Below are positions 1 to 64,000 of a DNA stretch of 64,000 nucleotides, one piece after another. Below the pieces are notes generated by a model. The model had not been told where the DNA came from, made no database searches, and saw only the letters and a program-made list of their open reading frames with translations. The translations under genes were made by a program, and so were the position numbers. Source of the stretch: Candidatus Electrothrix scaldis (GTDB lineage Bacteria; Desulfobacterota; Desulfobulbia; Desulfobulbales; Desulfobulbaceae); NCBI GenBank assembly GCA_033584155.1, contig CP138355.1, forward strand, positions 1,506,501 to 1,570,500, read 5' to 3'. Within the stretch, counting starts at the first letter, position 1; each line of letters opens with the position of its first letter.

Positions 1-1
1 T

Positions 2-1621
2 GTATACAGTATTCGCAACCGTTTTTTCCGGGGGAGGATGCTTCTGCGCACCGTGGGTATCCTGGTCTTTGGTGCGGTCTTAATTGGCTTTTTGCATAAT
101 ATAACCTTTCGGCTTGTCAGTTTTTTTCATAGTCAGGATGATCTCGGGATTATTCTCAGTCTGAAGATCTTTCAGATGGCCTGGATGATCATGTTTGCCA
201 TGCTCCTCTTTTCCTCGATGGTCTCGGCGGTCTCCTCGCTGTATCTTTCCTCGGATAACGAGATCCTCTACAGTGCCCCGATCCATGAGCGGCAGCTTTT
301 TGGCATGCGTTTTCTCACCTCATTCCTCTATACGTCCTGGATGATGGTGATCTTTTCCATGCCCATCTTCGGTGCGTATGGGAAGATCTTTCATGCTGAT
401 CTTTTCTATTACCTGCTCCTGCTCCTCTCGGTCCTGAGTATAGCTCTGATAGCCAATGGCGTTGGTTTGGGGGCGACAGTCATTCTGGCCAAGGTTTTTC
501 CGGCCAAGCGGACCAAGGATATTACCGTGTATCTGTCCATGCTTTTCGGGATTTTGCTCTATCTGGTGATTCGGCTTATGCGTCCTGAAAAAATGGCAGA
601 CCCGGACAGCTTCCCGGATATCGTGGCATATCTCTCCAGTATGCAAACCCCGGCCCTGTCCCTGTTACCCCCGGCCTGGGTGAACCAGTTGCTTAATGGC
701 TATCTCCAGGATCGTCTGATCGATTGGACAGCTGTGGGCCTGCTCATCCTCACCCCGATTGTCTGCTACTGGGGTGGGGAGTGGTTAATGGAGCGTTTCT
801 TTGCCAGCGGTTTTAATAAATCCCAGGAATCCTTTGGTGGGGATTTGAGCTTTGGCAGTAAACCCTATCAGCCTTCGCCGTTGCTTCGCATCTTCCATAA
901 GGAGGCCAAGGTCTTTCTCCGTGACTCCTCGGAATGGTCGCAACTCTTTTTGGTGGGGGCCTTGGTGGTGGTGTATCTCTATAATTTTAAGGCACTGCCC
1001 CTGGAGCGAGCCTTTCTCTCCGCAGATAAGGTTGCCAATATCATTGCCTTTGCCAATATCGGGGTTGTCGGCTTTGTCGCCACCTCACTGGCAACTCGTT
1101 TTGTCTATCCCTCCATCGGGGCTGATGGGATGGCCTTTGCCATGATCCGTTCCTCTCCCCTGAGCCTGCAACGCTACCTGGGCTGCAAGTACCTCTTTTA
1201 TTGCATCCCCTTTACCCTGGTTATCCTCTTTTTGATCATCACCTCGAATTATCTGCTCCAGATCACCGGGCCGATGTGGTGGGTCTCCATTGCCATGAGC
1301 CTGATTACCACCTGGGGTGCCTTGGCCCAGGCCCTGGGCTTCGGGGCAATGTATGCGGATTTCAAGATTGAGAGCCGGGCTGCGGTGCAGGGCAGCTTCG
1401 GGGCTATCCTCTTCCTCTTTTGCGGCCTTGCTGTTCAGCTGCTGATTCTTGTCTTAGGCTTTATGGGGAATTTTCGTTTGATGAAGGGATGGCTGCTCTG
1501 GAATCAAATCGACAGCCATGGGATCTTGCTCTCCTGCCTGACTATTGTCGGGCTGGCTGCCCTGACCTTGCTCTTTTCTCTCTGGTGTGTGCGGAAGGGG
1601 ATCAGGGTGCTGGAGGCATAA
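2..1621 (+). CDS. ABC-2-type membrane permease/exporter subunit, 5' end outside window
   Basis: Polytopic membrane protein, probably the membrane half of an ABC exporter. The frame stays open from base 2 through the first ATG (38), and the residues before that Met are Arg-rich and fit a cytosolic lead-in to the first membrane span, so the true start probably lies upstream of the window. Hydrophobic spans are clear near the N-terminus, in the middle and in a C-terminal cluster. A large cytosolic loop with charged patches sits around the centre. No ATPase gene is visible because the window begins here. The stop lies 4 bp from the convergent heptosyltransferase stop. The family call rests on overall topology and similarity to large putative ABC exporter proteins, with no catalytic motif, so function and substrate remain unassigned. 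Confidence 0.55.
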   Translation, partial: VYSIRNRFFRGRMLLRTVGILVFGAVLIGFLHNITFRLVSFFHSQDDLGIILSLKIFQMAWMIMFAMLLFSSMVSAVSSLYLSSDNEILYSAPIHERQLFGMRFLTSFLYTSWMMVIFSMPIFGAYGKIFHADLFYYLLLLLSVLSIALIANGVGLGATVILAKVFPAKRTKDITVYLSMLFGILLYLVIRLMRPEKMADPDSFPDIVAYLSSMQTPALSLLPPAWVNQLLNGYLQDRLIDWTAVGLLILTPIVCYWGGEWLMERFFASGFNKSQESFGGDLSFGSKPYQPSPLLRIFHKEAKVFLRDSSEWSQLFLVGALVVVYLYNFKALPLERAFLSADKVANIIAFANIGVVGFVATSLATRFVYPSIGADGMAFAMIRSSPLSLQRYLGCKYLFYCIPFTLVILFLIITSNYLLQITGPMWWVSIAMSLITTWGALAQALGFGAMYADFKIESRAAVQGSFGAILFLFCGLAVQLLILVLGFMGNFRLMKGWLLWNQIDSHGILLSCLTIVGLAALTLLFSLWCVRKGIRVLEA

Positions 1622-1625
1622 GGGA

Positions 1626-2720
1626 TTATTCTCTTTTCTCTAACCATTCCAAGGCTGCTTGTTCCACCTCCTGGACCGTGATGCTTTCCATGCATTGGAA
1701 ATGGCCCTTGGGACAATGGGTTTTCATGCAGGGGCTGCAATCCACAGGTTGACGGACAATGCTTGCCTTGTCAGAATAGGGGCCAGTGGCGATGTGATCG
1801 GTGGAGCCGAACACGGCAACCAGCGGAGTGTTGAGGGCTGCCGCCACATGCATGAGGCCGGAGTCATTGGTGACAAAGACGGAGCAGCGGGCAATACAGG
1901 CCAAGGCCTGGGCCAGGGTGGTTTTTCCGGTGAGATCCAGGACCCGTTCGCCAGCAGCACCAGAGATCTCAGTCGCAGCTTGTTGATCAGCAGCAGTTCC
2001 GAAAATCACGATAAGCCCGCCGGTTTTGTCGGAGAGACGGCCTGCCAATTCGGCATATTTGTTGGCTGGCCAGCATTTGGCCGGGCCATAGGCCGCCCCT
2101 GGGTTAAGCCCGATGATGGGTATGTCATCTACTTTCCCTCCCTGTAGCGCCTCTTTGATAAGAGCATCTGCATCCTCCTCGGCTGCGGAATCAAGAAAGA
2201 GCTCCAAACTGTTTTCGCCGCGTTGGAGCCCCAGCCCTTCTATCATCTCCTGATAATAATGGACCTGATGCTTGGTCTTGATTTCGGGATGTTTGCGCAC
2301 CCTGTGGGTAAGTAGCAGGCCTCTGCCGTCGGTGGTGTAGCCGCCTCGCATCGGGATTCGGGCCAGAAAGGTAATCAGGGCCGCCTCAAAGGCGTTTTGC
2401 AGGAGGATAGTGAGGTCGTAGTCTTGCTGGCGTAGTTCGCTTGCCAGACGTAGTTTGCCCCGCAGCCCCTGATGGTGTCCCTGTTTATCATAAATAAAGA
2501 TATGGTCGATATGGGGGCAGGCCCTGAAGACATCTGCAACCCAGGGTAAGGCCAGTAGGGTGATCTTGGCGTCTGGGAAGTTATGGCGGATGCTGCGCAC
2601 TGCCGGGGTGGTCATGATAGCATCGCCGATCCAGTTGGTGGAGCGGATAAGAATGTTGCTGGCGGTTTTTGGAATAGGGGGCATGCGTTTTGAATGTTGT
2701 GGTATTTTTTGGGTGTTCAC
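1626..2720 (-). CDS. waaF: Lipopolysaccharide heptosyltransferase II (GT9)
   Basis: Adds heptose from ADP-heptose to the LPS inner core at the cytoplasmic face of the inner membrane. After about 20 variable residues comes the GT9 opening NILIRSTNWIGDAIMTTPAV, with the conserved acidic residue of the GDAI/GDAV motif. The C-terminal half has the nucleotide-sugar binding region with GLNPGAAYGPAKCW and FVTNDSGLMHVAAAL followed by VAVFGSTDH, all typical of WaaF. The 364-residue length is normal for the family. The annotated start is a GTG with AGGAA just upstream; an ATG 12 codons in is an alternative. The gene stands alone and converges on the permease. The WaaF subtype is favoured over WaaC by the GSTDH and NDSGLMH motifs, but acceptor specificity is inferred. 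Confidence 0.87.
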   Translation of the reverse strand: MNTQKIPQHSKRMPPIPKTASNILIRSTNWIGDAIMTTPAVRSIRHNFPDAKITLLALPWVADVFRACPHIDHIFIYDKQGHHQGLRGKLRLASELRQQDYDLTILLQNAFEAALITFLARIPMRGGYTTDGRGLLLTHRVRKHPEIKTKHQVHYYQEMIEGLGLQRGENSLELFLDSAAEEDADALIKEALQGGKVDDIPIIGLNPGAAYGPAKCWPANKYAELAGRLSDKTGGLIVIFGTAADQQAATEISGAAGERVLDLTGKTTLAQALACIARCSVFVTNDSGLMHVAAALNTPLVAVFGSTDHIATGPYSDKASIVRQPVDCSPCMKTHCPKGHFQCMESITVQEVEQAALEWLEKRE

Positions 2721-2877
2721 TTCCTAAGGCAGGATACAGGGTGATGGGTGGGGATGCAAGGAAGGTTTGTGGGTGGCGTTCTGAAGAATATGTTGACGGG
2801 ATTATCAGTTCCTGGTACGAGTGCTATTGGATAATATAAGGATCGTTCGAATTTTTATGCATGATACTTCGAGATTG

Positions 2878-2910
2878 AAGCAGCTTTAAAGCTGCTTTAA
2901 AGCTGCTTTA
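2878..2910. repeat. Short palindromic tandem repeat (AGCTGCTTTA units)
   Basis: A perfect 20-bp palindrome (2878-2897, AAGCAGCTTTAAAGCTGCTT) is followed by a further copy of the half-site, giving three AGCTGCTTTA-type units in a row. It lies in the 324-bp divergent gap between waaF and rpmB, which otherwise holds only the rpmB promoter. It could be an operator, a transcript hairpin or simple repeat slippage; the sequence alone does not decide. Confidence 0.7.
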
Positions 2911-2974
2911 CTGAGAGAGCGAAGTGTGGGATATCAGGTCGAATTGGAAGGAAGTGCAGTAGTAGGAAAAAACG

Positions 2975-3002
2975 TTGCTTTTTTTTAGTCTGTCTGTATA
3001 AT
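2975..3002 (+). promoter_or_regulatory. Candidate sigma-70 promoter for rpmB
   Basis: TTGCTT (2975-2980) and a perfect TATAAT (2997-3002) are separated by 16 bp, about 40 bp before the L28 start codon. A GAAGGAG ribosome-binding site follows. Spacing and -10 match are good for a housekeeping promoter; no start-site data. Confidence 0.6.
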
Positions 3003-3044
3003 ACATATTTTTAACAAAAAACCCGTTGAAGGAGCATATATATC

Positions 3045-3239
3045 ATGGCGCGTAAATGTGAAATTTGTGGTAAGGGACCGGTGACTGGCAATAATGTAAG
3101 CCACGCCCATAACAAAACCAAACGACGTTGGCTGCCGAACCTGCAAAAGGTGAGAGCTGTAACAGACGGAGGACAGACAGCGCGTTTGCTCGTTTGCACA
3201 CGTTGCATTCGCTCTGGGGCTGTTGCTAAGCCTGCCTGA
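3045..3239 (+). CDS. rpmB: 50S ribosomal protein L28
   Basis: Structural protein of the large ribosomal subunit. The 64-residue product opens [20 protein letters not shown], the standard L28 start. It carries two CxxC pairs (CEIC near the N-terminus, CTRC near the C-terminus), so it is the zinc-binding form of L28. The [13 protein letters not shown] segment is the conserved rRNA-contacting core. It is a single-gene unit with its own promoter, a GAAGGAG ribosome-binding site and a strong terminator. Nothing is unusual in length or composition. Confidence 0.97.
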
Positions 3240-3259
3240 GATGTTCAGTTGCCATTCCA

Positions 3260-3296
3260 GGGGCGAGGAGAATTGATTTCTTCCGCCCCCTTTTTT
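3260..3296 (+). terminator. Intrinsic terminator after rpmB
   Basis: GGGGCG (3260-3265) pairs with CGCCCC (3284-3289). The stem continues inward past one bulged A with GGAGAA against TTCTTC-type pairs, and a run of six T follows (3291-3296). Confidence 0.85.
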
Positions 3297-3397
3297 ATTG
3301 GTGTTTATCCAATATTGTCCTTTTTACTGTGAGACAACAGTAGTCAGTAGTTATTCTTTGAATTGTCAGGGAAATCTTAAGTAATAGGAGAAAAGTT

Positions 3398-3652
3398 GTG
3401 AGTGATGACGAGGTTCGTTTTCTTCCTTATGAGGAAGCTATAAAAATCGTGGGCGCGATTCAGGAAGAAGAAGATATTGATGATGCAACGCACCGAATTT
3501 TTACAGTATACTCTAATGACGACAGGGAGCTCTGTTGGTTTGACTTTAACGAAGTCGTACAAGATGTTCAGCCGGTAAAAGGAGATAAGGGAAAAGAGCA
3601 GGTGACGGAATATATTCTGCATCGAATTCCTGATTGGGTTCTTGAAGTGTAG
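3398..3652 (+). CDS. Small acidic protein of unknown function
   Basis: An 84-residue protein starting at GTG with AGGAG about 8 bp upstream. It is strongly acidic: MSDDEV at the start and a run EEEDIDD near residue 25, with Trp/Phe-containing segments such as ELCWFDFNEVV. No signal peptide, membrane segment or metal motif is present, so it is probably cytosolic. I do not recognise the family. It lies between rpmB, with its own terminator, and the M23 peptidase promoter, so it is probably transcribed alone. The ribosome-binding site, codon use and lack of a better overlapping frame support it being real. Confidence 0.65.
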   Translation: MSDDEVRFLPYEEAIKIVGAIQEEEDIDDATHRIFTVYSNDDRELCWFDFNEVVQDVQPVKGDKGKEQVTEYILHRIPDWVLEV

Positions 3653-3718
3653 TCTGTTTTTTTTATCTTCTGAGGCGGTGAATATTTTCTTCTCGCCCAT
3701 AGTTTTTCCCTTTTTAAG

Positions 3719-3746
3719 TTGCCTCCTGACGGGGTCTTAGTATAAA
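3719..3746 (+). promoter_or_regulatory. Candidate promoter for the M23 peptidase-bactofilin pair
   Basis: TTGCCT (3719-3724), a 16-bp spacer and TATAAA (3741-3746), 36-66 bp before the possible starts of the peptidase gene. Confidence 0.45.
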
Positions 3747-3812
3747 CTAAATAGTAGGACCTGTTCTCTTTGTTAAGGGTTTTTGTCGTTAAATAAACTT
3801 GCTGTGTATTTC

Positions 3813-4886
3813 ATGAAAAAGTTAGCATATTCAATGATTCCTAAGCGTCTCCATGTTGTTATAACCGGAGAAATAGGTGCTGGGTGGTCTTTTGTCGTTC
3901 GTCGAGATCATGTGGCGATAGTCCTTGCCGTGACGCTTTCCACTCTTACTGCCTTAGCTGTTGGCACGTGGCTCGGAATTGGTTTTTTTCAAGAAAAAAA
4001 TTCTCTCGCTTTAAAGGCCTCCCTTCAAGCAGATGCTCTCAAAGAGTTGTCAGAAAATTTTGATCAGAATCTCAAAACACAACTTGCAGCACAAAGAAAT
4101 GTATGGCTATCTAAAGAAGATACATATCATGCTGAAATACAAATTTTAAAAGAAGAAAAAGAAGAGCTTATTTGCCGCTATGAAGAGGAAATTGCCTCAA
4201 CTGATATATCGGTTGCCTTGAAAATTTCAGGATTACTTGCCGAACTGGAACAGGAAAAACAGGAGAAACAAGAGCTTCTTGAAAAAACAGCTGTGCGTCT
4301 TGACGAACGTAGCCGAATGATAGAATCGGTTATGAGTAGAATAGGCGTTGATGTGAAAATTGGTAAGAAGAGCGCAGCAAATAGTGGTGGTCCTTTTATC
4401 GCTATTGATGAAAAGTATAGTGAAAATTTATTAAGTCGAAGTGATAGTTATATAAAGAAAATTAGGAAGATGCCGTTAGGTTATCCTATGCAGGGAAGGC
4501 TTACCAGTGGTTTTGGACGTCGCTCTGATCCTATTAATAATCGGCCAGCATTTCACGCAGGCATTGATTTAAAAGGAAAAATAGGACAGAAAATTAAGGC
4601 CACCGCAGATGCAGTAGTGAAAACTTCTTCTTACGAAAAAAATGGGTTTGGTAATTTTGTTATTCTGCGACATGGCAACGGTTATGAGACTGTATTCGGA
4701 CACCTGAGTAAAAGGCTGGTAAAGGTGGGAGAGAAAGTTCAACGTGGACAAGTAGTAGGCCTTATGGGGAACAGTGGTCGCTCTACAGGTCCTCATCTGC
4801 ACTATGAGGTTCGTTACAAAGGAGAACCAATTAATCCGAAAAAATACCTGTCAGTAGCCAAACTATCATTTACCGTACCTGAATAA
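3813..4886 (+). CDS. M23 family metallopeptidase, membrane anchored
   Basis: Predicted periplasmic peptidoglycan endopeptidase of the lysostaphin/LytM type. In order: a short basic cytosolic N-terminus, one membrane span (HVAIVLAVTLSTLTALAVG), a long Glu/Lys-rich coiled coil over roughly residues 70-190, and a C-terminal M23 domain. The zinc ligands are visible as HAGID (His and Asp) and HLHYE. The start is uncertain: ATG at 3813 lacks a good ribosome-binding site, while a TTG at 3783 has AAGGG only 3 bp upstream. The bactofilin gene follows 25 bp later. In other proteobacteria such peptidase-bactofilin pairs act together in local wall remodelling and cell shape, and the same role is inferred here. 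Confidence 0.88.
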   Translation: MKKLAYSMIPKRLHVVITGEIGAGWSFVVRRDHVAIVLAVTLSTLTALAVGTWLGIGFFQEKNSLALKASLQADALKELSENFDQNLKTQLAAQRNVWLSKEDTYHAEIQILKEEKEELICRYEEEIASTDISVALKISGLLAELEQEKQEKQELLEKTAVRLDERSRMIESVMSRIGVDVKIGKKSAANSGGPFIAIDEKYSENLLSRSDSYIKKIRKMPLGYPMQGRLTSGFGRRSDPINNRPAFHAGIDLKGKIGQKIKATADAVVKTSSYEKNGFGNFVILRHGNGYETVFGHLSKRLVKVGEKVQRGQVVGLMGNSGRSTGPHLHYEVRYKGEPINPKKYLSVAKLSFTVPE

Positions 4887-4911
4887 CAGGCGATGAGGAG
4901 ACGTTACACCG

Positions 4912-5403
4912 ATGGCCTTATTTAAGAAAGAAGAAAAAATTGAGCCGACCATAGGTAATGAAATAAGTGCATCTCAGGAGAGAAGACCAGTGAAGAACGA
5001 AAAAGACCCGATAGCGAGTGTCCTTGCCAAGGAGATGGTTATTACAGGTGAAATCAGCTTCAAAGGTAAGGCTCGTTTTGACGGAACAGTTGAGGGTGAT
5101 ATTAGCGGAGAATATCTTATTTTGAGTGATACAGCCCAGGTAACCGGTAACATAACAGTAACGACTTTAGTCTGTCACGGTAGGGTTGAAGGTAATGTTA
5201 TAGCTGAGGTCGTGACCGCCCACGCTACCTCGGAAATACACGGTATTCTCAAGTCCCAAAACCTCACAGTTGAATCTGGAGCCTCCCTTGAAGGCGAAAT
5301 CCATTCTAGCGCCCGTAAACAGAGCGCAAACAATTCGCAGTCCCCAAAAACATCTGGCGAAGCAAACCAAGCTGCAGATAAAAAAAATTCAGAAAAAAAA
5401 TAG
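4912..5403 (+). CDS. Bactofilin (polymer-forming cytoskeletal protein)
   Basis: A 163-residue bactofilin that should self-assemble into filaments without nucleotide. The central part, about residues 40-130, is a right-handed beta-helix with regularly spaced Gly and hydrophobic residues (KGKARFDGTVEGDISG, then GRVEGNVIAE). It is flanked by a charged N-terminal tail and a Ser/Lys/Asn-rich disordered C-terminal tail. Length and layout match the family. It sits 25 bp after the M23 peptidase and before a strong terminator, making a two-gene unit. The pairing suggests it positions the peptidase at the membrane; that role is inferred from family knowledge. Confidence 0.9.
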   Translation: MALFKKEEKIEPTIGNEISASQERRPVKNEKDPIASVLAKEMVITGEISFKGKARFDGTVEGDISGEYLILSDTAQVTGNITVTTLVCHGRVEGNVIAEVVTAHATSEIHGILKSQNLTVESGASLEGEIHSSARKQSANNSQSPKTSGEANQAADKKNSEKK

Positions 5404-5443
5404 CACCAGCTGAATACAATTTCATCTTTATCCCTCCAATAGA

Positions 5444-5484
5444 GACGAAGGTAGCCTGTTTTAGGGCTGCCCTCGTCTTTTTTT
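5444..5484 (+). terminator. Intrinsic terminator after bactofilin, close before bioA
   Basis: GACGAAGGTAGCC (from 5444) pairs with GGCTGCCCTCGTC (to 5477), with one mismatch and one G-T pair, followed by seven T (5478-5484). Only about 20 bp separate the T run from the bioA start. Confidence 0.85.
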
Positions 5485-5503
5485 GTGCCCTTCCTATATC
5501 TCA

Positions 5504-6814
5504 ATGTATCCTCAAAAAAATAATATAACGATTTCTCTCGACTTTGATCGACAGCATATTTGGCATCCCTATACTTCTATGTGTAATCCTCTGCCGGTGT
5601 ATCCGGTCAAGTCGGCAAGAGGCGTTCGCATTACTTTAGAGGATGGACGGGAACTCATTGACGGGATGTCCTCTTGGTGGGCAGCTATCCACGGATATAA
5701 TCACCCTGTACTGAATGCAGCACTGAGCGAACAGGCAGGTGAGGTTGCACATATTATGTTTGGCGGGCTTACTCATGGGCCAGCTGTTGAGCTTTGTCGT
5801 TTGTTAGTAGACATAAGTCCAAAAGGATTAGATAAGGTCTTCCTTTGTGACTCGGGTTCAGTTTCTGTTGAAGTAGCTTTAAAAATGGCGATGCAGTATC
5901 AGTACGCCAGGGGAAGGCAGAAAAAAAAACGTTTTCTTACTGTACGTGGTGGATATCACGGGGATACCTTTCATGCGATGTCTGTCTGTGATCCTGTCAC
6001 TGGGATGCATACGGTATTTTCTGCTGCCCTGCCTGAGCAGATTTTTGCTCCCCGACCTGGCTGTCGATTTAGTAAAGAGGAAGCAGATTGGGACCAGGAA
6101 GACATTCATATTTTAGGTGGGCTCATGGCAGCCCATCATGAAGAAATAGCAGCTGTCATCATAGAGCCCATAGTCCAAGGAGCTGGCGGGATGTGGTTCT
6201 ATCATCCCCAGTATCTGCGATCTTTGCGTGAACTCTGTGATCAATATGATATCCTTTTGATTTTTGATGAGATAGCTACTGGCTTTGGTCGGACTGGTAA
6301 GCTTTTTGCGGCTGAGCATGCCGGAGTAAGCCCAGATATATGCTGTCTGGGTAAAGCCCTAACAGGTGGTTATATGACCTTAGCTGCGACTCTCAGTACA
6401 GATCATATTGCTGAGATAGTTTCGCAGGGAACTCCGGGGCTGTTTATGCATGGTCCTACATTTATGGGAAATCCTCTTGCCTGCGCTGTTGCCGTCGCTT
6501 CAATTACCTTGCTTCTGCAAAGCAGCTGGCAGAAAAACATTGAAGAAATTGAGCTGCAACTCAAGAGAGAACTTGAGCCTGCCAAAAGAGCCGGTTCTGT
6601 TGCTGATGTCCGAGTTCTTGGGGCTATCGGGGTGGTGGAAATGCGAGAGCCAGTTGATATGGCCGCGTTGCAGAAGTTTTTTGTCGAGCAGGATGTCTGG
6701 ATTCGTCCTTTTAATAAGCTGATCTACCTGATGCCTCCCTATATTATAGGGAATAAGGAGCTAAGTAAACTGACTGGTGCAGTGCTTCAGGCTGTTGACT
6801 TTCTTTCTCATTAA
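5504..6814 (+). CDS. bioA: Adenosylmethionine-8-amino-7-oxononanoate aminotransferase
   Basis: PLP enzyme of biotin synthesis that transaminates KAPA to DAPA using S-adenosylmethionine as amino donor. Fold type I, class III aminotransferase motifs are present: IWHPYTSM and [16 protein letters not shown] (substrate site, BioA-specific), [15 protein letters not shown] (cofactor phosphate binding), [15 protein letters not shown] (PLP ring Asp) and [11 protein letters not shown] with the Schiff-base Lys. The ATG at 5504 gives 437 residues, normal for BioA; an upstream TTG at 5483 overlaps the terminator T run and is unlikely. No other biotin genes are adjacent. A convergent panE gene ends 33 bp downstream. 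Confidence 0.95.
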
Positions 6815-6846
6815 AGTCCCAGTTGTTGTGCGGATGCTGTGTACCG

Positions 6847-7776
6847 TTAGAGATTGGAATAATGTGCCTGCAGGGTCTGAATCAGGCGAACGATGGTCTG
6901 GTTTATAGGGGCTGCTATCCCAGCCTCTTTGGCCTTACGGAGTACATAACCATTGATAGCATCAATTTCTGTGAGGCGTTGCTCATCAACATCCTGCCCC
7001 ATCGATGATCGATTTGAAGCTGTTGCCTGGGCCACCTGTTCAACATGCTCCATAATGCCAGATGGGATTGTAACGGAATGTGCCTGAGCAACAGAAATTG
7101 CTTCAGCAACAAGGTCTCGCATTAAGAGCCTTGTTGCCTCCTGATCAAGAAGCTGCCCATTGCGAAGACCTGTCAGGGCGGTGATCGCATTTATTCCCAC
7201 ATTCACACAAAGTTTTTTCCACAAAACCGGTTCAATATTCCCCACAGCTTGGCAAGAGATTCCAGCCCGAGTAAAAATGTCAGCCACCTGAGTTGCAAGA
7301 GAAGGGGTAACGTTTTTGTGTGGCTGCCATGCGCCAATGATTGTTTCGCCTTGTCCAGAGTGCTGAATCTTGCCTAAACCGAGGATCATTGCTCCTTGTG
7401 CTGTTGTGCCACACAAGACTTGGTCTTTCCCGACGACCTTGGCAATAATTTCAGCATTGCCCATACCATTCTGGAGCGTCAGAACGTAGCCTTTATCGTT
7501 CAGTAACCGTGCTGCCGTTTGGGCTGCCACTTCAGTTTGAGCATGTTTAACAAAGATTATTGCCAGGTCAGTTTTGCTGATGAGAGATGGGTTGCTTACA
7601 GCATGTACTTTGATCTTTCTTTCCTCATTTTGAGAGCGAATTATTAACCCCTGCTTATTGAGCGCCTTGATTTGTTCTTCTCGGATGTCAAGAAGGCAAA
7701 CGTCCTGGCCTTGCTCGCTGAGAATCCCTCCAAAAAGGCATCCCATAGCCCCTGCACCGATAATGGTAATTTTCAT
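6847..7776 (-). CDS. panE: 2-dehydropantoate 2-reductase
   Basis: NADPH-dependent reduction of ketopantoate to pantoate in coenzyme A synthesis. The product opens MKITIIGAGAMGCLFGG, a Rossmann GxGxxG motif right at the N-terminus as usual for PanE/ApbA. The middle has LTLQNGMGNAEII, and the second domain carries WKKLCVNVGINAITAL, the conserved Lys/Asn region of the active site, and the late SSMGQDVDEQRLTEIDAING substrate-binding stretch. Length is about 309 residues, as expected. The ATG at 7776 is preferred because it places the dinucleotide motif at the usual spot; a GTG three codons upstream is possible. Monocistronic and convergent with bioA. Confidence 0.93.
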   Translation of the reverse strand: MKITIIGAGAMGCLFGGILSEQGQDVCLLDIREEQIKALNKQGLIIRSQNEERKIKVHAVSNPSLISKTDLAIIFVKHAQTEVAAQTAARLLNDKGYVLTLQNGMGNAEIIAKVVGKDQVLCGTTAQGAMILGLGKIQHSGQGETIIGAWQPHKNVTPSLATQVADIFTRAGISCQAVGNIEPVLWKKLCVNVGINAITALTGLRNGQLLDQEATRLLMRDLVAEAISVAQAHSVTIPSGIMEHVEQVAQATASNRSSMGQDVDEQRLTEIDAINGYVLRKAKEAGIAAPINQTIVRLIQTLQAHYSNL

Positions 7777-7844
7777 GCGCGTCACTTTTGGGCAATATTG
7801 CCCTTTTATTTGTCCAAGTTAGCAGAGAAAATACAAGATGTGCT

Positions 7845-7872
7845 TTGACAAACACGAGCCATCTGGTATTTT
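7845..7872 (+). promoter_or_regulatory. Candidate promoter in front of the SUMF1-type gene
   Basis: A perfect TTGACA (7845-7850), a 16-bp spacer and TATTTT (7867-7872). A second TTGACA occurs near 7936. Transcripts from either would carry a leader of 80 bases or more. Confidence 0.4.
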
Positions 7873-8038
7873 AAAAATGCATTTAACCTGAACAATTTTA
7901 TTTCGAGTAGATACAAAAGTAACTATAAATCTAATTGACAAAATTGAAAGGATAAGTAAAGCTGTTTTTATCTATCGTCTTGATTCTGCATTGCGGGAGA
8001 GACTATTTAATTCAGGAGATAACATTCAGGAGAGCATA

Positions 8039-8986
8039 ATGACAACCCGATATATTCTTCCAGGAGCCTTGTTACTCTCGGCTCTTTTCTTTGCCCCGGC
8101 AGTACAGGGAGCGGGCTATACGAACTCCATTGGGATGGAGTTTACCAATATTGCCCCAGGCACTTTTTTTATGGGAAGCTGTATGTATAGCAGAGCTGAT
8201 AAAGAGCGTGATAACCTTCTGGAAGACCAAGGACTTCCCCCTAAGGGACCAACCTGTCCTGCTCAGGGTGTAGTAGATGAAAATGCACTTGAGGAAGAAG
8301 CACCTCAGCACGAGGTGCAAATTAGTAAAGGCTTTCAGATAGGTAGTTATGAAGTGACCTTAGGGCAATTTAAACTTTTTCTGGACTCTTTGAATGAAGC
8401 GGATAGAAGCAAGATTGAGACAGAGCAATTTAAGGAGGCCAATACACACGGAGACAAAGCTGCTGTAGCAGCAGTATCGTGGGAAGATGCACAAGCCTTT
8501 ATATCCTGGCTGAATCAAAAAGAGGGCGGAGATAAATATCGCCTTCCAACGGAAGCGGAATGGGAATATGCAGCTCGCGCTGGTAGTAAGACGATTTTTT
8601 TCTGGGGAGACAAGCAGGAAGAGGCTCCAAAATATGCTTGGTTTAATATGCAACATGCAGACCTGCGGAAATGGTTTCCTGTAGGAGAATTTAATGACAA
8701 GGAAGATTTCCCTCACCCGGTGGGCCTCAAGAAACCCAATGCCTGGGGATTATATGATATGGCCGGAAATGTTTGGGAGTGGGTGAATGATCGCTACAGT
8801 GCAAGCTACTACCAGGAGAGCCCTAAGGTTGATCCGGTCGGCCCAGAACGAGGTACAGCTCGCTGTTTTCGGGGAGGAAGTTGGTATGGTTCTGTTGTAA
8901 ACCTTCGCTCGGCCTTGCGTGGGTTGAATGTTTCCACCTACCGGAGTGATTCTCTGGGGTTCCGTGTGTTGCGGGAAACCCGTTAA
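8039..8986 (+). CDS. Secreted SUMF1/formylglycine-generating-enzyme-like protein
   Basis: Exported protein with an FGE-sulfatase (SUMF1, C-type-lectin-like) domain. The ATG at 8039 has AGGAG 8 bp upstream and begins a clear signal peptide ending near VQGAGYT. The domain opens with NSIGMEFTNIAPGTFFMGS and includes YEVTLGQFKLFLDSL, VSWEDAQAFISWLN, YRLPTEAEWEYAARAG, GLYDMAGNVWEWVND and CFRGGSWYG, ending SLGFRVLRE. These are the hallmark repeats of bacterial SUMF1 proteins. Most such proteins are not true sulfatase activators; no sulfatase gene is nearby and the paired active-site cysteines of FGE are not evident. A role as a periplasmic structural or ligand-binding module is therefore as likely as modification of a partner. 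Followed by a strong terminator. Confidence 0.87.
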   Translation: MTTRYILPGALLLSALFFAPAVQGAGYTNSIGMEFTNIAPGTFFMGSCMYSRADKERDNLLEDQGLPPKGPTCPAQGVVDENALEEEAPQHEVQISKGFQIGSYEVTLGQFKLFLDSLNEADRSKIETEQFKEANTHGDKAAVAAVSWEDAQAFISWLNQKEGGDKYRLPTEAEWEYAARAGSKTIFFWGDKQEEAPKYAWFNMQHADLRKWFPVGEFNDKEDFPHPVGLKKPNAWGLYDMAGNVWEWVNDRYSASYYQESPKVDPVGPERGTARCFRGGSWYGSVVNLRSALRGLNVSTYRSDSLGFRVLRETR

Positions 8987-9019
8987 GTCTTATACCTTAC
9001 GGGATAAAAAAGGATTCAT

Positions 9020-9059
9020 GGGCAGAGAGGGCTGGTAGGCTTTCATCTGCCCTTTTTTT
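9020..9059 (+). terminator. Intrinsic terminator
   Basis: GGGCAGA (9020-9026) pairs with TCTGCCC (9046-9052), followed by seven T. It lies between the SUMF1-type gene and the convergent folA stop. Confidence 0.85.
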
Positions 9060-9068
9060 ATTCTCGAT

Positions 9069-9548
9069 TTATTCGCTGCTTCGTCGATAGGTTCGAATGC
9101 TATAAGGAGTTGGACCTGGCACCTCTTCAGACCGTACTAACTCAAAGGGTGGACAGGAGAAGGAAGGAAAAAAAGCATCTCCAGGTACTTCCTGCCCAAG
9201 CTCGGTGAGGATCAAGGTATCTGCTCGCTCTAAGGCCAGCTGATAGAGCTGTGCCCCACCGATGACAAAGACCCGTTCCGCGTCCGCTGTCAGGTCAAGG
9301 CCCTGCTCCAGGGAATGGACCACCTCGGCACCAGGGGCCTGAAAGGCAGGATTTCTGGTAACAACGATATTTCGACGTCCGGGCAAGGGCTGACCAAGGG
9401 ACTCCCAGGTCTTGCGCCCCATGATGAGGCTATGCCCCATGGTGGTCTCCTTAAAGCGGGTCTGCTCCCCTGGGATATCCCAGGGGATGGTATTGCCCCG
9501 CCCGATGACCCGATTGGCAGCCATAGCGGCAATGAGGATAAGCTCCAT
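9069..9548 (-). CDS. folA: Dihydrofolate reductase
   Basis: NADPH-dependent reduction of dihydrofolate to tetrahydrofolate. The 159-residue product has the DHFR landmarks in order: LIAAMAANRVIGRGNTIPWD with the IPW motif and the catalytic acidic residue (IPGEQTRFKETT), SLIMGRKTWESLG (cofactor binding), LPGRRNIVVTRN and VFVIGGAQLYQLAL (the GG cofactor loop), then DTLILTEL. It starts 2 bp after the recA stop, so it is co-transcribed with recA. That pairing is unusual but gives no functional hint beyond DNA metabolism. No thymidylate synthase gene is adjacent. Confidence 0.95.
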   Translation of the reverse strand: MELILIAAMAANRVIGRGNTIPWDIPGEQTRFKETTMGHSLIMGRKTWESLGQPLPGRRNIVVTRNPAFQAPGAEVVHSLEQGLDLTADAERVFVIGGAQLYQLALERADTLILTELGQEVPGDAFFPSFSCPPFELVRSEEVPGPTPYSIRTYRRSSE

Positions 9549-9550
9549 GC

Positions 9551-10624
9551 TTATTTCCCGTCCTTGGCCGCCTCTGTTTCCTGGGGAGGCACCACCTCCT
9601 CAACCGCGCCCTGTACTGGCAGGCCAAAGCCTAACCGGACCTTACGGTCGATCTCCATCAGCATATCAGGATGTTCCTTAAGGAAGGTCTTGGCATTCTC
9701 CCGGCCCTGGCCGATGCGCTCATCATTATAGGAATACCAGGCCCCACTCTTATCGATGATCTCCTGTTCCACTCCGAGGTCCAAGAGATCACCGGTCCGG
9801 GAGATCCCTTCACCATAGATAATGTCAAATTCAGAGATCTTAAAGGGCGGAGCCACCTTATTCTTGACCACCTTGACCTTGGTTCGGTTACCGATCACCT
9901 CCTGCCCATCCTTGATCTGGGTCATGCGGCGGATATCGATACGAATGGAGCTATAAAACTTCAAGGCGTTGCCACCGGTGGTGGTCTCAGGGTTGCCAAA
10001 CATCACCCCGATCTTCATCCGGATCTGGTTGATAAAGATCAGCACCGTATTGGTCCGCTGGAGCACACTGGTAAACTTACGCATGGCATGGGACATCAGG
10101 CGGGCCTGGAGCCCCACATGCTGATCCCCCACATTACCGTCGATCTCCGCTCGCGGCACCAAGGCAGCCACCGAGTCCACCACAATAACGTCCAGGCCGC
10201 CACTGCGCATCAAGACCTCGCAGATCTCCAGAGCCTGCTCACCAAAATCCGGCTGGGAGACCAGCAGATTATCCACATCAACGCCCAGTCGTTCAGCATA
10301 GTCGATGTCAAGGGCGTGCTCCGCATCAATAAAGGCCGCATTGCCCCCTGCCTTCTGAGCCTCCGCAATAACATGCAGGGCCAGGGTGGTTTTACCAGAA
10401 GATTCCGGGCCGTAGATCTCGGTCACCCGGCCTCTGGGCAGGCCGCCCACGCCAAGGGCGATGTCAATCCCCAAGGTACCCGTGGAAATAGCTGGGATGT
10501 TTTCACGCTCATGCTCACCAAGGCGCATAATGGCCCCTTTGCCGAACTGCCGCTCTATCTGGCTCATAGCGTTGTCAACGCTCTTTCGCCTTCCTTCAGC
10601 CTGTTTATCCTGTGCCGCTGCCAT
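9551..10624 (-). CDS. recA: Recombinase A
   Basis: ATP-dependent strand-exchange protein and SOS coprotease. The sequence follows RecA throughout: KGAIMRLGE at the start, Walker [10 protein letters not shown], the conserved Glu region [11 protein letters not shown], Walker [13 protein letters not shown], loop L1 [12 protein letters not shown], and loop L2 [20 protein letters not shown]. The C-terminal domain is intact with an acidic tail. Length of 357 residues is typical. It forms an operon with folA. The upstream 270-bp gap contains a tandem palindromic repeat; I cannot identify a LexA site with confidence. Confidence 0.98.
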
Positions 10625-10756
10625 GAGTATTCTCCTTACTTATTCGTCGAGACGTACAATTGTTCCGTCGCTTCTCGCTGTTTCAATCCCGTTCTTCTTG
10701 CCGATGCCCTTTTTTCGTTTCTGAAGGAGGAACCTCCTCCCTTTGCTCTGCTTGAA

Positions 10757-10842
10757 CCGCTCCCGGAAGAGCTTCTACCATACTTTGAGTATGCTTCAAC
10801 CGCTCACGGGATAGGTTCTACCATACCCTGGGTATGCTTTGC
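10757..10842. repeat. Two tandem 43-bp repeats, each with an inner palindrome, upstream of recA
   Basis: Two imperfect direct copies (10757-10799 and 10800-10842) begin CCGCTC and share TTCTACCATAC. Each contains a CATAC-5 nt-GTATG inverted repeat. A more diverged partial third copy follows to about 10885. They fill most of the gap between recA and the transglutaminase-like gene and could be transcript hairpins or protein-binding sites. Confidence 0.65.
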
Positions 10843-10897
10843 CCTATCTCTTGATATGGTTCTTCCTCTCCCGGAGGCGGTTCTGCCTAATGCTCAA

Positions 10898-11764
10898 CTA
10901 CAAAGTACTCCGATTCTCAATGAATATAGGCTTACGATAATATTTATTCGCAAATTCTCGGAATGTAACCCCACCGTTGTCTTTAAATGTTTTCCGTAGA
11001 TTAAATTTATCTGTATTAATCAATATCACCGGATTTACCGCCGTAAGAGGGTTTCCGTACATTATAGTTTCAAAATAATTTTCTTTTAGCTTCTCAACCT
11101 TATTTACCTTCCATCCTTCCCCATTTTTTGAAACAGGGATAAATGCATCAATATCCCCGAAGATTAAAGAGAAGGTGGCAATACGATGCCCCGTTTTTTT
11201 ATTTACATAGGAAATATTATAATCAGGGTCCTGCACTTCCCAGTTTGCTGTTTCAGGATTAAAAACCTCCAGGAAAGTATGTGATAAGCAGGAGTCAAAG
11301 TTATCTGTAAAAATCATAACCACTCGACTGCTTATCCGCAGATGATCCAAAATTTTTTGCATAGCAAAGGCTCTTGGCCCACAGGTTAGATTGACCGGGG
11401 CGTCCTTTGCTTCATGAGTTTTCCATAGCCGTGCAAGGACCCTTGGTGTATTGAAGGCAGCACGTAAGTTGTAAGAAGGATCGTTGTTATGAACACTGTT
11501 CGTGTTCACCCAATTTCTTACAAAATCTATTTTTTTTGTTGGGGATGCAATCTGCTGATCCTCAATATATTGTTTTATTAATCTGATATCTCCTGCGTAT
11601 TTTTCAGCATCAGGGCTGAGATAGGCCTCAATGGAGGACACTGTGTCCATGGCTGGTGATGAACGCTCCTTGTATAAAAATACACCAAGAAGAATGTTCG
11701 CAAGGAAACTTATCAGAATGAGCAGCAAGAGAGCTACACGTTGGATGTTTCCTTTCCTTTTCAT
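10898..11764 (-). CDS. Membrane-anchored transglutaminase-like protein
   Basis: About 288 residues. After a basic start comes one membrane span (RVALLLLILISFLANILLGV), then a soluble domain expected in the periplasm. The domain shows the transglutaminase-like order of active-site residues: Cys in NLTCGPRAFAMQKIL, His in LSHTFLEVFNP and Asp in VQDPDYN. I infer a papain/transglutaminase fold with a Cys-His-Asp triad; the substrate is unknown. The ATG at 11764 is preferred over a TTG three codons upstream. It starts 15 bp after the cinA stop, so the two are probably co-transcribed. No maturation partner or ATP-grasp gene is nearby. Confidence 0.6.
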   Translation of the reverse strand: MKRKGNIQRVALLLLILISFLANILLGVFLYKERSSPAMDTVSSIEAYLSPDAEKYAGDIRLIKQYIEDQQIASPTKKIDFVRNWVNTNSVHNNDPSYNLRAAFNTPRVLARLWKTHEAKDAPVNLTCGPRAFAMQKILDHLRISSRVVMIFTDNFDSCLSHTFLEVFNPETANWEVQDPDYNISYVNKKTGHRIATFSLIFGDIDAFIPVSKNGEGWKVNKVEKLKENYFETIMYGNPLTAVNPVILINTDKFNLRKTFKDNGGVTFREFANKYYRKPIFIENRSTL

Positions 11765-11779
11765 AGCCTGCAATGCTTC

Positions 11780-13018
11780 TTAGAGGTTGTCCGCTAGTAA
11801 GACCCGTCGTACCATATCCAAAGCGGTTTGGGCGGTCAATGCCTGGATCTCTTTCCTTCCACCAGAGAAATGATGCAGAACTTCTTTCACTTTCTCTTTG
11901 TAAAAGATTCCAATGTATACCGTGCCTACTGGTTTTTCTTCTGTGCCGCCGCCTGGCCCGGCGATACCAGTGATGGAGAGAGAAACCTTGGTGCCCACCC
12001 GTGCAGCAAGTCGTGCCGCCATCGCTATAGCTACCTGTTTACTGACCGCTCCGTAATTACGCAATAGGTCCCGATCCACATTGAGGAGCACTTCCTTGAG
12101 ATGGTTGGAATAAGCCACCACCCCGCCAGCAAACCATTCCGAACTGCCCGGAACCGTTGTCAGTTGGGAACAGATCAAACCGCCGGTACAGGATTCAGCT
12201 ATGGAGAGCATGAGCCGTTTTTCCTTGAGCAGATTGCCTACCACCTCTGCTAAGGTTTCTCTGTCTGTGCCATAAATATGGTCACCTAATGCCTCCTGAA
12301 TTTGTTGTTCAGCATTATGGAATAGGGTTTCTACGTCCTTGGCATTACTGCTGGAAACCGTTAGACTCACATGTACTTCAAAATCAACCGGATAATAACC
12401 AACTGCCACCTTTTTCTCCTGCTCCAAGGGCATGAGACGCTTATTGATCTCGTGTTCCGGCAGGCCCACGGTCTTGTAGAGGCGCATTCGCTGATACTTA
12501 TTACAGCCACTCCAGCCTGCTAAGCGCGGTAGAACGACATCTACGAGCAATTTTTGCGCCTGAATGGGAACTCCGGGCAAGAAAAAGATAGGAATATCAT
12601 CGTGTACAAGTAGGTGGCCAGCCATCCTTTCCTTGGAACTCAAGACTTCAGACCCTGCTGGTAACCAAGCCAGCTTTTCCAAGGCATCAAGTTGTCCGTC
12701 GGTATTTTGTAATTGAGAGCGAATCTTTTCCAGAATGGCCTCATTCAAGGTGGATGGACGTTGTAAAGCCTCGGCTACCGCCTCATTGGTAAGGTCATCG
12801 GTTGTAGGGCCCAGTCCGCCGGTAACAATCACAAAATCAACCCGTCGAATCGCCCGTTTTAGGGCCTCGCCGATCAGCTTGGACGTATCCCCAATGGTAT
12901 GCATAGCATAAATTTCATGGCCGGCCTGGAAAAGTTCCCGGGCGGCAAAGGCACTGGTCGTATTGGTTATCCGGCCCGAGGTCAACTCGTCGCCAATCGC
13001 TATAATTTCTCCGATCAT
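11780..13018 (-). CDS. cinA: CinA-family nicotinamide-nucleotide amidohydrolase
   Basis: Two-domain CinA. The N-terminal MoCF/COG1058 domain, an ADP-ribose pyrophosphatase-like domain, begins MIGEIIAIGDELTSGRI and includes VTGGLGPTTDDLT. The C-terminal PncC domain, which deamidates nicotinamide mononucleotide in pyridine nucleotide salvage, carries SIAESCTGGLICSQLT, FAGGVVAYSN and SITGIAGPGGGTEEKPVGTV. The full length of about 412 residues supports both activities. The ATG at 13018 matches the canonical start; an upstream GTG adds five residues and is less likely. It is followed closely by the transglutaminase-like gene. In several bacteria cinA is near recA, as it is here, roughly 1.2 kb away. 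Confidence 0.94.
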   Translation of the reverse strand: MIGEIIAIGDELTSGRITNTTSAFAARELFQAGHEIYAMHTIGDTSKLIGEALKRAIRRVDFVIVTGGLGPTTDDLTNEAVAEALQRPSTLNEAILEKIRSQLQNTDGQLDALEKLAWLPAGSEVLSSKERMAGHLLVHDDIPIFFLPGVPIQAQKLLVDVVLPRLAGWSGCNKYQRMRLYKTVGLPEHEINKRLMPLEQEKKVAVGYYPVDFEVHVSLTVSSSNAKDVETLFHNAEQQIQEALGDHIYGTDRETLAEVVGNLLKEKRLMLSIAESCTGGLICSQLTTVPGSSEWFAGGVVAYSNHLKEVLLNVDRDLLRNYGAVSKQVAIAMAARLAARVGTKVSLSITGIAGPGGGTEEKPVGTVYIGIFYKEKVKEVLHHFSGGRKEIQALTAQTALDMVRRVLLADNL

Positions 13019-13259
13019 TGTCTTACACGGCACGTCATCATATTAACGGAACTCTTCTCTTGCAAAGGTGAGAGGCTCGATACTGTTGATGCTTTCACTT
13101 GCCAGTCTGTATGGCGCATGGGGAACAGTCCCGGCATCCGGCCTACTCTATCATAAACAGAACAAAAAGGGAAACATCAGAGTTTTTTCAGCGCAGAGAG
13201 AGAATACAATTCAGGTCGTTAACCGGGAACTCTGTAATGGTTCCTGCAATGTTGACGTG

Positions 13260-14777
13260 TCATGCTTCACTTGTCTGAAGCGTCAGACTTTTGGTCAGAT
13301 ATTTTTCCGGGAAATCTCCGACAGGTAAAGACTCTTCTGCTGCCTGAACGACTTGATCTGCAAGCTGGGCTCCCACAGAGTCTGCTTCCCCCTCTTTACC
13401 AAGTATCATGCGGATGATTTGAGATGCCTCAACCTGTTCCAGTGGATGGGAGGGAATAAAAGCGCTTGTATCTTCTTGGTCAATTTCGTGGAGAAATTTA
13501 TTCTGAACGAGCAAGTCTAAGGGTCGGGCCAGGTCAGTCTCATTGACGACTTGGCATTGTTCCACCATCTGATCCAGCGAGGTGGCTTTGCCCAAGGTGA
13601 AGTTATTATAGACAGTGAGTAAAATGTCAAAGGTACGTTGGAGGTCTTGGCGGGTATTGCTTTCTATCCCGGAGAGTTGGTAACTGTTGCGGTGTTGGAT
13701 TGCATAGGCCAGGACCGCACCCAGCAGGATGAACATCCAGCCCAACTGAATCCAGACCAAAAAGAGAGGGACCGTGGCAAAGGAGCCGTAGATAGCGTTA
13801 TAGTTGGCCACTCCGATCTGGAGAAACACGTAGGCCCGCTGAACAATAAACCAGAAGATTGCGCCGAACAGTGCTCCGCAAAGAGCTGCGGTTGTTTTGA
13901 CCTTCACATTGGGAAAAAAGAGATACATCATCATCAAGGACAGCGTGATGAAGAGAAAGGGAAGCAGTTTCAGGAGCATCTGCACGGTCCAGATCGAGGG
14001 GATTATCGTGATAACATGCCCCATTATTTTAGGCGATTGGACGATGGCATCGCCAGCCAGGGCGATATTCACTGAAATAGGCAGTAAAACCAGCAGAGCC
14101 AGATAATCCATGATCTTTCGGAATAAGGAACGGCCCTTACGAGTATGCCAGATGGCATTCATGGCATCCTCAATAGAACTTAAGACCATGATGACTACGA
14201 TAAGAAGACCTGCAATACCAAAGGCTCCTAAAGCAGCAAAATTAGTATTGTCCACGTAATCAAAAATGGTGTCAATGGCTTGGTGTAAGTGACGGTTTAA
14301 AGAGGGCGGTGGTTCAGCACTTGCCAGGACCGCGTCGTCCGCAACATTTTCGGTAATTTTTTCGGCAAAAGGTATTGTCGGAGGCGTGACTGTCTGTGGG
14401 GTTTCTGCTTGGGGAGACAATACATCCTCAGTCATTTCCGGGTCCAGTTTGTCGATGAAATGATAGGCTGCAATCCGCATCTGATCGCCATTACCCAGCC
14501 CTTTGAGAATGGCAGTACTCATGGCCAGCAGGGGAACCATAGACAGGATGACAGAGAAGGTCAGAGCTGATGCGCGTAAGGAGATATTGGTATTGCTGAA
14601 CTCATGTACCATAATGAGCAGAATGCGTAGTAGACTGCGCAATGCCCCGACAAGCTTTTTTTCTTCAGGACAATAGCCAAAGGACCAGTGGCTGAGGCGT
14701 CCACCTGCTTTTAAGGTTTCAAGCTTCATCGCAGGGGAAAGAGTTGGGCTGGATTGGGCAGAGGAATGCATTATCAT
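13260..14777 (-). CDS. YihY/virulence-factor BrkB family membrane protein
   Basis: 505-residue inner-membrane protein of the YihY (formerly RNase BN) family. The family signature is seen in ASALTFSVILSMVPLLAMS in the first span, then NFAALGAFGIAGLLIVVIMV, a span pair near SIWTVQMLLKLLPFLFITL, and GAIFWFIVQRAYVFLQIGVANYNAIYGSFATVP (read in two parts), which is diagnostic. A Pro/Thr/Glu-rich insertion of about 60 residues separates spans 1 and 2. The C-terminal 150 residues are a soluble winged-helix-like extension found in long members. Molecular function is unknown for the family; the old tRNA nuclease annotation is not supported by any motif. Confidence 0.88.
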   Translation of the reverse strand: MIMHSSAQSSPTLSPAMKLETLKAGGRLSHWSFGYCPEEKKLVGALRSLLRILLIMVHEFSNTNISLRASALTFSVILSMVPLLAMSTAILKGLGNGDQMRIAAYHFIDKLDPEMTEDVLSPQAETPQTVTPPTIPFAEKITENVADDAVLASAEPPPSLNRHLHQAIDTIFDYVDNTNFAALGAFGIAGLLIVVIMVLSSIEDAMNAIWHTRKGRSLFRKIMDYLALLVLLPISVNIALAGDAIVQSPKIMGHVITIIPSIWTVQMLLKLLPFLFITLSLMMMYLFFPNVKVKTTAALCGALFGAIFWFIVQRAYVFLQIGVANYNAIYGSFATVPLFLVWIQLGWMFILLGAVLAYAIQHRNSYQLSGIESNTRQDLQRTFDILLTVYNNFTLGKATSLDQMVEQCQVVNETDLARPLDLLVQNKFLHEIDQEDTSAFIPSHPLEQVEASQIIRMILGKEGEADSVGAQLADQVVQAAEESLPVGDFPEKYLTKSLTLQTSEA

Positions 14778-14919
14778 ATGTTATTTTTTCGCATTTTTTT
14801 ATGTATGAGATGGATAAAACAGAAAACCAGAATGTTCTTCGATGAAGAACAGATTTGGTGAGGGGTTGATGTGCAACTCCTCTGGGGCAAACAGGTTGTT
14901 ACCTCAGGTGGCGAGCGCT

Positions 14920-16524
14920 TTATGGTGTTCTTTTGGATAATGTATTGAGTGTGAGAACATTACTTCCGCTGTCTGCAATGGCTAATGGAGCCTCCTTGCC
15001 TGTGGCTTCGCTGACTTCCTTTTGTGCGAGAGGAGCATTGTCTTCTTTTATCTTCTCTTTAGGAGTAGGTTGCAGAGTAATCATTTTGCCGCTGAGCACG
15101 CCTGTTTTCTTTGGCGCGGGAGCCTCTATTTTGGTCGTTATACTCTCTTTCAAGCTTGGTTGTAAAGTGACCGTCTTCTTGCTGCTGCTCTTCGTATTTT
15201 TTCGGGCAAGAGCAGAATGCGGAATCTTTAATTTTTGGCCCAAACGTATGGTTGTCTTCTTGCCCAGATTATTGACTTGAGCAAGCTCTTTGACAGATAT
15301 TTTATATTTTTTGGCAATGCTAATAGCTGTGTCACCCTTTCTGACTCTGTATTCTTTATCACGAATTTGTCGGGCATACAAGAGTCGAGAGGGAATGTTC
15401 TTTATTTGTTTGCGAATGCGCTTGGTAGCAGGTAGACGAACCAAGGTGCCTTTGGGGATATATTTCCTCCCTTCAATGACCTGGTCTCGGAGTGCCGGGT
15501 TCAGGCGTTCAAATTCTTTATCAGGTATACCAAAAAAGTCAGTCAGTTCTTTTGTTGCAGCATAGGCACGCAAACGAAAGGTGACATTAATCCAAGGGCG
15601 ATTTTTGACCAGAGTGCGGTCGTTTTCTAAGCGTCTTGCGACACGAACAGCGGCAACAAATTCCGAATAAAAATTTTTCGCGGCAAATTTGAAGATCCCT
15701 GTCTGATGATGAGCGATAATCTTTGGGTAGGATCCCCATTTTTTTTGCGCGCGGACCATACCGGCTCGGCCATAGTTATAGGCTGTCAGGGCCAGGGGCC
15801 ATGCACCCAGTTGACGATGGTTTTCCTTGAGGAATTGTGCGGCAGCCACTGTGGACAGGTACACATCAAAACGCTCATCAACTAGTTCATTGATTGTTAG
15901 AAATTCTTTTCCAGTTCCTTTAGTGAACTGCCAGAGCCCAACCGCTGCAGCCTTGGAATGAGCATTCAGATTAAAAGACGACTCAACATGCGGGAGGTAC
16001 GCCAATTCTACCGGCAAATGATGGGCCCGCATAATTTTTTTAATAAGAGGCATGTATGCGCCAGAGCGGATGACTCCCTTGCGAAAGGTATCTTTCAGGC
16101 CGATCTGTACCCTGAGATTGTCAAGAGCCTCGTGGAAGACAGCTACTTTCTGCTTACCTTTAAATAGAGAATAAATTTTTTTTTCTTCTTTGGTTCTTGG
16201 TTTTTTACCATCAGCAAATTTTTCAAGAATTTTTTTATGGCGCAGGCGGACCATTTTCTCCAGCTGTCTATTCACTTTGCTTGCACCAGGTGTTGTTCTG
16301 GGAACGAAATCTATAACAGCATAAATTATGCTTAAATCGTCTTTGTCATGTAATACCCCTTGGGAGCTGGTATATGTGCCGTAAATCTTTTCCCAAAACT
16401 GCACGTTGGGTGCGATGATCGGATAAATCGGAAAGTTGGGGCCTGCCTCACATCGTCCACTGACCAGTAATCCCGTTGTGATAAGCAGGAGAAGGTATGC
16501 TATTTTTTTTATCATGATGGGCAT
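14920..16524 (-). CDS. mltD: Membrane-bound lytic transglycosylase D type (SLT + LysM)
   Basis: Periplasmic enzyme cleaving peptidoglycan glycan strands to 1,6-anhydro products. Signal peptide at residues 1-27 (LLLLITTGLLVSGRCEA; no clean lipobox), a linker domain, then an SLT domain from about residue 165 with the catalytic Glu in LAYLPHVESSFN, followed by AAVGLWQFTKGTGKEF and ALTAYNYGRAGM. One LysM domain (YRVRKGDTAISIAKKYKIS to LGQKLKIP) binds glycan near residues 398-440. The C-terminal 90 residues are Lys/Pro/Ser-rich with two repeated stretches (TVTLQPSLKE, MITLQPTPKE), an odd low-complexity tail. Monocistronic. Confidence 0.92.
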   Translation of the reverse strand: MPIMIKKIAYLLLLITTGLLVSGRCEAGPNFPIYPIIAPNVQFWEKIYGTYTSSQGVLHDKDDLSIIYAVIDFVPRTTPGASKVNRQLEKMVRLRHKKILEKFADGKKPRTKEEKKIYSLFKGKQKVAVFHEALDNLRVQIGLKDTFRKGVIRSGAYMPLIKKIMRAHHLPVELAYLPHVESSFNLNAHSKAAAVGLWQFTKGTGKEFLTINELVDERFDVYLSTVAAAQFLKENHRQLGAWPLALTAYNYGRAGMVRAQKKWGSYPKIIAHHQTGIFKFAAKNFYSEFVAAVRVARRLENDRTLVKNRPWINVTFRLRAYAATKELTDFFGIPDKEFERLNPALRDQVIEGRKYIPKGTLVRLPATKRIRKQIKNIPSRLLYARQIRDKEYRVRKGDTAISIAKKYKISVKELAQVNNLGKKTTIRLGQKLKIPHSALARKNTKSSSKKTVTLQPSLKESITTKIEAPAPKKTGVLSGKMITLQPTPKEKIKEDNAPLAQKEVSEATGKEAPLAIADSGSNVLTLNTLSKRTP

Positions 16525-16805
16525 CGGTACACAGCTCTTTCATCCATTGCAGAGTACCCAGTTGTTGCGTTGGCACTCCAGTTGCTCCTATATTAGTTAC
16601 TAATGTTCTATTGTACAATATTTTTGCATTAAAAGGCAAGAGGGGGAAAAAAGGTATTTTTTTAACGTCTCGAATTATGAGGTTAAGTGAGATGGAAAGA
16701 TCCCTACGACAATCCGCCGGGATATTGAGAAGGGATTTTTATAATGAATAATAAGCGATTATACAGAGAAGGCGAGGTTAAGAATAGAGCCCTATCGAAA
16801 AAATG

Positions 16806-17084
16806 TTAGGCTACGACAAGTAACTCAGTTGAATTCTTCACGATGGCATAGAACTCACATCTGCGGCAGTCAAGAAACTTGCCTGTAAGTCCTCCGTTCT
16901 TGTTAATCTTACAATAAGAATCACTAATGATCCAGCAGCATCGGCCTCCATTTTTTCCCTGGTGGATTCCATCTGCTCTGGACTCGGTTGCAGCGGGGCA
17001 AACGCCGTGCTTTGAGACATTCTTGCCTCCTGGCTCTCTTCCGCATTTCTTGAATTCCCAGCAGTTTATGTTTTTTTCTTCCAT
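16806..17084 (-). CDS. Two-CW-type cysteine-rich small protein
   Basis: A 92-residue soluble protein with nine cysteines. It opens with NCWEFKKCGREPGG, the CW motif shared by small proteins and sensor C-termini in Desulfobacterota and some other phyla, and has a second CW in GGRCCWIISDSYC followed by CRRCEFY. I assign it to the two-CW family; a metal (probably zinc) site is likely but the function is unknown. It is transcribed alone, with no ribosome-binding partner gene nearby. The ATG with an acidic MEEKN start is the only sensible start. Confidence 0.75.
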   Translation of the reverse strand: MEEKNINCWEFKKCGREPGGKNVSKHGVCPAATESRADGIHQGKNGGRCCWIISDSYCKINKNGGLTGKFLDCRRCEFYAIVKNSTELLVVA

Positions 17085-17250
17085 AGCGAAACCTTGCCTT
17101 AATGAAAAGGAAGTTTAATTTACAGTACTTTTTGTGTATTTGTAAAAAAAATTATACTTTAAGTTTGTTCGAAAAACAATATTTATTTTCACTAAGGAAG
17201 GTTATTCAAAGAGTTGTTTCGCAATAATGCAGCGGAAAAAGGAGAAAATA

Positions 17251-17294
17251 AAAAGGCGAGCAAAGAGAGTTGGTTCTCTTTATTCGCCTTTTTT
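17251..17294 (-). terminator. Terminator at the 3' end of the asparagine-synthetase-like gene
   Basis: AAAAGGCGA...AAAGAGA pairs with TCTCTTTA...TCGCCTTTTTT across a short loop. On the minus strand it reads as a stem followed by T residues. It is A/T-flanked on both sides, so it may act in both directions. Confidence 0.75.
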
Positions 17295-17330
17295 AGCAGA
17301 AAGAAGTTCTGCGTACGTAGTAAAAAAAGA

Positions 17331-19040
17331 TTACGTTTTTTCGTTCAATATCTTCCTGCGCCATAATTCAAAGGTAAGCAAAAGCCATAAAATTTGATCA
17401 TGCTGTGGCTGGATTTGCTCTGTGGGAAGGGAAAGCAGATCGTTAATTCTTTCAGGATGAAAGATCCCGGCCTGCTTAAGAGATCTTCTACTCAGGATTT
17501 TACGAGCATATTTTTTGCACTCCTTACGTTGCCAAAAACGGGCTGGAAATGCCAAGCTTGGAGCTGAGTGTTCAAGGGCGTTTTGGGGGAGTAAACTGCT
17601 ATAGGCTCTGCGAAGGAGAATTTTTTCACGACCCTGATTAATCTTTAAGATTGAAGGCATGCGAAAGCTCAGCGAGAGGAGTCGTTCGTCAAACAGAGGC
17701 GCGAGAGAGGTTAACCTGTGTGCGCCGGTCATCCTTTCTATTAAAGGGAGCTGCATATGACCACCTTTCAAGAGAATGTTAGTTGCAGAAAGCTTATCAA
17801 GAAAGCTTCCTGGGCCAGGCTGGAGGAAGGGCGTGAGAAGTCCCTCAAGCGCATCATGGGTATTATATAAGCTGCGCCATTCCGGGGTGAGGAGGGTGGG
17901 TACGAGAGAATAGGCTCCATTGCAGGAGGAAAGATAGGCTTGCTCGCGAAAGAAAGGTCCATGCTCAAGTCCCCCGTACCAATGTCGTAACAGGACCGGA
18001 AGCATATGTCTGCCGCCAAAGGCCAGAGTGTTCCCAGTGCCGGTGAGGATATACCTCACGTCCTCGGCAACCTTTTCCGAAAGCATATACATCAATACAG
18101 CAGACGGGTCGCCTGGAGGCTCATCAGCGGCAAGGATGACTTTGTCTAGATTCTCTAAAAAATCTTTTGGCCTGATTAGAATTTCTTGATGTTCTGTGCC
18201 GATATGGTGAGCAATTTTTTTTGCCTGCTCTAGGCCCTTGGGTTCATCTTCGAAGCCGATGGACCAGCTTGGTATGTGTTGTTCACCTTTGCGGAGCAGT
18301 TCTGCTCCGATTACGCTTGATCCCAGGCCGCCTGATAAAAAAAGACCGATAGTTTCACCGTTAGGTAGCTGATCGGCAAGGGCCTGCCCATGTAAAGAGA
18401 CGAGTTCTGCTTCCCAGGCTTGTTCGTTTTGCTCTTCCTTTTTGATCTGGTGAAAAGAAGTAAAACAGCTGGGGGGCTCGATTCTTCCTTGGGCAAAGGT
18501 TACGGTGTGCCCCGGGGGGAGTTCCCAGAGGTTTTCCAGCATGGTTTCCATGCCAGGTACAAAACCGAAGGAAAGGTATTGGGCGACCGCAGCAGGTCGC
18601 AGGTCGCGGGCAAAGCCTGTCCAGGCGAGGACGCCCTTCGGCTCAACGGCAAATATAAAACGATCATTATACAATCCGTAATAGATTGTGCGGAGTCCAG
18701 AGGGATCACGGGCAAGATGGATACGATCCTCATCTAAAATAGACAGGACATAGGCCCCTTGCAGATCTCGTACAAAGTCTAAGCCCTTTTCCCGATAACT
18801 GCGGAGGAGTGGGGCCATATGCGTTTTTTGCTGATCAGTATACAAACGACCGGCAAGGGCGATAACTTGGCCTCGGTGTTCAATTATGCCGCCGTGATTT
18901 GAGCGGGCAGGGAGCCAGCAGGCTGTTGAACGAATAGAAGCATGCGTACGGGCAGGTGGGGTTCCTCGATGACTTAATGCGTCTGCCATTGCTCGACTTT
19001 TTTTTCCACTCCAACCGGAAAAACCAAAAATTGCTCCCAT
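17331..19040 (-). CDS. Asparagine-synthetase-like protein with degenerate active sites
   Basis: Two-domain protein of AsnB layout: class II glutamine amidotransferase at the N-terminus and an ATP-pyrophosphatase synthetase domain from about residue 215. Key residues are missing. The product starts MGAIFGFSG instead of MCGIxG, so the nucleophilic Cys of the glutaminase is absent. The PP-loop reads LSGGLGSS where the family has SGGLDSS, and the later GEGSDE/GDGxDE motif reads GTGNTLAFGG. The overall fold markers (YYGLYNDRFIFAVEPKGVL, LWELPPGHTV, HIGTEH) are kept. It therefore looks like a full-length pseudoenzyme, not a broken gene. The start overlaps the stop of the zinc-ribbon gene (TGATG), implying translational coupling and a shared role. 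Confidence 0.8.
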   Translation of the reverse strand: MGAIFGFSGWSGKKSRAMADALSHRGTPPARTHASIRSTACWLPARSNHGGIIEHRGQVIALAGRLYTDQQKTHMAPLLRSYREKGLDFVRDLQGAYVLSILDEDRIHLARDPSGLRTIYYGLYNDRFIFAVEPKGVLAWTGFARDLRPAAVAQYLSFGFVPGMETMLENLWELPPGHTVTFAQGRIEPPSCFTSFHQIKKEEQNEQAWEAELVSLHGQALADQLPNGETIGLFLSGGLGSSVIGAELLRKGEQHIPSWSIGFEDEPKGLEQAKKIAHHIGTEHQEILIRPKDFLENLDKVILAADEPPGDPSAVLMYMLSEKVAEDVRYILTGTGNTLAFGGRHMLPVLLRHWYGGLEHGPFFREQAYLSSCNGAYSLVPTLLTPEWRSLYNTHDALEGLLTPFLQPGPGSFLDKLSATNILLKGGHMQLPLIERMTGAHRLTSLAPLFDERLLSLSFRMPSILKINQGREKILLRRAYSSLLPQNALEHSAPSLAFPARFWQRKECKKYARKILSRRSLKQAGIFHPERINDLLSLPTEQIQPQHDQILWLLLTFELWRRKILNEKT

Positions 19041-20047
19041 CACATTTCCTTCTTCTGGGGATTTTGACTTCCGATTATATTTAGCAGGATCCTAAGGAAA
19101 GGATTTTTTGTTTTTTCAACACCCCATTCTTTCAATATTTCGCTGATCTTTCTTTTTTCCCGAAGGGTCTCGCCGAATATTGCGGCTAGAACAGGGTAGG
19201 GAAGGATATCCAGAGGGGCTTTGTAATCTTTTTTATGGAGTTGCAGTGCATCAAGAAAAGGCATTTTTTTTAGATCGTCCTGGTTGATACCAAGGTCAAT
19301 GACCGTGCGACCTGCCAATTTTTTTTTCTGGGACATGGTCATGCCTGCCTCGCTTGCATCATGGAGAATATAGATAGGAAGTGAACTGTTGAGTTTGAGC
19401 AACCTTTGGGCTCTCTGCGTAATATAGTCAGGATATCCATCCCGCGAAAAGATCAGAGCATTATGGTCAGAATAAAAGCCGTTTTTTACCAGCAGGTCAA
19501 CCAAAAGAGGGCGCTCGACGATGATGATTTTTTCAACTCCGTAGTCAAAGATATCTTTTTCAGGAGAATCAGGAGGAGGGCTATGGAGGCTTGGCTGAAG
19601 AAGTAGTGTTTCGTCGCCCCCGCCGTTGCCTGCTTGCCATTTTTTGAGTGAATTTTTCAAGTGTTCCAGGCTGGGAGGAGCCAGTTGATGATATTTTCGG
19701 AGAATAAACCAGGGAATGACCAGGGAGAACAAACTCATGAGTCCGGCAAGCCATCCGAAGAAGAAAAAACATCCGGCGGAAAGAAGACTGAGTAGTCCTC
19801 CTGCTGCTATGAGTTGTTTGCGCAAGAGAGAATATTTCTCGTCAATATGCTGCTGGCACCAGGCTGTGTATAGCTGTGGAAAAGTAAAGTGGAGAATGCC
19901 GCCTTGTCCTGCTCTTTGCAGGATGCGACGGAATGTAATGTCTGTCATTCCCTGGGCAGTTTTATCTTGAAAGATAAACTGGTAACCACAGCGGCAACGA
20001 GACTCTATAGTATTTTTTTGTTGAGTACCGCATTCAGGGCATTGCAT
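19040..20047 (-). CDS. Zinc-ribbon membrane protein coupled to the AsnB-like gene
   Basis: About 335 residues from the ATG at 20047, which has GGAG about 13 bp upstream; the open frame continues upstream but those residues look non-coding. It opens with a four-Cys zinc ribbon, MQCPECGTQQ...CRCGYQF. Two adjacent membrane spans follow near residues 78-115 (SLLSAGCFFFFGWLAG and LFSLVIPWFIL). The C-terminal domain is soluble with alternating beta/alpha segments (KIIIVERPLLVDLLV, LPIYILHDASEAGM), a Rossmann-like or Toprim-like pattern that I cannot assign. Its stop overlaps the next start. The two genes probably form one complex at the membrane. Function unknown. Confidence 0.6.
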   Translation of the reverse strand: MQCPECGTQQKNTIESRCRCGYQFIFQDKTAQGMTDITFRRILQRAGQGGILHFTFPQLYTAWCQQHIDEKYSLLRKQLIAAGGLLSLLSAGCFFFFGWLAGLMSLFSLVIPWFILRKYHQLAPPSLEHLKNSLKKWQAGNGGGDETLLLQPSLHSPPPDSPEKDIFDYGVEKIIIVERPLLVDLLVKNGFYSDHNALIFSRDGYPDYITQRAQRLLKLNSSLPIYILHDASEAGMTMSQKKKLAGRTVIDLGINQDDLKKMPFLDALQLHKKDYKAPLDILPYPVLAAIFGETLREKRKISEILKEWGVEKTKNPFLRILLNIIGSQNPQKKEM

Positions 20048-20402
20048 ATTGTTTTTCTGCTCCAAGCAGGGGGAGAACGGTATGACGTGATGTTTTTGTT
20101 TTATCAAAAAATTTTCCTGGAGCAGGTTGCTTTGTCGATGTCCACAAGTGGTGCCCATGCAACTCCACTCAGCAGAAAGGCAATATAAAATATCCGGAAT
20201 AATTGTCCAGTACTTCATTTGAATAATACGGAAAAGCGAGAGGAAATGTTCACTTTTTTAAGAAAGTCTTTCTAGGAAAGGCTCAACTATGTTCTGGAAA
20301 GCGTATGTTTTCCTGTGAATCTCGCAAGAATTTATGTTATTATGTTATCCGTTGGAACTAATTTGAATCGCAGCTAGATGAATTCAATATAAGAGGAAGG
20401 AA

Positions 20403-20924
20403 ATGCAGAAGACTTCATTAACACTCGGCCTGTTGGCTCTTGTTACGACTATCTCACCTTGTGGTATCTATGCAGCTGCCCCGCCACCTGTAGATATTGA
20501 CACTGATATGATGGCACGGGAATATAGAGACGTTGCTAACGGACCTGGAGCATTAACCAAAGAGATGATTGAGGCCTGTGTTGTTCTGAAGGTCGATATG
20601 GAAAAAGATGCTTCCAACTTGGATACGCTCAGGGATGAGCTGAGTACATTAAATAATGAAGTAAAGGATCTCGGAGCGTACCTGAAGAATAATAAAGGGC
20701 AGTTCGATGAAAACGACACCAGCGCTGCTCGGCAAGCTTATAATAATAAGGTGAAAGAGTATAATGCCAGAATCCCGCAGCTCAAGAAAAAGACCCAGCA
20801 GTACAAGGAGATGATCAAGCCGTATAAGGATAAAGAATTGAAGTTTGAGGAAGAGTGTAATAACCAACCTTATTACGAGGACGATTACAAGGCGATAGAA
20901 GAAAAAATGGGGCGTGGGATTTAA
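20403..20924 (+). CDS. Secreted coiled-coil protein (paralog A)
   Basis: A 173-residue exported protein: signal peptide at residues 1-25 ([19 protein letters not shown]), then an alpha-helical region from about residue 55 with heptad-like Leu/Ile spacing and many Lys/Glu. Landmarks shared with the gene at 21596 are GxGALTxxMxEAC near residue 50, two internal helices, and a C-terminal EEC...QxYYEDDY motif. The two cysteines in those motifs may form a disulfide. The ATG has AGAGGAAGG just upstream. The family is not one I recognise. The two paralogs flank dut on the same strand. Confidence 0.7.
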
Positions 20925-20943
20925 TCCCTTTCTGATATCAAGT

Positions 20944-21399
20944 ATGCAATTGATAGATGTGTATTTTTGCTGGAAAGATCCTGATACCTGTCAGGATCTT
21001 TCTTTGCCTGTTTATGCAAGCGCTCAGGCTGCCGGTATGGATGTGGCAGCAGCTATCACGGAAGATGTCATCTTGCACCCTGGTGAGATCAAGTTGTTGT
21101 CTACTGGGTTTGCGCTTGCCTTACCTGAGGGTTTTGAGGTGCAAGTTCGTCCTCGATCAGGCTTGGCTGTGAAACATGGGATTACCGTTGTTAATGCACC
21201 CGGGACAATAGATGCTGACTATCGAGGCGAGGTGAAGATTGGCCTGATTAACCTTGGACAGCATTCGTATACTGTTCGACGCGGCGACCGTATTGCCCAG
21301 TTAGTTTTTGCTCCGGTCTGTCAGGCATACTTGCGGCAGGTGCAGGAGCTGGAGCAAACAGAGCGGGGCGATGGAGGGTTTGGTCATACAGGTAAATAA
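20944..21399 (+). CDS. dut: Deoxyuridine 5'-triphosphate nucleotidohydrolase
   Basis: Homotrimeric dUTPase that hydrolyses dUTP to dUMP and pyrophosphate. All five motifs are seen: [11 protein letters not shown] (motif 1), [15 protein letters not shown] (motif 2), [14 protein letters not shown] (motif 3 with the catalytic Asp), [10 protein letters not shown] (motif 4) and [11 protein letters not shown] (motif 5, the C-terminal lid). The ATG at 20944 yields 151 residues, normal length; an upstream GTG at 20914 inside the previous gene is less likely. It starts 20 bp after the first coiled-coil gene and ends at a terminator, so those two are probably co-transcribed. Confidence 0.96.
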
Positions 21400-21437
21400 G
21401 GCCTCCTTTGCAAAGAACACTGAGCCAGTCCTGTGTT

Positions 21438-21476
21438 GCCCCTTCCTCCTGTTGCCAGAATGATGGGGCTTTTTTT
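21438..21476 (+). terminator. Terminator after dut
   Basis: GCCCCTTC (21438-21445) pairs with GATGGGGC (21462-21469) with one mismatch, followed by seven T. Confidence 0.7.
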
Positions 21477-21595
21477 CTATTATTTCAATTTCACTCTTAC
21501 TTTCCTTTTCGGGGGCAATGTTGCGTGTTGCAACACTATGAATTGCCATCGCTTAGTCAATTATCTATAGATAAAATTTGAAAGGAGCCTATGTT

Positions 21596-22123
21596 ATGTC
21601 CGTAACCATGCCCACAAGCAAGGTGTTTCTTCTTGGTGCCTTGTCTTTGTTCTTAGTTATTCCGCGTTTGCATACAGCCTCGGCAGAAGCTCTAAATGGG
21701 GATACCCAAAAATCAGAACGAAACTATCGAAAGACCAAGACTGGTGAAGGTGCTTTGACGCAAAAAATGCTTGAGGCATGCATAAAACTAAAAACAGAGA
21801 TTGACGAAGAATTTGAAAAGATCAGTGCGGCCAAAGAAGAATTCGACAGATTCACCAACGAAATTAAAGAGTTTGCAGGAGAACTTAAAAAAAGTAAAGA
21901 ACAGCTTGATAAAAAAGCCGAAAAATCAATAGATGAACATAATAGCCAAGTTGACCTCTATAACCAGAAGGTTGAAAAACTGAAAAAGATGGAAAACGCG
22001 TATAATGAGAAGAGCGGGCTCTATAAGGAGAAGGCAGCTCGGCTAGAAAAGGAATGCAGTGGGCAGTCATATTATGAAGATGATTATGACGCCGCAGTAA
22101 AGAAGACAGGGAAGACACTGTAA
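21596..22123 (+). CDS. Secreted coiled-coil protein (paralog B)
   Basis: A 175-residue paralog of the protein at 20403. The ATG at 21596 has AAAGGAG about 8 bp upstream and starts a signal peptide (VFLLGALSLFLVIPRLHTAS, cleaved near ASA-EA). The mature protein carries GEGALTQKMLEACIKLKTEI, matching the [20 protein letters not shown] stretch of paralog A, then a Lys/Glu-rich coiled coil and ECSGQSYYEDDYDAAVKK at the C-terminus. Two conserved Cys align with paralog A. It has its own upstream gap after the dut terminator. Unknown function; possibly a periplasmic structural or chaperone-like helix bundle. Confidence 0.7.
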   Translation: MSVTMPTSKVFLLGALSLFLVIPRLHTASAEALNGDTQKSERNYRKTKTGEGALTQKMLEACIKLKTEIDEEFEKISAAKEEFDRFTNEIKEFAGELKKSKEQLDKKAEKSIDEHNSQVDLYNQKVEKLKKMENAYNEKSGLYKEKAARLEKECSGQSYYEDDYDAAVKKTGKTL

Positions 22124-22135
22124 TCTAGGGTAGGG

Positions 22136-22161
22136 CTCGGCAGAGTTACTCCTCTGCCGAG
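22136..22161. terminator. Stem-loop between convergent genes
   Basis: A perfect 10-bp stem CTCGGCAGAG (22136-22145) and CTCTGCCGAG (22152-22161) with a 6-nt loop, placed between the coiled-coil gene and the convergent beta-barrel gene. No long T run, so termination strength is uncertain. Confidence 0.6.
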
Positions 22162-22185
22162 AAATACTTTGTAAACTGAAAGGAA

Positions 22186-22746
22186 TTAAAAAAGCATCGA
22201 TATTCCCAGATTAACCGTGAAATTGCTCAGGTCATCGTCGGGCAGCGCCATATCATATGCGGACAGTCCGACTTCTCCCCGGAAAAAAAGATTTTTATAG
22301 AGCCATCTGGCATTATGCATAATGCCTACATAACCCTCAAATCCGTCCTCCTCCGCTTCAAAGTGCAATCCTCCAACTGTCCTGTCCGCTTCAACATGCG
22401 CGTAGCCTATCCCCAAGTAGGGTCTCATAGCAACAGCATTCATAAAGACCAGTGAATTGAACAAATACTGTCCACGAAGGGCTGTAGTCTTAAAATCACC
22501 GGTTGCCCCAAGGGTACACATCGCTCCCACATGCTCGGTAAACCAGTATTCAGCAGTTGGTCCTGCGCCGTAGTTAACCGTGTTGACTATACCGCCAATA
22601 CCAAAACGTTGTGCAACGGAAAAAACATGGTTCACAGGTCGGTTTTCAACATCAGCTTGGGCAAAAGCGGGTTGCGCAAGGCTCAAGCTGAGCAAAAGAA
22701 TAGCTGCCAACAGACCGGAACGCTGAAATAGTTTTGCTGTATTCAT
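22186..22746 (-). CDS. Outer-membrane beta-barrel protein
   Basis: About 186 residues from the ATG at 22746, which has AAGGAG 9 bp upstream. Signal peptide (LLAAILLLSLSLAQPAFA) ends near AFA-QAD. The mature part shows alternating beta strands with Gly and aromatic residues (RFGIGGIVNTVNYGAG, RPYLGIGYAHVEADRT, GLSAYDMAL) and ends in a strand with a C-terminal Phe (VNLGISMLF), the usual BAM recognition signal. Size fits an 8-stranded barrel of the OmpA/OmpX/Opa type. Ligand or role unknown. Convergent with the coiled-coil gene. Confidence 0.75.
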   Translation of the reverse strand: MNTAKLFQRSGLLAAILLLSLSLAQPAFAQADVENRPVNHVFSVAQRFGIGGIVNTVNYGAGPTAEYWFTEHVGAMCTLGATGDFKTTALRGQYLFNSLVFMNAVAMRPYLGIGYAHVEADRTVGGLHFEAEEDGFEGYVGIMHNARWLYKNLFFRGEVGLSAYDMALPDDDLSNFTVNLGISMLF

Positions 22747-22955
22747 CAATATGTTCTCCTTTTTTCTCTTCTCTATAGGCTTTTCCATCTTTATGAGGGA
22801 AATGTTCCAGGTAGGAGCTTATATAACCATGAACATGTTTAAAGATAAATAAAAAATTATTCTATAATGGACTGTTAGAGAAAGTAAATACATTAAAGGA
22901 GTAGAGTGGATGTGTCACAATGTGCGGTGAGCAATAAAGCCGATAAGGGAGGATC

Positions 22956-23843
22956 TCATAAATCTTCTTCGGCAAAGGAGAGGGCTTCAGCAAGGGAGCG
23001 TTGTTCCAACAGGAGCATAAAGAGACGATCTAGGCCAAGGGCTATCCCGGCACAAGCCGGAAGATTTTCTAGGTCTGTGAGAAATTTGTCCGGCATTGCA
23101 CAGGATCTACCGTAGGTCTGAGCTTTGCGAATTTCTTCTTCGAAGCGGCAGCGTTGCGCAACAGGATCTGTTAACTCGGAAAAACCATTAGCCACCTCAA
23201 TACCCGCTATATAGAGTTCGAAGCGTTCTGCCAAGTCAGGGGACTCTGGTTTCGGTCGCGCTAGCGAGGCTAATGCTATAGGGTAATCATACAGGAAGAC
23301 CGGTACCTCCCACCCGAGTTCAGGTTCTACTTTTTCTACCAGTAGCAGATCAAATTGTCCTGCCTCAAGGGCTTCTTGCGCTGACATGCCTGTATAACGC
23401 TGGAATGCGTCATTAACAGGCAGGCGTTGCCAAGGCTTCTGTAAAGAGATAGTTTGGTCGGAATGGTTAAGAGAGTTTTTCCCAGCGACCTGCTGGATCA
23501 TCTGCTCACATTCTTCCATCAGCTCTCTATAGCTCCAGCCTATATGATACCATTCCAGCATGGTAAATTCTTCCTGGTGCAGCCTGCCTTGTTCTCCTTT
23601 TCGAAAACAAGGGCAAATTTGAAAGATTTTGGAGCACCCCTGAGCCAGTAAACGCTTCATGCAGAGCTCTGGTGAGGTTTGCAGGAAATATTTTTCCGAG
23701 GTGAGTGGGGCGATTTCTGCCTCAGGAATGAGGACAGGGAGCCGGACCGGGGTGTCTACCTCTATATACTCTCGATGGTAGAAAAAACTGCGAACCCTCT
23801 GTATCATGAGGGAGCGTTGCTTAAGTCCTTCAGGTGATAACAT
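22956..23843 (-). CDS. epmA: EF-P lysine lysyltransferase (GenX/PoxA type)
   Basis: Class II lysyl-tRNA-synthetase paralog that attaches beta-lysine to elongation factor P. It lacks the anticodon-binding domain and starts directly at the catalytic core. Motif 1 region VDTPVRLPVLIPEAEI, motif 2 FRKGEQGRLHQEEFTMLEW, the amino-acid pocket YIAGIEVANGFSEL, and motif 3 GIALGLDRLFMLL are present. The 295-residue length is slightly shorter than E. coli EpmA. No efp or epmB gene lies in the window. Transcribed alone; a roughly 290-bp gap separates it from uppP, in which I see no convincing gene. Confidence 0.92.
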   Translation of the reverse strand: MLSPEGLKQRSLMIQRVRSFFYHREYIEVDTPVRLPVLIPEAEIAPLTSEKYFLQTSPELCMKRLLAQGCSKIFQICPCFRKGEQGRLHQEEFTMLEWYHIGWSYRELMEECEQMIQQVAGKNSLNHSDQTISLQKPWQRLPVNDAFQRYTGMSAQEALEAGQFDLLLVEKVEPELGWEVPVFLYDYPIALASLARPKPESPDLAERFELYIAGIEVANGFSELTDPVAQRCRFEEEIRKAQTYGRSCAMPDKFLTDLENLPACAGIALGLDRLFMLLLEQRSLAEALSFAEEDL

Positions 23844-24136
23844 AAAAACTTTGTTGAGAAGCTCTTGCCCTCAACTCTGCAACGGAAGTGTGGATGACAA
23901 AGTCGAGACAAAAGGAAATCTCATCTCTTCGTATGTACTGGTGATTATAAGAAGGGAGGGCGCCGTACTTCTCACACTCCTTAGAATATGAACATGATAA
24001 AGATATCGCTGAAGAATGCAATGATATTTCCTTTTTTTTTAGAAGCGCGCTCCAGCATACTGATCCCAGGCGTCCTCATCAGGTGTTTCGTGGTCATCCG
24101 CTGGTGGTTGTTGAAGGATAAGCTGTTTCCAGCTTA

Positions 24137-24949
24137 TTAAACAGAGAGGATAACAAACAGACCGAGTACGGTGCAATAGCCTGCAAAAAGATAGAGCGAG
24201 TGCCTGCTTAAATAGGCGATCAGCCAGCGGATGGCGATGTAGCCGAAAATAAGGGCAGCCAGAAAGCCTGCCAGGAGAGGAAGGAGGAAATCGCTCAGGC
24301 CCGGAAGCTCTGCCAGATCTTTGAGGGCCAGTACGCCAGCTCCTAACATCACCGGAACTGACATCAGAAAGGAAAAACGGGTTGCTGCCGAACGGTCTAA
24401 ATGACGTGTCATTCCACCTGCAATAGTCGCTCCAGAACGGGAAACACCCGGTAGCAGGGCAAGTACTTGGGATAAACCGATGAGTAAGCTGTCCAGCCAG
24501 GTGATTTTTTCTATAGAACGATTTCTCCTTCCGATGGTTTCCGCGATAACTAACAGGACTGCTGTTAGAAAGAGGAAATATCCGGTCATCTTGGCACTGG
24601 CAAAGGCATGTTCAATCAAGTCCTTGCCGAGCAATCCGAAGACAACAGCGGGTAGGGTCGCTACAATCAGATACCAACCCATTCGAGCATCTGGATCTGC
24701 AAAGGGCTTTTTGTGTAGGATTCCCTGGAGAAAGGTCTTAGTAATTACGATCAGGTCTTTCCAGAAATAAATAAAAACAGAGAACAGGGTTCCCCATTGG
24801 ACCAGAATGTCAAAGATAAATTTTTGTTCTTCTGGAAAATGCCAGCCGAGAAAATGCGGTACCAGGACGAGGTGGCCAGAGCTGGATACAGGAATAAACT
24901 CTGTGAGTCCCTGTACAATACCAAGAATAATCGCCTGTAAAAGAGTCAT
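24137..24949 (-). CDS. uppP: Undecaprenyl-diphosphatase
   Basis: Integral membrane phosphatase recycling undecaprenyl pyrophosphate for cell-wall and LPS assembly; high expression gives bacitracin resistance. The BacA/UppP signatures are clear: GLTEFIPVSSSGHLVL near the N-terminus (catalytic Glu and Ser/His) and LALLPGVSRSGATIAGGM in the middle. About eight hydrophobic spans; the 270-residue length is typical. The ATG is at 24949, about 80 bp from a dispersed repeat. The gene is monocistronic. Confidence 0.97.
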   Translation of the reverse strand: MTLLQAIILGIVQGLTEFIPVSSSGHLVLVPHFLGWHFPEEQKFIFDILVQWGTLFSVFIYFWKDLIVITKTFLQGILHKKPFADPDARMGWYLIVATLPAVVFGLLGKDLIEHAFASAKMTGYFLFLTAVLLVIAETIGRRNRSIEKITWLDSLLIGLSQVLALLPGVSRSGATIAGGMTRHLDRSAATRFSFLMSVPVMLGAGVLALKDLAELPGLSDFLLPLLAGFLAALIFGYIAIRWLIAYLSRHSLYLFAGYCTVLGLFVILSV

Positions 24950-25029
24950 GTTGCCTCGTTCGTCAGACCGAAGTCTGTACCGATTTTTTTATTTATTGTG
25001 TTCTATTTCAGTACAGGGAGGTGAGCCTT

Positions 25030-25150
25030 CCGCCCCGACGTCCATCGTTAAAACTGTGGGCTATTTTTTTGTCACCCCACCGGGGTGCGTAAAAAAATAG
25101 CGTCCCGGAGGGACTGCCGAAAATAGCCCGGTCTTTCAAGGCCGGGCTCA
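25030..25150. repeat. Dispersed palindromic intergenic repeat, copy 1
   Basis: Contains inner inverted arms (GGGCTATTTT and AAAATAGCCC) and two GC-rich sub-hairpins. Bases 25101-25146 are identical to the reverse complement of 59654-59699 (46 of 46), and the flanking 60 bp are similar but diverged. Fills the gap between uppP and the GT39 gene. Resembles REP/BIME-type or MITE-like elements; no mobilising enzyme is nearby. Confidence 0.85.
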
Positions 25151-25158
25151 AAAAAATA

Positions 25159-26748
25159 TCATTGGACTACTCGAATATCGCCAGTGCTTTTCGGTACCCA
25201 AGCGCGTCCGCCTTTGAAGCCATAACAACGAGCCAGATAGAGGGTTTGCACAACCTCTTTGCCAAACCAGGGGCCGGTACGATGGAGCTTCACTTCCTTA
25301 ACAGGATCAACCCGTGCAAAGATTTCAGGTAGAACCGTGATAACCGGCTCATGCTCAAAAATCCCTACTGCATCTTTACCAAGCAGCATTGCGTCGGTAA
25401 ACCAAAAATCATAGACATTGGGCCTGGACCAGCGGTTGATGGTCACCGTGCGCGGTTGCGTTTTCATATAAAAAGCCAGCTCGCTGGCAAACTGATAGCG
25501 CAGGCCGAAAAGAAAGGTTTCCTCAGGCCGCCTCATACTCAGGAGTTCTTTGTCTACCCTTTCTCCGAGTTTATCCCAGCCCTCTGTTTCCCTGGCGAGT
25601 CGCCCCAGGTCCAGCTCTGTTGTACCCGGCAGCAGGGGAAGTTTCAGACTGACCTTAAGCGGCAGAATGGGATACAGCAATAGGATTAGAATAAGAGTTG
25701 AGAGGCAAAAGCTCAAACCGAGCCCGAATTTCCATAAACCATATCGAGAATTGCTTTGCCCTGATTGTCCAGGGCTGTACAGAGCTGCGATCAGGATAAA
25801 GGCTGTTAAATAGGCCGGAGCAGGCCAATTGCCGTAAATGCGGACATGAAGAGACAGCAGGGTGAAAACCAAGAAGGTGGTCAGGGACATCCAGACAAGG
25901 AAGGATATCCGTTTACGCGGAATGCGTTTATTGCTCCAGCCCAGTGCCCAGCCTGCGAGAATAAAGAGAAAGAGGATAGGGGAAAGTAAGGCAGCCTGGG
26001 TTCCTAAAAAATCAGGCAGGTAGGAGAGGGTCAGGAGGGTTGAGGTGTTTCCTCCCCCTTGAAAGAGGATATGCCGGAAGGTGACCCAGTTATTTTCTGC
26101 GTTCCAGAGGATAACCGGGGTAAAAAGCAGGCAGCCAAGCAGTAAGCCGAGCCAGGGCTTGTATGTCAGGAGGCGCGTCCGGTATGCTGCCGTACAAAGC
26201 ATTGCCAGAAAAAGCGAAGGCAAAAAGAGCAGCATAGTATATTTAGAAAGCAGGCCCAAGCCAAACCACATACCTGTCAGCAGCCATTGCGGCAGGGTAT
26301 CCTCCTCAACTGCTCGGGCAGCATGGAAGCAGGCCGCTGACCAATAGAGGAGCAACATGCCGTCTGGCGTGGCAATCAAGGCAGAGCCGATGAGTAACAG
26401 GACGCCCTGAGTCAGCAGGGCAACCTGAAACGCTATGCGCCAGGAAAACCAGCGTGCCGCCAGCAGGCAGAGATAGACAGAGGCAAAGGCCAAGGCGAGA
26501 ATCGTCGGCAGCCGGACCGCAAACTCTGTGTGCCCGAACAGCTTGGTTGCCAACCAGATCCCCCAGGCAATCATCGGGGGATGATCGTAATAGCCAAGGG
26601 AGAGATAACGACTCCACTGCCAATAATAGGCCTCGTCCGGCACGAGAAGGAACTGACCACTGAGGCAGAGACGGATAGCGAGCCCTAGCCCCAGAACGAG
26701 CCAAGTGAGGCTGATATATTTTCTTTCTTCTGTTGATGGGAAAAGCAT
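25159..26748 (-). CDS. GT39-type membrane glycosyltransferase
   Basis: Polytopic glycosyltransferase of the dolichyl-phosphate-mannose-protein mannosyltransferase/ArnT superfamily, using lipid-linked sugar at the periplasmic face. The N-terminal loop holds the catalytic acidic residues in VPDEAYYWQWSRYLSLGYYD followed by HPP, then FGHTEFAVRLPTIL, all standard. At least nine further spans occupy residues 80-370. The C-terminal 160 residues are soluble, rich in aromatic residues and probably periplasmic. The acceptor (lipid A, protein or glycolipid) cannot be deduced. It lies next to the dispersed repeat and is divergent from the YejA-like gene. Confidence 0.85.
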   Translation of the reverse strand: MLFPSTEERKYISLTWLVLGLGLAIRLCLSGQFLLVPDEAYYWQWSRYLSLGYYDHPPMIAWGIWLATKLFGHTEFAVRLPTILALAFASVYLCLLAARWFSWRIAFQVALLTQGVLLLIGSALIATPDGMLLLYWSAACFHAARAVEEDTLPQWLLTGMWFGLGLLSKYTMLLFLPSLFLAMLCTAAYRTRLLTYKPWLGLLLGCLLFTPVILWNAENNWVTFRHILFQGGGNTSTLLTLSYLPDFLGTQAALLSPILFLFILAGWALGWSNKRIPRKRISFLVWMSLTTFLVFTLLSLHVRIYGNWPAPAYLTAFILIAALYSPGQSGQSNSRYGLWKFGLGLSFCLSTLILILLLYPILPLKVSLKLPLLPGTTELDLGRLARETEGWDKLGERVDKELLSMRRPEETFLFGLRYQFASELAFYMKTQPRTVTINRWSRPNVYDFWFTDAMLLGKDAVGIFEHEPVITVLPEIFARVDPVKEVKLHRTGPWFGKEVVQTLYLARCYGFKGGRAWVPKSTGDIRVVQ

Positions 26749-26872
26749 CTTCTTTCAGGAGGCTTTCCCGCAACAAGGGGAGCCGGACAAAACTTGTTCT
26801 CTTTGGTAATTTCGATTATGATCGCTCATTGGTCTCTATTAAACCTCAATACTTTTTTTCAGTAAATGGATT

Positions 26873-28723
26873 ATGCGCTTGTCAAATAAATTTCTCAACA
26901 CCTTGGTTCTGGGGTTTGCCGTTCTCATACCTTTTTCACCCGGTCGCCTCTATGCGGCTCACGGGGTTTCATTGGATGGCTCTTTAAAATATCCAGCAGG
27001 GTTCGATCATTTTGATTATGTCGACCCGAACGCCAAAAAAGGCGGGCTGCTGACATTACATGACATAGGGAGCTTTGACAAGCTGAACCCATTTACCTTA
27101 AAAGGCACTGGAGCGTTTGGCCTGTTTGGCTATGAGAACAGTTTGATTTTTGAAACCCTGGCTGTGGGCAGTCTGGACGAACCCTTTGCCGCCTATGGTT
27201 TGCTTGCGAAAGATATTGAACTCGCCGAAGATAAAAAATCGGTGCTCTTTACCCTGGATGAAAAGGCCCGTTTTTCCGATGGTACGCCAGTGACTGTGGA
27301 AGATGTGAAATTCTCCCTGGATACGCTGAAATCTGACCTGGCCCATCCTTCCTATCAGATGTATTATCAGGATATTAGCGAAGCGAGAATTGAGGATAAG
27401 GAGCAGGGGAAAATTCGTTTCCTCTTCAGCCGCCCAAATCGGGAGCTGCATATGATCGCCTCACAGATGCCGGTGTTGAGCAAGAAGTTCTACTCAGAGC
27501 ACGGCTTTGGCTCTGAGAGTCAAGCTGACCCCATGCTGCCTCCCATCGGGAGTGGTCCGTACATTATTAAAGAGGTGAATCCTGGTAAATCCATTACCTA
27601 TGAAAGGAATCCCAAGTATTGGGCCATAGATCACCCTGCTCGTAAGGGCATGTTTAATTATGATACCATTACGGTGAAATATTTTAAGGATCAGATCGTT
27701 AGTCTGGAAGCGCTTAAGGCGGGTGATTTTGATTTCATGTCCATTAACATTGCCAAGCAATGGCAACGTGATTTGGTGGGGCGCCCCTACGACCAAGGGA
27801 AACTGATCAAGAAGACCTTTGCCCATAAAAATAATCAAGGTATGCAGGGCTTTGTTTTTAATACCCGAAAGGGATTATTTCAAAGCCCCAAGGTTCGCCA
27901 AGCTCTGGGGTTGGCCTTTGATTTTGAGTGGACCAATAACGCCTTGTTTTTCAACCAGTATACCAGGTCTAATTCCTATTTTAGTAATTCTTATCTGGCA
28001 GCTACTGGCTTGCCCAGTGAAGCTGAGCTGAAGCTCCTCAATCCGTTGAAAGAAAAGTATCCGGGAAAAATTCCGCCCGAGGTCTTTACCACAACCCTGA
28101 CTCCACCGACCACCACGCCTCCAAACAGTCTGCGCGGCAATCTTCGGCAGGCTAAGCAGATTTTGACTGAGCAGGGCTGGCAGGTGAAGGATGGCGTGCT
28201 TACTTCGGCTGATGGTACACAGCGTTTTGAATTTGAAATTCTTCTTGCCAGCCCCTCGTTTGAGCGGGTTATGGCACCGTACGTAAAAAACTTGAGTAAA
28301 TTGGGTGTCAAAGCAAGCTACCGTACTATCGATCCCTCCTTGTACATGGATAGGCTGAAAAATTTTGATTTTGACATGACCGTTAATGTTTTCAGCCAAT
28401 CGCAATCTCCAGGAAATGAACAGAGGAATAATTGGACATCTTCTGCTGCCTCCCATAATGGTTCCGCCAATCTGGCCGGTATTCAATCACCGGTGGTGGA
28501 CAGTCTGGTTGATTCCCTGATCTATGCAGAAACCCAGGATGAGTTGATTGCCGCTTGCAAGGCCCTGGACCGCGTTCTCTGGTATGGTTATTATGTGGTG
28601 CCGAATTGGTATCTGGCCTATCATCGCTTAACCTTTTCCTCCAGATTCAAGCAACCGAAGCAATTGCCGGTTTATTATACTCCCTATGACCTGCTCTATA
28701 CCTGGTGGTTTCAGGAAGAGTAA
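26873..28723 (+). CDS. Extracellular solute-binding protein family 5 (YejA-like)
   Basis: Periplasmic oligopeptide-binding component of an ABC importer. Signal peptide at residues 1-29 (LVLGFAVLIPFSPGRLYAAHG). The SBP-bac-5 core is seen in GGLLTLHDIGSFDKLNPFTLKG, FSDGTPVTVEDVKFSLDTL, IGSGPYIIKEVNPGKSITY and ERNPKYWA, and the late FDFDMTVNVFSQSQSPGNEQ with YYTPYDLLYTWWF is characteristic of the YejA subgroup. 616 residues, normal. No permease or ATPase genes are adjacent on either side, so the transporter partners must be elsewhere. It is followed 31 bp later by the receiver-kinase gene, which may be co-transcribed. Confidence 0.9.
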   Translation: MRLSNKFLNTLVLGFAVLIPFSPGRLYAAHGVSLDGSLKYPAGFDHFDYVDPNAKKGGLLTLHDIGSFDKLNPFTLKGTGAFGLFGYENSLIFETLAVGSLDEPFAAYGLLAKDIELAEDKKSVLFTLDEKARFSDGTPVTVEDVKFSLDTLKSDLAHPSYQMYYQDISEARIEDKEQGKIRFLFSRPNRELHMIASQMPVLSKKFYSEHGFGSESQADPMLPPIGSGPYIIKEVNPGKSITYERNPKYWAIDHPARKGMFNYDTITVKYFKDQIVSLEALKAGDFDFMSINIAKQWQRDLVGRPYDQGKLIKKTFAHKNNQGMQGFVFNTRKGLFQSPKVRQALGLAFDFEWTNNALFFNQYTRSNSYFSNSYLAATGLPSEAELKLLNPLKEKYPGKIPPEVFTTTLTPPTTTPPNSLRGNLRQAKQILTEQGWQVKDGVLTSADGTQRFEFEILLASPSFERVMAPYVKNLSKLGVKASYRTIDPSLYMDRLKNFDFDMTVNVFSQSQSPGNEQRNNWTSSAASHNGSANLAGIQSPVVDSLVDSLIYAETQDELIAACKALDRVLWYGYYVVPNWYLAYHRLTFSSRFKQPKQLPVYYTPYDLLYTWWFQEE

Positions 28724-28754
28724 TTCTCGGTAAACACAAGAGAGAGACACGACT

Positions 28755-29936
28755 ATGCATAGGCCCGAGCAGCTGAAAATCCTCCTGGTTGAAGACGACC
28801 AGGAGAGTATGAATCTTTTTGTTGCTTGTTTTTATAATGAATACAATATCCTTTGTGCCCACTCCGGCGAGGAGGCGCTTGAGTGTTTTGAACGGGAAGA
28901 TGATATTGCTATGGTGCTTTCGGACCAGGCCATGCCTGGAATGACTGGCGTAGAACTCTTAACCCATATTTACCAGCTGGATGACTCGGTTATTCGAATC
29001 ATCATAACCGGTTTCCTCAATACGACTGATATCATTGCTGCTATCAATAAGGGGCATATCTATCAGTTTATTGTGAAGCCTTGGGAAGTTATGCAGATGC
29101 GGATGGTCTTGTCCCAGGCGAGTTATATCTGGCGGCTTCGCCGGGAAAATGTGGAGCTTCATGAGCAGGTTGTCGAACAGAATGCCCTGCTTACCCGGGC
29201 AAACGAGCGCCTGCATTCCTCAAAAGCGGCTCTGCGTAATCTTTCCATCTCCCTCTTTACAGCACGAGAGGAAGAGCAACGCCGCATTGCTCTGGAGCTT
29301 CATGACGAACTCGGTCAATCCCTGGCTGCACTCAAGATGCAAACTCGAATCATGGAAAACGATTTTCTTGCTTCGGGAAAAAAACAGCAGGACAAAATAA
29401 AGAGCTGGTCGTCTATCCTTCGGGAAAGTATCAGTCAAATTATTGAAGATGTGCGTCTTTTGTCAAAGAACCTCAGCCCGGTTATTATTGAAGACCTCGG
29501 GCTGGATGCCGCGCTTCAGCATCTTGTGGATAATTTTGTTGCAACGCATGGGATCTCCTGCTCTTTTCGTCCTGCTCCGCTCCAGGGCCTCACCTCTGAT
29601 GAAGGAAAACGTATACTCTATCGTCTTGTCCAGGAAACCCTGAATAATATTTGCAATCACTCCCAGGCAAGTCATGTTGATTTTTCTATTATAGTTGAGA
29701 ATGAGATGATTTTTCTCTCTTTACAGGATAATGGAAAGGGCTTTCATGTGGATGAGGTGTTGGCTCGTCCCCAGAACCGACGGGGAATAGGCCTGACAGC
29801 TATGTCGGAACGGGTCAAGATGCTTGGTGGAACGATTGATATTCAGTCGAAAATTGATCAAGGCACGAGCGTTTTTTTCACCATCCCCTTTGATTTTGAC
29901 AAGGTAAAGAAAGGGCAGGAGCAGGAAGCAGAGTAG
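28755..29936 (+). CDS. Receiver domain-histidine kinase (HisKA_3 type)
   Basis: Cytosolic 393-residue protein with an N-terminal receiver (acidic pair EDD, phospho-acceptor Asp57 in VLSDQAMPGMTG, Lys108 in VKPWE). A short coiled coil follows (about 125-160), then a NarX-type dimerisation domain with His183 in RRIALELHDELGQSL and a HATPase_c with NNICNHSQASHVDF and DNGKGF, GIGLTAMSERV. No membrane span, so it takes its input through the receiver from another kinase. The partner LuxR-type regulator that usually follows is not present; a decayed transposase lies directly downstream and may have displaced it. Confidence 0.9.
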   Translation: MHRPEQLKILLVEDDQESMNLFVACFYNEYNILCAHSGEEALECFEREDDIAMVLSDQAMPGMTGVELLTHIYQLDDSVIRIIITGFLNTTDIIAAINKGHIYQFIVKPWEVMQMRMVLSQASYIWRLRRENVELHEQVVEQNALLTRANERLHSSKAALRNLSISLFTAREEEQRRIALELHDELGQSLAALKMQTRIMENDFLASGKKQQDKIKSWSSILRESISQIIEDVRLLSKNLSPVIIEDLGLDAALQHLVDNFVATHGISCSFRPAPLQGLTSDEGKRILYRLVQETLNNICNHSQASHVDFSIIVENEMIFLSLQDNGKGFHVDEVLARPQNRRGIGLTAMSERVKMLGGTIDIQSKIDQGTSVFFTIPFDFDKVKKGQEQEAE

Positions 29937-30083
29937 CTCACCAGCCTGCTCGTCCTGATCTTTCTGATCGAAGGGGCCGGGATAAGAAAATATGCAAAAT
30001 ATGCAACTCGACAGTCGTGAGTTTGTACTGCTCCACATGATGAAACAGCCGTATCAATCAATTTTGCTTAAGACTATGAATTT

Positions 30084-31236
30084 TCAAGCTGCCCGTTGAT
30101 TAACGGGGTGTTCAGTTTGAGGGAATTTTTTCTTAAATTCGCCCTTGAGAATCTTGGCACGAATTTCTCGCATTGTCGCTGTTGGCGCGACTTTGAGAAA
30201 ATCCTGTACCAAAAAATTAGCAATCACCATTTTGACAGTTCTCTCGGAAGGGATATCCCGAGAACGGGTCCGCAAGAATCCTTCAAATCTGCTCCATATT
30301 TCTTCTGGAAATTTGAGGGCGATTAACTGAAGCAAACCAAGGGAAACTGCTCCAAGGTTAACAAAGCGTTCAGTAGCATCCCAGCAAGCTTGAACCGTTT
30401 TCTGGTTTTCTGCCTGTGGAGCCTTTTGATTTTTATTGCTTTTGGGTTTCCTCGAATGTTTCGGCATTTTTTTCGACCAGAAGTGACATTGGAAGATATG
30501 GAGAACATTTTTCAGCATATCGAACATGGTTTCTATGCGGGTTCTGAGACAATAGAGTTCGATTGCAGCAATCGGGTCCTGGTCGAGGTTACTGCACATA
30601 AGAAGTTGCCTGTGCCAGCAGAAACACCGGACCTACAGAAAAAAAAGCATCCAGAACCAAGACAACACCCTGGTTCGTTTGAAGAGCAAAATCAATCGCC
30701 ATTTGAACCATCTGCTCTCCCAAAGTCAAAGATGATTCTCTGGCTTCCCCTAAATGAATGGAGCCTTGATGCAGACGTAAATTTAACGGTAGTGCAAAAG
30801 GAGTTGTCAAACTGCCAACGGCCAAAGCCAGGCCTCCCCAGCACTGACCTCTGAAATACGAGGGTTTGCTTTGTGTTTCAGAGTCTTGGCGTAAAGTTAC
30901 AACACCGGGCATTCGGCGACCTTCCTTGGGGACATATGTATGGTCTCCCAGTGTAACCAGTCGACCTTGCGAAAAAACAGACTGTTGTTGGTAGACAGCA
31001 AAAACAGACCAGTATTCCAGCAAGCCACTTAATTCCCAGGCTGAAGAACGAAAAAGTCCCAGTAACTTAGAGTACCCTTGATTGTCTATCAGCCAAAAAC
31101 GGCAGAAGGAAGAAACTCCTGTCATTTCACTGCTACCGATGAACCCCAAAACTATCATCACAAAGATTAACCAGGTGCGATGACGGGAAAATACTTTACG
31201 AAAACCGTATAGTGAGTCATATAGATATGTGAGCAT
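30084..31236 (-). pseudogene. Decayed IS4-like DDE transposase (two out-of-frame parts)
   Basis: The N-terminal part (31236-30589) holds the first catalytic Asp region LGDHTYVPKEGRRMPGV and the second in VVLVLDAFFSVGPVFLLAQ. The C-terminal part (30599-30084) begins LLMCSNLDQDPIAAIELYC and carries the catalytic Glu in LRTRIETMFD, followed by HFWSKKMPK. The two parts overlap in different frames and the distance between the D and E motifs is much too short, so an internal deletion plus frameshift is the best explanation. The element separates the receiver-kinase from tsaE. Ends are uncertain; partial inverted similarity (GAATTTTCA near 30078 and TGAAAACTC near 31357) is the only candidate. Confidence 0.75.
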
Positions 31237-31294
31237 ACAAACTCCTTCATCGTGAAGATTAAATGTTTGGTAGACATTTACAGTTTGTATGCTC
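31231..31294 (-). promoter_or_regulatory. Hairpin over the transposase start codon
   Basis: GAGCATACAAACT (31231-31243) and AGTTTGTATGCTC (31282-31294) are a perfect 13-bp inverted repeat. On the minus-strand transcript the 3' arm covers the transposase ATG and touches the GAAGGAG ribosome-binding site. IS elements such as IS10 and IS50 use similar hairpins to block translation from read-through transcripts; that role is inferred here. Confidence 0.55.
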
Positions 31295-31399
31295 TTTTAT
31301 GTTTTCTCTTTAAAGAAGTCTTCCTATTTTTGTACTTTTTATATTTTAAAGCGAAGTGAAAACTCGCGACTCACGAGATATGCAAGTAGAAGACAGGCA

Positions 31400-31879
31400 A
31401 TGACTGCAGTAAGCAAATCGTTTCAATACATCCTCAAAAATTGTCAAGACACCGAGGCGCTGGGCCGAAAAATGGGCCAGCTTGCCCAACCCGGAGATGT
31501 TATCCTCCTGCACGGTGACCTCGGGGTAGGGAAGACCACCCTGACTCAGTTCATTGCCCAGGGCCTGGAAGTCCCGGAGGATCAGTATGTGTCCAGCCCC
31601 TCCTTTGCTCTGATGCACGAGTATCCGGGGCGGCTCCCCCTTTTTCATATGGACTGCTATCGTTTGGCTGGGGAAGAGGACATTGAGGGGGCCGGGCTGG
31701 TCGATTATATCGGCGGCGCCGGGTTGACTATTATTGAATGGCCGGACAGGCTGGGAAGCCTGCAACCCAAGGAACGCCTGGATCTCTTTCTGGAAGCCCT
31801 TGATGAGACGACAAGGAAGTGTATTCTCCGGCCCCGGGGAGAATCCTGGTCTTCTCGTATTGCAGCGTTATCGCTTTAA
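31400..31879 (+). CDS. tsaE: tRNA threonylcarbamoyladenosine synthesis ATPase TsaE
   Basis: P-loop ATPase assisting TsaB-TsaD in t6A37 modification of tRNAs. From ATG 31400 the product is 159 residues, as expected. Walker A is GDLGVGKTTLTQFIAQGL, then VSSPSFALMHEYPG with the conserved HEY, DCYRLAGEEDIEGAGLVDYI, and TIIEWPDRLG with the Walker B-like acidic residue and EWP motif. Upstream codons to 31289 are open but not TsaE-like. It follows the transposase remnant and precedes the YcaO-TPR gene by 45 bp. Confidence 0.94.
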   Translation: MTAVSKSFQYILKNCQDTEALGRKMGQLAQPGDVILLHGDLGVGKTTLTQFIAQGLEVPEDQYVSSPSFALMHEYPGRLPLFHMDCYRLAGEEDIEGAGLVDYIGGAGLTIIEWPDRLGSLQPKERLDLFLEALDETTRKCILRPRGESWSSRIAALSL

Positions 31880-31923
31880 CCTGCACAATCAGCAATTACC
31901 CACGCATACCCTGAGAGAAAAAG

Positions 31924-33672
31924 ATGGAAAAGAATACCATTCGTCTGCACAGTTGTCTGAAAGAATATACCTATGACCAGGACAAGGCCTGCACTCCTGA
32001 GCAGACCGTTGAGCGCTTTCATGAGCGCCTGAAGGCCACTGGTCTGGATATCCTTAAGGAGGTGAAACGGATTGACACCGGTCGTCTGGATATCCCGGTT
32101 TTCTTCAGCGTGTGTGGTAAAGATGCCCTGGAGACCATTGGTACCAAAAAGCAAATGGGTAAGGGCTCCACGCCGGAACAATCCAGGGCAAGTGCCTGTA
32201 TGGAACTGGCAGAACGCTTTAGCTTTTTTTCTTTTCTCAAGAATGCGGATAATTTTATTATTGGTGATTATCCTGCCATGCAGGAGGCTGGCTACCCGGT
32301 TTTGCCGATTTCCTCGCTGCTTCAATCTGTCCATGATGAACAGCGCAGCCCGGAAGAATTAGAGCAGTTACTCACCGGCCTGCCTCTGCGCTGGACCTGG
32401 GCCAGAAATATCACGATAGATGAAGATGTCCTTGTGCCTTTTTCCTGGTTCTACGTCATTAATGAGTTCAACGGTCCCTGCGCGGGCAACACAATTGAAG
32501 AGGCGGTCCTTCAGGGGATTTCCGAGGTGGTAGAGCGCCATGTCTGCGCAGTCGTTGCCCGGAAAAAACTCCGCACCCCGACTATTGATCTGAACACAGT
32601 GATTGATCCGGTGGCCCGGACCTTGGTTGAAAAATTCCGGCATAACGGCATCAAACTCCAGGTCAATGATTTTTCCTTGGATACCGGTATTCCGACCGTA
32701 GCTGCCCTGGCCTGGGATCCTGCAAGCTTTCCCGATAAGAGCGAGTTGGTCTACACCGCAGGCACCACACCGGGAGCTGACAAGGCCCTGATTCGTGCTT
32801 TGACCGAAGTAGCTCAGCTGGCAGGTGATTTTGAATCTGGTTCTAATTACGTGGCTTCGGGACTGCCCAAGCCGCTCAGCCTGGATGAGGTAGATTACCT
32901 GTTCACTCCAGAGCAAACCATCAGCATTGACCAACTGCCCCAGGTTGGTGCAGATGACATGCTGCAGGAATTGCAGAATTGCCTCAGCGCACTGAAGAAC
33001 ATCGGCATGGAAGTCCTGATGGTCAATACCATGCATCCCGGCCTGAAGATCCCGACGGCCTATACCATTATCCCTGGTGCCCATTTCCGGGAACGCGCTG
33101 CCTCAGGTGATGCGCCCCTCTTTGCAGCGAAGCTGGCAGCAGACCTGCTGGAGCCGGAAGAACTGGAAATCAAGTTGGCAGAAATGCAGCAGCAACTTCC
33201 AGATGCCTATTACCTGGAATTCTATCGAGGACGCAATTTTTACGATCAGGGCATGGTGGAGCCTGCCTTGGAGCATTTTCAACAGGCCCTGACCATGCAG
33301 CCCAATGAAGAGGATAGGCCTTATCTCTATTCCTATCTCGGGAGCTGCCTCCGTGACCTGGGACGCTTTGAGGAGGCCGTGCCTGTGCTGGAAGAGGGTC
33401 TGGCCTGTGATGAGGAACGCCCGGATATTCATAATATCCTCGGGGTATGCCATTATAAGGCAGATCGTTTTGAACAAGCTGTTCATCATTTTCAGCGGGC
33501 CGTGCAGCTCAATCCGGTTTCCTCCATTGATTATGCCAATCTGGCCCTGAACCAACAGCGGCTTGGGCGCAACCAGGAGGCAATCACTAATTATCAGATC
33601 GCCTTGGGCCAGGATCCCAGCATAGGCTTTGCCGCAGAAAATTTGGCTCAGCTGTTGGCAGCAGATGAATAA
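31924..33672 (+). CDS. YcaO-domain protein with C-terminal TPR repeats
   Basis: 582 residues. The YcaO domain spans about residues 60-400 with the ATP-binding signatures GKGSTPEQSRASACMELAER (S..A....E..ER) and TIEEAVLQGISEVVERH (E..E.VERH). YcaO enzymes activate amide backbones with ATP to make azoles, thioamides or amidines. From about residue 430 there are four TPR-like repeats (YYLEFYRGRNFYDQGMVEPA, YSYLGSCLRDLGRFEEAVPV and two more), which usually bind protein partners. YcaO-TPR fusions occur widely in sulfate reducers without adjacent precursor peptides; none is visible here either. Positioned between tsaE and the Trypco1 gene, all co-directional with short gaps, so it may be part of the same transcript. 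Confidence 0.88.
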   Translation: MEKNTIRLHSCLKEYTYDQDKACTPEQTVERFHERLKATGLDILKEVKRIDTGRLDIPVFFSVCGKDALETIGTKKQMGKGSTPEQSRASACMELAERFSFFSFLKNADNFIIGDYPAMQEAGYPVLPISSLLQSVHDEQRSPEELEQLLTGLPLRWTWARNITIDEDVLVPFSWFYVINEFNGPCAGNTIEEAVLQGISEVVERHVCAVVARKKLRTPTIDLNTVIDPVARTLVEKFRHNGIKLQVNDFSLDTGIPTVAALAWDPASFPDKSELVYTAGTTPGADKALIRALTEVAQLAGDFESGSNYVASGLPKPLSLDEVDYLFTPEQTISIDQLPQVGADDMLQELQNCLSALKNIGMEVLMVNTMHPGLKIPTAYTIIPGAHFRERAASGDAPLFAAKLAADLLEPEELEIKLAEMQQQLPDAYYLEFYRGRNFYDQGMVEPALEHFQQALTMQPNEEDRPYLYSYLGSCLRDLGRFEEAVPVLEEGLACDEERPDIHNILGVCHYKADRFEQAVHHFQRAVQLNPVSSIDYANLALNQQRLGRNQEAITNYQIALGQDPSIGFAAENLAQLLAADE

Positions 33673-33697
33673 AATATTCTCAACAGGGCGGAGCAGT

Positions 33698-34024
33698 ATG
33701 AAAGATCTCATAATGTTTGAAATGGACGGGCAACCCGTTTATGTGGAAGCCGAGCTTTCTGAAGCCGAGAAGAGTATGCAGCGGGTCACCCGGAGCGGAA
33801 AGAGAGAGCCGGTACAGGCGGAATCTCGCTTTACTGAGGCCGTGGAGCGGATCAAGCCTGCGGCGGAGGTGGTTCTCAAATCCTTTCGGGAGATGAATAC
33901 CCCGGATGAAATCGGTTTGGAATTCGGGCTCAAGTTCAATGCCAAGGCCGGGGTAGTCTTTGCCTCCACAGATAGCGAGGCCACCTTCAAGGTTTCCCTG
34001 AAATGGACGAACAAGAAGGAATAG
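33698..34024 (+). CDS. Trypco1 (CU044_2847-type) trypsin-co-occurring protein
   Basis: A 108-residue protein with ATG 33698 and GGAG upstream. It opens KDLIMFEMDGQPVYVEAEL, has a central helical part (FTEAVERIKPAAEVVLKSF) and ends with the family pattern PDEIGLEFGLKFNAKAGVVF followed by FKVSLKW. This matches the CU044_2847/Trypsin-co-occurring domain 1 family, described as a partner of trypsin-like peptidase-NTPase proteins in predicted biological conflict systems. It sits 15 bp before exactly such a gene, so the identification is supported by context as well as sequence. Likely a regulator or effector adaptor for the peptidase; this is inferred. Confidence 0.8.
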   Translation: MKDLIMFEMDGQPVYVEAELSEAEKSMQRVTRSGKREPVQAESRFTEAVERIKPAAEVVLKSFREMNTPDEIGLEFGLKFNAKAGVVFASTDSEATFKVSLKWTNKKE

Positions 34025-34039
34025 GCGTAGCGCAAGTCG

Positions 34040-37000
34040 ATGTTTTCCCCTTCCCTGGATACCTCTCTTGTCCGTATCCTGCTTGATGACCAGGATCCCC
34101 GTCATCCCCTCGGTGCGGGCTTTCTGGTCACGCCCAAGCATATCCTTACCTGTGCCCATGTGATCAATGCGGTCTTGGGCCGGGATGAGTACGCCGCTGA
34201 TCCTCCTGCTGCGGAGATATTTCTCGATTTTCCCCTTCTGCATAACCATGCCTTGCTCAGGGCAAAGGTGCTCCCGAGTTACTGGTTTCCTGTGGCTGAG
34301 GCGGCGGCTCGGCATGGGTTGGAAGATATTGCTGTCCTGGAATTATGTTCGGAAGCCCCTCTATCTGCCGAAGTTCGGCCTGCCCCTCTTGTCGTCTTTG
34401 ATGATTCTGCTTTTGCTGACTGCCGAGTAAGGTTGTTCGGTTTTTCCATTCCCGAAGGAACCTACGCCAATCTGGTGTTGCAGGGGAAGAATTCCCGAGG
34501 CATGGTGGAAATGCATCATCAGGGCAGTGGGCAGGTGATGCCGGGGTTCAGTGGCACTGCCGCCTGGGCAGTCAAGGAAAATGCTGTCTGCGGTATGGTC
34601 GTGGCCCGGAGGGGAGACCTCAATACCGCCTATATGATTCCGGCGAGCATTCTGCTCCGGGCTTTCCCGGAGATGGAGCAGCACAGCCGTCCGGCTAACC
34701 CCTATCGCGGTTTGGAGGCCTTCCGGGAAAAGGATGCGGCCCTCTATTTTGGCAGGGAGCAGACCATTGCGCGGCTGCGGCAGGTTGTTGCGGAGCAGCC
34801 TTTTGCAGCGGTAATCGGGGCCAGCGGGAGCGGCAAGTCCTCAGTGGTTTTTGCGGGCTTGATTCCGGCTCTACGGCACAATGGAGACTGGCTGTTTGCC
34901 CATTGCCGCCCCAAGAATCAGCCCTTGTACGAGCTGGCAGCCTGCCTGATTCCCTTGCTGTATGATGATCCCATCCTCCGCTCGGAGAAAATTGATGAAC
35001 TCAGGGGAAAACTGCACGCTGGCTCTGTCGGCTTGACCGGGATTATCCGCCAAATTTGCGAACAAAACAAAGGCCGGTATTTCCTGCTGATCATAGATCA
35101 GTTTGAAGAACTCTTTACCCTTAATCCAGATAAGGAGTTAATCCACCAGTATATCGATCTCCTGCTGGAATGTCTGAACACGGAGCATTTCACGGTTCTG
35201 TTCACCATGCGGGCGGATTTCTTTGCCGCTGCTGTCAGCCACCCTGCCCTTGCTCGGGCGCTGGACAGCTATGCGCCCATCATTCTCCCCCAGCTTGATG
35301 AACAGGGGCTGCGAGAGGCGGTTGAACAACCTGCCAATTCACTCAATGTCCGCTTTGAATCCGGCCTGACCGACCTGATTATCCGGGATGTGGGCCAGGA
35401 ACCGGGGAGCCTGCCTCTGCTGGAATTCTGCCTGACCCAGCTTTGGGAGCGGCAGGGGTTCCGGGAGATCAATCATGATGCCTATAAGGCCATCGGCGGG
35501 GTGCAGCAGGCCCTGGCCAATCATGCCGATGCGGTCTATGCGGAGTTTACGGCACAGGAGCGGGAACAGCTCCGGCATATATTTCTCCGGCTGGTCCGTC
35601 CGGGACAGGGCACCGAGGATACCCGACAGGTGGCGAGCCTGGAACAGATTCGGGCGGAAGATCGGGCCTTGGTCACCCGGCTGGCGGATAAACGACTGCT
35701 CGTGACCGGGCGGGATGAAGAGCGCGGGGAAGAGACTGTTGAGGTGGTTCATGAGGCGTTGATTCGGCGTTGGCAGACTCTGCGGCAATGGGTGGATGAG
35801 GAACGGGAATTTCTGGTTTGGCAGGAGAAGTTACGGGTGCTGCTGGGGCAGTGGGAGGAGAGCGAGAAGGATGATGGGGCGTTGTTGCGGGGTTTGCCGT
35901 TGGATCAGGCGTTGCGGTGGCGGGAGACGCATGAGGTTCACTTGGCGGATGGGGAGCAGGAGTTTATTAGAGCCAGTGGTCAACTGCGGGAGAAAGAGCA
36001 ACAAGCAAGGAAAAGGCGAGGGCAATATTTTGTTATCGGCTTGGTGGGTGCGGTTATCCTTGCTGTACTTGCCGGCCTGTTTGGATTGAAGGCGAGGCAG
36101 CAGCAGGTAATTGCTGAACGGAAGACCGTTGAGGTGGAAAAAGAGAAAGACAGAGCGGAACAGCAGACCCTTGTGGCAAACTATAACCTTGCCAAGGCGT
36201 TTGAAGAGAAGGCACTGACTGCTTTGAAGGCCGCCCAGGATGGAGGAGATACTGAGAAATATAAAAAAACGGTACTGTTTACCTCAGCAGCTCTGGGGCA
36301 GAAGATTGCGCAGCAACAATTTCCTCTGGAAATAAGTTCTATCGGGAAACTATTTTCAGCCGAGGTGTTTCATGGTGCGTTGACTGAGTTGTGGAGTTCT
36401 CCGACAATGAAGATAAGTCAAGTATGCGCATTATTTAGCCCTGACAATAGGTTACTTGCCTCTGCTGCTTTAGACAACAAAATTCGCCTATGGGACATAG
36501 CGTCAGGGAGCATAGTAAAAACCTTAGAGGCGTATCAGGGATTATCCAGCTTGTCATTCAATAGTGATGGCACATCAATAGCCTCTGGTTCCAAGGGTAA
36601 AGCGCAAATCTGGAATATCCATACCGGTAAGGAGGTTAAACGATTTGGAGATTATCCCGATAGTTTCGATAAAATCTATCTTAGTCCTGATGGTAGGTGG
36701 TTAATATCTTTTGATAGTAAGTATGGATTCGAAGGTATTTGGGATGTTGAAGCAGGGAAAAAAACTGATATCCTAGATAAATATAATTTTATCGACGATG
36801 CCTCTTTCAGTCCAGATGGCAAACTGTTGAGTTTGGCTACAGGAGACAAGGCTGTACGGCTGATAGATACTAAAAGCTGGGATGAAATAAAATCGTTTTA
36901 CGGGCACACTTCTTTGGTCACGAGTGTATCTTTCAGTCCAGATGGAAGGCGTTTAGTCTCTTATGGGCATGACGGAACATTAAGAATATGGGATGTCATA

Positions 37001-39205
37001 AGTGAAAGAGAGATCAGACTTCTAAAAGAACATGCCAGTGGTGATTTTTCTTTTACTCCGAACGGAAGAAAATTAGTGATCTGTGCTGATGAAAATTTCA
37101 TCCTGAATATTGAGTCCGGAAACAAGGTAAATATTTTAAACAATTACAAAGGGATTAATCAAGTTTCATTAAGCCCGGATGGAAGTCTTCTCTCTTCTCT
37201 TTCAGGTGGAAATGTGCGTATTTTTGATACGGAAAGCTGGAAAGAACTGACTGTAATCAAAGGCCATAGCAGTGATATCAGAGAGGTAGTTTTTAATCCA
37301 AACACAACAAACCTGCTCGTAGCCTCCGAGTATGACACTGTGCGAACTTGGAATATAGAATCTGGTGAAGAACAAGAAGTTCTTAAGAAACATTCTGATG
37401 AAATCAGGAGTACTTTTTTCAGTCATGACGGAAAATTTTCCGCATCAAAAGACTGGAGTCAGAATTCTATAAAAATTTTTAACGAAAAAAAAGTCGAGAT
37501 CGCCGCATTACAAGGAGGAGATTTTCCTGTTGCCTTCAGCTTTGATGGTAATCGGCTAGCTTCCGATTCTTCGAAAGATAACATAATTCGACTCTGGGAT
37601 ATTGGATCTGGAAAAGAATTATCTTCTTTTAAGGGCAATTACGGTAGGATTGAAAGTTTGTTATTCAGTAATGACGACAAATTACTGGCAACTGGTTTTA
37701 CAGACGGTACGGTTCGGCTGTGGGAGGTTGCGTCAGGAAAAATATTACATGTATTCAGAGGGCATAGTGGTTATGCTGAATATATTTCTTTTAGTCCAGA
37801 CGGTGAGCGTTTGGCTTCCGGTTCTTCAGTAGAAAGTATAATCAATCTCTGGGATACTAACTCGGGGAAAAGATTAGCTACCCTTAAAGATCAGGGAGGT
37901 GACATTAATAGTATTAATTTTAACTATAACGGAACGTTATTAGCTTCTGGTTCTCATAATGGTACGGTGAAGCTTTGGGATACGATAATGCATGATAATG
38001 AAACTAAATTATTAGAAGAAGAACGAGGATATAGGTACCAATTACCAAACAGTTCTTCCTGTTTTGGCAGTATATTGCGTGCATCTGGTTATGAAAACGG
38101 AACAATAGAAGTACGGAACATCAATACAGGGAAAAGTATTATATTGCAAGGCCATATTGGAAATGTAACGAGTGTATCCTTTAGCCTTGACGGAAAAAAA
38201 TTAGTTTCTGGATCTGATGACAAAACTGTGCGAGTTTGGGATATTGAAACTGGCCAAGAACTAACTGTTTTTAGAGGCCATGTTCAGCCTGTTACGAGTG
38301 CTTCTTTTAGTCCAGACGGTAAGTTGGCGGCATCAGGTGCTGGTTTTGGCTGGGGTTATCATGACGGTGAGGGAACGATTCGTCTTTGGAATGTTATGAG
38401 TGGAAAAGAGTTAGCCGTCCTGCATGGGCATTCCGAATCTGTCTGGAGTATCTCTTTCAGTCCTGATGGGAAGTTGTTGAGTTCCGGTTCAACGGATACT
38501 ACCATCCGAATTTGGAATATTAGAACAGGGAAAGAGTTGGCTATTTTTAAAGGGCATACGTATGCTGTTTACAGTGTTTCTTTTAGTCCAAATGGAAAAT
38601 TACTGGCATCTGGTTCTGGTTTTGGCCCTGATAGCGGTGACGGTTCGATCCGAATTTGGGATATTGAATCTAAAAAAGAAATAAAAATTCTGGAAGGACA
38701 TAGTTCTTCGGTCGGCAGCCTGTCATTTAGCCCTGATGGTAAAATATTGGCTTCCGGGTCAGGTGTTGGTTCTGAGGACGGAAGCGGAAGTGTACGGCTC
38801 TGGGATGTCGCTTCAGGAAAAGAAATGACTGTCTTAAAAGAATACAAAGATAATGCTGTATATTATGTATCCTTCAGTGCAGATGGGAAAAAGGTGATCG
38901 CAGGGTCCGATGATAATACATTACGGATGTGGGATGTTAGGCCCTATACACTTTTTACAAAGGAGCTTAAACCCACCCCGCTATACCGTACCTTTATCAA
39001 TGGAGTAAAATTTCTCTGGCAGTTAAAACTGGATGGACTTGAGTTTTTACCGGAGGACTATACGCCGATATTAACCTTATATGCACAAAACGGTTATAAT
39101 TTTCTTTATGACCCCAAATTCCGCCCCCTGCTCAATCCCCCACCACCCGGCCAAAGCAAATTCGACCAGGTGCTGGAATGGGCAGAGAAGCAGCAGGGAA
39201 GATAG
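34040..39205 (+). CDS. Trypsin-nSTAND NTPase-transmembrane-WD40 conflict protein
   Basis: 1721 residues. Residues 1-210: trypsin-like serine protease with His40 (TCAHV), Asp96 (LEDIAVLEL) and Ser171 (PGFSGTAAW), so an intact triad. Residues 220-640: nSTAND1 NTPase opening NPYRGLEAFREKDAALYFGR, Walker A GASGSGKSS (260-268), Walker B LLIIDQFEEL (349-358), and a C-terminal winged-helix-like part with VVHEALIRRWQTL. One membrane span at about 661-683, a short coiled coil, then about 20 WD40 blades (LWD/IWD endings) from about 790 to 1635, likely three propellers. The last 85 residues form a tail ending GQSKFDQVLEW plus seven residues. The N-terminal half is visibly GC-richer than the WD40 half. 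By family precedent WD40 senses a trigger, nSTAND oligomerises and the protease executes. Trypco1 precedes it; toxin-antitoxin cassettes follow. Confidence 0.9.
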   Translation: MFSPSLDTSLVRILLDDQDPRHPLGAGFLVTPKHILTCAHVINAVLGRDEYAADPPAAEIFLDFPLLHNHALLRAKVLPSYWFPVAEAAARHGLEDIAVLELCSEAPLSAEVRPAPLVVFDDSAFADCRVRLFGFSIPEGTYANLVLQGKNSRGMVEMHHQGSGQVMPGFSGTAAWAVKENAVCGMVVARRGDLNTAYMIPASILLRAFPEMEQHSRPANPYRGLEAFREKDAALYFGREQTIARLRQVVAEQPFAAVIGASGSGKSSVVFAGLIPALRHNGDWLFAHCRPKNQPLYELAACLIPLLYDDPILRSEKIDELRGKLHAGSVGLTGIIRQICEQNKGRYFLLIIDQFEELFTLNPDKELIHQYIDLLLECLNTEHFTVLFTMRADFFAAAVSHPALARALDSYAPIILPQLDEQGLREAVEQPANSLNVRFESGLTDLIIRDVGQEPGSLPLLEFCLTQLWERQGFREINHDAYKAIGGVQQALANHADAVYAEFTAQEREQLRHIFLRLVRPGQGTEDTRQVASLEQIRAEDRALVTRLADKRLLVTGRDEERGEETVEVVHEALIRRWQTLRQWVDEEREFLVWQEKLRVLLGQWEESEKDDGALLRGLPLDQALRWRETHEVHLADGEQEFIRASGQLREKEQQARKRRGQYFVIGLVGAVILAVLAGLFGLKARQQQVIAERKTVEVEKEKDRAEQQTLVANYNLAKAFEEKALTALKAAQDGGDTEKYKKTVLFTSAALGQKIAQQQFPLEISSIGKLFSAEVFHGALTELWSSPTMKISQVCALFSPDNRLLASAALDNKIRLWDIASGSIVKTLEAYQGLSSLSFNSDGTSIASGSKGKAQIWNIHTGKEVKRFGDYPDSFDKIYLSPDGRWLISFDSKYGFEGIWDVEAGKKTDILDKYNFIDDASFSPDGKLLSLATGDKAVRLIDTKSWDEIKSFYGHTSLVTSVSFSPDGRRLVSYGHDGTLRIWDVISEREIRLLKEHASGDFSFTPNGRKLVICADENFILNIESGNKVNILNNYKGINQVSLSPDGSLLSSLSGGNVRIFDTESWKELTVIKGHSSDIREVVFNPNTTNLLVASEYDTVRTWNIESGEEQEVLKKHSDEIRSTFFSHDGKFSASKDWSQNSIKIFNEKKVEIAALQGGDFPVAFSFDGNRLASDSSKDNIIRLWDIGSGKELSSFKGNYGRIESLLFSNDDKLLATGFTDGTVRLWEVASGKILHVFRGHSGYAEYISFSPDGERLASGSSVESIINLWDTNSGKRLATLKDQGGDINSINFNYNGTLLASGSHNGTVKLWDTIMHDNETKLLEEERGYRYQLPNSSSCFGSILRASGYENGTIEVRNINTGKSIILQGHIGNVTSVSFSLDGKKLVSGSDDKTVRVWDIETGQELTVFRGHVQPVTSASFSPDGKLAASGAGFGWGYHDGEGTIRLWNVMSGKELAVLHGHSESVWSISFSPDGKLLSSGSTDTTIRIWNIRTGKELAIFKGHTYAVYSVSFSPNGKLLASGSGFGPDSGDGSIRIWDIESKKEIKILEGHSSSVGSLSFSPDGKILASGSGVGSEDGSGSVRLWDVASGKEMTVLKEYKDNAVYYVSFSADGKKVIAGSDDNTLRMWDVRPYTLFTKELKPTPLYRTFINGVKFLWQLKLDGLEFLPEDYTPILTLYAQNGYNFLYDPKFRPLLNPPPPGQSKFDQVLEWAEKQQGR
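39140..39205 (+). repeat. Tail repeat copy A (native 3' end of the WD40 gene)
   Basis: The Pro-rich codons plus GQSKFDQVLEWAEKQQGR and stop. The core GCAAATTC(G)ACCAGGTG is shared with copies B, C and D downstream. Confidence 0.9.
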
Positions 39206-39225
39206 GGGCGTTTTGCGAAACGCCC
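39206..39225. other. Stem-loop just after the WD40 gene stop
   Basis: GGGCGTTT and AAACGCCC form a perfect 8-bp stem with a 4-nt loop directly after the stop codon. No T run follows, so it may limit 3' decay or act as a weak terminator. Confidence 0.5.
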
Positions 39226-39311
39226 TTACCGCCACCACGCCGTTCTTGCATCTTTGCATACTAGGCTGTATCGTAAAAAAGTGATCACAACAACATACCA
39301 AGCGTGCCGAA

Positions 39312-39611
39312 ATGAAATTAGACAAGAAAGCGTTACAGACCATTAAAGAGTACCTTATCGGTCAGCCGGTCAAAAAAGCCTATCTGTTCGGCTCCCATGC
39401 ACGGGGAACAGCCAATGCTGCCAGTGATATTGATATTATTGTGGAACTGGATCAGGCCAAACCCGTCGGACTCCATTTTGTCCGAATGAAACTCGAGTTG
39501 GAAAATCTCTTGCAGGCTAAAGTTGATCTGCTGTCCGAGAAGGGGATCTCAAAATATATCCGTCCGTACATTGAGAGCGACAAAACATTGATCTATGAAA
39601 AAGATACTTGA
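39312..39611 (+). CDS. mntA: MntA-type nucleotidyltransferase antitoxin
   Basis: A 99-residue minimal nucleotidyltransferase with the signature YLFGSHARGTANAASDIDII: the GSxxRG loop and the DxD metal pair. In MNT-HEPN systems this enzyme adenylylates and neutralises the HEPN RNase toxin. It overlaps the hepT start by 17 bp, the usual arrangement. It is the first gene of the first cassette, about 107 bp after tail copy A. Confidence 0.9.
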   Translation: MKLDKKALQTIKEYLIGQPVKKAYLFGSHARGTANAASDIDIIVELDQAKPVGLHFVRMKLELENLLQAKVDLLSEKGISKYIRPYIESDKTLIYEKDT

Positions 39612-39939
39612 TGACAAGGCGCGGTTACAGCATATCTTTGATGCAGTCCTTGAGATTGAAGAGTATATGAAGAATCATACGGAATCTGATTTCTTCAGTA
39701 ATTCGATGCTGCACTCAGCATGTATCCGACAACTGGAAATAATCGGCGAAGCGGCAGGCCGAATCTCCGAGGAAATCAGAGCGAAGTCAGCTGATACTTC
39801 GTGGAAGGAAATTATCGGTCTGAGGAATATCCTGATTCATGAGTATTTCGGTGTTGATCTGGATATTATCCGCGATATTATCTGGACGGATTTGCCGAAG
39901 CTAAAAAAAGAAGTCAAAGCACTGTTGGATGCAATGTAG
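39595..39939 (+). CDS. hepT: HepT-type HEPN toxin
   Basis: A 114-residue all-helical HEPN domain RNase. The catalytic motif Rx4HxY is intact in GLRNILIHEYFGVD, preceded by the family segment ACIRQLEIIGEAAGRIS. It is paired with the overlapping MntA gene, forming a complete type VII-like MNT-HEPN module. The stop is 25 bp before tail copy B. Nothing suggests decay. Confidence 0.9.
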   Translation: MKKILDDKARLQHIFDAVLEIEEYMKNHTESDFFSNSMLHSACIRQLEIIGEAAGRISEEIRAKSADTSWKEIIGLRNILIHEYFGVDLDIIRDIIWTDLPKLKKEVKALLDAM

Positions 39940-39963
39940 AATAAGAACGGAATAGTCGCCAGA

Positions 39964-40031
39964 TCCCCCCCCCAGGCCAAAGCAAATTCAACCAGGTGCT
40001 GGAATGGACCGAGAAGCAGCAGGGGAAGTGA
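39964..40031 (+). repeat. Tail repeat copy B
   Basis: Cytosine-rich start then a sequence that still reads in frame GQSKFNQVLEWTEKQQGK and TGA. Differs from copy A mostly at positions giving conservative or silent changes. No gene start precedes it in frame. Confidence 0.9.
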
Positions 40032-40123
40032 AGGAGGAAGATGATGAATACGCTTGTTTTTGATTGTCAAATTGTACATGCAATTTACTTGTCACGATAG
40101 TGTAACTGCACTACAATAAAGAT

Positions 40124-40393
40124 ATGCAATATGAATGGGACGAAGAAAAACGGCGCAGAAATATTGAAAAACACGGTGTTGATTTTACGGATATCATCCA
40201 GTTTCAATGGGATGATGCTCTCGAAGCTGTTGATGATCGCTTCGATTACGGAGAAGAGCGGATCAATGCGGTCGGTTTTCTCGGAACACGACTCGTTGTT
40301 GTAACGTATGTTGAACGGGGAGATCTCATTCGGGTGATCAGTCTACGCAAGGCGACGAAAACGGAGGAACGACTTTATCATGAGTACAGCTAA
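40124..40393 (+). CDS. brnT: BrnT-type RNase toxin
   Basis: An 89-residue BrnT toxin: MQYEWDEEKRRRNIEKHGVD is the family opening with the catalytic Lys/His region, followed by FGYEERI-like FDYGEERINAVG, LVVVTYVERGDLIRVISLRK and a terminal YHEYS. BrnT folds like a RelE-type ribonuclease and is neutralised by BrnA. It overlaps brnA by 14 bp. The upstream stretch has a short inverted repeat AGTG-TAACTG-CACT near 40100, a possible BrnA operator. Confidence 0.92.
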   Translation: MQYEWDEEKRRRNIEKHGVDFTDIIQFQWDDALEAVDDRFDYGEERINAVGFLGTRLVVVTYVERGDLIRVISLRKATKTEERLYHEYS

Positions 40394-40724
40394 ATACACA
40401 ACAGCCCAACTGAAAGAGATGAAATCGGAAACAGACTGGCAACGGGTTGACGCAATGAGCGATGAAAGCATTGCCCGAGCTGTAGAAACAGACCCGGATG
40501 CCAGACTTCTTGAAGCGGATGACTTTAAAAAAATGCGGCGCAGGGGACCGCAGAAAGCACCGCGTAAAGACCGTGTCACTATCCGACTTACCCCTGAGGT
40601 GCTTGCCTTTTTCAAAAATCAGGGCAAAGGCTGGCAGACCAAGATCAATGAAGTGCTGCAAAATTATGTGAATTCGCATAATGCTTCTTTGCAGCAAAAT
40701 CGGAGAAAACATGCTGACACATGA
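40380..40724 (+). CDS. brnA: BrnA-type antitoxin
   Basis: A 114-residue antitoxin. The C-terminal ribbon-helix-helix is the family signature: KDRVTIRLTPEVLAFFKNQG then WQTKINEVLQNYV. The N-terminal part includes DEDFKK-like EADDFKKMRRRGPQKAP. It binds the toxin and autoregulates the operon. It overlaps both the BrnT gene before it and the hybrid antitoxin gene after it. Confidence 0.92.
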   Translation: MSTAKYTTAQLKEMKSETDWQRVDAMSDESIARAVETDPDARLLEADDFKKMRRRGPQKAPRKDRVTIRLTPEVLAFFKNQGKGWQTKINEVLQNYVNSHNASLQQNRRKHADT

Positions 40725-40932
40725 GAAACTGAAAAAGAAAATGTTGAGTAACCCGGATGTGAAGGCGGAATACGATACCCTTGAAAAAGAGTTCACTCTT
40801 TTTGATGAGCTGCGGATTTCCGATGTCAGGGCATTAAAAGGAATGATCGCAAAACCTAAGAGATACATCTCAACAGAAGACATGAAGGATGCCGTACAGG
40901 AGCAGGGCGGCGGGAAAAGCAGAAGGGTTTGA
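40711..40932 (+). CDS. Small hybrid antitoxin-like protein, probably a remnant
   Basis: 73 residues from ATG 40711 inside the end of brnA. The first 35 residues (MLTHEKLKKKMLSNPDVKAEYDTLEKEF) match the N-terminal linker of HigA-type XRE antitoxins. The helix-turn-helix that should follow is missing. Instead the sequence continues ALKGMIAKPKRYISTEDMKDAV, which resembles the toxin-binding C-terminus of VapB/AbrB-type antitoxins. It looks like a deletion fusion of two antitoxin genes. It could still titrate a toxin elsewhere; no toxin is next to it. It ends 22 bp before tail copy C. Confidence 0.55.
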   Translation: MLTHEKLKKKMLSNPDVKAEYDTLEKEFTLFDELRISDVRALKGMIAKPKRYISTEDMKDAVQEQGGGKSRRV

Positions 40933-40954
40933 GTTGCTGGCAGCAGAGAGATAG

Positions 40955-41022
40955 CCCCCTCCCACGGCCAAAGCAAATTCGACCAGGTGCTGGAATGGGC
41001 GCAAAAGCAACAAGGGAAGTGA
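40955..41022 (+). repeat. Tail repeat copy C
   Basis: CCCCCTCCCACGG followed by an in-frame GQSKFDQVLEWAQKQQGK and TGA; a 35-bp stretch from GGCCAAAG to ATGGGC is identical to copy A. Confidence 0.9.
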
Positions 41023-41134
41023 ATAACAAGTCTTTCCTGACAAAACGAGGATAAAACCATTTCTTGCATCCTCGCCTGTCAGCGTGTATCTTTTATTTAT
41101 GCATCCCTTCAATACTCTGGAAAAATGGTGAACT

Positions 41135-41386
41135 ATGCCTACACTGAAAGCCTATGAAGAAGTGGTTGATTTCATCGCATCTGGAACAAGCCCTGACGCT
41201 GTCGCCGCCTTCAAACCCTCCGATGCCGTCAGAGAACGGGTAAGAGATCTCCTGTATTTTGAAAAGACAAGGGGGCTTACCCATGAAGAGACATCCGAAC
41301 TTGCTCATTATATGCAGCTTGAACATCTGATGCGACTGGCAAAGGCGCGGGCACGGAAATATGCCTCCGGCAGGCAGATACATTAA
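41135..41386 (+). CDS. Antitoxin-like partner of an HNH nuclease
   Basis: An 83-residue mostly helical protein: MPTLKAYEEVVDFIASGTSP at the start and GLTHEETSELAHYMQLEHLM followed by RLAKARAR. This type is regularly encoded next to small HNH endonucleases in cyanobacteria and Desulfobacterota, and here it overlaps the HNH gene by 26 bp. I infer an antitoxin or immunity role from this association; no biochemical function is known to me. Confidence 0.6.
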   Translation: MPTLKAYEEVVDFIASGTSPDAVAAFKPSDAVRERVRDLLYFEKTRGLTHEETSELAHYMQLEHLMRLAKARARKYASGRQIH

Positions 41387-41611
41387 TCCCGACCTACGGC
41401 AGTTTGTCGCGGAGCGGGCTGAATACCTCTGTGAATACTGCTTGATCCACGAAGACGACACCTACCTGGGCTGCCAAATAGAGCATATACCTCTATCGGT
41501 GAAGCGACAGTCAAAATTCTGCTGTTCAATACTGACGAAAAACTCCTTGAACGGGAATCACTGATGGAGATTGATAGATATCCTTCCTTGGCTGCAATGA
41601 AGATTCTGTAG
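41361..41611 (+). pseudogene. HNH endonuclease with internal deletion and frameshift
   Basis: Starts well as an HNH protein (INPDLRQFVAERAEYLCEYC, then LIHEDDTYLGCQIEHI, with the CxxC zinc pair and the first HNH-type His). Right after EHI the reading frame changes. In the next frame, from about 41487 to the TAG at 41609, the sequence matches the usual C-terminus (EATVKILLFNTDEKLLERES then EIDRYP). About 70 residues, including the remaining catalytic residues, are missing. The nuclease is inactive as written. The stop lies right at the start of tail copy D. Confidence 0.7.
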
Positions 41612-41612
41612 C

Positions 41613-41677
41613 CTCTCCCCGCCCAAAGCAAATTCGACCAGGTGCTGGAATGGGCCAAAAAACAACAGGAAAAATAA
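41613..41677 (+). repeat. Tail repeat copy D
   Basis: Last copy, reading in frame AQSKFDQVLEWAKKQQEK and TAA. Shares the central 30 bp with copy A. No further copy is seen downstream; the next 260 bp hold no gene I can support. Confidence 0.9.
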
Positions 41678-41938
41678 CCTTTTTCTTCAACTCCCCGTTA
41701 GACTGTTTCTCTTCTTACCCTCGGTTTAAATTTTTTTCTCCTGCAAAATGAATACGATTCACCAATAAATTTCATTCCTCCCAATCCTGGCGATACAATT
41801 TTCTGTTCTTCGGACAATTCACCCCTCATGAAAAACGCAGTAATTCTCGCCAACACCTCCTTGTTTTATTTTTTTCAAAACAGGTGCGCTTATTGCTAAT
41901 ATTAGTAATAGCTATCATTTGAAGAAAGGAGGAGTAAC

Positions 41939-42085
41939 ATGAAACGATTGGTATTGATTGTGATGGTCTGCATTTTTTCTTTTGTGCTCGCAAATGCCAG
42001 TGCCTTTGCCTGCACACGAAACATTGACGGGACGTGGAATTACTGTTGTCCCGGGCAGGTACAAAAAAACATCAAGGCGGATTAG
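41939..42085 (+). CDS. Small secreted cysteine-containing peptide
   Basis: A 48-codon gene with an excellent AAAGGAGGAG ribosome-binding site 5 bp before the ATG. The first 24 residues are a textbook signal peptide (KRLVLIVMVCIFSFVLANAS, cleavage after SAFA). The mature peptide is about 24 residues, starts with Cys and has CC in its middle (DGTWNYCCPGQ), so three Cys. The cleavage site is not a good lipobox (Phe at -2). Similar to no family I can name. A solitary gene downstream of the toxin-antitoxin array. It could be a bacteriocin-like or structural peptide, or the remnant of a longer secreted protein. Confidence 0.6.
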   Translation: MKRLVLIVMVCIFSFVLANASAFACTRNIDGTWNYCCPGQVQKNIKAD

Positions 42086-42370
42086 CACGGCCAGCAAGCT
42101 CATAGTCCTGCCGGTCAGTGATAACAGGTACCTTCGTGCCCTCACTGACTGGCACCGCCGTTTGCTCACCTGATATCAAAGAAAAAAATATCCTTCCGCG
42201 CCTTTCACTCGCCTGTTGCTGCTTGCGCCAGCACTTTCTCCATTCTGAAGGACTCCATACCACCTGCTGGTATTACCTTCCCAACTATAGGCTTATAACA
42301 TATAATATGCCCATCTCGTATGGTTTGTTTCGTTGTTCCGAGGTTCGGGCCTCATTGCTTGGGAAGTTGT

Positions 42371-43363
42371 ATGGTGGAGCAGGTTTATATACTTATTGTT
42401 GATGATAAAGTGAATAATCTTATCGCATTGGAAGAAACCTTCCACGATATTGATGCGACCTTTATCAAGGCGACAAGTGGGAACGATGCTCTGCGTGAGA
42501 CTCTCAAACATGATTTTGCCCTGGCCATTCTTGATGTCCAGATGCCGGAAATGGACGGGTACGAGCTGGCCCAGTTGATCAGGAACAGAAAACAAACCTC
42601 GCAGCTTCCTGTAATCTTTCTTTCTGCTATTTATTCGGATGATTTCCATATCTTCAAAGGCTACGATTCCGGGGCGGTTGATTTTTTGACCAAACCCTTT
42701 TCACCGGAAATACTTGCCGGGAAGATACGATTTTTTATCGAGATATATCTCCAGAAAATTAAACTGAAGGAAACAATTCTGGAGCTGGAGAAAACAAAAG
42801 AACTGGTCCTGGAGAAGAACAAGCAACTCAAGAGATTATCCACCCATGATGATCTGACCGGGCTGTGTAATCGTCGCCATCTTGTGGCCTGCTTGGAGCA
42901 GGAGTTCAATCTTTGCCTCCGCTACCAAACAGAACTCTCCCTTATGATTCTTGATCTTGATCATTTTAAGAATATTAACGATACATTCGGCCATAAATTC
43001 GGAGATTATGTCCTCAAAGAATTTTCAGCCCTGCTGAAAAGCTCTGTCCGCAAGGCTGACTTGGTGTTCCGTTTTGGTGGCGAGGAATTTATCGTTCTGC
43101 TCCCTCAGACAGATGCGGAGGGGGCCGAGAGCACAGCAGAGAAAATACGAAAAGCCTGTGCTGAGAAAATGATTGATGACGGACAATATGCCGTCAAAAT
43201 AACAGTCAGCATCGGGGTAACATCCTATAATCAACATCTGCACCAAACTTCAAACTGCATGATTTCTGTTGCCGATAAAGCCTTATATCTGGCCAAGGGA
43301 AGCGGGAGAAACCGGGTTGTTGTGTATGAGGCGAAAAATATACCCTTGGGAGAAAAAGAATGA
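42371..43363 (+). CDS. Receiver-GGDEF diguanylate cyclase
   Basis: About 330 residues from ATG 42371 (GGGAAG upstream). The receiver has the acidic pair VDD, phospho-acceptor Asp in AILDVQMPEMDGYE and Lys in FLTKPFSPE. A coiled-coil linker (residues 120-165) leads into the GGDEF domain: DDLTGLCNRRHL, LDLDHFKNINDTFGHKFGD and the active-site loop FRFGGEEF, which is a functional form. It should make cyclic di-GMP upon phosphorylation. The RxxD inhibitory site is not clear. It overlaps the hybrid-kinase start by 4 bp (ATGA), so the pair is translationally coupled and the kinase is the likely input. Confidence 0.93.
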   Translation: MVEQVYILIVDDKVNNLIALEETFHDIDATFIKATSGNDALRETLKHDFALAILDVQMPEMDGYELAQLIRNRKQTSQLPVIFLSAIYSDDFHIFKGYDSGAVDFLTKPFSPEILAGKIRFFIEIYLQKIKLKETILELEKTKELVLEKNKQLKRLSTHDDLTGLCNRRHLVACLEQEFNLCLRYQTELSLMILDLDHFKNINDTFGHKFGDYVLKEFSALLKSSVRKADLVFRFGGEEFIVLLPQTDAEGAESTAEKIRKACAEKMIDDGQYAVKITVSIGVTSYNQHLHQTSNCMISVADKALYLAKGSGRNRVVVYEAKNIPLGEKE

Positions 43364-46300
43364 GATTTAACCTCAGCTCAAAATTGATCATTTCTCACCT
43401 CGGTATGGGGGTGCTCCCTTTATTATTTATTAGTCTTGTCATATGGTTCAATGTGTCTGGAGGTTTTCAGACGCTTGGTGAGAAAGGCGTTGCTGCGGTG
43501 GAACATGTCGCCCGTGAGCAGCTCAGGACGATGTGCAGTATCAAGGAAAAGCAGGTTGCCTATTTTTTTCGGGCCATGGAAGGGCAGATGTACATGTTGC
43601 GTGACAACTCCTGGCTTCATGAGACGTTCAATGCCTTGAACAGGGAGTTCAAGTTGGCCGGTGATTCAGTGGATAGTGATGATTGGAAATCCCTGGAGCT
43701 TATGAATGATGTTATGTTTCAGTATATCTGTGTTCATTTTGACTGGAATAATTTGTACCTGATCAATAAGGACGGAAAGATCATCTACTCTATGCTGAAG
43801 TCTTCAGACATGGGGCTGTCCTTGGCCGCGAATCCTTTGCTGAACACCTCCTTGGGGAGAGCATACTCTCAGCTTAAGAAAGAATGGGATCAGGATATCG
43901 CTTTCGGTGATTATGCCCCCTATCCCCCTCTGGATAATCTTCCCTCTGCCTTTTTGGTTACTCGAATTTATGACACCTCTGGAGAAACAAAAGAGGAAAT
44001 TGGTTATCTGGCTATTCAACCCTCCACCGAGGCCTTGAGAAATACGATTAAACTGGCCTCAAATAAGAAAGAATCACTTGAAGCCTATCTTGTAGGGGCA
44101 GATGGATATATGCGTTCGGATTCTGTCTTAGATCCGGAAAATTACAGTCGAGCGGAATCGTTCAGACAGGGGAATAAGGTCAATACCGTTGCCAGTAGAA
44201 ATGCCATTGCAGGGGAAAAAGGCACCGGTGTAATTAATGATTACCGAGGAAAGGAGGTGCTTTCCTCCTGGACACCGATTGATGTATTTACCACCCGCTG
44301 GGCCCTTATCTGTGAGGTTGATGAAGCAGAGGCTATGGCCGCCCGGACGAGCATGAACGAAATTCGTTTCAGCACAGAAAGAAAGGTCAAGGCATGGATC
44401 TATCTGGGACTGATACTCACCTGTATTATTGTGAGTATTGTTGCCTGGCTTATTGTCCGCTCAATCAGTCGGCCCATTGTTCAGGCAGCTGGCATAGCCG
44501 ACAGTATTGCTGCAGGCGATTTTCATCGTCGCCTTGATATGCAGCGTTCAGATGAAATCGGGCAGATGGCCGATGCGCTGGATCGCATGGTGGAAAAGGT
44601 ATCGGAAAATTTTCAGGAAAAAGCGGCAATGGCAGATCTTTCCGATCAGATGCGGGGCGAGCAGGATATTCCGACCCTGTCCATGCATATCGCGAATCAT
44701 CTGGCCAAATTTCTCCGTGCTCAGATGGCCTCTTTATATCTTGTGGATCATGACGGAGAAACCCTCACCTTGAAGGGGAGCTATGCCTTTCATAAGCGGA
44801 AGGGACTGAATAGTAAGATACGAATGGGGGAGGGGATTGCCGGACAGGCTGCGTTTGAGAATAACATGATTTCGGTCACAGATCTGCCCGAGGATTATGT
44901 CCGCATTAACTCGACCCTGGGCGATGCAGCTCCCTGCAATATTCTGGCTATTCCTTTCAGTCATGAAGAAAAGGTGCTTGGTGTGCTTGAGTTTGCTTCA
45001 TTTACTGAGTTCTCTGATGAACAGATGGACTTTCTCGGCAATGTAACCGAGCATATTGCTATTGCCTTTCGCTCGGCGCAAAATAAGCAGGATGTGCAAA
45101 AATTGCTTGATGAGACTCGCGAGCAGGCTGAGGAGTTGAAGCAGCAGAGCGAAGAGCTAATGGCGACCAACGAGGAGTTGGAATCGCAAACTATGGCGCT
45201 GAAAAAATTTCAGCAGGAATTGGAAAAACAACAGGATGAACTGAAAGAGACCAATGCCGCTCTTGAGGAAAAATCCGAGGCCTTGATGGTAGAGCAGCGT
45301 AAAATAAAGGAGAGCAATGAGGAACTTGTTGCGGCCAAGGAAAAGATAGAGGAGCGTTCAAAAGACCTTGCGCTGGCCTCAAAATATAAATCCGAATTTT
45401 TGGCTAATATGAGCCATGAGCTGCGTACGCCGTTGAACAGTCTGTTACTGCTCGCCCAATCACTCAGGGATAATCGCGAAGGAAATTTAACCCCAAAACA
45501 GCAGCAATCAGCGGGGATTATCTTTGATTCCGGCAATGATCTGCTTGATCTTATTAATGAGATTTTGGATCTCTCCAAGATTGAGGCTGGCCAGATTGTA
45601 AAAGATGTAGAAGAGGTTTTCCTGAGCGATCTTGCCGAGAATGCCAAGGTCCTCTTTGGTCATATGGCGGAAAACAAAGGGCTGGATTTTTCTGTGACTC
45701 TGGCGGATGATCTGCCTCGCTCGATTTTTACGGATCGTAAACGTATTGAGCAGATCCTGAAGAATTTTCTCGGCAACAGCATGAAGTTTACCGCAGAAGG
45801 CGGGATTGATCTGGTCTTCTCCCGCATGGAGGCAGGCGCTCCGGTGCAGTCAGAAAGTTTACGGCCTGATGAGAGTATTGCCATTGCAGTCAAGGATACA
45901 GGTATTGGTATCCCGGCAGAAAAACAACGCGCGATTTTCGAGGCCTTTCAGCAGGCAGATGGCTCTACCGCCCGGAAATACGGGGGTACAGGGCTGGGCC
46001 TCTCTATCTCCAAAGAGCTGGCTGCGCTCCTGGGGGGAGAAATCGTTTTGCACAGTGAACCGGGAAAAGGTTCAACCTTTACCCTCTATTTGCCCATAGG
46101 GACTCTGCCTGAACCGGATGCAGGGGATGAGGGGGAAGAGGGGAGAGAAGAAGCCCAGCAGCCGAGCGTTCCTCCTTCGCGGCGGGCAAGAGCAGGAAGT
46201 AGACAGGCAGGTGTGAGAGAGGAAAAGAAAGAAGAGACGAAGAGCGGAAAGCAAGATCAACAACGATCACTTTTCTCAGTAGCCGATGATCGGGACAAGA

Positions 46301-47484
46301 TCACAGAGAACGACAGGGTCATGCTGGTGATTGAGGATGATCCGAAGTTTGCCGAGATCCTGCTTGAGCAATGCCGTGAATCTGACTTTAAGGCCTTGGT
46401 CACCGATAATGGGGAGGATGGGTTGCAGCTGGCGGACAAGTATAGGCCTTCAGGGATTATTCTGGATATCCGCCTGCCCGGGATTGATGGCTGGACAGTG
46501 CTCAACAGCCTGAAGTCCAATGCCGGGACCCGGCATATTCCTGTGCATATGATGTCTGCCGAGGAAGTCAGTCGGAAGGCTATGAATCTCGGGGCGATCG
46601 GTTTTCTTTCCAAGCCGGTCAATCATGAACAGCTGTCTGAGGCCTTTGAGCGTTTTGAGTCTGTTATTAATAAGAAGATCAAGAAGCTTCTGGTGGTTGA
46701 GGATGACGATACCTTGCGGAGTGTTCTGGTAGATCTGGTTGGCAATACCGATACAGATACCTATGAGGCCAAAACAGGAAAAGAGGTTGAAGAACTGTTA
46801 GGTATGCAACGCTTTGATTGCATGGTGCTGGATCTCGGCTTGCCCGATTGCAACGGGATTGATCTGCTGCATAAGCTGGCCGATGCAGATGATCTCGTCG
46901 TGCCGCCGGTGATTATCTATACTGGCAGGGAGTTGAGCAGAGACGAAGAGCGTGAGCTCAATAAATATTCTGAGTCCATTATTATTAAGGATGCCCGCTC
47001 ACAGGAACGTTTGCTGGATGAAACCTCGCTTTTTCTCCATAGGATGGTGGAGAGTCTGCCCCCGAAAAAACAGCAGATCATTGCTGATCTTTATGATCGG
47101 GACAAGATGTTTCAGGGGAAAAAGGTCCTGCTGGTTGACGATGATATGCGCAATGTTTTTGCCCTTTCCGGAATCCTTGAGCAGAAGGGGATGGACGTGG
47201 TCATTGCCGAAGATGGGAGAAGGGCATTGGATGCGCTTGCCCAGGAAGAACATATTGATATCGTGCTGATGGATATCATGATGCCGGAGATGGACGGGTA
47301 TGAGGCGACCAGGAAAATACGGGAACAAAAACAGTTTTGGAAACTCCCCGTTATTGCCCTGACAGCTAAGGCCATGAAAGAAGATAGGGATAAATGTCTT
47401 GAGGTCGGTGCCAGTGATTATCTGGCAAAACCGGTTGATGTGGAGAGGCTCCTCTCCATGATGCGTGTCTGGCTGTACAGATAA
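43360..47484 (+). CDS. Hybrid histidine kinase with dCache-like sensor, HAMP, GAF and three receivers
   Basis: 1374 residues. First membrane span at residues 9-28, a large periplasmic sensor region (about 30-345, dCache-like), second span at about 347-367 (YLGLILTCIIVSIVAWLIV), HAMP (SISRPIVQAAGIADSIAAGD), GAF at about 440-580, a long coiled coil, then HisKA with His686 in ANMSHELRTPLNSL and HATPase_c with NFLGNSMKFTAEGG, DTGIGIP and GGTGLGLSIS. After a low-complexity charged linker come three receivers: LVIEDD with ILDIRLPGIDG, LVVEDD with VLDLGLPDCNG, and LVDDD with LMDIMMPEMDGYE. Such multi-receiver kinases with CheR/CheB neighbours act in branched phosphorelays. Overlaps the upstream cyclase gene. 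Confidence 0.93.
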   Translation: MRFNLSSKLIISHLGMGVLPLLFISLVIWFNVSGGFQTLGEKGVAAVEHVAREQLRTMCSIKEKQVAYFFRAMEGQMYMLRDNSWLHETFNALNREFKLAGDSVDSDDWKSLELMNDVMFQYICVHFDWNNLYLINKDGKIIYSMLKSSDMGLSLAANPLLNTSLGRAYSQLKKEWDQDIAFGDYAPYPPLDNLPSAFLVTRIYDTSGETKEEIGYLAIQPSTEALRNTIKLASNKKESLEAYLVGADGYMRSDSVLDPENYSRAESFRQGNKVNTVASRNAIAGEKGTGVINDYRGKEVLSSWTPIDVFTTRWALICEVDEAEAMAARTSMNEIRFSTERKVKAWIYLGLILTCIIVSIVAWLIVRSISRPIVQAAGIADSIAAGDFHRRLDMQRSDEIGQMADALDRMVEKVSENFQEKAAMADLSDQMRGEQDIPTLSMHIANHLAKFLRAQMASLYLVDHDGETLTLKGSYAFHKRKGLNSKIRMGEGIAGQAAFENNMISVTDLPEDYVRINSTLGDAAPCNILAIPFSHEEKVLGVLEFASFTEFSDEQMDFLGNVTEHIAIAFRSAQNKQDVQKLLDETREQAEELKQQSEELMATNEELESQTMALKKFQQELEKQQDELKETNAALEEKSEALMVEQRKIKESNEELVAAKEKIEERSKDLALASKYKSEFLANMSHELRTPLNSLLLLAQSLRDNREGNLTPKQQQSAGIIFDSGNDLLDLINEILDLSKIEAGQIVKDVEEVFLSDLAENAKVLFGHMAENKGLDFSVTLADDLPRSIFTDRKRIEQILKNFLGNSMKFTAEGGIDLVFSRMEAGAPVQSESLRPDESIAIAVKDTGIGIPAEKQRAIFEAFQQADGSTARKYGGTGLGLSISKELAALLGGEIVLHSEPGKGSTFTLYLPIGTLPEPDAGDEGEEGREEAQQPSVPPSRRARAGSRQAGVREEKKEETKSGKQDQQRSLFSVADDRDKITENDRVMLVIEDDPKFAEILLEQCRESDFKALVTDNGEDGLQLADKYRPSGIILDIRLPGIDGWTVLNSLKSNAGTRHIPVHMMSAEEVSRKAMNLGAIGFLSKPVNHEQLSEAFERFESVINKKIKKLLVVEDDDTLRSVLVDLVGNTDTDTYEAKTGKEVEELLGMQRFDCMVLDLGLPDCNGIDLLHKLADADDLVVPPVIIYTGRELSRDEERELNKYSESIIIKDARSQERLLDETSLFLHRMVESLPPKKQQIIADLYDRDKMFQGKKVLLVDDDMRNVFALSGILEQKGMDVVIAEDGRRALDALAQEEHIDIVLMDIMMPEMDGYEATRKIREQKQFWKLPVIALTAKAMKEDRDKCLEVGASDYLAKPVDVERLLSMMRVWLYR

Positions 47485-47497
47485 ATGCGTTTTTTTT

Positions 47498-47523
47498 GTA
47501 GGGGCGGCCCGCTGTGCCCCTAC
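47498..47523. other. Stem-loop between the hybrid kinase and cheR
   Basis: GTAGGGGC (47498-47505) and GCCCCTAC (47516-47523) form a perfect 8-bp stem with a GC-rich 10-nt loop, preceded by nine T. It may tune expression between the two genes. Confidence 0.5.
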
Positions 47524-47546
47524 TCGGACAGGGGAGCACCAGCTTT

Positions 47547-48401
47547 ATGCAGGAAAAAGAACTGGAGGATATTGAACGCACACTCTTGTTGGAAGCTATA
47601 TTTTTACGCTATGGGTATGACTTCCGTAATTATTCACAGGCCTCTATCAGCAGAAGGGTCAGGCTTTTTCTTGAGAAAAATGATGTAGAAACCATAGGTG
47701 AACTGCTGCCGAGAATTATCAGGGAGCCAGAGCTGTTTCAAGGTCTGTTATTCGATTTTTCTGTCACGGTTACTGAGATGTTTCGTGATCCGCCCTTTTA
47801 TCGGGCTTTACGCAGAGAAGTTGTCCCTCTGTTAAAAACCTATCCCTTTATCAAGGTCTGGTCAGCAGGTTGTGCAACAGGCGAAGAAGTCTATTCGCTC
47901 GCTATCCTGTTGAAAGAAGAAGGCTTGCTCCACAAGTCGACTATTTTTGCAACGGATATCAATGATTCCTCTCTGGCAAAGGCCAAGAGAGGAATCTATC
48001 CCCTCAAGCAGGTACGCGAGTACATTGAGAATTTCCAGGAAACAGGTTCTATGCATTCCTTTAGTCGCTATTATCATGCTAATGAGGAGCATATTGTTAT
48101 GGAGAGAGAGTTAAGAGGCCGGATTACCTTTGCCAATCATAACCTTGTCGCTGATCAGGTGTTCGGGGAGATGCATTTGATTCTCTGTCGGAACGTTATG
48201 ATTTATTTTGATAAAAAATTACAGAACATGGTGCTTGATCTCTTTGATCAAAGTCTGATTCGAGGTGGCTTTCTCTGTCTCGGCGGGAGAGAATCGCTCC
48301 GCTTCTCCAATCTGAATGATAGGTACGAAGAATTGGATAGTGCAAACAGGATCTATCGTAAGCATTTTGCTCATAATCACCAGCTACAGGCACGGCGATG
48401 A
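47547..48401 (+). CDS. cheR: CheR-type protein-glutamate methyltransferase
   Basis: About 284 residues from ATG 47547 (GGGGAG 12 bp upstream; an in-frame start at 47514 is less likely). N-terminal helical domain with YGYDFRNYSQASISRRVRLF, then the SAM-binding domain: FRDPPFYRALR, VWSAGCATGEEVYSLAI, ATDINDSSLAKAKRGIY, FANHNLVAD and ILCRNVMIYFD. All are standard CheR motifs. No methyl-accepting chemotaxis receptor is nearby, so the target may be the sensor kinase or a distant receptor. It overlaps cheB by 4 bp. Confidence 0.95.
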   Translation: MQEKELEDIERTLLLEAIFLRYGYDFRNYSQASISRRVRLFLEKNDVETIGELLPRIIREPELFQGLLFDFSVTVTEMFRDPPFYRALRREVVPLLKTYPFIKVWSAGCATGEEVYSLAILLKEEGLLHKSTIFATDINDSSLAKAKRGIYPLKQVREYIENFQETGSMHSFSRYYHANEEHIVMERELRGRITFANHNLVADQVFGEMHLILCRNVMIYFDKKLQNMVLDLFDQSLIRGGFLCLGGRESLRFSNLNDRYEELDSANRIYRKHFAHNHQLQARR

Positions 48402-49030
48402 AATATAAGGCGATAGTTATTGGCACCTCGGCAGGAGGAATAGAGGCTGTCGTTCATATACTCAGTGAGTTACCGGCTCACTTTCCTTTACCTATCATTC
48501 TGGTTCAACATCTTCATAAGAATCAGGATGGAAGCCTCATTCGATTTTATAATGAGCGCCTGTTACTCAAGGTTGTAGAGGCAGAGGAAAAGAACAGACT
48601 ACAGCCTGGGTATGTTTATCTTGCTCCGCCTGATTATCATCTTCTCCTTGAACGGGATGAAACCTTTTCGCTTTCTGTGGATGAAAAGGTGAATTACTCC
48701 CGCCCGTCCATTGATGTCTTGTTTGAGAGCGCAGCAGACGTGTACGGACCCGGCTTGGTTGGTATTATTATGACCGGCGCCAATCATGATGGTGCGCTGG
48801 GACTGCAACGAATTAAAGCCCTGGGAGGTTTAACCCTGGTGGAGGACCCGGCAACAGCTAAGTTTTCTGAAATGCCGAGGAGTGCTCTGGCCGCCTGTAG
48901 TGAAGTTGATTATATTTTGTCTCAGGGTGATCTGGGGAAATTCTTGCTGACCTTTGTGGAGGGATGCCCAAAGGGGGAAAATATGCATGTTGTGCAAACG
49001 TCCAGAAAGCAAATGCGGGGGCTGCTATGA
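48398..49030 (+). CDS. cheB: Stand-alone CheB-type methylesterase domain
   Basis: A 210-residue protein with only the methylesterase domain and no receiver. Catalytic Ser in [11 protein letters not shown], His in [12 protein letters not shown], and Asp in [25 protein letters not shown] and [16 protein letters not shown] follow as in CheB. The missing receiver means its activity must be controlled by a partner, perhaps the neighbouring kinase or CheR. It overlaps both cheR and the DUF255 gene by 4 bp (ATGA), so translation of all three is coupled. Confidence 0.93.
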
Positions 49031-51192
49031 AGCCAAAAACAGCAAATCGTCTGGGCCAAGAAAAGAGCCCCTATCTGTTGCAGCACGCCAGCAACCCGGT
49101 GGATTGGTATCCCTGGGGCGAGGAGGCTTTCCAAAGAGCACGGGAGGAGAATAAGCCTGTTTTCCTCTCCATAGGCTATTCCACCTGCCATTGGTGTCAT
49201 GTCATGGCTCGTGAGTCTTTTGCTGATGAAGAGATTGCTGCCCTCCTGAATGCAGGCTTTATCTCTATTAAGGTAGATCGGGAAGAACGACCGGATATTG
49301 ATCAGATGTATATGGCTGCTGCCATGACCATGAACGGTGCTGGCGGTTGGCCCCTGTCGGTTTTTCTTTTGCCCGATGGAGCGCCGTTTTATGCTGCAAC
49401 CTATATCCCTCCCAGGGCAGGAAACGGGCTTTCCGGCTTTCCTGATGTCTTGCAGGCTATACGTGCAGCCTGGGATGATCACCGAGAGGCCTTGGCGCAA
49501 TCAGCTACAGAATTGATGGGTATATTGCAAAAGAGTGCCATAGCGGGTGGAGGAGGGACAGGAGGGAAGATAAGGACTCAGAGCAACTCCTTGACTCGTG
49601 CCGTTGCTCTTTTGGCAGAGTCCTTTGATCAACGCTATGGGGGTTTCGGCGGTGCTCCTAAGTTTCCTCGGCCAGCAGTTTTTACCCTCCTTTTTTCTTC
49701 CTGGGCTCTGGAAAATGATGCGCAGGCTCTTGAGATGGGGCTTGCTACCCTCCAGGCTATGGCCGGTGGTGGTATCCATGATCACATCGGTGGCGGTTTT
49801 CATCGCTATGCTGTGGATCAGCAATGGAGGGTGCCTCATTTTGAAAAGATGCTTTATGATCAGGCCCAGCTGGCTGAGGCCTATCTTCTCGCGACCCAGA
49901 TTACTGGGGAGATGCAGTATGCCGAGGTAGCTCGTCGCACTTTTCACTATGTGCTTTCCAGTTTGCAAGCACCGACGGGTGGCTTTTATGCAGCAGAGGA
50001 CGCTGATAGCGAAGACCCTTATCTGCCGGGACAGCATGGGGAAGGAGCTTATTACCTCTGGACTGAGGAGGATATCGTCCGAAGCCTCGGAAGCGCCGAT
50101 GCCAATATCTTTACGTATTGCTATGGGGTGGAGTTTGATGGCAATGCCTTGGTTGATCCACAGCAGGAGTTCACAGGGCGTAATATCTTTTATGTGAAGC
50201 ATACGGCAGCAGAGGCTGCTGAGCATTTTGATAAGGGCATCGTTCAGATTGAGGATGCCCTGACTCGGGCTTCTGGAAAGCTTGCAGCAAAGCGCCAGCA
50301 ACGCCAAGCTCCTCATCGGGATGGAAAAATTTTGGTTTCCTGGAATAGCCTGATGATAAAGGCCTTAGCCAGGGGGAGTGTGGTTTTGCAAGACCCGCAG
50401 CTTCTCAAGGCAGCCCGAGATACAGCGAATTTTTTACGGCGCTCTCTTTATGATTCAGAGAGCAGGACGCTATGTCGTTGTTTTTGCCAGGGAGAAAAGG
50501 GTGGAAAAGGGCAGCTGGATGATTATGCCTTTCTTGTTGCCGGACTTCTGGAGCTGTACCATGTTTCCCAGGAGCCACAATGGCTGCAATGGGCAATAGA
50601 GCTGACAGAGACACAGATTCGTTTGTTTTGGGATGAGCAGGCAGGTGGTTTCTTTGACAGTGTTGTGGATTCACTGGTGGCAATACGCCTGAAAACACAG
50701 TATGACGGGGCGGAGCCTGCGCCGAATTCTCTTGCGGTAGTGAATCTGGTCCGTCTTGCTCGGCTAACTGATAGGAAGCAGTGGTTGGATTTGGCCGAGA
50801 AGACGCTCAGAAATTTTCAGGAACAGTTACAGCAGGCTCCCGATTCTTTACCTCTTATGCTTGTTGCGCAGCAAGAGTTTCTGGAGGCTTCGTCTTTCCT
50901 CGTGATTGCGGGCAGACGGGAAGATGCAGAGACTAAGGAAATGCTGGAGATAGTTCACCGTTCCTGGGTGCCGGGGCGTCTTCTTCTGCTGGCCGATGGT
51001 GGAGAAAACCAGGATTTTTTGAGCAAGTGGCTTCCCTTTCTTGAGACGGTGGCTATGCAGGATGATCAGTCAACTGCCTATGTTTGCCGGGATTATACCT
51101 GCCAGCTCCCTGTGACAGATCCTGCGGAATTAAAGAGGATGTTGAAGGAAGAAGGGGGATGGAAAGACGAAGAGGTTGATTCGACGTCTTGA
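49027..51192 (+). CDS. DUF255 thioredoxin-like/glucosidase-fold protein (YyaL type)
   Basis: About 721 residues. The N-terminal 160 residues are the DUF255 thioredoxin-like domain: [29 protein letters not shown], the redox-like motif STCHWCHVM (CxxC), and [15 protein letters not shown]. The remaining 550 residues form an (alpha/alpha)6 barrel ([53 protein letters not shown]). The homologous human protein is SPATA20; bacterial YyaL has no settled function. The ATG at 49027 overlaps the cheB stop. Its presence in the signalling transcript may be incidental. Confidence 0.92.
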
Positions 51193-51210
51193 AAAAAGAT
51201 TTGGGAAAAA

Positions 51211-51240
51211 TATAAGGGTTGCACAGGGGCAACCCTTATA
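51211..51240. terminator. 12-bp stem-loop between convergent genes
   Basis: TATAAGGGTTGC (51211-51222) pairs perfectly with GCAACCCTTATA (51229-51240), loop of 6. It is placed between the DUF255 gene and the convergent beta-barrel gene and may act in both directions; T runs are short. Confidence 0.65.
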
Positions 51241-51272
51241 CAAAATAAGGTTTTGTGCGCTCTTGGATGGGA

Positions 51273-51989
51273 TTAAAAGAAATATTTTACCCCTAAGTTC
51301 ACTTCATAACGATCCAAGGCGGCTTCATTTTCAAGTGTAACTGTTCCTTGAGGGGTTGTAACGGTTCCTGTAAGATCGGCATCGCCGATAGTGTACTGTC
51401 CTGCTAAAAAGAGAGCATACTTGTCATTCAGAGGGTACTCAATACCAGCTGTCAGAAAGTAGAACATGCTATCGTCAATTTCTCCGTGCATTCCCTGGTT
51501 AGCAATAAATTCACTGTTTGAAGCATCGTTAAAGGAATAACCTAGACCTACGCCGATATACGGGTCCACGATGCTCGTATCAAAGTGATAATTTACCCCC
51601 AAGGAGATGGGGATGTGGCTATGTTCGGAAAGCTCATTGCCGCTTTCGTCTTCTATCGTGACTTCTTGCATATACTCAATGCCAAGGTTGAAAGAGAATT
51701 CCTTGTAATATTTACTGATGATGATGCCAACTTTGAGGGCGGGATCAGAATCCATTTCATGAGTTACTCCTGGTCGGAAGGGGTCTGGTTTTTCCTCTCC
51801 TTCGAAATCTGCCATGCCGATGTAGCCGCTGATTGCCCAATCCCGTTGAGACGCTTGTGGTGCTTCCGGTGCCATCTGTTGCGCCTCCATTTCCATCTCC
51901 CCTTGAGCCATTTTTCTGTTTCCTGCATGGGTCAAGTGGGCACCGCTGGCGAGTAGAAGGACAGTACCCGCTACTATAATCTTCTTCAT
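51273..51989 (-). CDS. Outer-membrane beta-barrel protein
   Basis: A 238-residue exported protein: signal peptide at residues 1-22 (VAGTVLLLASGAHLTHA), then a Met/Gln/Glu-rich spacer, then beta strands with alternating hydrophobic residues (DWAISGYIGMADFEG, FSFNLGIEYMQEV, IPISLGVNYHFD, PYIGVGLGYSFND, YALFLAGQYTIGDA) and a final strand ending in Phe (YEVNLGVKYFF). Consistent with an OmpW/OmpA-type 8-stranded barrel. GGGG-containing ribosome-binding site upstream. Role unknown. Confidence 0.75.
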   Translation of the reverse strand: MKKIIVAGTVLLLASGAHLTHAGNRKMAQGEMEMEAQQMAPEAPQASQRDWAISGYIGMADFEGEEKPDPFRPGVTHEMDSDPALKVGIIISKYYKEFSFNLGIEYMQEVTIEDESGNELSEHSHIPISLGVNYHFDTSIVDPYIGVGLGYSFNDASNSEFIANQGMHGEIDDSMFYFLTAGIEYPLNDKYALFLAGQYTIGDADLTGTVTTPQGTVTLENEAALDRYEVNLGVKYFF

Positions 51990-52290
51990 TTCTTCCCCCT
52001 GAGTTAGGATCTGCTCTTTTAGTTAAAAATATTCATCAATATAGAAGTATAATGGGAGCTGTAAGAGAAAGTAAATTAAAAAAGATGTCAGGAGGAATAT
52101 TTCTACATCAGAGAGCAGTCTTGTTGTGGTAGGAGTTTTTTCCGAAATTTTTTCATCCGAGGGATGACGAGGGGATGGTGCGCCTTAAGGGACTTGCGAG
52201 AAAATGTTTTTCTGTTTGGTATCCAAAGCGGAATAGAGTATATATTCCATAGTCTGCGCACCTGTATGTAATATATCAGAATTCAAGAGA
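51990..52290. other. Intergenic stretch without gene
   Basis: About 300 bp between the divergent beta-barrel and phosphatase genes, A/T-rich in its first half. I find no open frame with a ribosome-binding site, no repeat and no clear hairpin; it presumably holds the two divergent promoters. Confidence 0.5.
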
Positions 52291-52887
52291 ATGACAGATT
52301 TCAGCCTCACCCGGCTTTTTCTCCTCCGTCATGGTCCCACCTCCGCACCACCGGGCTGCCTTGTTGGTAGCAGTGATCTTCCCCTGTCCGGCCAGGGACT
52401 TACCCGTTTACAGAATATAATGCCGCAGCTGGAGCATGTTGCTTGCTGGTATTGCAGTCCTCTACTCCGAACCCGGCAAACTCTGGAACATCTCCAGCTT
52501 TTGGGTTGTCCTATCGGGGAACCTCTTTATGAGGAACGCTTACGCGAGATGAATTTTGGACGCTGGGAGTTGCAAAGTTATGCTGATATTGCTGCCAAGG
52601 ATGAGGAGCAGATCGAAGCCTGGAATCAATATCTGGACTTTATCTTTCCCGAGGGGGAGGCAGTTTCAGCTTTTATTGCAAGAACTACGGCTATGCTGAG
52701 GCTCTTTGCAGAGTCTGAACATAATACTATCGGAGTTATGACACATGGCGGGCTTATTCGTACTATGATTTGCCTTGCTTTAGGGATTTCTCCAAAGAAC
52801 TACTTACTGTTTGATGTTCAACCAGCATCTCTTACTATCTTAGATCTTTATTCTGAGGGCGGCGTGTTGCGTGGGCTGAATCTGTGA
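52291..52887 (+). CDS. Histidine phosphatase family protein
   Basis: A 198-residue phosphatase of the phosphoglycerate mutase/CobC branch. The phospho-accepting His is in LFLLRHGPTSAPPG and the second catalytic His in GVMTHGGLIRTMICLALG. SSDLPLSGQGLTRLQ and YCSPLLRTRQTLEHL with the conserved Arg complete the set, and REMNFGRWE has the acidic donor. It resembles alpha-ribazole phosphatase of cobalamin synthesis, but no cob genes are nearby, so a general phosphatase role is equally possible. It is 81 bp upstream of the PPDK-like gene on the same strand. Confidence 0.85.
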   Translation: MTDFSLTRLFLLRHGPTSAPPGCLVGSSDLPLSGQGLTRLQNIMPQLEHVACWYCSPLLRTRQTLEHLQLLGCPIGEPLYEERLREMNFGRWELQSYADIAAKDEEQIEAWNQYLDFIFPEGEAVSAFIARTTAMLRLFAESEHNTIGVMTHGGLIRTMICLALGISPKNYLLFDVQPASLTILDLYSEGGVLRGLNL

Positions 52888-52968
52888 GTTCTTCGTTTGT
52901 CCCGTATCGTCCCAATAACCCACCTGTAAAATTCCAATAAAAAAATCCACCGTTAACGAGGTGAGCTC

Positions 52969-55900
52969 ATGACTACTCAGCAAACAGCCGGTTTCACATC
53001 CAAGGCCTGGGAGGCCAATAAAGAGGAAACTGCCAGCATAGTGGAGATCCCTGAGCATTTCAGGCAACTCCAGGAGGTCGTTGCCCGATATCAGGGCGTG
53101 GCAAAAAAACTGGAACATCTGCTCTATGAAATAAGTCATCCCTACCGTAACTGGCAGATGATTATTTTGGAACTCCGTCCCTTTGTTCTGAAAAATTTTA
53201 ATCAGTATCGCAGGCACGAACAGGGGCCAGCCTGTTTTTCCTTGTTCACTGGTATCTTTCTTGATGCTCTGACTGAGTCGAAAAAAAACGGCAAGGTCGT
53301 TTCTCTGGCTATGGAGGCTATGCTGGCCTATGCTGATAAGCTCATTGCCTCCCTGCAAAAGGATTCCCTTGCTGCGTACAAAGAGGAGCTGGATACTTTT
53401 TTTGAAAAATTATCCTCTTTGAACGAGATTGATGAGACCGTGATGATGTACATGGTGCAAGGACATCATCCCATGAAGAAGATGGCCTTGCATTTGATGA
53501 AAATAGGGAGGGACAATGAGGAAACTGTTTTCTCCTGTGCCCCTCTTGCCCGATTGATGAAAAAGATCCTCCGCTTAAACTATACCTATTGGCTGAGTGA
53601 GGAAAATCCCCAGCCCTGGTTTGAATCACAATGCGGCTCTTTTTGTAGCGGGTGGCAGGCAGGCTCTCTGTTGACAGCGATTTCTCATGATCGTTTTCAC
53701 GAGCATCTGAAGGCGCTTGATCTGATCGATATAGAAGAAGATTCTTTCCAGGCATTGAGCGAACTGCTGGAGCTGCCAGCCCATGTTGATATTGTCCGTT
53801 TGTACCGGGAGATTCCCAAACAACTGACCCCTGAAACCGATGATGAGCAAGAGGCCTCTTTTTCAGAAAACAGGAAACTCTTTTTTCTTTTTCGCATTAT
53901 GGATACTTCCGGGCTCTATCTCATCCATGAAGAGAGCCTGCGGGAGATCAATCGTTCCTTAATTCAGCTTATTCGCAATCAGAGCTTTGAGGAAATTGAG
54001 CAATTTTTTGTCACCACCTTTCATCTCCTGAAGGCCAATGTGCGCAAGTATCCTCACACTTCGCTGCAATGCATTCAGGTTATTGGCGGGGAAGTATTTC
54101 GCCGTAATAATTCGCGTCTGGTGGAAGCCTTTCTCTTTGAGACGGTTCGTTTCGGCTTTCAGTATGCCAATGTTATGGGAGTGGATGAGGACTGGCAGCC
54201 TATTACCAATCCGGCCCATTTGGCCAATATCCGGGTTTGGCTGAGCCTGATCATGCAGGAGCCAAAGTGGTGTTCCACTCTTTTTTCTGCGTTGATTATC
54301 AATATCAAACTATCCGGGACCTGTGTCAAGGACACAGATCTTTTTCAACGGGATATCACCGAGCTGCTCAATCATCCCATCAAGCCCATCTATAACCTGG
54401 CCAAGCAGTTTACCAAACTAATGCCGGTCTTCTTTAACGAGATCGGTGCAGAAGGAGAGCTGCGCGATGTCTCCACGGAACTGGATGAGATGCACAAGCG
54501 GCATGATGTCCTGATCCACTTCCTGCGCAAGCAGTCCCACGTGGAGTCTTCCAATCTGATTGTCGGTTTTATCAAGGGAATCTTCGTCTTCTGGCGGACT
54601 CTGGATAAGGAGCACCTGCGTCCTTTTCTTCCTGACGAGATCCTCAGTCAGGTGGTCACGGAAGGTCCTTTTGTCGATGAGTTGCACTCACTGACCCTGC
54701 GGATTCAGGAGGAGCGAAAAATACAGACCATAGATGAGACCCTGGGATGGACCAAAGAGCAACGGGCAGTCTGGCTGGCAGAGCAGGAGGATATTTCAGT
54801 TGGGGAGCGGAGGCGTTTCGATCTGCTGATCAGGATGTTCAAGCTGCTCCATCATAAATACAGCCTTAGTATGCAGGAGCTACGTCATCAACTGCATCAT
54901 GCGGCTCAGAGCGGCTTTCCTGAGATGGAAGGCCTCCTGGATATCCTGGAAAAAGGCGATACCTATGCCTGTCTTGATGCCCTGTTGACACAACTGGAGA
55001 ATCTCCGGGAGATTATTCTTTCTGAGGAGTGCTTTGCCCCCAAGGAAGAGATCTATTATAAGCGGCATATCGCCGTGGATATTCCCTCAGTCTATGGTCG
55101 CTATTCCGAGCGAAAATTCGACGCCCTGGGGCTGAGCTTCCGTCTGGAAAATCTGGCCAATATCTATATAGAACGCCTGACCCGTTCTATCAATCTGGGC
55201 TTTATCACTCAGGCCACCTTTATTCGGATTTCACGATGCCTGTTGCTTTTTCTCCGGGCCTTGAAGGTGGACGGTATCACCAGTCGGCGACTGGATACCT
55301 ATACCAGTCTGCTCAGTTCCTCTATTACTATGAAGCGTTTTTCCTACACCCAGCACCTGGATATTGTTCGTGGGTTGTCTGAAGGTGTCAAGGATGTGAT
55401 TTATGCCTATTACACCAATGTGCATCAGAATAATCTTTCCATGATTATTCCCCAGATAGGTCAGTGGAATCTTCTGACCAAGTACCGCTCACTTTGGGAG
55501 GATGAAGACATGCCCTCCACGATTCATCGGCTGTCCGAGTCTTTTTTTCGGGATCTTATTGCTACGACCTTTGGTTTGCAACATCTGGATAACTTTATAA
55601 CCCGTATCATCCATACCCTGGAGGCGCAGAAGGATATCCTGGATGCCAAGACTATTGATCTGCTCATGACCTACAATCCTGACAAGACTATTTCCTCTTT
55701 ATATAATGAGAATCTACGTACGCATAATTTGATTCATTTGGGAAATAAGGGGTTTAACCTGATGATATTGGCCGGGGACGGAAAACGTGTCCCTCCGGCC
55801 TTTATTATTACGACGGAGATTTTCCGCTGTTGGCGGGCAGTGCAAAGCTTTAAGCGGGCCAGGGATGAGTTCATGCAGCGGGTACGGGGTGCTATCACCA

Positions 55901-57222
55901 ACCTGGAAGATCAGACCGGGCGAGGCTTTGGTTCGCCAAGAGATCCTTTGTTGCTTTCTGTGCGTTCCGGGTCAGCCATCTCCATGCCCGGTATGATGAC
56001 GACTATCCATAACGTTGGTCTGAATGAAGACCTGTTGGAGGAACTGGTCGCCAATCATCCGGATCAGGAATATTTTCTCTGGGATAATTATCGTCGTTTT
56101 CTCCAGTCCTGGGCTATGGCGGGTGGCATGGAGCGGGAGGAATTTCAGGCCATCATGAATACCCATAAAGCGCGGCACGGAGTGCGTCTGAAACGGCAGT
56201 TCACTGCGGAGCAGATGCGCGAGCTGGCTCTGGACTACCAGGCTGCCTTGCGTCGGCGAGGGCGCAGCGCCCCGGAAGACCCTTGGCTTCAGTTGATTGG
56301 GGCTGTGGAAATGGTGCTGTCTTCCTGGAATACCAGTAAGGCCATGCAGTACCGGAGTCTGATGGATGTGTCTGATGACTGGGGAACTGCTGTGATTGTT
56401 CAGACTATGGTCTACGGTAATAGGGGAGAGCAGTCAGGTAGTGGGGTCTTGTTTACTGCCCATCCCTATCGCAAGGTGCGACGGGTGGCCCTGTGGGGTG
56501 ATTATGCCTCTAACGACCAAGGTGAGGATATTGTCTCCGGCTTGGTCAACAGCTATCCGGTTTCCGTGGAGCAGGCAGAGCTTGATGGCAGGCCGGTTGA
56601 GCATACCCTGGAGATCAAATTTCCGATTATTTATGAAGAGCTGCTCAAGATTGCCCGTGATCTGGTCTATACCAAGGAGTGGAATCCTCAGGAGATAGAA
56701 TTTACCTTTGAGGGGCCGGACGCAGAAAACCTGTATATCCTCCAGACCCGTGATATGATCACGGTGAAGAAGAAAGAGCGTTTTCATGTTTTTATCGAAT
56801 CTGAAAATCAGCAGGACAATATTCTTGGAAAAGGAATCGGCGTGAGCGGCTCTGCCTTATCTGGTCTGGCTGTTTTTACCGAAGAGAATATTCACCAGCT
56901 CCGGCAGGAGCAACCAGGGATACCCCTGATTTTGATCCGGCAGGATACCGTTCCAGAGGATATCCGGGAAATTTCTATGGCCGATGGCCTGCTCACTGCT
57001 CGCGGGGGGCAGACATCCCACGCCTCTGTGGTAGCTACTCGCCTGGAGAAAACCTGTGTGGTGGGCTGCCGAGATCTACAGGTTTTTGAGAGCGGAGAGT
57101 ATGCTGTAGGGAATGGTGTGCGAATCAGTTTTGGTGATTCTATTTCGATAGATGGCCGTAATGGTTTGTTTCTTCAAGGCGTCCATGAGTCCCGTGAAGA
57201 GGTGCATATTCTGCCCTTGTAG
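52969..57222 (+). CDS. PPDK-like protein: ATP-binding and phospho-His domains with a long N-terminal extension
   Basis: 1417 residues. The first 900 or so are mostly helical and have no motif I recognise. Residues ~940-1270 are the PEP-synthase/PPDK ATP-grasp domain (HLGNKGFNLMILAGDGKRVP, LLLSVRSGSAISMPGMMTTI, SGSGVLFTAHPY). Residues ~1285-1400 are the mobile phosphohistidine domain with the catalytic His in TARGGQTSHASVVATRLEK. The C-terminal PEP/pyruvate TIM barrel of PPDK and PEP synthase is absent, as the protein ends 35 residues later. It therefore cannot complete the classical reaction alone; it may phosphorylate another acceptor, as in rifampicin phosphotransferase-type proteins, or work with a separate subunit. 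Confidence 0.85.
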   Translation: MTTQQTAGFTSKAWEANKEETASIVEIPEHFRQLQEVVARYQGVAKKLEHLLYEISHPYRNWQMIILELRPFVLKNFNQYRRHEQGPACFSLFTGIFLDALTESKKNGKVVSLAMEAMLAYADKLIASLQKDSLAAYKEELDTFFEKLSSLNEIDETVMMYMVQGHHPMKKMALHLMKIGRDNEETVFSCAPLARLMKKILRLNYTYWLSEENPQPWFESQCGSFCSGWQAGSLLTAISHDRFHEHLKALDLIDIEEDSFQALSELLELPAHVDIVRLYREIPKQLTPETDDEQEASFSENRKLFFLFRIMDTSGLYLIHEESLREINRSLIQLIRNQSFEEIEQFFVTTFHLLKANVRKYPHTSLQCIQVIGGEVFRRNNSRLVEAFLFETVRFGFQYANVMGVDEDWQPITNPAHLANIRVWLSLIMQEPKWCSTLFSALIINIKLSGTCVKDTDLFQRDITELLNHPIKPIYNLAKQFTKLMPVFFNEIGAEGELRDVSTELDEMHKRHDVLIHFLRKQSHVESSNLIVGFIKGIFVFWRTLDKEHLRPFLPDEILSQVVTEGPFVDELHSLTLRIQEERKIQTIDETLGWTKEQRAVWLAEQEDISVGERRRFDLLIRMFKLLHHKYSLSMQELRHQLHHAAQSGFPEMEGLLDILEKGDTYACLDALLTQLENLREIILSEECFAPKEEIYYKRHIAVDIPSVYGRYSERKFDALGLSFRLENLANIYIERLTRSINLGFITQATFIRISRCLLLFLRALKVDGITSRRLDTYTSLLSSSITMKRFSYTQHLDIVRGLSEGVKDVIYAYYTNVHQNNLSMIIPQIGQWNLLTKYRSLWEDEDMPSTIHRLSESFFRDLIATTFGLQHLDNFITRIIHTLEAQKDILDAKTIDLLMTYNPDKTISSLYNENLRTHNLIHLGNKGFNLMILAGDGKRVPPAFIITTEIFRCWRAVQSFKRARDEFMQRVRGAITNLEDQTGRGFGSPRDPLLLSVRSGSAISMPGMMTTIHNVGLNEDLLEELVANHPDQEYFLWDNYRRFLQSWAMAGGMEREEFQAIMNTHKARHGVRLKRQFTAEQMRELALDYQAALRRRGRSAPEDPWLQLIGAVEMVLSSWNTSKAMQYRSLMDVSDDWGTAVIVQTMVYGNRGEQSGSGVLFTAHPYRKVRRVALWGDYASNDQGEDIVSGLVNSYPVSVEQAELDGRPVEHTLEIKFPIIYEELLKIARDLVYTKEWNPQEIEFTFEGPDAENLYILQTRDMITVKKKERFHVFIESENQQDNILGKGIGVSGSALSGLAVFTEENIHQLRQEQPGIPLILIRQDTVPEDIREISMADGLLTARGGQTSHASVVATRLEKTCVVGCRDLQVFESGEYAVGNGVRISFGDSISIDGRNGLFLQGVHESREEVHILPL

Positions 57223-57359
57223 GGAGAAAAGTAAGTGTGCTATCCTTGTTCTTTTTTCTGTAATACTTTGTGGTATAGAAGGCGACGTTTCTCTTGTTTT
57301 GCTGTTATAATATGGTGTTATCTTTAGTAGACTGCATAACGTTTTTTGTGAAAAAGTCC

Positions 57360-57389
57360 TTGTACCTTTTTTTCGCATTGACCTATAAT
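57360..57389 (+). promoter_or_regulatory. Candidate promoter for the cytochrome gene
   Basis: TTGTAC (57360-57365), an 18-bp spacer and perfect TATAAT (57384-57389), 75 bp before the cytochrome ATG. Confidence 0.5.
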
Positions 57390-57396
57390 AGGTGTT

Positions 57397-57436
57397 AATA
57401 ACAAAGGATGTTTGTGAATAACAATGGGTGCTTGTT
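57397..57436. repeat. Tandem 20-bp direct repeat in the cytochrome leader
   Basis: AATAACAAAGGATGTTTGTG (57397-57416) and AATAACAATGGGTGCTTGTT (57417-57436) match at 16 of 20 positions. They lie just downstream of the predicted -10 box, so they could be an operator or a leader-RNA element. Confidence 0.55.
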
Positions 57437-57463
57437 AAACCTTAATGAACAAAAGGAGGAATA

Positions 57464-59029
57464 ATGAAACGCAAATACATTGGCTTGGTAATGGGTTTGA
57501 TAGCCAGTCTACTTGTGACGGCGACCTCAAGCTTTGCAGAAGAACAGCCTGAGTTGCTTTCTTTCAAACCATCAAATTTGCAATGGGAAAAAACCAAGGC
57601 TGACTTTGTTGCGCCGGAAATTTCAACCTGTGCCGGATGTCATCCGAGACAGTATGAAGAGTGGCGTGGCTCAATGCATTTTCAGTCATTCCAGGATCCG
57701 GTCTATCTTGGAGAGCTGAACCTAGCCATTAAGGCTGTAGGTAAATCGGTTTCCAAGCAGTGTGAGGGCTGTCATACTCCGGCTGCCTTTGTCATGGGAG
57801 AAACAGCAGAACTGGATTTTGATAATCTGAGCCCCTTGGCTAAGGCTGGTGTGTCCTGTGATGTTTGTCACTCTATTAAGCGATTTACCCACTGGGAAAC
57901 CCCGTCTCATGAGCCGGAGAACGGATCTTATGTCCTTTCCCCGGGGAGAAATGATGACAGTGATCCGAAAGGATTTGTTCGCACAAAATACGGTCCTTTC
58001 CCAAATTACGAGGGCTGTGGTGGTGGTTTCCACGAATGTGTTGAATCACCTAAGCATCTGACCGCAGAGCTCTGTGCCGGTTGTCATCATGTATATCATT
58101 ATGATAAACACTTTCCCTATGAGTTCACCTATGGTGAGTGGAAGAAGAGTTTGTATGCTTTGAATGGTATCCAGTGTCAGGATTGTCATATGGTGGATAT
58201 CGACACCTTCAAGCGTTCTGCTGATGAGTACATTAAGCCGAAACGGAGTGAGTATCACCATTATTTCAATGGTGCTAACTTCCTGATGTACTTCCTTGGT
58301 AAACTCAGAGCTGAGAAAGAGGGTGATACCAAGCTTGCTGAAAATTTTCAACATAAGTACGAGATGGCTGTACAGCGTCTCCAGGCTGCAGCTGAGATTG
58401 AGATTGATCCTATATACAATGAAGAAGGTAATCTGTATAAAATCAGAGTTCGGGTACATAACCGACGTGCAGGTCATAACCTGCCGACTTCTCTGACCGC
58501 TGTTCGTGAAATGTGGCTCGAAGTCAAGATTACCGACAAGAAGACCGGTAAGGTGTTGATTCAGAGCGGTTATGTAGATGAGAAGGGTGAGCTGGCCGGT
58601 GATACCCACATCTTTAACACCAAGGGAACAGATGAGCATGAGATCTTCCAGATTGATCCTTGGAAAGTTGTATCTAATGCCGAGGTCGGTCTTATTCCAC
58701 CGAAGGGATACCGCGATATCGTGTACACCATTCTTTATCCGCCGGGAGAAGGACATGAATTGGATGTCCATGCGAAACTGCGTTTCCGTCAGGCCAGCCA
58801 GAAGGTTGCTGAAAAACTGCTGACCAGCCTGCCTAAAGGGGTAGATCTGAACAAATGGTATGGTTTGACCGAGATTCCGGCAGTGCCGATTGTTGATATG
58901 ACCGAGACCAATGTATCAATGATGACCACTGGCAAGCCGAGCAAGGAGCCGAATCTTATCGACAAGCTGACTACCGGTTGGTCACATGTACCGAAATCTT
59001 CTGCTGCAAAAGAAGAAGAAAAAAAGTAA
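57464..59029 (+). CDS. Periplasmic five-heme cytochrome c
   Basis: 521 residues with a signal peptide (cleaved near SFA-EEQ, residue 25) and five CxxCH heme sites: CAGCH 56-60, CEGCH 100-104, CDVCH 132-136, CAGCH 204-208 and CQDCH 238-242. The arrangement of an early heme followed by QYEEWRGSMH resembles the cytochrome c-552/554 (multiheme, nitrite or hydroxylamine-linked) superfamily. The C-terminal half (from about 310) has no heme and looks like a beta-rich domain (NLYKIRVRVHNRRAGHNLPT). It ends in a Lys/Glu tail. It should carry electrons in the periplasm; the partner is unknown. AAGGAGG ribosome-binding site, own promoter and a strong terminator suggest high, independent expression. Confidence 0.9.
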   Translation: MKRKYIGLVMGLIASLLVTATSSFAEEQPELLSFKPSNLQWEKTKADFVAPEISTCAGCHPRQYEEWRGSMHFQSFQDPVYLGELNLAIKAVGKSVSKQCEGCHTPAAFVMGETAELDFDNLSPLAKAGVSCDVCHSIKRFTHWETPSHEPENGSYVLSPGRNDDSDPKGFVRTKYGPFPNYEGCGGGFHECVESPKHLTAELCAGCHHVYHYDKHFPYEFTYGEWKKSLYALNGIQCQDCHMVDIDTFKRSADEYIKPKRSEYHHYFNGANFLMYFLGKLRAEKEGDTKLAENFQHKYEMAVQRLQAAAEIEIDPIYNEEGNLYKIRVRVHNRRAGHNLPTSLTAVREMWLEVKITDKKTGKVLIQSGYVDEKGELAGDTHIFNTKGTDEHEIFQIDPWKVVSNAEVGLIPPKGYRDIVYTILYPPGEGHELDVHAKLRFRQASQKVAEKLLTSLPKGVDLNKWYGLTEIPAVPIVDMTETNVSMMTTGKPSKEPNLIDKLTTGWSHVPKSSAAKEEEKK

Positions 59030-59094
59030 GTCGATCAAGCCCGTGATTGTCTTGTGAGTGATTAGAACTCCAAGTATAAGCACAAACACCTTTC

Positions 59095-59132
59095 ATCCGG
59101 CATTTTTCTCTGAGAAATGCCGGATTTTTTTT
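59095..59132 (+). terminator. Strong terminator after the cytochrome gene
   Basis: ATCCGGCATTT (59095-59105) pairs perfectly with AAATGCCGGAT (59114-59124), followed by a run of eight or nine T. Confidence 0.9.
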
Positions 59133-59230
59133 GCTTTTTTAGTAGGATCTGCTAGAAGTATTCTTGCTGACTGCAAAAACTTAATAAAACGAGAATAGGT
59201 TTTGGTTACTTTGAAATAAGGAGGCGAATG

Positions 59231-59578
59231 ATGAAAAAAACAATGATTTTTGCTTTTCAGGGGAATCCCCTGTGCTTCATTCATGTTTTGCTGAATGCCT
59301 TGAATATGGCGGAGCAGGGCATGGAGGGGAAGATTATTTTGGAAGGGGAGTCTGTGAAACTGGTACCGGAAATGGCAAAGTCAGATCATTTTCTTAATAA
59401 GATGTATATCAAGGCCAAGGAAGAAGAGGTTATTTTTGGGGCTTGTCGGGTTTGTTCCAGTAAGCTGGGAGTTTTGGAGGCCGTGATAGCAGAGAATATT
59501 CCTCTGGTTGGCGGGATGTCCGGTCATCCGCCCATGTCGGAATATATAAAGCAGGGATATACGATTATTACGCTTTAA
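59231..59578 (+). CDS. DsrE-family small protein
   Basis: About 115 residues of DsrE/DsrF fold, a family used in sulfur transfer. The start with AAGGAGG at 59218-59224 fits the ATG at 59231 (MKKTMIFAFQG) better than the one 3 bp upstream. The conserved region is EVIFGACRVCSSKLGV with two Cys (Cys-Arg-Val-Cys) where DsrE-like sulfur carriers hold their catalytic Cys, and the C-terminus has VGGMSGHPPMSEYIKQGY. It is alone, not in a dsrEFH operon. A sulfur-relay or redox role is inferred from the fold. Confidence 0.82.
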   Translation: MKKTMIFAFQGNPLCFIHVLLNALNMAEQGMEGKIILEGESVKLVPEMAKSDHFLNKMYIKAKEEEVIFGACRVCSSKLGVLEAVIAENIPLVGGMSGHPPMSEYIKQGYTIITL

Positions 59579-59653
59579 GCGTTATCCTGGATTATGTCCA
59601 GTTATCATTATGTTTGTTGTTATACTGCCACTGGGATAAAATACGTTTTCTGC

Positions 59654-59770
59654 CCCGGCCTTGAAAGACCGGGCTATTTTCGGCAGTCCCTCCGGGACGA
59701 TGTTTTTTTCAGCCCCAGAGGGGCGACAGAAAATAGCCCACTGCTTTAACGGTGGACATAGGGATAGAAA
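59654..59770. repeat. Dispersed palindromic intergenic repeat, copy 2
   Basis: Inverted relative to copy 1 near 25.1 kb: bases 59654-59699 are the exact reverse complement of 25101-25146. Inner arms GGGCTATTTT and AAAATAGCCC flank GC-rich sub-hairpins. It lies between the DsrE gene and the yqiJ 3' end, possibly also serving as a terminator hairpin. Confidence 0.85.
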
Positions 59771-59803
59771 AATCTCAAGCCCTTTCGGTGCTGAGTAGAG
59801 ATG

Positions 59804-60451
59804 TCAGGGGGCTGTTTTTTCTGGAATGGCTTGAAAAAAAGCCCCCTTTTTTACTGAGAGGATAACGGTCTGTCCCGCTCTGAGTTGCTCTTCTGCATGC
59901 TCAGGTTCTACCATAATATAATGGGTATATTGGTGTTCATCTTGGACTTTTGCCTGAACCGGTTTTCCTTGTCTTGCTGTGCCCGCAAGAATGACCGCTG
60001 TCCTGCCGATCAGGCTGTCTTCCGAAACCGCCGAGGTTTCATCTTTGGGTATATAGGTATGAAGTAGTCCTCCAATCACCCGGGTAAAAGGTAGCGCGCA
60101 GAAACCTGCTGGAATGAGTGCTATGAATGGAGGGAGGAGATTGCCTGTCATTTTTTGGATCAGCGCCTGAAGAAAGAGCCCGGAAAGTCCAAAGGTTGTC
60201 AGGGCAACAAGGAGGAGCATGAGGAGGGGAACTTTTCCAACACGGAGCCAGCTAAGGAACTGGCTGAATGCAGACGGGGAGCTATCCGGGAGTTCGATGT
60301 CTACATCCACATCAGGGAACAGGGAGTCAATAAGCTCTGAAATCCCTGCGCCAAGACTGAGAGAGAGGACCTCCAGGAGAACAAAGGATATCATCACTGC
60401 CAAGGCACCGGAAAAGGGCAGATTGGCAGGTTCCATCAGAAAGCTGAGCAT
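59804..60451 (-). CDS. YqiJ-like OB-fold membrane protein
   Basis: 215 residues: two or three hydrophobic spans (GALAVMISFVLLEVLSLSLG, VPLLMLLLVALTTFGLSGLF, LPPFIALIPAGFCALPF) followed by a C-terminal OB-fold-like domain (SLIGRTAVILAGTARQGKPV, then AKVQDEHQYTHYIMVEP). This layout matches YqiJ, which is normally paired with a flotillin (YqiK); no flotillin gene is adjacent here. It is the last gene of the pfk-endonuclease-yqiJ operon, 12 bp after the endonuclease stop. Confidence 0.7.
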   Translation of the reverse strand: MLSFLMEPANLPFSGALAVMISFVLLEVLSLSLGAGISELIDSLFPDVDVDIELPDSSPSAFSQFLSWLRVGKVPLLMLLLVALTTFGLSGLFLQALIQKMTGNLLPPFIALIPAGFCALPFTRVIGGLLHTYIPKDETSAVSEDSLIGRTAVILAGTARQGKPVQAKVQDEHQYTHYIMVEPEHAEEQLRAGQTVILSVKKGAFFQAIPEKTAP

Positions 60452-60463
60452 ATACTCTCTCCA

Positions 60464-61135
60464 TTAGGCCGTCAGTTGATATTCCTGAACACCGCCGACC
60501 CCGGAAAGTGGGCATTCTCCGCATTGCGGTTTTGATTTTTTGCAGAACTGTTTTCCCACCTGTACCAGCAACGCATGGTATTCATTAAAAAGCGCTACAT
60601 CTTCCCGCAGATTATCCATGAACAGTTCCTGGATTTGGAAGTAATCATAATCCTCTGAAATGAGTTCATGCCGAGTCAGGATGCGGTGGGTGTAGGCGTC
60701 CACCACAAAAATAGGCTGGCCAGCAGCGTACAGCACCATAGAGTCGGCGGTCTCCGGTCCGATTCCTTTGACAGAAAGCAGTTGTTCCCGGAGAACAGAA
60801 GCAGGCTGTTGGAGTAGATACTCCAGATCATTATCCCAATGTTCTGCGATCATGGCAAAGAGGTTCTGTAGCCGCCCGGCCTTGATATTATAATAGCCTG
60901 CCGGGCGGATATACTCGGCCAGCTCTTCTTTGCTCAAGGCAGCCATTGCTGATAAGGAAAGCACACCAGTCTCCTTTAAATTGGCAATAGCCTTTTCTAC
61001 GTTTTGCCAATTGGTGTTCTGGGTAAGAATCGCGCCCACCATTACCTCGAATGGAGTATCGCCGGGCCACCAATGCTGGTGGCCAAAACGTTCCAGCAGA
61101 CGACGGTAGATTTCCTCCAGCTCCTCGGATATCAT
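60464..61135 (-). CDS. Endonuclease III-like HhH-GPD DNA glycosylase
   Basis: A 223-residue HhH-GPD base-excision-repair glycosylase. The HhH motif is LLSVKGIGPETADSMVLYA, where the catalytic Lys of Nth is replaced, and the catalytic Asp is in IFVVDAYTHRIL. It thus looks monofunctional. The iron-sulfur loop reads CKKSKPQCGECPL: three of the four usual Cys (C-x6-C-x2-C) are present and the fourth is missing. It belongs to the broader group annotated endonuclease III-related or MagIII-like. It lies 3 bp after the pfk stop. Confidence 0.85.
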   Translation of the reverse strand: MISEELEEIYRRLLERFGHQHWWPGDTPFEVMVGAILTQNTNWQNVEKAIANLKETGVLSLSAMAALSKEELAEYIRPAGYYNIKAGRLQNLFAMIAEHWDNDLEYLLQQPASVLREQLLSVKGIGPETADSMVLYAAGQPIFVVDAYTHRILTRHELISEDYDYFQIQELFMDNLREDVALFNEYHALLVQVGKQFCKKSKPQCGECPLSGVGGVQEYQLTA

Positions 61136-61138
61136 GGA

Positions 61139-62230
61139 CTACTCCTTGTCGCCAAGGCAGATGCCGATGGAGCGTGCAGTCAGTATTTTGTCACTCTTCA
61201 GGTCTACCTGCTTTCGGCAACGGATAGCGTCTTCCAAGAGCACCGCCGACATAGTGGGGGGAGTCCAGGCAACCATTCGATCAAATAAGCCTTCTGCAGC
61301 CATTCGCACAGCAGCAGCTCCGAAGCGGAGGGCCAGCAGACGATCAAAGGTGGTGGGCGAGCCCCCTCTTTGGAGATGTCCAAGTACCAGTGATCGGGTA
61401 TCTTTACCGATCCTCTTCCTGATTTCTTCCGCAACCCATTCTCCAACACCACCGAGGACGACTTCCTCGCGACCGGCTTCTCCTTTACCTCGATTTCTAA
61501 CCTCTCCGCCTTCTTCCTTGGCTCCTTCCGCAACCACAACAATGGAATAATGTTTGCCGTGGAGTTCGTTTTCGGTGATCTTGGCGCAGACTGCATCCAT
61601 ATCAAAGGGAATCTCTGGGAGTAGGATAACATCTGCGCCTCCTGAAATTCCTGAATACAGAGCTATCCACCCAGAATCTCGCCCCATTACCTCCACGACC
61701 ATGACTCTGTCATGGGATTTAGCCGTTGAATGGAGTTTATCCAGGGCCTCTGTTGCGGTGGAAACCGCTGTATCAAAACCAAAGGTCCGGTCGGTGGCTT
61801 CCAGGTCATTATCAATAGTCTTAGGGACTCCGACAACCGGCATGCCCAACTCAGCAAAGCGATGCGCTATTTCCAGACTCCCGTCGCCACCAACAGCAAT
61901 ATGGCAGCCAAAGCCCATGCGCTTAAAGCCGTCCATAACTTTGCTCGATACGTCTACTAACATTTCTTCGTCGGCAAAGTTTTTTACCGGCATGGAAAAG
62001 GGGTTTCCCTTGTTTGTTGTGCCGAGGATTGTACCACCAGTGGGTGTTATTCCCTCAACATCGGCGGGCATCAGGCGAACAAGTTCATCTCTATCCAGAA
62101 ACCCCATATAGCCGTGCCGACTCCCATAGACCTCCCAGCCGAGTTTCGTTGCGGATTTCACAATCGCAAAAATCACCGCGTTCAGGCCGGGTGCGTCTCC
62201 GCCGCCTGTGGAAATCACTATTTTGTTCAT
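61139..62230 (-). CDS. pfkA: 6-phosphofructokinase (mixed G/K active-site type)
   Basis: Phosphorylates fructose 6-phosphate in glycolysis. The 363-residue product opens KIVISTGGGDAPGLNAVI. The nucleotide-site motif is GGDGSLEIA (Gly at the position of E. coli Gly104, as in ATP enzymes), while the catalytic motif is PKTIDNDLEATD with Lys at the position of Gly124, as in PPi enzymes. MGRDSGWIALYSGISGGAD and HLQRGGSPTTFDR complete the site. This G/K mix is seen in group III enzymes, which mostly use ATP. A charged insertion (KEEGGEVRNRGKGEAGREE) lies near residue 240. First gene of a three-gene operon. Confidence 0.93.
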   Translation of the reverse strand: MNKIVISTGGGDAPGLNAVIFAIVKSATKLGWEVYGSRHGYMGFLDRDELVRLMPADVEGITPTGGTILGTTNKGNPFSMPVKNFADEEMLVDVSSKVMDGFKRMGFGCHIAVGGDGSLEIAHRFAELGMPVVGVPKTIDNDLEATDRTFGFDTAVSTATEALDKLHSTAKSHDRVMVVEVMGRDSGWIALYSGISGGADVILLPEIPFDMDAVCAKITENELHGKHYSIVVVAEGAKEEGGEVRNRGKGEAGREEVVLGGVGEWVAEEIRKRIGKDTRSLVLGHLQRGGSPTTFDRLLALRFGAAAVRMAAEGLFDRMVAWTPPTMSAVLLEDAIRCRKQVDLKSDKILTARSIGICLGDKE

Positions 62231-62438
62231 TGTATTCCCCTTGTTACATGAAACGAATTATCTTGATTGATCTACAGGACATAAAAAGCCAACAATAGAA
62301 TAATCCTAAGAAAAGGCTGGAGGTTTTGCAACTTTTTTCCCTTGATTGCTGAGGAATAATTTTATCGATTTCCCTTTTTCTTTCTTCGCAATATCCCGGA
62401 TCAATTGATATTGAATCCCATTTAAATTTTTTCGGCCA

Positions 62439-62467
62439 TTGACTTATCAGATAAACTGCCGTACGAT
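62439..62467 (+). promoter_or_regulatory. Candidate promoter for the selenoprotein gene
   Basis: TTGACT (62439-62444), a 17-bp spacer and TACGAT (62462-62467). It lies within the 397-bp divergent gap, which holds nothing else I can identify, and gives a leader of about 150 bases. Confidence 0.5.
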
Positions 62468-62627
62468 AAGAAGTAATCTGAACGTTTTATTTTTCTGTTT
62501 TTCAGATACGGTCTTTTGTTGAAGTTAGAATAAGGCTAACTAAACAGATTTTTTGGAAGAAAAGAGGAATGAAGAAGCTCAAGCTTGCTCTGTAAAGTTT
62601 GATAATTTTAACAACCTGGAGGTTATT

Positions 62628-62966
62628 ATGCTGGAAGTAACAAGTTCGGCAGTCGAGAATCTCAAGACATATCTCGCCGACAATAATATTGAATCCGCGA
62701 TCCGCATCTCTTTGATGCAGGGTGGCTGAGCAGGCCCCTCTTTGGGATTGGCTCTGGATGAGCCAAAAGAAAATGATCAGACGTTTGATGAAGGTGGTGT
62801 TCAGTTCTTGGTTGAGCAGGGATTGCTCAAAACCTGCGGTGCTATTAAAGTAGACTTCCTCGAAGCTGGCTACCGTTCAGGTTTTTCCATTACCTCTGAA
62901 AAACCTGTAGGTGGTGGCGGCGGTTGTAGTTCTGGTTCTTGTAGTTCTGGTAGCTGCGGCGGCTGA
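62628..62966 (+). CDS. HesB/IscA-like selenoprotein (TGA = selenocysteine at codon 34)
   Basis: 112 residues when the TGA at 62727-62729 is read as selenocysteine. The ATG at 62628 has GGAGG 7 bp upstream. The N-terminal part (MLEVTSSAVENLKTYLADNN, then RISLMQGG-U-AGPSLGLALD) and the C-terminal part (GGVQFLVEQGLLKTCGAIKV, DFLEAGYRSGF) align as one A-type iron-sulfur carrier, with Sec in place of the first conserved Cys. The protein ends with a Gly/Ser/Cys tail (CSSGSCSSGSCGG). HesB-like selenoproteins are known from Desulfobacterota. Role: iron-sulfur or persulfide handling with a redox-active Sec; inferred. Standard gene callers split or truncate it at the TGA. Confidence 0.88.
62748..62766 (+). 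promoter_or_regulatory. SECIS-like hairpin after the UGA codon
   Basis: TTGGCTC (62748-62754), loop TGGAT, GAGCCAA (62760-62766): a perfect 7-bp stem starting 18 nt after the TGA, with GG in the loop. Position and loop agree with bacterial SECIS elements bound by SelB. Confidence 0.65.
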
Positions 62967-62993
62967 TATCACAGGGTATATTTCTCCGTAAAG

Positions 62994-63030
62994 CCTCTGT
63001 CCCGACGCTGTTGTCGGGGGAGAGGTTTTT
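62994..63030 (+). terminator. Terminator after the selenoprotein gene
   Basis: CCTCT-GT-CCCGAC (62994-63006) pairs with GTCGGG-GG-AGAGG (63013-63025), followed by six T. It also lies at the 3' end of the convergent carboxypeptidase gene. Confidence 0.85.
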
Positions 63031-63042
63031 TATTTTTCCCCT

Positions 63043-64000
63043 CTACTTTTTGCTTTTCTTTTTCTTCTTCTTTATTGTTTTTCCGCTGCCGGGATACTGT
63101 CCTTTCTTTAACAGACTAAGTATTGCTCTGCGTTGATTCCGTTTCTGATTGAGGAGGATGACGTATGGCCTCCCATCATTCAGGTAGCCAGCATAGTTGT
63201 AAATCCCCTTCATGCTGCCTGACTTGCTTTTCACCCCCATATATTTACGCAGGAGCGGGGCATAGGGTTTGAAGACTTTGAGCAGCTCCAGCATGGCCCT
63301 GACAGTGACTTTGTTATCCCGAGACAGGCCTGCGCCATCTTTCTGGATGATGGAGGCAGCTGTTTTTTTGCCGAGCTTTTTTTTAAGCACCTCGTTGATT
63401 GCCCGCTCCGCCTTGGCCCAGGTGGCCGGATAGCCATATTTTTTTGCACCGCAGGTCAGATAGACCAAATTTGAAATAAAATTCGATGAGTATTTAAGAA
63501 AGGAGGTGGCGAGTTCCTTCAAGTTCTTACTGCTCTGGTGGGTATAGATCAGTTTGGCCTTGGCAGGAACTGCCAGCACGCCTGTTTTTCCTTCTCCCGG
63601 TATTTCCGCTTCTTCCTGTAGGGCGCGGAATAGCTCAGTGGTATAGCAGGCTATCTGTCCCTCTGACGGTATTCCGCCCCGGCAGATATTAATTCGATGT
63701 TTGCCAGCAGGATAGCCTTCAGCTAAGCTCCGCATAATAGGTAAAAAGGGTGTTTCTTCCTCCGCAGAGCGAATTTTTCCTTTTTTCGTTACGCGAACAC
63801 CGACACTGTTGAAGTTTACCGAAACCGCCCCCACCGGCGCATCATAGGGGTTATCACTGTCTTCCCGCCCCGGCACTCTGTGTTCCAGAGCAAAGGCCGA
63901 AGGATCAATAAAGACCCCATTGATTTTTTTTACCCCTTTTTCTTTCAACGCTTTGAAGATAAGGCGAATTTCGTCGGATACCAGCATGGGGTCGCCTGTC
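63043..64000 (-). CDS. dacB: PBP4-type D-alanyl-D-alanine carboxypeptidase, N-terminal part outside window
   Basis: C-terminal three quarters of a peptidase S13 (DacB/PBP4) protein. The frame remains open to the window edge (residues GDP precede the first Met in view), so the start is outside. Visible landmarks: GDPMLVSDEIRLIF, VNGVFIDPSAF-like KKINGVFIDPSAF, VGAVSVNFNSVGV (domain core), SSNFISNLVYL holding the SxN motif, and KSKSGSMKGIYNYAGYL with the KTG-type triad as KSG. It ends in a run of Lys residues. The nucleophile motif SxxK lies beyond the window. Periplasmic peptidoglycan trimming is expected. Confidence 0.85.
   Translation of the reverse strand, partial: TGDPMLVSDEIRLIFKALKEKGVKKINGVFIDPSAFALEHRVPGREDSDNPYDAPVGAVSVNFNSVGVRVTKKGKIRSAEEETPFLPIMRSLAEGYPAGKHRINICRGGIPSEGQIACYTTELFRALQEEAEIPGEGKTGVLAVPAKAKLIYTHQSSKNLKELATSFLKYSSNFISNLVYLTCGAKKYGYPATWAKAERAINEVLKKKLGKKTAASIIQKDGAGLSRDNKVTVRAMLELLKVFKPYAPLLRKYMGVKSKSGSMKGIYNYAGYLNDGRPYVILLNQKRNQRRAILSLLKKGQYPGSGKTIKKKKKKSKK

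Follow-up and report, generated by a model that had tools for sequence, protein, structure and literature searches.

The window analyzed here is a 64,000-nucleotide stretch of the genome of Candidatus Electrothrix scaldis. Close to its 3′ end lies an open reading frame (62628-62966) that begins with ATG, ends with TGA (62964-62966), and is interrupted solely by one further in-frame TGA. The features of the locus are as follows.

61139-62230, minus strand: phosphofructokinase (PFK_mixed), the divergent neighbor, conserved across the order and not part of the selenoprotein
62618-62622, plus strand: Shine-Dalgarno-like GGAGG, 5 nt upstream of the ATG, read off the sequence
62628-62966, plus strand: gene of a predicted HesB-like (IscA_HesB_Se) selenoprotein of 112 aa, matching profile NF038090
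62727-62729, plus strand: in-frame TGA, predicted Sec34, which falls on the first ligand Cys in the alignment with IscA
62748-62766, plus strand: putative bacterial SECIS hairpin with a 7-bp stem and the loop UGGAU (62755-62759), from folding and comparison with relatives
62925-62963, plus strand: C-terminal Cys-rich tail CSSGSCSSGSCGG with Cys100, Cys105 and Cys110, from the sequence; pLDDT below 50 in the model
62990-63031, plus strand: predicted intrinsic terminator downstream of the selenoprotein gene, a long hairpin followed by a T run (folding z of -5.83)

The closest named relative is the protein of Candidatus Electrothrix aarhusensis, with 94% identity over residues 1-94, which makes a cable bacterium, or a near relative of one, the probable host. 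The gene order is shared as well, with phosphofructokinase, the divergent selenoprotein gene, and a D-Ala-D-Ala carboxypeptidase. The divergent pairing of phosphofructokinase and selenoprotein was also kept in most of the Desulfobulbales-type loci that were fetched. No isc or suf genes were seen next to the selenoprotein gene.

The original prediction of a HesB-like selenoprotein at this site is supported. In the profile searches, the protein scored 143.9 bits against NF038090 (IscA_HesB_Se; curated cut-off of 85 bits), with residues 1-102 covering positions 1-101 of the 101-position profile. The general Pfam Fe-S_biosyn model was also matched above its cut-off (30.4 vs 26.3 bits). The protein stayed below the equivalog cut-offs of IscA, SufA and ErpA (40.8, 38.2 and 30.7 vs 150.6, 136.2 and 117 bits, respectively). 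It also stayed below the curated cut-off of TIGR01911 (HesB_rel_seleno; 37.8 vs 66.35 bits), the model of the HesB-like family, of which NF038090 is the fitting subfamily model. The UxGP motif, the HesB fold, a Sec residue at the ligand site, and the deltaproteobacterial occurrence are common to the window protein and that family. The NF038090 members that were read resemble it in the G-U-x-G-P motif and the short Cys-rich tail. In distant members, the tail is a minimal CGSCSC, whereas that of the window protein, CSSGSCSSGSC, is longer; we see no feature here that defines a new type.

The residues around the TGA read MQGG-Sec-AGPSLGLALDEPK. In the alignment with IscA, the TGA falls at the first metal-ligand Cys of the IscA/HesB fold, as had been proposed. 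An AlphaFold2 model, computed with Cys placed at position 34, had a mean pLDDT of 81.5 and matched the E. coli IscA and SufA structures (1r94, 1s98, 2d2a), which points to a predicted IscA-like fold with the first ligand position in common. The window protein differs from the E. coli proteins in that Sec would replace the first ligand Cys, the next residues are GP where theirs are GM, and the tail is CSSGSCSSGSC rather than of the CGC type. The tail was unordered and flexible in the model. Its Cys residues, which had been described as extra thiols, are indeed present, but they are not extra for the family: three to four tail Cys occur in 48/48 Sec forms, which makes the Cys-rich tail a family trait.

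From homology only, we infer that Sec34 and the tail thiols may bind or carry iron or an Fe-S cluster. A Se-dependent redox enzyme is the main alternative to such a carrier. In that case, Sec34 and the tail Cys would form a selenol-thiol pair that cycles through a selenenylsulfide. The constant presence of three to four Cys on a flexible tail would suit this chemistry, and redox functions have been argued for most uncharacterised selenoproteins (PMC13188914). On the other hand, Fe-S and iron carriers have this fold and a ligand residue at this very position, and we consider a redox enzyme possible, if somewhat unlikely.

The comparison with relatives drew on named genome contigs and 297 genomes of the same phylum. 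It comprised 48 distinct Sec-form sequences, the window gene included, and nine Cys forms; the Sec forms were picked by homology and a GU/C-x-GP motif filter that leaves sequences departing from the motif uncounted, and they are related to one another and hence not independent events. TGA was found at the position of Sec34 in 48/48 Sec-type relatives, and the reading frame was conserved on either side of it. The proposed alignment with Cys-containing homologs placed Cys at the TGA position in paralogs and homologs. Among the 150 NF038090 matches over the cut-off that were listed in the phylum, 117 had one in-frame TGA, one had two, and 32 had none, according to flags transcribed by hand. Sec and Cys forms were both present in 23/125 genomes. 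In 14 of these 23 (14/125 overall), they formed tandem pairs on one strand within ~ 1 kb. The tandem spacing was usually 400-700 bp, with one case of ~ 1 kb (loci including L038, L041, L047, L053, L066 and L069).

A perfect 7-bp hairpin with a GG loop, starting 18 nt after the TGA, had been predicted. The hairpin is present at 62748-62766 (TTGGCTC-TGGAT-GAGCCAA), its first base lies 18 nt past the TGA, and the GG is contained in a loop of five bases, UGGAU. In single-sequence folding, its stability was not significant (z of -1.33), so the case for a SECIS rests on comparison. An Rfam search of the selenoprotein locus returned no credible match. One hairpin or another with a stem of 7 bp or more arose in ~ 30% of synonymous recodings of the window gene, whereas the five loop-proximal pairs survived in only 4% of random synonymous recodings. 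These five pairs were kept in 48/48 Sec forms but in 0/9 Cys forms, which upholds the earlier view that the SECIS is recognisable. Most of the nine Cys forms encode a near-identical peptide at the hairpin site, and yet the pairs are absent. The loop was UGGAU or UGGAC in 47/48 Sec forms. The codons of the hairpin were near-frozen across the Sec forms (Ala GCT in 46/46, Leu CTG in 48/48, Glu GAG in 46/48), and both exceptions, with Glu GAA, carry the matching C-to-T change on the opposite strand of the stem, a compensatory replacement of C-G by U-A. Codons beyond the hairpin mostly varied more freely. Conserved pairs together with constrained synonymous codons are what marks a bacterial SECIS, and the comparison shows the UGA and the hairpin to be under selection in Sec forms only.

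These results also bear on the possibility that the TGA is a true stop. The gene would then be a decayed Cys form, or the TGA would stem from a sequencing error, and the frame beyond it would be a remnant. The non-significant folding and the presence of a Cys-form paralog in the genome would be compatible with this scenario. However, the downstream half is conserved, TGA recurs in 48 distinct sequences, the hairpin is constrained at the codon level, and the genome holds the full Sec machinery; we regard a true stop as very improbable. Decoding of the TGA by near-cognate readthrough or reassignment (e.g. to Trp), for which no supporting point was found, is scarcely credible given that the selenoprotein gene itself terminates in TGA, that a tRNA-Sec with the anticodon TCA is present, and that the position is Cys in the paralogs.

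The machinery was identified in a search of the 5.09 Mb one-contig genome, with scores of 627.9 bits for selA, 370.7 for selB, and 343.8 for selD; the tRNA-Sec gene scored 75.3 bits, and ARAGORN assigned it the anticodon TCA. The original prediction had held that the organism decodes selenocysteine and had named the absence of selABC from the complete genome as evidence to the contrary; the genes looked for are all there. The locus and its genome combine the features by which a bacterial selenoprotein is recognized, i.e. an in-frame UGA with Cys in homologs, a Sec-only SECIS, and selA, selB, selC and selD. We strongly infer that the TGA of residue 34 is decoded as selenocysteine. In the same genome, SelD has its own in-frame TGA, read as TCG-U-AAKIG, and a formate dehydrogenase match over the cut-off also contains one. 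Formate-dehydrogenase-like matches with an in-frame TGA were located at G000:C1:260803-261744 and 3031454-3033463 of the window's genome; both are likely further selenoproteins.

Following established selenocysteine biology, SelB with Sec-tRNA-Sec would bind the UGGAU-loop hairpin just past the UGA, and SelB-dependent insertion would place Sec at position 34. The selenolate of Sec34 might then bind iron or an Fe-S cluster, or perform redox chemistry, in which the mobile Cys-rich tail would probably take part; the setting would be an anaerobic, Se-using metabolism of the sulfate-reducer type. Taken as a whole, it is almost certain that the gene at 62628-62966 is functional and monocistronic and that it encodes a HesB-like selenoprotein of predicted A-type Fe-S carrier fold, with Sec34 inserted through SelB and the UGGAU hairpin.

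The Sec and Cys copies, found in tandem in several Desulfobacterota, are separate in the window's genome. The Cys-form paralog lies at G000:C1:3641622-3641933 on the minus strand. Its direct downstream neighbors on that strand are a double-cubane-cluster reductase, which scores 493 bits on NF040772, and an acyl-CoA dehydratase activase. The three genes span L078:3450-5934, which corresponds to G000:C1:3639449-3641933. A link of this paralog to cluster delivery is possible. The linkage is not general for the family, as judged from coordinates compared by eye in 297 genomes of the phylum: no genome but the window's own showed a family member adjacent to the reductase, and in G208 the genes are ~ 4 kb apart. 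A literature search for double-cubane together with HesB yielded no paper. That the Sec protein and the Cys paralog form a mixed Sec/Cys delivery pair for special clusters seems to us a doubtful proposition. A third, more divergent HesB-like protein is encoded at L027:1501-1908 (G000:C1:3841184-3841591); selB lies ~ 7 kb away and selD ~ 14 kb. This protein carries additional Cys, its C-terminal tail is long, and its score of 75.8 bits is under the NF038090 cut-off.

HesB was among the selenoproteins listed in 2005 (PMC1242214), and the HesB-like family was tabulated in 2006 (PMC1794560) and again in 2026, as TIGR01911 with the motif UxGP (PMC13188914). In Methanococcus maripaludis, a HesB-like selenoprotein was reported by means of mutagenesis and 75Se labelling, and a disruption mutant still fixes nitrogen (PMC11097638). 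Since the family has long been known (PMC1242214, PMC1794560, NF038090), the window selenoprotein is not a new find; the gene is one more member of the HesB-like selenoprotein family, and the family picture is unchanged. The literature that we searched made no mention of cable bacteria together with selenoproteins. The present analysis provides a clean comparative set (48 Sec and nine Cys forms) for this selenoprotein family, and it gives good support to selenocysteine decoding in a genome of the cable-bacterium type.
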